This document shows positions 1 to 32,803 of a stretch of 32,803 nt of DNA, in pieces. The first letter of the stretch is position 1, and each line of letters starts with the position of its first letter. The notes beneath the pieces are model-generated. The model was not told the origin of the DNA, ran no database searches, and was given only the letters and a program-made list of their open reading frames with translations. The stretch lies in NCBI GenBank assembly GCA_029252325.1, contig JAQXBQ010000080.1, forward strand, positions 1 to 32,803, read 5' to 3'. The stretch comes from Akkermansiaceae bacterium (GTDB taxonomy: Bacteria > Verrucomicrobiota > Verrucomicrobiia > Verrucomicrobiales > Akkermansiaceae). The translations under genes and the position numbers were made by a program.

Positions 1-449
1 GAGATCGACGCCACCGTAGATCCACCCGCAAGCAAGCGGATATCATAACCCGAAAACCCGGGGCGCCCGCCGGCGTCATGATCCCCGATCGCAACCGTCA
101 TGGTATAGAGGTTTCCGACCACAATGGAATCGCCCAGAGTCTGGCTGACACCACCATTATTAATAGTAAACAGGGCCTGGTTACCGTCCATATCACCAAT
201 CGTTCCGCCACTGGGGTTGGCATCGTCTGCGTCGGCAGTTGTGTAGCGGGCACCTGCATTAAAATTAATCGTGCCGAGGATACCGCCGAGATTGGTCCAA
301 CCCGTAGGCGTGGCTACAGATAAACCACCGTCTCCTCCTTGATCATCGGCTTGAAAGCTGAAATTGGTGATGGCGATCGAGGCCCCCTGGGAAGCCGTGG
401 TAACAGCGAACAGCCCGGCGAAGATGAAATGTGGAATTTTTGTTTTCAT
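1..449 (-). CDS. Exported protein, truncated at window edge (N-terminal part only)
   Basis: Open frame read by hand on the minus strand from ATG at 449: MKTKIPHFIFAGLFAVTTASQGASIAITNFSFQADDQGGDGG...LYTMTVAIGDHDAGGRPGFSGYDIRLLAGGSTVASI, open to base 1. Signal-peptide-like N-terminus. Missing from the ORF track because it has no stop in the window. Confidence 0.8.
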   Translation of the reverse strand, partial: MKTKIPHFIFAGLFAVTTASQGASIAITNFSFQADDQGGDGGLSVATPTGWTNLGGILGTINFNAGARYTTADADDANPSGGTIGDMDGNQALFTINNGGVSQTLGDSIVVGNLYTMTVAIGDHDAGGRPGFSGYDIRLLAGGSTVASI

Positions 450-579
450 AGAGCTTGTTCTTAATTAATTTAATTTGTGAACCATTGATTTCAGCAGTTC
501 TTATATTGATTAATGTTCCGCGGAGGGAAAACGTATCCTATTTTGTGAAAAAAAAGTTGTTTTCCCAGATGGGTGATCA

Positions 580-1938
580 TTATTCGCTGCTTTGACGCAG
601 TCTGGAGGCTTTCAGATTGCAGAAATCCAAGTAGGCGTTTCCTTTTTTTGAGGCGCGTGCAGAAATCCGGAGGGATATAGGCGCGCCTGATTCCACTCCA
701 GCTGGTAGCTTGCTTGAATCCCAGCTGATATTGATCCGTGCAAAGTCGTTGGGAGCGCAGTGAGTAGATTTCCGAGTCTCTGAAGCGAGAATGGTTTCTC
801 CAGAGACCAGGGCGATCTCATAATCGCTGAGATATCTTTGATTCAGTTTTTCGATTCTCACCCCAATCGTCAGCCCGACTGCGTATAGACAGTTTGCTTT
901 GATGTGATCGATTTTTCGTTCAATGGAGGCCTGAGAGCTGGTGACTAAAAAGCCTAGGTTGGGGCTATTCATGAAGGGCGCTTCACCGCTGCTGGCACTT
1001 CGGTCATTGAGCGCGGGGTGATCATACCAGCGTCCCGTTCCTGCAGGGTTGTAGATTCCCAAAGTAAGGCTTTTACCATCAATCGTCAATGAAGGAGGGA
1101 ACTGCTCACTGATGTTGCCATCCGGGATGCGGTAGGAAGCAAAGGGGTCTTCAAATAAAAGGTCCACTTGTTCAGGGAGATCGGCTTGGAAGCTATCATC
1201 AGCGTAGTCGATGGGCTTCAAGGAGCGGTTGTCATCAATAGCGCAGGCTTCTTTGGTGACGATCGATCGGCCACCTCCAAAAAGCGGAGAGACGATGACT
1301 TCTCCGGTTTTCACATGAAGTTCATCGTAATCCCGCCAAGAAGAAATGACAGTAAACTCGGTGCCCATGTCGATGGCCTTTAAACGGGGCGTGATCACTT
1401 GGAAACCGACTCCGTCCTCGGAGACTTGGAAGCTGGCTTTGCCTTTATCGAGGAGAAGGGTTTGTTCATCCCGGATTCTGAGAACGGCTGGCCCTATCAC
1501 GGTAGCGGTGACATTACGGGGGAGTTTGAGTTCGACCGCTCCGTAGTCCACGGTGAGTTGTTGGCCAACTTCCAGACGGTTATCGGACTTTGACCCTTCG
1601 ATTGAGAAAGAGGTGTTTTGGGCAAATTGGAGACCAGCGGAGGGAGGCTGGGCGGAGGTGTGGATGAAGAAAGCCGCCGCCAGGAGAATGAGGAAGCAGG
1701 CGGCGGAATACCAGAATATGGGTGCAAGCCGGGCAGGTTTTTGTTCCAGATCCTTTAGGGAGTGGATGGTGACGGCTTGATCTTTCTCGAGGAGCCGATC
1801 GAGCATGATGTAATCCAAGTAAATCTCTCGCGTCTCGGGGTCACTCAAAAGTAGCTGCTCAAGCTCTTGTTGCTGGGCAGGAGACAGGTCGCCGTCGAGG
1901 AGTCTGAGGACGAGCTCGTTTTTATGATCAGAGTTCAC
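580..1938 (-). CDS. FecR-domain membrane regulator with large C-terminal extracytoplasmic domain
   Basis: Within ORF 580..2247. The N-terminal part of the track ORF overlaps the sigma factor gene and looks like noise. A GTG at 1938 is in frame (MNSDHKNELVLRLLDGDLSPAQQQELEQLLLSDPETREIYLDYIMLDRLL), followed by a TM helix (FWYSAACFLILLAAAFFIHTS) and a FecR-like segment (VELKLPRNVTATVIGPAVLRI...GKASFQVSEDGVGFQVITPRLKAIDMGTEFTV). Confidence 0.82.
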   Translation of the reverse strand: MNSDHKNELVLRLLDGDLSPAQQQELEQLLLSDPETREIYLDYIMLDRLLEKDQAVTIHSLKDLEQKPARLAPIFWYSAACFLILLAAAFFIHTSAQPPSAGLQFAQNTSFSIEGSKSDNRLEVGQQLTVDYGAVELKLPRNVTATVIGPAVLRIRDEQTLLLDKGKASFQVSEDGVGFQVITPRLKAIDMGTEFTVISSWRDYDELHVKTGEVIVSPLFGGGRSIVTKEACAIDDNRSLKPIDYADDSFQADLPEQVDLLFEDPFASYRIPDGNISEQFPPSLTIDGKSLTLGIYNPAGTGRWYDHPALNDRSASSGEAPFMNSPNLGFLVTSSQASIERKIDHIKANCLYAVGLTIGVRIEKLNQRYLSDYEIALVSGETILASETRKSTHCAPNDFARINISWDSSKLPAGVESGAPISLRISARASKKGNAYLDFCNLKASRLRQSSE

Positions 1939-2458
1939 TGCTTTGGAGTTGTTGATTGATGCATTCTTTGAGTTGAAAGCGGAGGCGGCGCATAGTGTTG
2001 CGAAGAGTACCTGGGTTTTTGCCGTGTTTCTGGGAATATTGTTCGATGGAGAGATTGCGGCTGTAGCGGTATTTGATGAGTTCGCGATTGGCAGGCGATA
2101 TCTTTTGCAAACAGAGATCGAGAGCCTTCCGCTTATCTTCCATGGTGTCATCTTCAAAGATGCTTTCCTTGGCCAGTATTTCCAAGACTTGGTCATCGAA
2201 GGGAAGGATACGGTCGCGTTTGAGCTTGCGGCGCTCGTTGAGGGCATGGAATTTGGCGGTTTGGAAAGCCCACGCTTTGAAATTCGAGCCAGTTTGGAAG
2301 TCGTCCCTCTTATTCCAGAGGGTTAAATTCACTTCTTGGAGGAGTGAATCGGAGTCGGCATGAGCGGGGAGCAGAGCCCTGAGAAAGAAGCCAAGGGCCA
2401 TTTGGTGCTTGGTAAGTTCTTGGACAAACTCCGTTTCTTTGTCAGGCGTTTCAGACAT
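1928..2458 (-). CDS. ECF-like sigma-70 family RNA polymerase sigma factor (Rhodopirellula/Verrucomicrobium type)
   Basis: 176 aa, MSETPDKETEFVQELTKHQMALGFFLRALLPAHADSDSLLQEVNLTLWNKRDDFQTGSNFKAWAFQTAKFHALNERRK; regions 2 and 4 recognisable; overlaps the following FecR-like gene. Confidence 0.88.
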   Translation of the reverse strand: MSETPDKETEFVQELTKHQMALGFFLRALLPAHADSDSLLQEVNLTLWNKRDDFQTGSNFKAWAFQTAKFHALNERRKLKRDRILPFDDQVLEILAKESIFEDDTMEDKRKALDLCLQKISPANRELIKYRYSRNLSIEQYSQKHGKNPGTLRNTMRRLRFQLKECINQQLQSSEL

Positions 2459-2802
2459 CTACAAGGTGAATATATAATATATGTGCTTAGATGCAAAAAT
2501 GTCGTGGGAAAAGACGTTTTTTTTGATGAGTATTGGAGTTGTTGGTGTGGCGGGATCGTGGGTCGTTACTTGGTGGAAATTTGTGCAGTCCTTCGTCCCG
2601 ATCATGACCGAGTGAAGGCCTCACTTTAAACCCCCATCACTTTGCGACTAAGTCCTTCACCATTTACGACAGCTGAATCCTCCTTCACCAGTGCCAACCC
2701 TTTATCTACAGCAAAAACACCCTCGCTTGCTAAACGGGCAAAAATTCAAGACTGGAAAAATAGAAATTTAAGCGACAATCTCCGAGTATTAATAAGCACC
2801 GC

Positions 2803-3753
2803 ATGAAACTTACAGGATTTGCCGACGAAGCAGCACCCGATCTCGCCACCCAAATCAAGGCGACCCAAGAACTGGGCTGGCAGCACATTTCCGCGCGCGG
2901 CATCGACGGCAAAAACATTCACGACCTGAGCGAGTCGGAATTCGACACTGCTTATGGTCAGCTCGAAGATGCTGGTATCCAAATCGCCGAGTTCGGTTCG
3001 CTGATCGGCAGCTGGTCGAAAACCATCGACAGCGACTTCGCCCTAACCCTCGGTGAAGTCGAGCGCTGCATTCCCCGTATGCAACGCCTCGGCACGCAAA
3101 TTGTGCGCGTCATGTCCTACGCGCAGGAGCCATGGGGTGAAGACCAGCACGAGCAGGAACGCTTCCGCCGACTCCGTGCCATCACTGCACGCTTCAGTGA
3201 TGCGGGTCTTACCACCGCTCATGAGAACTGCATGAACTGGGGCGGCTTCTCAAGCAGCCACACCCTGCGTCTGATCGAGGAAGTGCCCGGGCTGAAACTC
3301 ATCTTCGACACCGGCAACCCAGTATTTCAAAGGGACCGATCTTGTAGCCCGCTTGCACTCCCTTCGGTCGCCCGCTCGGATAGCCCGCTTGCACTCCCTT
3401 CGGTCGCCCGCTCGGAGGGACAAAAATCGTCGTCGAGTTCATACCCCTGGCAAGATGCTTGGCAATTTTTTCAAGAGGTGCGCGACCACATCATCCACAT
3501 CCATATCAAGGACTGTCGTAATCCGTTGAATGATGAGGTAGAACCTCAATACGTCTTCCCCAGTGAGGGCCAGGCCTACATCCCCGCCATCCTCGCCGAT
3601 CTCAAACAATCAAACTACCAGGGTTTCATCGCCATCGAGCCTCACGTCGCCACCGTCTTCCACGCCAAGGCCGATGATGTTGATTGGGATCAATGCTATC
3701 GCAGTTACATTGAATACGGACGCTCACTGGAAAGTCTCATTAGCGACAACTAA
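2803..3753 (+). CDS. Sugar phosphate isomerase/epimerase (xylose isomerase-like TIM barrel) carrying a repeat-derived insert
   Basis: 316 aa; MKLTGFADEAAPDLATQIKATQELGWQHISARGIDGKNIHDL, LKLIFDTGNPVF, HIIHIHIKDC, GFIAIEPHVATVFHA are typical of the family. Confidence 0.88.
   Translation: MKLTGFADEAAPDLATQIKATQELGWQHISARGIDGKNIHDLSESEFDTAYGQLEDAGIQIAEFGSLIGSWSKTIDSDFALTLGEVERCIPRMQRLGTQIVRVMSYAQEPWGEDQHEQERFRRLRAITARFSDAGLTTAHENCMNWGGFSSSHTLRLIEEVPGLKLIFDTGNPVFQRDRSCSPLALPSVARSDSPLALPSVARSEGQKSSSSSYPWQDAWQFFQEVRDHIIHIHIKDCRNPLNDEVEPQYVFPSEGQAYIPAILADLKQSNYQGFIAIEPHVATVFHAKADDVDWDQCYRSYIEYGRSLESLISDN
3345..3416 (+). repeat. Two perfect tandem copies of a 36-bp unit inside the isomerase gene
   Basis: tagcccgcttgcactcccttcggtcgcccgctcgga at 3345-3380 and again at 3381-3416, encoding SPLALPSVARSD/E twice in frame. 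Confidence 0.95.
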
Positions 3754-3781
3754 CAAAAATTAATCCATTACAATAACAAAC

Positions 3782-4591
3782 ATGAAACTCACATTCCTCC
3801 TCTCACTCACAGCGATCATCGGCATTTCACATGCGCATGATTGCAACACCCTCGAGACACTTCAAACAGGCAGTATTGATGCTGCCACTACTACCGTCAA
3901 CAAGCAGTTGCTGCTCGAAAAGGTGGACCTGACAAAACTCCAGGAACTCGGCTTCAAGTCTCTGATTGGAGCCAGCCTAGACGACTGGAAAATCCACAAC
4001 GACAAACCCGAGGTTACGTTTACCCTCAAGGACGGCGTCATTTCCGGCGCCTGTGAAAACCTCAAAGGTAACTCCTTCCTCTACACCGCCAAGGAATACG
4101 ACAGCTACCTACTCTATTTTGAATTCCGCTTTGACCACCTCAAGGGCAACTCCGGCCTGATGTATCACTCGAAATACAACGACGCTAAAAAATTCGCTGG
4201 CATCCAATTCGAGATGGATCAGAAGAAACGCCATTGGACCGGCCTGCTCTACGCGGAAAACCTCGGTGGCTGGCACTACCCGAACCGCGATGGCGCTGCC
4301 GGCAAAGAAAAAGCCAGCAAGGAAACCATGCGTGAGCTCTCCAAAATCGGGCGAGAGGCTTTCAACCCGACTGGGTGGAACGCCGGCTTCATTCGCATCC
4401 ACGGCAATGAGATCCAGACCTGGCTTAATGGCAGGCTGCGCACCGACTACACATGGAAAGTCGACAACTTCCCTGGACAAGGCTCTATCGCCCTCCAGAT
4501 TCACGGTGGTAAATCCTGTGCCGTCTCATGGCGAAACCTCTACTTATTGCCACTCGAGGGCAACAGCAAGCCCAGCCAGCCCAACGAGTAA
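3782..4591 (+). CDS. Exported DUF1080 (3-keto-disaccharide hydrolase) domain protein
   Basis: 269 aa; signal peptide MKLTFLLSLTAIIGISHAHD; SLDDWKIHNDKPEVTFTLKDGVISG...YLLYFEFRFDHLKGNSGLMYHSKYND...GIQFEMDQ pattern; starts 28 bp after the isomerase gene. Confidence 0.85.
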   Translation: MKLTFLLSLTAIIGISHAHDCNTLETLQTGSIDAATTTVNKQLLLEKVDLTKLQELGFKSLIGASLDDWKIHNDKPEVTFTLKDGVISGACENLKGNSFLYTAKEYDSYLLYFEFRFDHLKGNSGLMYHSKYNDAKKFAGIQFEMDQKKRHWTGLLYAENLGGWHYPNRDGAAGKEKASKETMRELSKIGREAFNPTGWNAGFIRIHGNEIQTWLNGRLRTDYTWKVDNFPGQGSIALQIHGGKSCAVSWRNLYLLPLEGNSKPSQPNE

Positions 4592-4610
4592 TCGACTTCT
4601 CAAGTGCGCG

Positions 4611-6149
4611 CTACATCATCAGCTTCCTGTCTAGGGCTCGATACTGGATCGCTTCAAGTATGTGCTCCGGCAGAATATCAGCACTGTCTGCGAGGTCTGC
4701 CAAGGTTCTCGCTACTTTCAAAATCCGGTCATGGGCACGGGCAGAAAAATTGAGCTCATTCATCGCGTGCTCAAGGTAGCCTGACGCCGTTGCATCGATC
4801 CGGCAGTGTTCGCGCATCACCTTGCTCGGCATCGATGCATTACAGCTGACATTACCGTGATCGGCAAATCGAACCAGCTGACGTTCCCTCGCAGACGCTA
4901 CGCGACCACGCACGACCTCCGAAGTCTCGCCAGACTCATCACTCGCCAGCTCACGATACTCCACCAGGGGTACCTCCACATGAATATCGATCCTGTCCAG
5001 TAAAGGCCCTGAGATACGCTGGCGGTATTTTTCTATCTGCGGGGGCGAGCAGCGGCATTCGCGTTTGGGGTCTCCGTAGTAGCCACATGGACAAGGATTC
5101 ATCGCCGCCACCATCATAAATCTACTAGGAAAGCTCAAGGTACCCGCAGCACGCGAAATCGTCACACAAGCGTCTTCCAGAGGCTGCCTCATTACCTCAA
5201 GCGTCTGCCTGCGAAATTCAGGTAACTCATCGAGAAAGAGCACACCGTTGTGAGCTAACGAGACCTCCCCAGGGCCGGGGTTAGTACCTCCTCCCAAGAG
5301 GCCTACGTCTGAGATAGTGTGATGCGGTGCTCTAAAAGGTCGGGTCACCAAAAGCGCATTCTCTTTGCTCAATAATCCGGAAATAGAATGCACCTGAGTA
5401 GATTCTATTGCCTCAGACTCAGTCAAATCGGGCAAAATCGTAGGTAGACGCTTAGCAATCATCGATTTCCCAGTGCCCGGAGGCCCTACCATTAGCAGGT
5501 TGTGCCCACCGGCAGCAGCTACCTCCAATGCACGTTTTACCTGGTGCTGCCCCCTCACGTCCTCCAAGCCTATGTCGTAATGGCGGTGTGTATCAAAGAG
5601 CCGTTTCCGATCTAGCTCGATGGGGGCTAAGATTCTCTGCCCAGTAACAAAGTCCCACGCCTCACGCAAATTATTGACCCCATAAACTTCAATACCCTCG
5701 ACCACTGCCGCTTCGGCTGCATTTGCAGCTGGCACAATCAAACGCGTCCTGCCTCGCCTCCGAGCCTCAAGCGCCATCGACAAAACTCCGCGCACAGGGC
5801 GCACCATGCCATCAAGTGCTAATTCCCCAACAATCACATAACGCTCTGGTTCTAAAATGGATTCTCCCCCGGCAGTTTCTGCTAGCGCCAAGGCAATCGG
5901 CAGATCATAACGAGGACCCTCTTTTTTTAGGTCTGCCGGTGCTAGGTTGATGGTTTTCACCCCGTCAGCCCAGCTCAAAGCTGAAGTGCTCAGTGCTGAC
6001 GTTACCCGCTGCGAGCTCTCCCGAACCGCTGCATCAGGCAGACCTACCACATTAATAGCCGGCTTCTCGGCATTAAAGGCACTGACCTCTACCTCCACTT
6101 CGATACCGTCAACGCCTAATAGGGCAGATGAATACACACGCACAATCAT
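4611..6149 (-). CDS. comM: YifB/ComM family Mg chelatase-like AAA ATPase
   Basis: 512 aa; [45 protein letters not shown], Walker [23 protein letters not shown] motif. Confidence 0.95.
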
Positions 6150-6258
6150 GTGTTCAAACTAACACCTACTGTTAGAAGGTAAAGGTCTAATTTGATAACC
6201 CCTTTAAGTATACACCTTCATTAGATTGATGCCTATATCGGGACAAAAAACGCCCAAA

Positions 6259-6273
6259 TTAGAATCATTCTAA
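6259..6273. promoter_or_regulatory. Perfect 7-1-7 inverted repeat TTAGAAT-C-ATTCTAA, Fur/PerR-box-like
   Basis: Perfect dyad read directly in the divergent intergenic region; differs from the known PerR consensus TTATAATnATTATAA at one symmetric position. Confidence 0.5.
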
Positions 6274-6473
6274 AAAAAAGAACAAAAATCGATTTGGGCT
6301 CGTTTTACTAAGTAGAGAGCGGTGCGTTTCAGCACTCATCAAATAACAAAAATGATGTTTTCACACACCTAACTCAATCAGAATGATCAAATAGTGTTTA
6401 ATACACCACTCAAATAGACCGTTCAAGCCACTAGCCATCCACTCGACTTACAACACATTAACAACGTAAAACC

Positions 6474-7328
6474 ATGTCACGATTCGAATCAGATAACAGC
6501 CTAAGGCTCTACTTAAGAGAAATTGCAAAAACCGACCTCCTCACACCAGAGCAAGAAGTCGAATTAGCAGACCGCATCAAAATGGGAGACAAAAAAGCAC
6601 GCTCCCACATGATCCGCGCCAACCTCCGATTAGTTGTCAAAATTGCCCAAGATTATTCGGGCTACGGCCTGCCACTGGCAGACCTTATCTCGGAAGGAAA
6701 CATCGGCCTCATGAAAGCCGTCGAGCGATTTGACCCCAACAAAGGCGGCAAGCTCAGCACTTACGGTTCATGGTGGATCAAACAATCAATCAAACGAGCG
6801 CTAGCCAACCAAAGTAAGACGATTCGACTCCCCGTCCACATGGTCGACAAAATCGCACGCATGAGGCGCATTTCAGCCATCCTTGCTGAAGCACTTGGTC
6901 GGGAGCCTTCTCAAGAGGAGCTCGCCGAAGAGCTCGGCATCCCTCGCAGAAAGCTAGCGCTTCTTGAGCGTGCTGCCAAGCGACCAACTTCTCTCAATGC
7001 ACCAGTGCACGAAGATGACAGCTCCGAGTTTAGCGACATCATTGGCGACGAACATGCCGTCAACCCCTTCGAAGCGCTCGACAACAAGAGCATGCACGGC
7101 GAGCTTGATGAGCTCCTCGATGTCCTTGACCAGCGCGAACACCGCATCATTGATGCTCGCTTTGGTCTCGATGGCAAGAAACCCATGACCTTAGAAGAAG
7201 TTGGGGTCGAATTTGGAGTCACCCGCGAACGTATTAGGCAGCTGCAACAGATTGCTCTGGTCAAAATGCGCAAAGCGCTCCACCGCAAAGAAGTCCCCAT
7301 GCCAGAACCCTTGGCGGAAGCGTCGTAA
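6474..7328 (+). CDS. Sigma-70 family RNA polymerase sigma factor lacking region 1.1 (RpoD/RpoS/RpoH-like)
   Basis: 284 aa; SLRLYLREIAKTDLLTPEQEVELADRI, HMIRANLRLVVKIAQDY, GSWWIKQSIKRALANQSKTIRLPVHM, GVTRERIRQLQQIALVKMRKAL. Confidence 0.95.
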   Translation: MSRFESDNSLRLYLREIAKTDLLTPEQEVELADRIKMGDKKARSHMIRANLRLVVKIAQDYSGYGLPLADLISEGNIGLMKAVERFDPNKGGKLSTYGSWWIKQSIKRALANQSKTIRLPVHMVDKIARMRRISAILAEALGREPSQEELAEELGIPRRKLALLERAAKRPTSLNAPVHEDDSSEFSDIIGDEHAVNPFEALDNKSMHGELDELLDVLDQREHRIIDARFGLDGKKPMTLEEVGVEFGVTRERIRQLQQIALVKMRKALHRKEVPMPEPLAEAS

Positions 7329-7372
7329 ATCCAAGCATGATACAGACTTAGCTCAAAAAAATCAGCAACACC

Positions 7373-7406
7373 AAGAGCAGCAAGGGTTCACTTGCTGCTC
7401 TTTTTG
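7373..7406 (+). terminator. Rho-independent terminator after the sigma factor gene
   Basis: Perfect 12-bp stem aagagcagcaag (7373-7384) / cttgctgctctt (7391-7402), loop ggttca, stem end running into a T-tract (ttttt). Confidence 0.92.
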
Positions 7407-7600
7407 CGTTCATTATGGGTTCACACGATCATTCGATTAACATCCCAGTTGCCGATTTCATGCAAAAAAAATGAGCTTTTTTTCTATAATGCAACAATGT
7501 CCCTACGCTATGTTCATATTACAATCTAGCCCCACTTGGTAAAAAGTTATCACCCTTTGAATATTACCCGCGGCTCAGCATCATCCACTTTGCAACACTC

Positions 7601-10234
7601 ATGAAAACCACCATCTTCTTTTTAATGACTACACTCTGCTCCCCGCTGAGTGCTCAGATGCTTCTACCAGAAAATGGGCTACCCGAATACGAGCAGGATA
7701 TTGATCACGCGAAGCTGATCAAACGCATTGATAAAAAGACCATCCAGCAAGGGCGCAAAATTTACGACAACGTCTGTATGAACTGCCATGGTAACCTCAA
7801 AGAGGTGGGATCCATCCCCACATCGCTTCGCTTTGGCCAAGGCCAATTCCAGCACGGTAGTGACCCTCACACGATGTATCAGACCATCACCCGCGGCTGG
7901 CGTGCGATGCCTCCCCAGCCCCAACTCACCCCGCGTGAAAAATACGCGGTTATTCACTACATCCGGGATCAATATCTCAAAAAGCACAACCCCTCGCAGC
8001 TATCCAAAGTCACCGCTGACTATTTGGAAAAACTTCCCAAGGGCAAAAGTCTCGGACCCAAGCCTACCTCAAGTAATGCCGCGGAGCCATGGACCGAGAT
8101 GGACTACGGCAGCTTCCTGATTAACACTTACGAAATCGCCTCTGAGCAAGATCGTAAAAAGGCGGGCAACGGAGATCAGATCGCCCCTGATGCGAATCTC
8201 GCATACAAAGGCATCGCACTGCGTCTCGACCCGGGTGAGGGTGGTGTCAGCAAAGGAAATACTTGGTCGATCTTCGAGCACGATTCCATGAGGGTTGCTG
8301 GCGTCTGGCAGGGTGATGGTTTTATTGACTGGAAAGGTGTTCACTTCAACGGCAAGCACGTCGTCCGGCCGCGCACCATCGGCACGCCCACCCTCGAAAC
8401 CAAGGACGAACCCGGCTGGGCCAATCCGGACACAGGAAGCTTTGATGACCTGCGTTTTGAGGGATCTGACGGGATTCGCTATGGTCCACTGCCACGGCAA
8501 TGGGCGCACTACAAAGGCCTCTACAAGCATGGTAGCCAAACCATTATCAACTACTCCATCGGGGATGCTGACATTCTCGAGAGTCATGAATTAGCCACCG
8601 ACGGCGCGTTTGTCCGCCAACTCAACATCGGCAAGTCCAGCAAAGCACTCACACTTCGGATTGCGCCAAGCTCGCAGAAACTCAAACAGTCAGGAGCAAG
8701 CCCATCAAAGTTAAGCAGTGCCGATGGCTACTGGATCATCACCTTCTCCCCGGAATCCACACCGTTGAAGGTCGCCTTCACGATCGGCAGTGAGATGAAA
8801 GTCCCCGCTAAGGACCTCAGCCTACTCACCCAAGGAGGCCCGGCCCAGTGGTCCCAGACCCTCACCGCGCCGGTAACCCGTGGCAACCAACCGGGAGCTT
8901 TCCAGTGGGATCACTTCGATGTGCCAACCGATGCACAGTGGAACAGCCGCCTTCGCACCTCTGGCTTTGACTTCACACCTGATGGAAAATCCATTATCGT
9001 ATGCTGCTGGGATGGCGACGTCTGGAAAGTCGATGGTTTCACCGATCCTCATGCCACGGAGACAACCTGGAAGCGCATCGCTTCCGGCTTGTTCCAGCCG
9101 CTGGGATTAAAAATCGTCAAGGGCAGAATCTTTGTCACCTGCCGTGATCAAATCGTCGTTCTCAATGACCTCAATGGCGACGGAGAAACCGACTTCTATG
9201 AGAATTTCAATAGTGACGCTCAAGTCACCAATCACTTCCACGAGTTCGCCATGGGGCTGCAGGCCGATGACCAGGGTAACCTTTACTACGCCCGCAGTGC
9301 CCGTCATGCACGCCCACCACTCGTACCTCACCACGGCACCCTGCTGAAGGTTAGTGCCGACGGCTCCCATACTGAGATTCTGGCACACGGCTTCCGTGCG
9401 GCCAATGGTGTCTGCCGCAATCCGGACGGCACCTTCTTCGTCACTGATCAGGAGGGTCACTGGAACCCGATGAACCGAATCAACCACGTCACTGCCGGCA
9501 ACAACTTCTACGGCAACATCTGGAGCTACGGAGCTCCCGAGGACACCTCGGATGCCGCCATGGAGCAACCCCTCTGCTGGGTAGCCAAGAGATTCGACCG
9601 CTCCCCTGCTGAGCTACTCTGGATTGACAGTGAGAAATGGGGGGCCTTCAACGGCAAACTCATCCACCTATCCTACGGTCACGGACGCCTCTCACTCGTT
9701 CCTCATGAGACTATTGATGGCAAAAAACAAGGAGGGCTGATCCGCTTTCCCCTTCCCGACCTCGCTACCGGCGTGATGCGCGGTCGCTTCCACTCCGGTA
9801 CGAGTGGTGACGGCCAGCTCTACACCTGCGGTATGGCTGCCTGGTCCACCTCACAATCCAAGAAGCAAGGAGGTCTTTTCCGGATTCGCTATACCGGAAA
9901 ACCTGCCTACCTGCCCATCGACATCTCAGCCCACCAGAAAGGTATCAGCATGACATTCTCCGAGCCACTTGACCCAGCCAGCGTTAAACCTGAGGCACTC
10001 AAGATCAGTACTTGGGCCTACAAGCGCAGCAAAAGCTACGGATCTAAGCACCTTGACGAGAAAACCCACCCGATCACATCAACCAGCCTCAGCCCAGACG
10101 GAAAAACCCTGACTTTCCAAATTGCTGAGCTTAGCACCTGCTGGCAGATGTCGATTAATTACAAGCTTAAGGCCAAAGACGGCTCAGCAGTCACCGGGGA
10201 GATCCAGAACACCATCCACACTCTCAAACCCTGA
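7601..10234 (+). CDS. Exported cytochrome c / DUF6797-like / beta-propeller (PQQ-type sugar dehydrogenase-like) protein
   Basis: 877 aa; signal peptide; heme motif CMNCH near the N-terminus; propeller-like C-terminal half (FDFTPDGKSIIVCCWDGDVWKVDGF, GFRAANGVCRNPDGTFFVTDQEGHWNP). Confidence 0.8.
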   Translation: MKTTIFFLMTTLCSPLSAQMLLPENGLPEYEQDIDHAKLIKRIDKKTIQQGRKIYDNVCMNCHGNLKEVGSIPTSLRFGQGQFQHGSDPHTMYQTITRGWRAMPPQPQLTPREKYAVIHYIRDQYLKKHNPSQLSKVTADYLEKLPKGKSLGPKPTSSNAAEPWTEMDYGSFLINTYEIASEQDRKKAGNGDQIAPDANLAYKGIALRLDPGEGGVSKGNTWSIFEHDSMRVAGVWQGDGFIDWKGVHFNGKHVVRPRTIGTPTLETKDEPGWANPDTGSFDDLRFEGSDGIRYGPLPRQWAHYKGLYKHGSQTIINYSIGDADILESHELATDGAFVRQLNIGKSSKALTLRIAPSSQKLKQSGASPSKLSSADGYWIITFSPESTPLKVAFTIGSEMKVPAKDLSLLTQGGPAQWSQTLTAPVTRGNQPGAFQWDHFDVPTDAQWNSRLRTSGFDFTPDGKSIIVCCWDGDVWKVDGFTDPHATETTWKRIASGLFQPLGLKIVKGRIFVTCRDQIVVLNDLNGDGETDFYENFNSDAQVTNHFHEFAMGLQADDQGNLYYARSARHARPPLVPHHGTLLKVSADGSHTEILAHGFRAANGVCRNPDGTFFVTDQEGHWNPMNRINHVTAGNNFYGNIWSYGAPEDTSDAAMEQPLCWVAKRFDRSPAELLWIDSEKWGAFNGKLIHLSYGHGRLSLVPHETIDGKKQGGLIRFPLPDLATGVMRGRFHSGTSGDGQLYTCGMAAWSTSQSKKQGGLFRIRYTGKPAYLPIDISAHQKGISMTFSEPLDPASVKPEALKISTWAYKRSKSYGSKHLDEKTHPITSTSLSPDGKTLTFQIAELSTCWQMSINYKLKAKDGSAVTGEIQNTIHTLKP

Positions 10235-10281
10235 GTCCAGCTGGCCACCAAACAAGCCCGTAAAACCCCGCCCTAGTTTTC

Positions 10282-10298
10282 TTCCTACGTAGTAGGAA
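10282..10298. promoter_or_regulatory. Perfect dyad TTCCTAC-GTA-GTAGGAA upstream of topoisomerase gene
   Basis: 7-bp arms around a 3-bp centre, 61 bp before the likely ATG at 10359. Confidence 0.35.
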
Positions 10299-10358
10299 TA
10301 GACCATTATTGAAAATTTGTCTTTCCAAGTGGCTCTCCGAAGCGTAGTTCAAGCTCTT

Positions 10359-12953
10359 ATGTCGAAGACCCTGATCATCGCGGAGAAGCCCTCCGTAGCT
10401 ACTGACCTCTCCAAATCGCTCGCTAAAGCACCCGAGGTTGGCAAGTTTGAGAAGAAAGGCCGTGGACGTGATATTTACTTTGAAAATGACAACTTTGTCA
10501 TCACTTCAGCCGTCGGTCACCTCGTGGAGCTCAAAATGCCACAAGGGCCTATCGGCAAGAACGGCAAACCCCGTAACCTGCCCTGGAACTTCGATGTTCT
10601 CCCTGCCATCCCCAAGCAGTTTGAACTGCAGCCCATCGAGCAATCAGAGACCCGCCTCAAGCAGGTGCTGCGCCTCTGCCGCCGCAAGGATGTTGATGCC
10701 ATTGTTAATGCCTGTGATGCGGGCCGTGAGGGCGAGCTGATCTTCCGCTACATCCTCGAGCTCGGCAAGGTTGAGAAGCCTGTCAAACGTCTCTGGATGC
10801 AGTCCATGACCGAGGGCTCCATCTTAGACGCATGGGGCCGTCTCCGCACTGACGAGGAAATGCAAGATCTTGCCGATGCCGCAAAATGCCGCTCAGAGTC
10901 AGACTGGCTTGTTGGCCTCAACTCAACCCGCGCACTGACCTGTTTCCGCTCTCGTCATGGAGGCTTCAATATTACCGCTGCCGGCCGCGTCCAAACACCG
11001 ACCCTCGCCATCCTCGCTAAGCGCGAAATGGAAATCCGCGAATTTATCTCAGAGCCATACTCCGAAGTTCATGCCGATTTCACAGTTGCCAAAGGTGACT
11101 ACGCCGGACGTTGGATCAACGAGAGCTGGAAGCGCGACAAAGAATTCCCCCACTCTCGCCCGGAGCGCATTTGGAAAAAAGACGATGCCGAGACGATCCG
11201 TAACCGCTGCGAGGGCAAAACTGGAACGGTAAGTGAAGAGCAAAAGCCTACTAAGCAAGCACCGGCACAGCTCTACGACCTTACCACCCTTCAGCGTGAG
11301 GCATCATCTCGATACGGTTTTTCTGCTAAGCGCACCCTGCAGGTCGCACAGGCATTGTATGAGAAATACAAAATGCTGACCTACCCACGGACTGACTCAC
11401 GCTATTTACCAGAAGACTATGTCGGACAAGTCCACAGCACAGTAGCATCACTTTCAGAACAAGGTGGCGAGCTTGGCAAGCATGCCAAGCACGTGGTCAA
11501 GGAGCAGCTCATTGTCCCGAGCAAACGCGTTTTCAATAATGCCAAGATATCAGATCACTTTGCGATCATTCCAACAGGTCGCTTTGTCAAACTGGATGAA
11601 GCAGCGGCTAAAATCTTCGACCTCGTCACAAAGCGCTTCCTTGCCGTCTTTTACCCACATGCTGAGTTCCTCAACACTCGTCGTATTACCCGCATCACCC
11701 ACCCAGAAGCCACCGATGCCTTTCTAACCACCGGCAAGATCCTTGTCACCCCAGGCTGGCTCGCCGTCTACGGGCGCGAACCTGGAGTAGCTGCAGGCAA
11801 GGATGAGCTCTGTGCCGTTTCCGAGGGAGAATCCGCTGAGGTCACCGACATTGAAGTCAAAGATGACGAGACCAAACCTCCAGCACGCTTTAACGAAGCC
11901 ACCCTGCTTTCTGCCATGGAAGGCGCGGGTAAGCTCATCGATGATGAAGAGCTGCGCGAAGCCATGTCCGAGCGAGGACTCGGCACACCAGCCACACGTG
12001 CAGCCACCATTGAGGGTCTCATTCGTCAAAAGTATATTGAGCGTGACGGCCGCGAGATCCTCGTCACCCGCAAGGGGCTTCGCCTTATTGAGATCACCGA
12101 CGAGCTGGGTATCGGCTCTCTGGCATCAGCATCCATGACTGGCGACTGGGAGAGCAAACTACGCCAGATGGAGCAAGGTAATCTCAGCCGTGATGAATTC
12201 ATGGGCGGCATCATTGACTTCACCGAGGACATCGTCAACCGAGCTAAGACCTACACTGCTGAGCTCAAAAACAAAGTATTCCCAGACCTCGCTGCCACCT
12301 GCCCCAACTGCCAAGCAGACAAACTCAAAACCACCGACGCTACCTATGAGTGTTATAATCCAGAGTGTGGTTTCAGAATGAACAAGCACATCGCATCTAG
12401 GCTCATCAACGAAAAGGAAGCACACGATTTACTTGAAACAAAATTCATCGGTCCGCTGGAAGATTTCAAATCTCGATTCAACCGTCCGTTCGATGCTGCG
12501 CTGGAGCTCAAACAAGAGGTCAGCAAAACAGGCAAGAAAGGAAAATGGAAAGTAAGCTTCGTCTTTGATGATGGCGAAAACGAGCGTGACGAACTTACCG
12601 AAGATCAAGTCATCGCTACCGTAACCACCCCTGTTGGCACAGAGGTAAAAATTTACGAAGCCAGCAAAGCTTGGTATGTCCCCGCTATCACCAACAAAGA
12701 CAACCCCGAAGGCATCCGAATCTCGCGCACTATTCTTCAATGCGAGATTCCCAGCGACCAGGGCATCCAGCTGATCGAAAAAGGTAAGACCAACTTACTG
12801 CCAGGCTTCATCTCAAAGCGCACCAAACGTGCGTTCACAGCCTATCTCACCTTCGACCAAGCGAGTGGCAAAGTGGCATTTGAATTTGAGCCACGCAAAG
12901 CAGGCAAAAAAGCGGGTAAGAAAGCAGCCAAAAAGGCAGGCAAGAAGAAATAA
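10359..12953 (+). CDS. topB: DNA topoisomerase III / type IA topoisomerase with lysine-rich C-terminal tail
   Basis: [23 protein letters not shown] (ATG 10359, in frame with track start 10317), [14 protein letters not shown] toprim motif, [10 protein letters not shown] catalytic Tyr motif, one CPNC...CYNPEC zinc ribbon, tail [17 protein letters not shown]. Confidence 0.93.
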
Positions 12954-12972
12954 CTACTTCTCGCCAGCGGAC

Positions 12973-13659
12973 ATGAAGAAATATACCCAACAAGAAGTCG
13001 CTGCGACTATCGATCATGCTGTGTTGAAACCTGAGTTCACCGACGCCGATCTAGAGCAGCATGCTGCCATGTGCATTGAAAATGGCGTATTCAGCATGTG
13101 TGTGAAGCCATGTGATGTCAAAGTGGCCGCGGACTTACTCCAGAACAGCTCTGTGAAAGTCTCTTGCGTATTGAGCTTCCCTCACGGGGCTGACACCACC
13201 GCTACGAAAACATTCCAAGCACAGCAAGCGATCGAAGACGGCGTCGATGAGATCGACATGGTCATGAACATCGGCAAATTCATGTCGGGAGATTTTGATT
13301 ATGTCAAAAACGATATTCAGGCAGTGGTCCAGCTTGCCCACCGGCACAAGGTGCTCGTCAAAGTAATCCAAGAAAGTGGCCACCTAACACCCGACCAAAT
13401 CGCCAAGGCCTGTCAGCTTGCTTATCAAGCGGGTGCTGACTTTGTCAAAACATCAACCGGCTTTGGCCCTGGGGCCGCTACCCCCGAATCTATTAAAGTG
13501 ATGATCAACACCGTGGGAGACAAGATGCAGGTGAAAGCATCCGGCGGAATCCGCACATGGGACGAGGCGGTTGCCTACTTAGAGCAAGGTGTCGATCGCC
13601 TGGGCGTAGGCTCAACTGCTTCCCTATTACATGGTGCAGAAGTCGATGGGGCATACTAG
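12973..13659 (+). CDS. deoC: Deoxyribose-phosphate aldolase
   Basis: MKKYTQQEVAATIDHAVLKPEFTDADLEQH..., DEIDMVMNIGKFMSGD, ADFVKTSTGFGPGAATPE, VKASGGIRTWDEA. ATG at 12973 preferred over the longer track ORF, which overlaps topB. Confidence 0.95.
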   Translation: MKKYTQQEVAATIDHAVLKPEFTDADLEQHAAMCIENGVFSMCVKPCDVKVAADLLQNSSVKVSCVLSFPHGADTTATKTFQAQQAIEDGVDEIDMVMNIGKFMSGDFDYVKNDIQAVVQLAHRHKVLVKVIQESGHLTPDQIAKACQLAYQAGADFVKTSTGFGPGAATPESIKVMINTVGDKMQVKASGGIRTWDEAVAYLEQGVDRLGVGSTASLLHGAEVDGAY

Positions 13660-13831
13660 GATTTCCATTTGCTACTCGAAGCATGGGATGAATACGCAGC
13701 TACAAGCGTCGGCAAAGGCCTCATTAAGCTGCTGGCCCAGAACAAGATTCGCCATAATTTTCAAGAGTCACCGGCACTACAACTTCTCGTGCTAAAATTA
13801 GCCACATCGTGCCTATGGTCGGGAAGGGAAT

Positions 13832-15343
13832 TTATTTTTTACCATGGTCACTTCTCACCCTGCCACCAAAATACTTGTCACGAATCCATTTGGGCTGCCA
13901 GACGTCAAGTGTGCGGCGTTTGTTCTTGTAGGTGGGTGTGAGTGAAGCTGGCTTACCCACGCGAAGCGGATCGATGTCATTGAGTTGCTCACGCCAATCC
14001 TCCATCAACACCTCAAGCTCTTTAATTTTAAATTGATATTTAGAACTCTCAGCCAGATTCACCATCTCATCAGGATCCTCGCTAAGGTTAAAGAGCAACT
14101 GGTGATTCACCTTTGGGTACATGTGCAGCTTCCATATTCCGTCGCTAACGGCACGCTGGCTGTTCTGATAAGGCAGGTAGATGGAATCATGTATTTTTTC
14201 TTTCTCCCCACGGATCAAGGGCAAAAGGCTGACGGCATCAACCCCATCCGGAGTTTCAATTTTGGCAAAGTCACACAGAGTGGCGTAGAGATCATGAACG
14301 TAAGTTTGAGCTGCACTAGATTGAGCTTTAGGAATACCAGAACCACTCACGATCAGAGGGCAGGACATGCTGTGCTCGTAGATGTTTTGCTTACCGAGTA
14401 GCCCGTGGCTGCCCATGCCAAGACCGTGATCTGCGGTGTAGATGACAATGGTGTTATCCGCGTAAGCTGAGTTTTTTAATGCGTCAAGAATCCGCCCCAC
14501 CTGCTCGTCGAGCTGGGTCACCAGACCATAGTATTCACAGAGTTGATCACTAACGACTGCCTCTGTTCGTGGCCAAGGGGCTAGGCTCTCATCTCGGCCA
14601 TGCGTGGTATGCTGCAGGATCTTGAACGGATGCTCGGCAAGGAAGTTCTCTGGCAGTGGCGGGCGCTTGTTATAATATCGCTCACGGTAGGGCTCAGGTG
14701 GATTACGCGGGTCATGTGGCGCCATGAAGGCGACATAGAGAAAGAAGGGTTTTTCTGATTTCCTCTCCTCGATAAAACGCACTGCCTCGTTGGCAAACTG
14801 AGTGCTAGAGAACGCCTCCGCCTTGCGTTTACTGCCCAGTTTTCCCTTACTCAAATCCTGCACCTGAAAGTCACTATGATCCGCCATGCCGCCCATGTAG
14901 ACGGATCGCCCCTCGGAGAAGCCCATCTTCAAGGTGCTGAGCCCGTTGTGCCACTTGCCGATGATGAAGGGGTCATATCCAGCCTCACGTGCCAACAGGC
15001 CCGGCAGCACTTCGGCGGCATTCCAGTCCGATGCAGGTTTGGCTTTTCCGCCCTCCTTGGCCGTGCCGATATTCTTCCAATGCCGGCCGCTCATCAGCAT
15101 GGCTCGGCTGGCCACACACACCGCACCACTGAACGAGCCGGCGCAGTAGTTGCGGTGAAAGCTGAACCCCTCCCCTACGAGTCGGTCGAGGTTGGGTGTG
15201 TCAATGTGAGGATTGCCGTGAGCCCCGATGGTGTCAGCACGCTGGTCATCAGCAAAAAGGAAGACGATGTTGGGTCGCTTGTCAGCATCGGCCTGCAGGC
15301 TAACAGAGAGCATGAAGGCGGTGATGATGACAGCTTGTTTCAT
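13832..15343 (-). CDS. Exported sulfatase
   Basis: 503 aa; signal peptide MKQAVIITAFMLSVSLQADA; RPNIVFLFADDQRADTIGAHGNPHIDTPNLDRL; CVASRAMLMSGRH formylglycine-type motif; YTADHGLGMGSHGLLGKQNIYEHS. Confidence 0.92.
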   Translation of the reverse strand: MKQAVIITAFMLSVSLQADADKRPNIVFLFADDQRADTIGAHGNPHIDTPNLDRLVGEGFSFHRNYCAGSFSGAVCVASRAMLMSGRHWKNIGTAKEGGKAKPASDWNAAEVLPGLLAREAGYDPFIIGKWHNGLSTLKMGFSEGRSVYMGGMADHSDFQVQDLSKGKLGSKRKAEAFSSTQFANEAVRFIEERKSEKPFFLYVAFMAPHDPRNPPEPYRERYYNKRPPLPENFLAEHPFKILQHTTHGRDESLAPWPRTEAVVSDQLCEYYGLVTQLDEQVGRILDALKNSAYADNTIVIYTADHGLGMGSHGLLGKQNIYEHSMSCPLIVSGSGIPKAQSSAAQTYVHDLYATLCDFAKIETPDGVDAVSLLPLIRGEKEKIHDSIYLPYQNSQRAVSDGIWKLHMYPKVNHQLLFNLSEDPDEMVNLAESSKYQFKIKELEVLMEDWREQLNDIDPLRVGKPASLTPTYKNKRRTLDVWQPKWIRDKYFGGRVRSDHGKK

Positions 15344-15376
15344 AAAGTTAGTCTCGCTCTTATTTTGATCTAAGGC

Positions 15377-16021
15377 CTAATCCAGCGGCGTGATCACAAT
15401 ATTGCGATACCAGATCGGCTGACCGTGGTACTGCAGACCGAAGTGACCGGTTCTTGGGAGGTCCTTGAGCGCTTTCTTGAACTTGTTCTTGGAGCCATCT
15501 GGGTTTTTCTTCGGGGTGTCCCAATCATCAACATTAACATCAAGCACCTGCTCGCCATTGAGCACCACAGTGATTTGCGGTCCCTTGCAAGCCAGGCTCA
15601 TCTTATTCCACTCGCCGTCTGGCTTGGCCATGGATTTGGTCGGCTCCTTGGCATCGTAGAGAGATCCAACGATGTGTTTACCCTTATAGAGACCCTCGGA
15701 GGCAATCTGAATCTCGAAGCCACCCTGAACGGGGTCCTTCGGGTTGGTGCGGAAGAATAGTCCACTATTACACTTCTCGCTCGTCTTATACTCTAGCGTA
15801 ATGGTGTAGTCGCCGAAGGCCGCCTTGGACCAGAGGATACCACCGGGCGTTTCCGAGGTAGTGAGCACGCCGTCCTTGAGCACCCATTGCTTGTTCAAGT
15901 TGAGAGCTTCGGTCGTCAGTAATTTGGTTTTGCCGCAGCCATGGGCGTCAGCCACGGAGCTTGAGGCAAGGAGGATAGAGAGGCAGCAGCAAGCGGTGAT
16001 AATATTGGATGTTAGCATCAT
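15377..16021 (-). CDS. Exported DUF1080 (3-keto-disaccharide hydrolase) domain protein
   Basis: 214 aa; signal peptide; WVLKDGVLTTSETPGGILWSKAAFGDYTITLEYKTSEKCNSGLFFRTNPKDPVQGGFEIQI, RTGHFGLQYHGQPIWYRNIVITPL. Confidence 0.92.
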   Translation of the reverse strand: MMLTSNIITACCCLSILLASSSVADAHGCGKTKLLTTEALNLNKQWVLKDGVLTTSETPGGILWSKAAFGDYTITLEYKTSEKCNSGLFFRTNPKDPVQGGFEIQIASEGLYKGKHIVGSLYDAKEPTKSMAKPDGEWNKMSLACKGPQITVVLNGEQVLDVNVDDWDTPKKNPDGSKNKFKKALKDLPRTGHFGLQYHGQPIWYRNIVITPLD

Positions 16022-19000
16022 GGTTGTTTAAGTTTGTGAATGGTGTGGTGAATGGCAGCCTTGAGTGGCCGCCCATCCTTGGTTTGGATGTTGTGATTGA
16101 GTTCGAGCATGTGCGCCGGCACCAGAGCGTCGATGGTGATTTTGACAGACTTGCCGTCATCGAGTAGCTCGGCTTTTGTGACCTTTAAACTAGTCCAGCC
16201 CTTTTTCTTTCGGCCCAGTGGCTTGTCGCGCTGGTTGATTCGAAATTCCTGGCTGCCATATTCCTTACACCAGTAGATGTCTGCAGCCTTGAGTGAGTAG
16301 TTCTCTGCAAGGTTGGCACTCGCTTCATCGAGGACCTCAGAAAAGCTCAGGACAATACCATCGGTCTTGACCTCAAGCCCAGTTGGCAAGTCGATCGGCT
16401 TGCCCGTATGGCGCACCCGGTCAAAGCTGCTACGATGCCCAGCGTTGGTCTGCCAGCCTTTGAGCCCCATCACGTAGAGCTGGCCGTCGCGCTCATTGAA
16501 GCGCATGCGCATATTGCTGGAGTTGAGCTGCACAGGAATCTTGACTACCCCGCCCTGCATCTGACCTTCAATCTCTTCCTTAAGAACTAGGTAAAGTGTG
16601 CTCTTACCGTAGGAACCGTGAAGTAATTCCCCCTTGAGCGGGCCCCAGCGATCGCTGGTCACCCAGACCTGGCCGCCACCTGAGTTGTCCACCTTCTTCG
16701 AGAACCAGGCCAGCGGCTTGGGTTCTTCCGAAGCTTCACGGTGTTCCTCGCGTCCGAGCCGAAGCTCCTCGTTAAAGGCGGTGCTCTTGAGCTCGGCACG
16801 TTTGTCGTAGGAATCGACAACACCATAGAAACCACCCTCTTTAATCCAGTTCAGCGGGCTACGCGGCACGTAGGTTCCCTCGTTATCCCCCGAAGTGACC
16901 TGCCCATCCGGGCTAATACCAATGCCGTTAGGAGCACGGAAGCCACTGGCGTATTTACTCAGCTTGCTACCGTCCTTGCTCACCTTGAGAATCGTTCCGT
17001 GGTGTTCCCCCACCCGCTCAAAACCGCGGCCACCACTTCGCACGGGCATGCCGAGGGCGAAGTAGAAGTTCCCTTCCTTGTCAGTCACTAGATCAAAGGC
17101 AAAAGCATGGAAGCCGCTGGTCAGCTGCCAGTCGTTGTTGAAGTTCTCATAGTAGTCCGCCTCACCATCCTTATTGAAATCGTGGAAACGCGTGATCTGA
17201 TCATCACTCACCGTGTAGACCTTTTCATCGACAATCTTGAGTCCCAGAGGCTCGTGAATACCGCGGGCAAAGAGCTTCCACTTTAGGTTCTGTAGGGTTT
17301 CATCGACATTCTCAACAATCCACACATCGCCGTCCCAGGTGCAGACCGCGGCGGTCGTGCCATCGGCAAAGAAGTCAAAGGCTGCCACGCGCAGGGGTCC
17401 CGTGTAGGGGTTCTTATCCGGCAGGACTACTCGGTCCACCACGTAGGCACTGGCAGAATCCTCGGCTACTTCTCCCGTGGCGCTGATGATCTCTGGCCAC
17501 TGAGCGGGGCCTCCCTGGCAGAGTGCCGCCAGCGAAATATCACTTGGGGAGATTCCTACAAAGTCTGCTCCCTCAGCATAGAGGATTTCCATGGTCTGGC
17601 TACTGCTACCCGCAGGGATTGCCAAGCGAGCCTGCCCATCCTGCAGAGAAACTGTTGCACCATCGGGTGCGTCTAGCACATGCACATGCGCCTCACCCAG
17701 GCGCAGGGTCATAGCATCAACCTGCTCTGAATTCGCCGGAGCATCGGCGAGTATTAAGGTGAGCGGCTTGTCATGGCCTGCCAGCTCAATGAACCGTGCG
17801 ATCACCGCCGGCTCGTCCTTGTTCGACTTGAGGAAATAATGCTCGAGCACTTTGGTCTGACCTACCGTGTAGTGGAACACCACTTTCTCGCCGCTACGAT
17901 AAGCACCCTTGAAGTGCGCCCAGTCCTTGGGCAAAGGCCCCAGAGGCGGGTAGTGGTTTGTCTCACTGAGGCGCGGGTCGCTCATATTGCCATCCGCTGA
18001 GGACCAGCCCGGCACCGAGCCGGTCGATGTAAGTGGCGGCACGGAGAAAGAGGGAAAGCTACCATGGGCACCAGTGAAGGGAAGGCCCTCGAACTTGATG
18101 CCCCCGTGGTTGAAGGTGGCGGCAAGGCGCATGGTGTCGGTGTCAAAGACCACCCCCACGTTACCATCTTCGGAGAGAGGTAAGGCGTGAGCGCGGAACA
18201 CGTCATTGTTGCCGCGTGAGTCCTTGCTAATCCTGAAGGGAGCACCAACGAGCGTGCCGTATTGCTTCGGGATGCCGACATCGTAGAACTTGCCATACGG
18301 GTTGATGATATCAGCGGCCTTTTCCCATGGCTTGGGATCCCAAGCGATCGCCTCGTAGGCTGCCTTGGAGTGGCTGAACTGGCTGGCGGGAATTACCGGC
18401 CGGTTGCCCCCAGGAGGCCTCCAGGACAGGGTGCATCCCTGCTCGCCAGTGAGCTCGAGGTAAGTGAGCTCGATCTCATGCTGGCCGGCACTCAGCTCAA
18501 TCTTGCCACTACTTTCCGAGTAGCTGCGGGGCCCCCAAGAATTTACCACTTCCTTGCCATTGATCTTCAAGAGCGCGCCATCATCCGAGGCGACATAGAA
18601 GTTGTAGGTGCCATCCTTGGGTGCGGTGATCGTGCCGCGCCAGCGGGCAACGAAACGATCACTGAGCTTGAGTCCGTAGAATCCCTTTTTGGTCTTGGCA
18701 AAATTCACCTGGGCATCGACACGCACGAGCCATGGCTTCTCACTAGCGGCAATGTCGGGAGAAATTGCCATGCCATCACGCAGACGGAAATACTCGCCGA
18801 TAAGCCCGGGAGCCATACCGACCTGAGTCTTGCCGGCGACATCACGCAGATAGTTGTAAATCGCCTCAAACTGCTTGTTGGCATCTCCGTCGTAATACTG
18901 CTTCAGGGGTGACACCCCATTGGTGGCGTAGCGCGGCATGATCGTCGCCGCATCAAAACGCTGCGGATAATGCATCCACTGATCGTAGTAACCCAGGCGC

Positions 19001-20859
19001 AGCCTCTTAGTAGCCAGTGCCAGATTCGGGCCAGCCCCCTCAAACACCGCCTTTGCAGCCTGATTACCGAGTGCGTGGCAGGCTTGGCAGGAGAACCCCT
19101 GCTGACCAACGAGTGTCTTGCCGGTGTTGATACTCTGGGCTTCGGCATCCTTTGGTTTACTGTGTTTGTCGCTGTGTTTTTCGCATACCCCGTAACTGTG
19201 CGCGAACCCGTGGGCGAGAGCTACTGCGCGTGAAGGCCATGCTGGCATCCGAGCCTGCAGCCACGGGCGCGTCTTCTCTGGCAAGTTCCCAGCAAACAAT
19301 CCCGCCATCCAGTCAGCACGCAGCTTGTGGCCGAAGTGATCCAGCATGGGTAGTTTCTCCGGTCCTTGGGAGTGGGCCTTCGAATCAGTGATGTCAATGT
19401 GGGCAACCTCCTCAACACGCATCATACGACCAGCATCCACACCATCGCGGCTGTGGCATGCCATACAGTTGAGGGATTGAAATTGGCGATGGGCGTACTC
19501 AGCCGAGTGATCTTGAAGCAGGGCCTTACTGAGCTTAGCGGAATTGACCTTATCCAGAGCTGTCAAATCAGTAGAGAAGCTTGGTGCTTTTTTCTCCGGG
19601 CTGCTCGGTGCCAGACAGCCACTCTTGGCTCCATGGGATGTGGCTTTGAGCATGCTTGTGAGGCTGCTGAACTTGGCTTGGTTCTGGTGCCCTGGCGCAT
19701 CGTGACAGTTCATACAGCCAGACTCAACAAGTAAGGTTTTGCCTGTTACGGCATCCCCCTTGGGGAGCGCTTTTAACTCAACTTGCTTTTTCAAACTCGT
19801 CAAGAAAGCAGCGAGGTCCGCAGCCTCCTGATGGCTGAGCTTGAAGTTAGGCATACGCGTTGCCGCGTGATGCTTGCCTGGGTTTTCCAGGAATGCGGTA
19901 AGTGCGTAACCTTGATATTTCTTGGAGATATTCACCAGCGGTATCCGCTCGCTGCTGCCTGTCTCATTCATGTCATGGCAGGCGTAACAGTTCAGAGCCT
20001 TGTAAAGCTTGGCACCTGTCTCCTTGTTACCTCGGTTGCCAGCCGTGGGCTTCTCAGCCTTTAGTGTTGCTAGGTAAGCGGCAATATCCGCTGATTTTTG
20101 GCTGGCATCAGCCCCGTGAAACAAGGCCGGCATAGGAGTCCCTGGACGATGTGTATGCGGGCTTTCGATCCAGCGTGCCACCCAACTTTCATTCAGCCTG
20201 CTACCGATTCCTGCAAGCGAAGGCCCCATCTCACTTGCCTCTGGCAGAGCGATGTTTTGCTCACTCTGGTGGCAGGCGTTGCACCTGTTCTCTGTGATGA
20301 GTTGGCGCTGAGCACGAACGAGACTGTGCTCTTTGCTAGGAAGTTGCGTGGCCTGCTTGAGAGCAGTTGTGGGAACAGGCTCCCAGCCAAAAGTGGAGGA
20401 TTTCCAGAACCAGCGCAACTGGGCCACTCCGGACTTGGGTGGCGTCAATGTGATGCTCACCGGGTGGACACCTGCGGCGAGTGTCATCGACGGCGAGGGT
20501 TTGTTCAGTTGAGCAAGCAAGTCCACACTATCGATTTGCAGTGAGCCCATGCCCGCGCCGCGAAGTTCAAAGTGATAATCGTCCTTAGCTGGCACCACCA
20601 GTTGGGTCTGCCAGCGAGCCTTCCAAGCCGTGCCCGATGGCGTGAGTGCTGATGGGGCTGCATCTCCTTTGCCATAGAAGGCGGGCAAACGGTCCGCCCT
20701 GCTGTCGAGAACTTGTCCGCTGCTGGCATCAAGAAAATCGGCAGTAACAGGCAGCGTGGCTTGATCTTGTGCTTGAACAAAACCCGACAGCATGAAGATA
20801 GCGGCGAGTATGTTATTGAAGAATGTATTGTGTGTCTTGCCTGTATTGTTGGAGTTCAT
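16018..20859 (-). CDS. Giant exported multiheme cytochrome c / PA14 / DUF6797-like / beta-propeller protein
   Basis: 1613 aa; signal peptide; five CXXCH motifs (CNACH, CYACH, CMNCH, CMACH, CQACH); PA14-like segment YNFYVASDDGALLKINGKEVVNSWG; C-terminal half similar to the 7601..10234 product; ATGA overlap with the downstream DUF1080 gene. Confidence 0.88.
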   Translation of the reverse strand: MNSNNTGKTHNTFFNNILAAIFMLSGFVQAQDQATLPVTADFLDASSGQVLDSRADRLPAFYGKGDAAPSALTPSGTAWKARWQTQLVVPAKDDYHFELRGAGMGSLQIDSVDLLAQLNKPSPSMTLAAGVHPVSITLTPPKSGVAQLRWFWKSSTFGWEPVPTTALKQATQLPSKEHSLVRAQRQLITENRCNACHQSEQNIALPEASEMGPSLAGIGSRLNESWVARWIESPHTHRPGTPMPALFHGADASQKSADIAAYLATLKAEKPTAGNRGNKETGAKLYKALNCYACHDMNETGSSERIPLVNISKKYQGYALTAFLENPGKHHAATRMPNFKLSHQEAADLAAFLTSLKKQVELKALPKGDAVTGKTLLVESGCMNCHDAPGHQNQAKFSSLTSMLKATSHGAKSGCLAPSSPEKKAPSFSTDLTALDKVNSAKLSKALLQDHSAEYAHRQFQSLNCMACHSRDGVDAGRMMRVEEVAHIDITDSKAHSQGPEKLPMLDHFGHKLRADWMAGLFAGNLPEKTRPWLQARMPAWPSRAVALAHGFAHSYGVCEKHSDKHSKPKDAEAQSINTGKTLVGQQGFSCQACHALGNQAAKAVFEGAGPNLALATKRLRLGYYDQWMHYPQRFDAATIMPRYATNGVSPLKQYYDGDANKQFEAIYNYLRDVAGKTQVGMAPGLIGEYFRLRDGMAISPDIAASEKPWLVRVDAQVNFAKTKKGFYGLKLSDRFVARWRGTITAPKDGTYNFYVASDDGALLKINGKEVVNSWGPRSYSESSGKIELSAGQHEIELTYLELTGEQGCTLSWRPPGGNRPVIPASQFSHSKAAYEAIAWDPKPWEKAADIINPYGKFYDVGIPKQYGTLVGAPFRISKDSRGNNDVFRAHALPLSEDGNVGVVFDTDTMRLAATFNHGGIKFEGLPFTGAHGSFPSFSVPPLTSTGSVPGWSSADGNMSDPRLSETNHYPPLGPLPKDWAHFKGAYRSGEKVVFHYTVGQTKVLEHYFLKSNKDEPAVIARFIELAGHDKPLTLILADAPANSEQVDAMTLRLGEAHVHVLDAPDGATVSLQDGQARLAIPAGSSSQTMEILYAEGADFVGISPSDISLAALCQGGPAQWPEIISATGEVAEDSASAYVVDRVVLPDKNPYTGPLRVAAFDFFADGTTAAVCTWDGDVWIVENVDETLQNLKWKLFARGIHEPLGLKIVDEKVYTVSDDQITRFHDFNKDGEADYYENFNNDWQLTSGFHAFAFDLVTDKEGNFYFALGMPVRSGGRGFERVGEHHGTILKVSKDGSKLSKYASGFRAPNGIGISPDGQVTSGDNEGTYVPRSPLNWIKEGGFYGVVDSYDKRAELKSTAFNEELRLGREEHREASEEPKPLAWFSKKVDNSGGGQVWVTSDRWGPLKGELLHGSYGKSTLYLVLKEEIEGQMQGGVVKIPVQLNSSNMRMRFNERDGQLYVMGLKGWQTNAGHRSSFDRVRHTGKPIDLPTGLEVKTDGIVLSFSEVLDEASANLAENYSLKAADIYWCKEYGSQEFRINQRDKPLGRKKKGWTSLKVTKAELLDDGKSVKITIDALVPAHMLELNHNIQTKDGRPLKAAIHHTIHKLKQP

Positions 20860-20949
20860 GCAATGCTATATTCGTGTGAATCAATACCTATACGTAGAGG
20901 AATGCGCGGTTTTGCCGAGGAAATTATAATTACTGGTTTGGATCTTACC

Positions 20950-20993
20950 CATAAATCACCCACTAAAGATATCATCTCTATGAATGATTTATG
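20950..20993. promoter_or_regulatory. Inverted repeat CATAAATCA ... TGATTTATG in divergent intergenic region
   Basis: 9-bp perfect arms at 20950-20958 and 20985-20993 separated by 26 bp. Confidence 0.3.
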
Positions 20994-21066
20994 CACAAAG
21001 GCAAGTCATCGATGGAGTCGGTAAACAGGTTTGCCATGAATACATATTTTGCCTAGTTTCTCATCT

Positions 21067-24000
21067 ATGACGCTAAGCCAGAGACAACGATTCGTGTGTG
21101 TCGCTCTTTTTCTGTTTGTTTCAGGATTTTGCAGCCTTGCTTATCAGGTTGTCTGGCTGCGGGAATTCCGGCTGGTCTTCGGAGGATCAACCTTGGCCGC
21201 ATCTGCCGTGCTTGCTGTCTTCATGGGAGCTCTTGGTTTAGGCAGCTGGATTCTGGGTCGAAAGGCAGACGAGAGTGGCAGGCCCGGCCGGTTTTACGCC
21301 ATCATCGAAGCTCTGATCGGATTGAGCGTTATTATCAGTCCACTGTTGCTCATTTTTGGTCAAAAACTCTACTACACAACTGGCGGCATTCAATCACTGG
21401 GCTGGCTCGCTGTCGCTCTACAAATGCTTATTACCATCCTTGTGATTGCTACTCCTTGCTTCTTGATGGGGGGCACACTTCCCGCTGCCATTCGCCTGAT
21501 TCAGACAGATCAAGATGAAGTCCGCAGCTCAAGTGCGCTGTTGTATGGCATGAATATTGCCGGAGCTACGGCAGGTGCCTTCATCGTTAACTTCTATTGG
21601 CTTGAGGCCTTAGGCAACACCAAGTCGCTGGTAATTGCGGCAGGCATCAACATACTGCTGGCTGCTGCTGCCATCATCACCTTGGCAAGACACCAGTCAA
21701 CTCAGGCACCACCATCGACCAGCTCCCCGCATGAAAAAGAACCTAATACCTGGCTCCTCTACTTGGTCACTTTTGTCAGCGGCTTCACATTCTTCGTTCT
21801 AGAGCTGCTTTGGTTCCGATCATCCATCCCCCTGCTGGGTGGCTCAGTGTATAATTTTGGCCTTATCCTCGTTGTTGTCTTAGTGGGAATGAGCTTAGGC
21901 GGACTACTTTATTCATTGCTCATCAAGTATGTAAAGCCGAGCTACTCATTGTTAGCCATTGTATCTGCACTACTAGCATTCGCCATGGCAGCCCCTTACA
22001 TATGGGGCGACAGCTTCGTGCGCTTGTGTAAAGTTCTCCAAGCTGGCTACCTTGGCTACCCACTTGATGACAAACTATGGGTATGGTTTTTTATTGCAGG
22101 TTTCATCGCACTGCCAGCCTCTCTGATGGCGGGGGTTCAGTTTCCTCTGATCCTATCGCTCGTTGGCAAAGGAAAAAATGGAGTAGGTCAACAAACCGGC
22201 CGCGTCTATGCGTTCAATACCACAGGTGCCGTCATTGGATCCATTCTCGGTGGCTTTGTTTTAATCCCTCAACTCAGCATCAATCATACATGGGCTTTCA
22301 TGGTGATAGCTACCATCGCTGTCACCATAACACTCTCAATCATTGCTATATGGCAGCGCACAAAAATTGGGGGCATCACTGCACTTGCAACATCAGGAGT
22401 TACCCTCTTACTGGTTTTTCAAAGCTCAGGTCTCACACCCTATTGGTTACAAAACCCGATTGGCTTTGGTAGAACTTCATTCAAACAGCACCAAACTTTA
22501 GTAAACTTCGAAAACGAAAAGCGGGATTTCCATGACTCAACCGTATACCATTATGACGGCCGAGAATGCTCTGGTTCACTTAATCTCGATAATGACCTCT
22601 CACTTCTCAACAATGGAAAATCAGACGGCACAGCGCTGAATGATGCTGGCTCACAAGTCATGTGTAGCCTGCTCCCTGCCATTCTCCACCATGGTGAGCC
22701 AAAAAATGCATGTGTTATAGGATTGGGAACCGGGATGTCTGCTGGTTGGCTTGCCGAAGTCGAGAGCATCGAAAGCGTCGATGTTTTTGAATTAGAGCCA
22801 CACCTCATACATTGCGCATCTCATTATGCTTCATTTACTTTTGACGTAACCAATCGACCAAAAGTGAATATCATTCTTGGTGATGCACGTGAAAGCCTGT
22901 TAGCACTAAAAAACAAAAAATACGATGTCATCGTATCAGAGCCTTCGAATCCACAACGCGCTGGAGTTGCCAACCTCTACACGCAAGAATATTACCAAAC
23001 GGTATCTGCAAAGATGAATGCGGATGGCGTATTCTCACAATGGTTGCAATCATATGAAATCAAGCTAGAGAGCGTGCACTTAATTCTCGCCACACTTCGC
23101 TCAGTTTTCCCACAAGTATGCATGTATCAAACAATGGGCAGTGATATCGTTTTTATCTGCTACAAAGAGAGAAAGGCACTGCCAGTAAAACCCATACGCA
23201 AAAAACTCAATCAACATCCCTACAAACTGGGAATAACAAGGTCATGGGGAACACATTCCATCGAGGGCCTTCTTGCACATAGCGTGGCCAACTCAGCTTA
23301 TGTCACGAAACTTGCGAGTCGCCTCACTCAAATCAATAAAGATGATCGCAACCTACTCGAGTTCCAAGCCGCAAGGAGTGGCGGCTCTAACTACAAAAAC
23401 CCGTTACCCATAATACTCGAGGACACTATCAATAAGGGAATGATGGTCGAGGGGCTGGATGCTAGCATCAGCTCAGTGCTATTCGACTACTCGATGGCGT
23501 TCACTGCGAAATCACTGGGGAGAAATCCGTCTGCATGGGAGGATGCCTCATGGTTCGACAGCGAAGCCGCGACTCGAAGAGCCAAGCTTTGCAGACAACT
23601 CGTCGAAACAGTCAGAAGAAAACCCAACCTTATTTTTGAAGCTCTTAATCCACAAGAAGAGTCAATTTGGGCTCGCGCCCTTGCCCGAGCAGGTAATAAA
23701 AAGTGTCTTGAAGTCTGCGAAAATTTTAAAGACCGCATGCCACTGGATTACCGAATCACGCGCATTGAATATTTCTGGGTGTCTAACAACACCGTATTGG
23801 AAGACCTCGAGATCGTCGAACTACTCAAAGCACTTAGAAACACAACCTGGCAACTACCCAACTTCTTGGATATCGAAGTTTGCCTGAAGATGATCAACGA
23901 GAGGCTAATCAAATCAAAAGATCGACTCAAAGGGCGTGAGACCGAAATGCTCGCACTCATCGCAAAACCTTTCGACACCGAATTGATGAACAACGAAAGG

Positions 24001-24195
24001 TTACTCCTTCGTTACAGCCTAGCATCACGCCTAGAAAATGAGGCCCTACTACCAATAATGTTAGAAATGGAGCCGCACTTCCCACTAGGCAACAGAAAAA
24101 TACTAGCAAAAAGGCTAGAAGTCTACCGCGAGCTCAAGCACCCCAACCTACCTCAAGCTGAGCAAGATTGGGATTTCTTCACCAAGTGGAACTAA
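21067..24195 (+). CDS. Fused multi-TM membrane protein / spermidine synthase-like methyltransferase-fold protein
   Basis: About 1040 aa; many TM helices in the first half; then VIGLGTGMSAGWLAEVESIESVDVFELEPHL and VIVSEPSNPQRAGVANLYTQEYY; alternative TTG start at 21049 in the track. Confidence 0.85.
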   Translation: MTLSQRQRFVCVALFLFVSGFCSLAYQVVWLREFRLVFGGSTLAASAVLAVFMGALGLGSWILGRKADESGRPGRFYAIIEALIGLSVIISPLLLIFGQKLYYTTGGIQSLGWLAVALQMLITILVIATPCFLMGGTLPAAIRLIQTDQDEVRSSSALLYGMNIAGATAGAFIVNFYWLEALGNTKSLVIAAGINILLAAAAIITLARHQSTQAPPSTSSPHEKEPNTWLLYLVTFVSGFTFFVLELLWFRSSIPLLGGSVYNFGLILVVVLVGMSLGGLLYSLLIKYVKPSYSLLAIVSALLAFAMAAPYIWGDSFVRLCKVLQAGYLGYPLDDKLWVWFFIAGFIALPASLMAGVQFPLILSLVGKGKNGVGQQTGRVYAFNTTGAVIGSILGGFVLIPQLSINHTWAFMVIATIAVTITLSIIAIWQRTKIGGITALATSGVTLLLVFQSSGLTPYWLQNPIGFGRTSFKQHQTLVNFENEKRDFHDSTVYHYDGRECSGSLNLDNDLSLLNNGKSDGTALNDAGSQVMCSLLPAILHHGEPKNACVIGLGTGMSAGWLAEVESIESVDVFELEPHLIHCASHYASFTFDVTNRPKVNIILGDARESLLALKNKKYDVIVSEPSNPQRAGVANLYTQEYYQTVSAKMNADGVFSQWLQSYEIKLESVHLILATLRSVFPQVCMYQTMGSDIVFICYKERKALPVKPIRKKLNQHPYKLGITRSWGTHSIEGLLAHSVANSAYVTKLASRLTQINKDDRNLLEFQAARSGGSNYKNPLPIILEDTINKGMMVEGLDASISSVLFDYSMAFTAKSLGRNPSAWEDASWFDSEAATRRAKLCRQLVETVRRKPNLIFEALNPQEESIWARALARAGNKKCLEVCENFKDRMPLDYRITRIEYFWVSNNTVLEDLEIVELLKALRNTTWQLPNFLDIEVCLKMINERLIKSKDRLKGRETEMLALIAKPFDTELMNNERLLLRYSLASRLENEALLPIMLEMEPHFPLGNRKILAKRLEVYRELKHPNLPQAEQDWDFFTKWN

Positions 24196-24224
24196 CTACT
24201 TTCTGGACTCTGCTGGGCAGCCGC

Positions 24225-26054
24225 TTAAAGACCGGCTTCGGCCTTACGTGCCTTTTCAGCGCGCTTGCGTTCGTGCGGATCAAGGATACGCTTACGTAAT
24301 CTCAAGTGACTTGGCGTTGCCTCAAGAAGCTCATCACCAGCAATATATTCAATAGCCCGCTCGAGTGACATCTTAATGGGAGGCGCTAAACCTACCGTGA
24401 TCCCCTTAGTTGCAGAACGGTGGTTGGTAAGACTCTTTGCCTTGACCGGGTTTACCGGAAGATCATCCTTGCGTGGGTTTTCACCGATGATCTGCCCTTC
24501 ATAAACTTCATCACCAGGAGCCACAAAAAGTTTACCCCGCTCCTCAAGAGGCAGCAGCGAGTAGGCCATCGCGGTGCCCGTGCTCATGCTGACTAGAGTT
24601 CCCGTATTGCGCGTAGTAATCTCACCACAGTGTGGCGCATATTCCTTAAACAAGTGAGACATGACGCCGTGGCCACTGGTAAGGTTCAATAGTTCAAACT
24701 CAAAGCCAATCAGACCACGTGTGGAAATAGTTGCCTCAATCGTCGCACCGTGGGCATTGCTACCCATATCTTCGATACGCGCACGGCGGTTGGCCAAAGT
24801 TTTCATCACACCCCCTGTGTATTCTTCTGGCACCTCCACAAAGAGGGTCTCAAAAGGCTCCTCGACTCCGCCGTTTTCTCCTTTTTGGGTAATCACCATA
24901 GGGCGTGAAACAAGCATCTCATAATCTTCACGGCGCATCGTCTCAACCAATACCGCGATCTGCATCGCTCCTCGAGCAGCAACCTCAAATACCCCCGCTT
25001 GATCGGTATCCGACACCTCGATCGAGACGTTTGTTTTTACCTCACGTAACAGGCGATCACGAATAGCACGTGATGTCACATGCTTACCCTCACGGCCTCC
25101 GTATGGGCCGTCGTTAATGGAAAACTGCATCTGCACAGTGGGTGGATCAATCGACACAAAAGGAAGCGCCTCTGCTTCAGGATCAGCTGAGAGCGTCTCG
25201 CCAATATCGATATCTTCAAATCCTGCCACGCCAACGATGTTACCGGCAACCCCCTCAGCAGATTCTTGATTGGAGAGACTACTGTATTCGAACACCTTAG
25301 TTACCTTACCTCGCTCGGACTTACCCTCCTTGGTTAGACGAAAAATGCTATCGCCCTTTTTCACAGAACCACTCTGCACCTTACCCAGTGCAACTCGACC
25401 AACATAATCATCCCATGAGATGTTTGATGCCAGCATTTTAAAGGGTGCCTGTGGATCAGAATCAGGTGCAGAGACATGCTCGACGATTGTTTCAAGCAGA
25501 GGAATCACATCCTTCTGCTCATCATCCAGAGACTTCACAAAAAATCCATTCTTAGCTGAGCCATAGACGAAGGGAGCTTCAAACTGCTCCTCGTTCGCTT
25601 CAAGCTCAAGGAAAAGCTCAAGCACACGATCATGAACACCAGCAGGATCAGAATGTTCGCGGTCGATTTTATTGACGACAACAATCGGAGTTAAGCCCTG
25701 CTGAAGTGCCTTCCGAAGAACGAATCGAGTCTGCGCTTGAGGCCCATCATGAGCATCAACGAGCAGCAATACTCCATCAACCATCTTCATCACCCGCTCT
25801 ACCTCACCGCCAAAGTCTGCGTGACCCGGAGTATCAACGATGTTGACCGTGTATTCACCCCACTTCACCGAGGTGTTCTTCGCCTTAATGGTAATGCCTT
25901 TTTCCCTCTCAAGATCCATCGAGTCCATGGCGCGCTCGCCGGCTTGCTGGTGATCACTGTATGCTCCACCGGCCTTGAGTAACTCATCCACAAGAGTGGT
26001 CTTGCCGTGGTCGACGTGGGCAATGATGGCGATATTTCGAATGTTATCTGTCAT
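24225..26054 (-). CDS. typA: GTPase TypA/BipA
   Basis: 609 aa; NIAIIAHVDHGKTTLVDELLKAGG, DTPGHADFGGEVERV, NKIDREHSDP, GLIGFEFELLNLTSGHGVM. Confidence 0.97.
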   Translation of the reverse strand: MTDNIRNIAIIAHVDHGKTTLVDELLKAGGAYSDHQQAGERAMDSMDLEREKGITIKAKNTSVKWGEYTVNIVDTPGHADFGGEVERVMKMVDGVLLLVDAHDGPQAQTRFVLRKALQQGLTPIVVVNKIDREHSDPAGVHDRVLELFLELEANEEQFEAPFVYGSAKNGFFVKSLDDEQKDVIPLLETIVEHVSAPDSDPQAPFKMLASNISWDDYVGRVALGKVQSGSVKKGDSIFRLTKEGKSERGKVTKVFEYSSLSNQESAEGVAGNIVGVAGFEDIDIGETLSADPEAEALPFVSIDPPTVQMQFSINDGPYGGREGKHVTSRAIRDRLLREVKTNVSIEVSDTDQAGVFEVAARGAMQIAVLVETMRREDYEMLVSRPMVITQKGENGGVEEPFETLFVEVPEEYTGGVMKTLANRRARIEDMGSNAHGATIEATISTRGLIGFEFELLNLTSGHGVMSHLFKEYAPHCGEITTRNTGTLVSMSTGTAMAYSLLPLEERGKLFVAPGDEVYEGQIIGENPRKDDLPVNPVKAKSLTNHRSATKGITVGLAPPIKMSLERAIEYIAGDELLEATPSHLRLRKRILDPHERKRAEKARKAEAGL

Positions 26055-26159
26055 AGCTGTAAGGTAATTCTTCCTGCCATCTTGAAATTGGGCTGGAAAG
26101 GACGCGGAGACTCCTTGATTTTAAGGAAATTGCAATCACGAATTACCAACAGGGGCAGC

Positions 26160-27434
26160 TTATGCCCCCGCGTAGGCACTAGACACCTCTTCTGCAATGA
26201 TCTTGATACCCTCGTGAACCGTGCGCTCATCCATCGTAAAGGTCATTCGAATACATTCGTGCCGATGCTGCCACACACCTACATCATCATCCCCGAAGAA
26301 GAAGTAGTGCCCTGAAACAATCAACACTCCACGCTTCTTAAGGCGTTCATAGAGCTCGCTCGAGCTGATGGGCATATCCTCAAACCATAGCCAAAGAAAC
26401 AACGCCCCCTCACTAAGATGAACACGATACGGCAGCGAATCATCGAACTCCTCAGCTACCCAAGCACGCGCTTGGCGTGATTTGTCGACATAATAAGGCC
26501 GAACGACTTCACTACTGAGCTTCAAGATCTCACCGCTGCGAATCAATGGCTCCATAATCGCCTGCCCTATGTTACCGTTAGCAAGTCCGACAATGGCACT
26601 CATCGAGGATACCGCAGCCGCTATCTCCTCGTTTGCAATCACAATGCCTGTGCGCGTACCTGGTAGCCCTATCTTCGATAAGCTCAGGGTGAGAATCGTA
26701 TGTTCATTCCATACGGGCGTCGCTTCAGTAAAAATAATATTGGGGAATGGGGCCCCGTAAGCATTGTCAATAATGAGCGGAATATCATGCTCGCGGGCCA
26801 GATCACTGAGATGAGAAATCTCCTCATCGGTCAGCACATTGCCAGTTGGGTTCGTGGGGCGCGACACACAAATAGCTGCAACATCGCTATCGACGCGTAA
26901 GTTTTCAAAATCGACACCATACTTAAAGTCATGGTCTCCTATCTTTTGAATCAAAGGTTTGCAGGCGCGGAAAAGATCCTCACCAACTGACTGATTGGAA
27001 TAACCAATATATTCGGGAACGAGCGGCAGTAAAATTTTCTTACGTGATCCATCTTCAAACTTTCCAGCCAACGCGTTAAAGAGAAAAAAGAAAGCTGTTT
27101 GGCCTCCCGGAGTGATTGCAATATTTTTGGCACTAATCTCCCAACCAAAACTTTCTTTGAACAAAGCTGCCACGGCATCGAGGAACAGCGGATTACCCCG
27201 TGGCGGATCATAGTTGGAGAGCATTTTTTCCAATCCCCCAGCGGATGCCATAATTTCCTCAAGCCTCCTGCGCCACAAGGCGTTGACCTCAGGAATGTGG
27301 GCTGGCTGACCACCACCTAGCATGCGCACATCAGGCCCACCTGATACCAGCGCATTGCCAAGGTCATCCATTAGCTCCTCAATACCACTGCCCATACAGA
27401 GGCGTTGGCCAAACTCGGAAAATTGCTCACTCAT
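26160..27434 (-). CDS. avtA: Valine--pyruvate transaminase (class I/II PLP aminotransferase)
   Basis: 424 aa; SGIEELMDDLGNALVSGGPDVRMLGGGQPAHIPEVNALW, SRPTNPTGNVLTDEE, SLSKIGLPGTRTGIVIA. Confidence 0.9.
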   Translation of the reverse strand: MSEQFSEFGQRLCMGSGIEELMDDLGNALVSGGPDVRMLGGGQPAHIPEVNALWRRRLEEIMASAGGLEKMLSNYDPPRGNPLFLDAVAALFKESFGWEISAKNIAITPGGQTAFFFLFNALAGKFEDGSRKKILLPLVPEYIGYSNQSVGEDLFRACKPLIQKIGDHDFKYGVDFENLRVDSDVAAICVSRPTNPTGNVLTDEEISHLSDLAREHDIPLIIDNAYGAPFPNIIFTEATPVWNEHTILTLSLSKIGLPGTRTGIVIANEEIAAAVSSMSAIVGLANGNIGQAIMEPLIRSGEILKLSSEVVRPYYVDKSRQARAWVAEEFDDSLPYRVHLSEGALFLWLWFEDMPISSSELYERLKKRGVLIVSGHYFFFGDDDVGVWQHRHECIRMTFTMDERTVHEGIKIIAEEVSSAYAGA

Positions 27435-27486
27435 AGTATGGGCTCTGGTAATAAATCTAGAGAAGCATCTGTCTTCGACGCTAAAC

Positions 27487-27963
27487 CTACTCTGCTGGCC
27501 TGCTAGGATCGGTCAATCCTGGACCAATATCTGGCACAAGCTGTTCGTTACTATTAGGTAGTTTCGGTGCATTTCTTGGCGAATTTCTCCGCGAACGCTT
27601 TTCCCCGAGCATGATAGATGGCACATACCCCACTGCGCCGGTATCAATGAGCTCCACTTTGACATAGACCCCTTTGACGGAAACCACCTTCACATCGGTG
27701 TAGTTGGGCAATATTCTATCTGGTTGATCTTCGATACTCGGGTAGCTGCTAAAAAACACAGAGCTAGGGGATATCGTCTGCAAATAACGCCCGGGGATAA
27801 TCTCTGGGCCATACATTTCCGGATCATCAGTCGGAATAGCCCGCGGCGGCCCGAACCTACCATCACCAGCTCTATTCGTTGACTGGTAGGCATTATTACA
27901 ACTTACCATATTAAAGCAAAGTACTACTGATGCGGATAGCAGCACAAATCGAGATGACTTCAT
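27487..27963 (-). CDS. SH3-like domain lipoprotein
   Basis: MKSSRFVLLSASVVLCFNMVSCNNAYQS (lipobox-like MVSC) from ATG at 27963, in frame with the longer track ORF; VKVVSVKGVYVKVELIDTGAVGYVPSIML resembles an SH3 segment. Confidence 0.65.
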   Translation of the reverse strand: MKSSRFVLLSASVVLCFNMVSCNNAYQSTNRAGDGRFGPPRAIPTDDPEMYGPEIIPGRYLQTISPSSVFFSSYPSIEDQPDRILPNYTDVKVVSVKGVYVKVELIDTGAVGYVPSIMLGEKRSRRNSPRNAPKLPNSNEQLVPDIGPGLTDPSRPAE

Positions 27964-27995
27964 AATGAACACTGTGCCCCCGCCTACCAAGATGG

Positions 27996-28871
27996 TCAAC
28001 GCATTTTCAAATAGTCCGTGGCAGCATCATGCCAATGTCGGGGAACAGCAATCCCTTCCTGTATCATGCGTGCAGGTGTCATCGCCGTGTGTATCGGGCG
28101 CTTTTCTCTAAAAAAATCGACATCAGCTAAGGCCACTGGCACCAGATCATCTTCGTTCAGCACATAACCCATAGCCGCTGCTAATTTACATACTTCTTGC
28201 CCGTAACTATACCAACTCTCAGGCTCCCCACCGTTACAGAGATGGTAAATACCCGAAGACCCCGCATCCACTAATAAACGAACCCAATGCACCACATCAT
28301 GGGTAAAGGTTGGCATCGAAAACTTATCGCAAATCAGGTGCTGTTGTTCACCCGCGACAGCTCGATCAAGAACATGATCAAGATGAGATGGTCGCTGCTC
28401 AGAACTAGGACCAAACAACCATGAAACACGCGCCACAATAGCATCATCATTGGCAGCCAGAACCGCCAACTCACCAGCGCGTTTACTGACACCATAAATA
28501 TTCACCGCCCCCGCAGCATCGGCTTCCATCTTCATCCCTGATTGCTCTCCAGAGAACACATAATCTGTGCTGAAATGAACGAACCTTGCCGACTTATCTT
28601 CGCATATCTCCGCCATGACCCGCGGCGCATCGACATTGACCCGCTGGGCAAGATCTGGATCATCCAAACACTGCTCCAGGCCAGTGACCGCCGCGGCATT
28701 GATCAGCAAATCAAAATCAGCCTGAGACAAAAAAGACCTTACATTATCCTGATCAGAAAGATTCAACTCCTGCCTGCTTGGCGTGATTAAATCGACCTCA
28801 TTATCCTCAGCCCATAAAGACAAAAAAGCCCCACCGAGTCTTCCGGTAGAGCCTGTTAGTAATACCCGCAT
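27996..28871 (-). CDS. RmlD-like dTDP-4-dehydrorhamnose reductase family (SDR) protein
   Basis: 291 aa; MRVLLTGSTGRLGGAFLSLW, NAAAVTGLEQCLDDP, HFSTDYVFSGEQSG, NIYGVSKRAGELAVL. Confidence 0.87.
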   Translation of the reverse strand: MRVLLTGSTGRLGGAFLSLWAEDNEVDLITPSRQELNLSDQDNVRSFLSQADFDLLINAAAVTGLEQCLDDPDLAQRVNVDAPRVMAEICEDKSARFVHFSTDYVFSGEQSGMKMEADAAGAVNIYGVSKRAGELAVLAANDDAIVARVSWLFGPSSEQRPSHLDHVLDRAVAGEQQHLICDKFSMPTFTHDVVHWVRLLVDAGSSGIYHLCNGGEPESWYSYGQEVCKLAAAMGYVLNEDDLVPVALADVDFFREKRPIHTAMTPARMIQEGIAVPRHWHDAATDYLKMR

Positions 28872-28927
28872 CAGTGATGATTAGAGCGAAATAATAGATA
28901 GCATCATGTGCAGAATGCTTTGCTAAA

Positions 28928-29248
28928 TTAGCCAATGAACATTTGCTCACCAATTTCGTCTTCCAAGTCAGCGAACTCGTCGGCAGCGACACCTGCATCA
29001 CGAATGTTGCGCAGCGTCCGCTTCGAGCCTCGCTTACTCTCCGGACCATTTACCTTGTCAGCTACCATCTCGACGACAGATGGGGCAATAGCGGCAGCGC
29101 CCAGTGCTGCGAGAGCCAATGCGATAGGTCTGCGAGTGTCGCGGTGCATCAGGTCGCCTAGGAATACACCTGCGGCGGCTCCTAACATCGCGGGAGCAAA
29201 TGATGCGCTGGTTTCAATCCAGTTTTTATCAGAGTGATCTTGTGCCAT
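28928..29248 (-). CDS. Small hypothetical protein with Ala/Gly-rich hydrophobic segments
   Basis: 106 aa; MAQDHSDKNWIETSASFAPAMLGAAAGVFLGDLMHRDTRRPIALALAALGAAAIAPSVVEMVAD; fits the gap and is not antisense to a known gene. Confidence 0.55.
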   Translation of the reverse strand: MAQDHSDKNWIETSASFAPAMLGAAAGVFLGDLMHRDTRRPIALALAALGAAAIAPSVVEMVADKVNGPESKRGSKRTLRNIRDAGVAADEFADLEDEIGEQMFIG

Positions 29249-29360
29249 GTTTATATTCTACCCTCTGTTTTTTCTGAGAAAAGCGCAAATCCCTTTAAAT
29301 GTTGATTAATTTGATCGTTTCTCCTTTTTCATCAAGAAATTCTCCACCATTGTCTGAGCC

Positions 29361-30476
29361 ATGAGCAGCACAGCCACGAACACAAGCACGACACCAAGCA
29401 CGAACACCGACCAGTTCGCATTGATTCTTGCCGGTGGCAGCGGCACTCGCTTTTGGCCCTTGTCGAGAAATGCACGGCCCAAGCAACTACTCAATCTTTT
29501 TGGAGAAGCCACCCTTCTCAACCAAACCATCAGCAGACTGGAGGGACTCATCCCCAAAGAAAACATCCTCATACTCACTAACACCCTACAAGAGCAAGCG
29601 GTCCGCGATGTGGCATCCGAGCTTCCTGCTGAAAACATCTTCGCAGAGCCAGCCAAGCGTGACACCGCACCAGCCGTCGCTCTCGGCGTTGGACTCATCG
29701 CTGCTAGGAACCCGAATGCCACTATCATTGTATTGCCTTCAGACCAGCTCATTCAAGACACCGCCGCATTCCAATCTATCATGCATGATGCCATGATTGT
29801 GGCTGCGCACAACCCCGCCCTCGTCACCATCGGTATCAAACCCACTTGGGCATGCCCCGCATACGGCTACATCGAGCGAGGCGGCGAAGCACACACCGAA
29901 GGCGCACAAACAACCCACCAGCCTCACGAGGTAAGCCGATTCAGAGAAAAGCCAGACCCTGAACTTGCTGAGACATTTCTTGCACAGGGGAACTTTGCCT
30001 GGAACGCCGGCATGTTTATCTGGTCGGCAAAAACTGTCATCGACGAGCTTACCGAGCATACCCCCGAGCTTGCCGGCTTCATCGAAGAAATCGGCCAGGC
30101 CTCAGACATCAAAGAATTTGTTAATACTCGTTTCCCCACCCTGACACCGATCTCCATCGACTACGCCCTCATGGAAAAAGCCTCCCGTGTGCTCAACATC
30201 GAGGCCAGCTTTGATTGGGATGATGTCGGCTCGTGGCTCTCCGTCGCCAAATACCTCGAGACCCAGGGAGATAACAACAAAACCAACACCGACCTCGCCG
30301 AGATCGACTCAGAAAACAACATCGTCTTCAATGCTCGTCCCGAAAGCAAAGTTGCTCTGCTGGGAGTTGACGATCTCATCGTCGTTCAAACCGACGACGC
30401 CTTGCTCATCGCTAACCGGCATCAGGCAGATGCCATCAAAAACCTCGGGGGCCAGCTACCTGACGAGCTATTGTAA
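29361..30476 (+). CDS. Mannose-1-phosphate guanylyltransferase
   Basis: 371 aa; FALILAGGSGTRFWPLSRNARPKQLLNLFGEATLLNQT, VLPSDQLI, FREKPDPELAETFLAQGNFAWNAGMFIW, SFDWDDVGSW. Confidence 0.95.
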   Translation: MSSTATNTSTTPSTNTDQFALILAGGSGTRFWPLSRNARPKQLLNLFGEATLLNQTISRLEGLIPKENILILTNTLQEQAVRDVASELPAENIFAEPAKRDTAPAVALGVGLIAARNPNATIIVLPSDQLIQDTAAFQSIMHDAMIVAAHNPALVTIGIKPTWACPAYGYIERGGEAHTEGAQTTHQPHEVSRFREKPDPELAETFLAQGNFAWNAGMFIWSAKTVIDELTEHTPELAGFIEEIGQASDIKEFVNTRFPTLTPISIDYALMEKASRVLNIEASFDWDDVGSWLSVAKYLETQGDNNKTNTDLAEIDSENNIVFNARPESKVALLGVDDLIVVQTDDALLIANRHQADAIKNLGGQLPDELL

Positions 30477-30477
30477 C

Positions 30478-30897
30478 ATGAATGACGAGCACCCTATTCT
30501 GGCCATCGACCACGGTGACGCCCGCATCGGCATCGCCGCCACCGACGCTGTCGGCATTATGGCTCACCCCGTTGAGACCATCCAAGCAAGAGCAGGTGAC
30601 CCGATCGAACGCATCATCGAACTCGTTACACAGCGACAGGTGAAACAACTCGTGCTGGGATTGCCCATCCGCATGGACGGCACCGAAGGAACTGCCGCCC
30701 AAAAAGTACGCGCCTTCGGCGACCAACTTCATCACGCACTCCCCGAGATCCCACTGCACTACTGTGATGAGACCCTCACCACCGTTGCGGCTGCCGACAA
30801 GCTACATCAGGCGGGCAGAAACGCCAAACACCAGAAGCAAATCATTGACCAGGCAGCCGCCGTTGAAATTCTCAACACCTGGCTAGAGATGCGCTAA
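30478..30897 (+). CDS. ruvX: Putative pre-16S rRNA nuclease / Holliday junction resolvase RuvX (YqgF)
   Basis: MNDEHPILAIDHGDARIGIAATDAVGIMAHPVETI, VLGLPIRMDGTEGTAAQKVRAF, YCDETLTT; ATG 30478 is in frame with track ORF 30187..30897 and lies 1 bp after the upstream stop. Confidence 0.93.
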   Translation: MNDEHPILAIDHGDARIGIAATDAVGIMAHPVETIQARAGDPIERIIELVTQRQVKQLVLGLPIRMDGTEGTAAQKVRAFGDQLHHALPEIPLHYCDETLTTVAAADKLHQAGRNAKHQKQIIDQAAAVEILNTWLEMR

Positions 30898-30963
30898 AAA
30901 ATCTGTTCTGATAATGCACCAGCGTCGTCTTGCAATCTGCCAAATGCGAGCCAGACTCCGACC

Positions 30964-32769
30964 GTGGATCATCCAAGCAGACCGCATATTTACCAACTCA
31001 TGGTGCGCCACTTCGGCAACACCAACGCAGCGCCAAAACTCAACGGCAGCATGGCTGATAACGGCTGTGGCAAATTTGCCGACATCAATGATGCCGCCCT
31101 AAGCTCACTTCGCAAACTCGGCATCAGCCACCTCTGGCTCACCGGCATCCTCGAGCAAGCTAGCGCCACCGCATACCCAGAGCGCCCAGCTGACGACCCA
31201 CTTCTACTCAAGGGCAAAGCAGGCTCCCCCTATGCTATTCGTGATTACTTTGATGTTTCGCCTGACTATGCAATCGATCCCAGCAAGCGCCTCGAAGAAT
31301 TTAAAGCACTGCTCGTTCGCATCAAAAAACACAAACTTAAGGCGATCATCGACTTCGTGCCTAACCACGTAGCACGATCCTACTCCAGCGACATACGCCC
31401 TGAGCTCTCTTTTGGTAAAAACGATGACACCGGCAAGTTTTTTGACCCTGATAATAATTTTTTCTATCTAGGAGAACTGCACCCCGGAGAAGGCGCTCCG
31501 CTCAAGCTTCCCAGTAATCAGGGGCCCGTTCCCTACGAGCCAGAGAGCACCTTCGGGCGCGTCACTGGCAACAACGCCCTCACATGGAGCCCATCCATTC
31601 ACGACTGGTATGAGACCATCAAACTCAACTACGGACATGACTTCACAGTGGGACCACCCCGTGAGGACCTACACTCATTGCCCGAGCCAGGTGCCGCACC
31701 ACAGGACACCCCAGACACCTGGCGCAAAATGGACGCCATCTTATCTTACTGGCAAGAAATGGGAGTAGATGGCTTCAGAGTAGATATGGCTCACATGATC
31801 CCCATGGCATACTGGGGCTGGCAAGTAGAGCGCGCACGGAAACGAGACCCTCGGGTCTTCTTCATGGCAGAGGCCTACGATAGTGATCCTACAAAGCTCA
31901 CCGACGGCAACGTTTTAGACGAGCTCCTCGATGCAGGTTTTGATGCTGTTTATGATGACCCAACCTACTCCACCATCAAAGCAACAGTCGAAGGTCAGCA
32001 ATGGGCTAACGACATCGACGATGCATCTAACTGCTTCGTTGATCGCTTTCACCAATCTCTTCGTTACGCAGAAAACCATGACGAAGTCCGCCTAGCCTCC
32101 AAAGGCAACTGGGCTGCCAGCGGCATGGCCATTGGCAAGCCCGTATCAGCCATCATCTACGGCTTAGGCAAGGGCCCCATCATGATCTACTCTGGCCAAG
32201 AAACAGGAGAACCTGCCGATGGAGCCGAGGGATTTAGTGGTGATGACGGGCGTAGCAGCATCTTCGACTACGGCTGCTTGCCCTCCCTTGTCCCATGGGC
32301 CAGCAAGCACCTCTACCGTGAAGCTGGCCTCTCACCTGAACAAAAAGAACTCCGCCAATTCTACGCCAAATTACTCAAAACATGTTCACAACCGGCATTT
32401 ACCAAAGGTGATTTTTACGGTCTCAATCATGCCAATCGAGACAACATTCACTACGGACGCATCGATGGTGAGCCAGTATCAGGCCATTGGCTCTATAGCT
32501 TTATGAGACGTGATGAGCTCAGCGACCAAGCCTTTCTCGTCGTTGCCAATCTCAACCCCAGAGAAACGCTACCAGATGTATCCATTCAGATACCTGACAA
32601 CGCCATCAGCTGGCTGAGCCGCAAGCACCTCAACAAAAAAACGCTCACCTTTCGTGACACCCTCGGCGGTCAACAAAAATGGAAAGTTGCCACCAAAAGC
32701 TTGAGCAGCGAAGGTCTACCCGTAGGCAATTTAGCCGCTATGTCGGCACTTTATTTGAAAATCAAATAA
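30964..32769 (+). CDS. GH13 alpha-amylase family protein, no evident signal peptide
   Basis: 601 aa; AIIDFVPNHVARSY, GVDGFRVDMAHM, FFMAEAY, RYAENHDEVR conserved GH13 regions; GTG start. Confidence 0.9.
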   Translation: MDHPSRPHIYQLMVRHFGNTNAAPKLNGSMADNGCGKFADINDAALSSLRKLGISHLWLTGILEQASATAYPERPADDPLLLKGKAGSPYAIRDYFDVSPDYAIDPSKRLEEFKALLVRIKKHKLKAIIDFVPNHVARSYSSDIRPELSFGKNDDTGKFFDPDNNFFYLGELHPGEGAPLKLPSNQGPVPYEPESTFGRVTGNNALTWSPSIHDWYETIKLNYGHDFTVGPPREDLHSLPEPGAAPQDTPDTWRKMDAILSYWQEMGVDGFRVDMAHMIPMAYWGWQVERARKRDPRVFFMAEAYDSDPTKLTDGNVLDELLDAGFDAVYDDPTYSTIKATVEGQQWANDIDDASNCFVDRFHQSLRYAENHDEVRLASKGNWAASGMAIGKPVSAIIYGLGKGPIMIYSGQETGEPADGAEGFSGDDGRSSIFDYGCLPSLVPWASKHLYREAGLSPEQKELRQFYAKLLKTCSQPAFTKGDFYGLNHANRDNIHYGRIDGEPVSGHWLYSFMRRDELSDQAFLVVANLNPRETLPDVSIQIPDNAISWLSRKHLNKKTLTFRDTLGGQQKWKVATKSLSSEGLPVGNLAAMSALYLKIK

Positions 32770-32803
32770 GCGACTCATCAGCTCAACCTGATATCGAGCC
32801 ACT

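Follow-up and report, generated by a model that had tools for sequence, protein, structure and literature searches.

Homologous HpiC1-like modules in a FecR-type regulator and its exported neighbour at a sigma/FecR locus of an Akkermansiaceae bacterium

The sigma/FecR locus and its exported neighbour

The window, that is, the whole stretch of 32,803 nucleotides analysed here, is a single contig (C225) of an Akkermansiaceae genome of 2.49 Mb assembled in 285 contigs and 96% complete. Read on the minus strand from position 2458 downward, it carries the gene of an ECF sigma factor, the gene of a FecR-family regulator, a gap of 130 bases, and the gene of an exported protein that runs off the contig. 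The features of the locus are as follows.

1928–2458, minus strand: ECF sigma factor of the Rhodopirellula/Verrucomicrobium family (NCBIfam TIGR02989, Pfam Sigma70_r2)
580–1938, minus strand: FecR-family regulator of 452 aa, with a GTG start overlapping the sigma stop (Pfam FecR, lineage FecR profile, gene order)
1663–1719, minus strand: probable single membrane-spanning helix of FecR, residues ~74–92, FWYSAACFLILLAAAFFI (read by eye from the sequence)
610–1155, minus strand: outer HpiC1-like jelly-roll module of FecR, residues ~262–443 (Pfam, profiles, predicted structure)
513–534, minus strand: promoter-like element ACG-N14-AACAT upstream of the exported gene (sequence match to the spaced element of genomes G190 and G160)
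3–449, minus strand: exported protein with a signal peptide and an HpiC1-like module, 149 aa seen, cut by the contig end (Pfam PF22825)
3–380, minus strand: HpiC1-like module of the exported protein, incomplete, profile positions 2–119 of 174 (Pfam PF22825, PDB phmmer)

The sigma factor matches NCBIfam TIGR02989 with E = 2e-45 and 154.6 bits, above the cut-off of 124.55. The regulator scores 19.7 bits against Pfam FecR, for which the cut-off of 24 is passed by related FecRs, and it matches a FecR profile built from related loci with E = 1.2e-96.

The closest matched relative of the exported protein, from genome G190, is a 232-aa PEP-CTERM protein with the C-terminus VPEPSSIALLGLGGLALILRRKK; the window's gene runs off the contig short of its own C-terminus, and no overlapping contig that would complete it was found in the same assembly. 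An exosortase is encoded in the window's genome. The G190 locus is intact and contains, in a row, the sigma factor, the FecR with its HpiC1 module, the HpiC1 PEP-CTERM protein of 232 aa, and a SASA-HpiC1-GDSL protein of 1135 aa. Another contig of the window's genome (C78, positions 1–3899) encodes a secreted protein that combines GDSL, SASA, and HpiC1 domains; its gene is cut off where the contig begins and is followed by that of a LamG-like PEP-CTERM protein. By its likeness to G190, this contig could be the continuation of the window locus; the two contigs cannot be joined.

Beside the locus, at positions 3345–3416 of the window, there is a perfect 2 × 36-base tandem, TAGCCCGCTTGCACTCCCTTCGGTCGCCCGCTCGGA, of which no further copy was found in the genome. 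It lies in frame in a sugar-phosphate isomerase-like ORF (2803–3753, plus strand) and encodes SPLALPSVARSD/E repeats.

Family, fold, and ancestry of the two modules

The first-pass annotation had noted a likeness of about 35 residues between the outer domain of FecR and the exported protein encoded beside it. Both peptides are where they had been placed, but the likeness extends over about 180 residues, that is, over the whole domain. When the two window proteins were compared with each other by BLASTP, no significant match resulted (E = 1.2), so the 35-residue alignment made by eye proves nothing by itself, and profiles were substituted for the direct comparison.

The exported protein matches the Pfam family PF22825 (HpiC1-like) over profile positions 2–119 with E = 4.5e-18 and 66.3 bits, the cut-off being 27 bits. 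The outer domain of FecR reaches E = 9e-6 and 26.3 bits by hmmscan, 0.7 bits under the cut-off, and 28.2 bits in a six-frame search; against a profile of 20 other HpiC1-like domains together with the exported one, its residues 262–439 score 36.8 bits. In the opposite direction, the truncated exported protein matches a FecR-type profile from which the window and G190 rows had been removed with 29.5 bits (E = 2e-7). The comparison of the two sets of domains by hhalign is highly significant (99.8% probability, E = 1.2e-27) and covers the whole domain.

The structural predictions are in agreement with the profiles. A phmmer search of the PDB with the exported module gave 6a8x (E = 4.8e-4) and 6a98 (E = 1.7e-3). 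AlphaFold modelled the window's FecR domain with a pLDDT of 93 and the intact exported domain of G190, taken because the window copy is truncated, with a pLDDT of 92. Both models rank Stig cyclases first among PDB matches (E = 3.6e-11 and 3.5e-14, respectively), followed by the folds of CBM4, CBM22, CBM16, CBM61, and the porphyran- and alginate-binding CBMs. At the level of profiles and predicted folds, it is thus confirmed that the outer module of the window's FecR and the module of its exported neighbour belong to a common HpiC1-like family (Stig cyclase or CBM-like jelly-roll), as the resemblance first noted had implied.

It had also been supposed that FecR acquired its domain by copying from its own neighbour. 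A tree of 64 HpiC1-like modules places the two window modules in separate groups and rules this origin out: the FecR module lies within a FecR-only clade of nine modules (SH-aLRT 100), beside the FecR of G190 (87), and the exported module groups among exported proteins of G168, G179, and G190. Judged by their positions in the tree, the two modules are old relatives and not recent copies. At another HpiC1 locus, L204, the modules of FecR and its partner are sisters (91), and there the FecR module was likely copied from its neighbour.

The pairing of HpiC1 with HpiC1 seen in the window is common to one sister locus, that of G190. FecRs of the same clade in G160, G201, G147, G153, and G195 have PEP-CTERM neighbours without HpiC1, and next to two long FecRs of this clade (L106 and L107) the neighbour matches the middle module of FecR, not HpiC1. 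The FecRs at L103, L105, L106, and L107 are long (755–813 aa) and combine a middle module that varies between them with a C-terminal HpiC1 module that is constant. At L334 (G195, 7538–9908), a FecR of the window's HpiC1 clade is split into two frames near its C-terminus, with the FecR core and the HpiC1 part in separate overlapping ORFs, so this gene may be a pseudogene or contain a sequencing error.

Matched modules and promoter-like elements in other sigma/FecR loci

At L107, the middle segment of the long FecR resembles the whole domain of the adjacent PEP-CTERM protein (49% over 228 aa), and on this basis all gathered FecR loci were tested. The outer parts of 111 FecRs were compared by phmmer with every other ORF of their own locus and of all other loci. 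At E < 1e-10, 16 of the 903 same-locus pairs matched, compared with 71 of 94,113 other pairs; at E < 1e-5, a match in their own locus was found for 13 of the 111 FecRs, while 20,000 shuffles averaged 1.5 and never exceeded 7. For PEP-CTERM partners alone, the corresponding values were 10/100 within loci and 30/8,447 elsewhere.

A second, independent set was assembled from named genomes with duplicates removed. Since the pooled FecR-core alignment proved too diverse, a narrower FecR set was used to scan genome contigs; the named relatives recovered with the FecR profile were mostly Akkermansiaceae MAGs, Haloferula, Rubritalea, and Luteolibacter, plus Planctomycetota. In this set, which is biased toward one FecR subfamily because of the narrower profile, 5 of 45 FecRs were matched (0.18 after shuffling, maximum 3), including one at a Planctomycetota locus (L294).

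Taken over both sets at E < 1e-3, 20 of 156 FecRs of the sigma (TIGR02989)/FecR type are matched, in at least 12 module clusters, and the remaining 136 have no detectable match in their own locus; these rates are rough, since the loci are interrelated and some contigs are short, and the shuffles do not remove kinship. The largest module cluster (LamG-like, 82 FecRs) accounts for two matches. The expectation that the same pattern would be met in other sigma/FecR loci is thus borne out, with other module families and far above shuffles, so that what stands of the first-pass annotation is the real likeness and a general idea broader than HpiC1, and what falls, by the tree, is the copying at the window.

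Within matched loci, the identity between modules ranges from 27 to 63%. The partners are PEP-CTERM proteins, often together with a large secreted protein that combines the module with a SASA carbohydrate esterase, a GDSL lipase, or a metallophosphoesterase domain. A further matched locus lies on another contig of the window's genome (L213, contig C19, 14830–18765); there, the PEP-CTERM partner is 43% identical over 180 aa to the outer module of FecR. In the module family of L203, L213, L162, and L223, the modules from FecRs group in a single clade (99) across genera and those from PEP-CTERM proteins and enzymes intermix, which indicates that the pairing is old and has been kept, not repeatedly re-made.

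In one same-genus genome, G143, which has 17 FecR matches genome-wide, several paralogous sigma/FecR units (L184 and L186 among them) stand in tandem in one stretch (C2, 206500–260500), and it is possible that this stretch is a site of channel multiplication.

The intergenic regions of these loci contain promoter-like elements, that is, sequence patterns picked out after inspection, which are candidate promoters. In the divergent loci L203, L213, L223, L209, and L224, two opposed TGTTAACG-type elements lie between sigma and partner, one 31–42 bases before the sigma gene and one 21–127 bases before the partner gene; both are found within a gap of 250 bases at L213, the copy at L219 is less exact, and L204 has a single element of this type. 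Before ordinary ORFs of the same loci, GTTAACG occurs in 21 of 1,167 cases.

In G190 and G160, which hold the closest relatives of the window's FecR, a different pattern of the form ACG-N14-RACAT, here ACG-N14-GACAT, precedes the sigma gene and the PEP-CTERM gene alike with identical spacing; the background is 16 of 1,535 ORFs. The window has the corresponding element before the exported gene, and none was seen before its sigma gene. A single universal promoter element was considered and rejected: GTTAACG characterises one group of loci and is missing from both the window and G190, and a strict form of the other element, ACG-N14-RACAT-N4-CTAG, is not enriched in the window's genome (one match, and one for the control). 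Overall, the paired elements before sigma and partner genes suggest that the sigma factor drives both.

Shared-ligand sensing, its rivals, and known systems

Because the modules are homologous, matched pairs recur across module families, and spaced elements precede both sigma and partner genes, we consider it rather probable that the locus is a cell-surface sensing unit that reads the same type of ligand, presumably a glycan, as its exported proteins. The ECF sigma factor would be held by the FecR-type membrane protein, for which the gene overlap and the family point to a role as anti-sigma factor and sensor. On its outer face, FecR would expose a carbohydrate-binding-like module, and a like module is carried by the secreted neighbour and, in relatives, by an esterase or phosphoesterase. 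The ligand would probably be a glycan, either from the matrix or from algal material. Its binding outside the cell may cause FecR to release or activate the sigma factor, which would then transcribe its own operon and the gene or genes for exported proteins that bind or modify the ligand, using the predicted elements. Several observations weigh against this reading: the 136 unmatched FecRs, the mere two matches in the LamG-like cluster, the same-clade FecRs whose neighbours lack HpiC1, the neighbours at L106 and L107 that match another module, the missing element before the window's sigma gene, and the truncation of the exported gene.

A wider proposal can be put forward only tentatively: Verrucomicrobiota and Planctomycetota may possess families of sigma/FecR pairs whose interchangeable outer modules are matched to the controlled PEP-CTERM protein and esterase. 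Such pairs would work in parallel as insulated channels, with each regulator reading either the ligand of its outputs or the output protein as such.

The pairing at the window locus may instead be a coincidence, given that modules such as HpiC1-like and LamG-like ones are common in the secreted proteins of these bacteria and a FecR of this clade could have come to lie beside one by chance. We retain this explanation because several FecRs of the clade have neighbours without HpiC1; of the FecR loci that adjoin a PEP-CTERM gene, about 7% have one with HpiC1, irrespective of the module of FecR, same-clade FecRs are mostly unmatched, and the HpiC1 tree shows no specific relationship between the two window modules. 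Nevertheless, it seems unlikely, if deserving of some weight, since the window's genome has four HpiC1-like matches in all, two of which are the window neighbours, the matched arrangement is met again in G190 with two HpiC1 partners, an HpiC1 PEP neighbour is found in 3 of 9 cases for FecR-HpiC1 and in 3 of 74 otherwise (Fisher p = 0.015, window included), and the general pattern is far above chance in both locus sets.

Neutral duplication, in which proximity alone copies modules into nearby genes and the pairing has no regulatory meaning, would fit the single-locus cases L152, L165, and L153 as recent local events; the FecR clade that spans genera at L203, L213, L162, and L223 speaks for a pairing that has been kept, and the promoter-like elements tie the partner to the sigma genes, which makes this explanation improbable. 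We regard as very unlikely a homotypic contact, in which the exported module would bind the FecR module and FecR would monitor its partner, for example as an unprocessed PEP-CTERM protein in the inner membrane. Both modules would face the periplasm, where such a protein would be membrane-anchored, an exosortase is present in the genome, and partners are matched by module family in many loci; however, the predicted fold is a known ligand-binding, CBM-like one that needs no homotypic contact, and the esterase partner bears the module too.

The shared-ligand model resembles the SigI/RsgI systems of Clostridium thermocellum, in which RsgI proteins are membrane anti-sigma factors with outer modules such as CBM3, PA14, and GH10 that sense polysaccharide and control secreted enzymes; the outer GH10 module of RsgI6 is 57% identical to Xyn10D, whose gene is driven by sigma-I6 (PMC4711584). 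In both cases, the outer module of the regulator resembles a module of exported proteins, with control in window-type loci suggested by the promoter-like elements. The window-type loci differ in having a TIGR02989 ECF sigma factor and a FecR-type membrane protein, and in that the partner adjoins the regulator and is a PEP-CTERM protein and/or an esterase of Verrucomicrobiota or Planctomycetota. Pfam scans of the window's and related FecRs found FecR and no RsgI_N domain; the parts are not homologous, and the likeness is therefore one of working and not of membership.

In FecI/FecR iron-citrate signalling, an ECF sigma factor is likewise paired with a FecR membrane regulator, and the signal reaches FecR from a TonB-dependent transducer. 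The FecR of the window differs in that its outer part ends in a ligand-binding-like module, and plain inspection of the neighbourhood showed no TonB receptor.

The matched-module arrangement is recurrent and apparently undescribed in the literature searched, in which we found no paper linking FecR, PEP-CTERM, and Verrucomicrobia or ECF sigma factors (subscription journals and preprints were outside its scope). These phyla have numerous paralogous sigma/FecR pairs without an assigned signal, along with many PEP-CTERM proteins without an assigned role. With a rule of matching modules, the exported proteins under the control of each sigma factor, and the recognition of one target by regulator and output, could be predicted by sequence alone, and the rule would carry the logic of clostridial biomass sensing over to an unrelated regulator family.

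Finally, HpiC1 and the other Stig cyclases (PF22825) share family and fold with both window-type modules, whereas they are stand-alone enzymes of hapalindole biosynthesis. At the site corresponding to residue 214 of the PDB cyclase, the window's FecR has Cys and the G190 partner has Asp; an enzymatic use of the window-type modules as cyclases appears unlikely.
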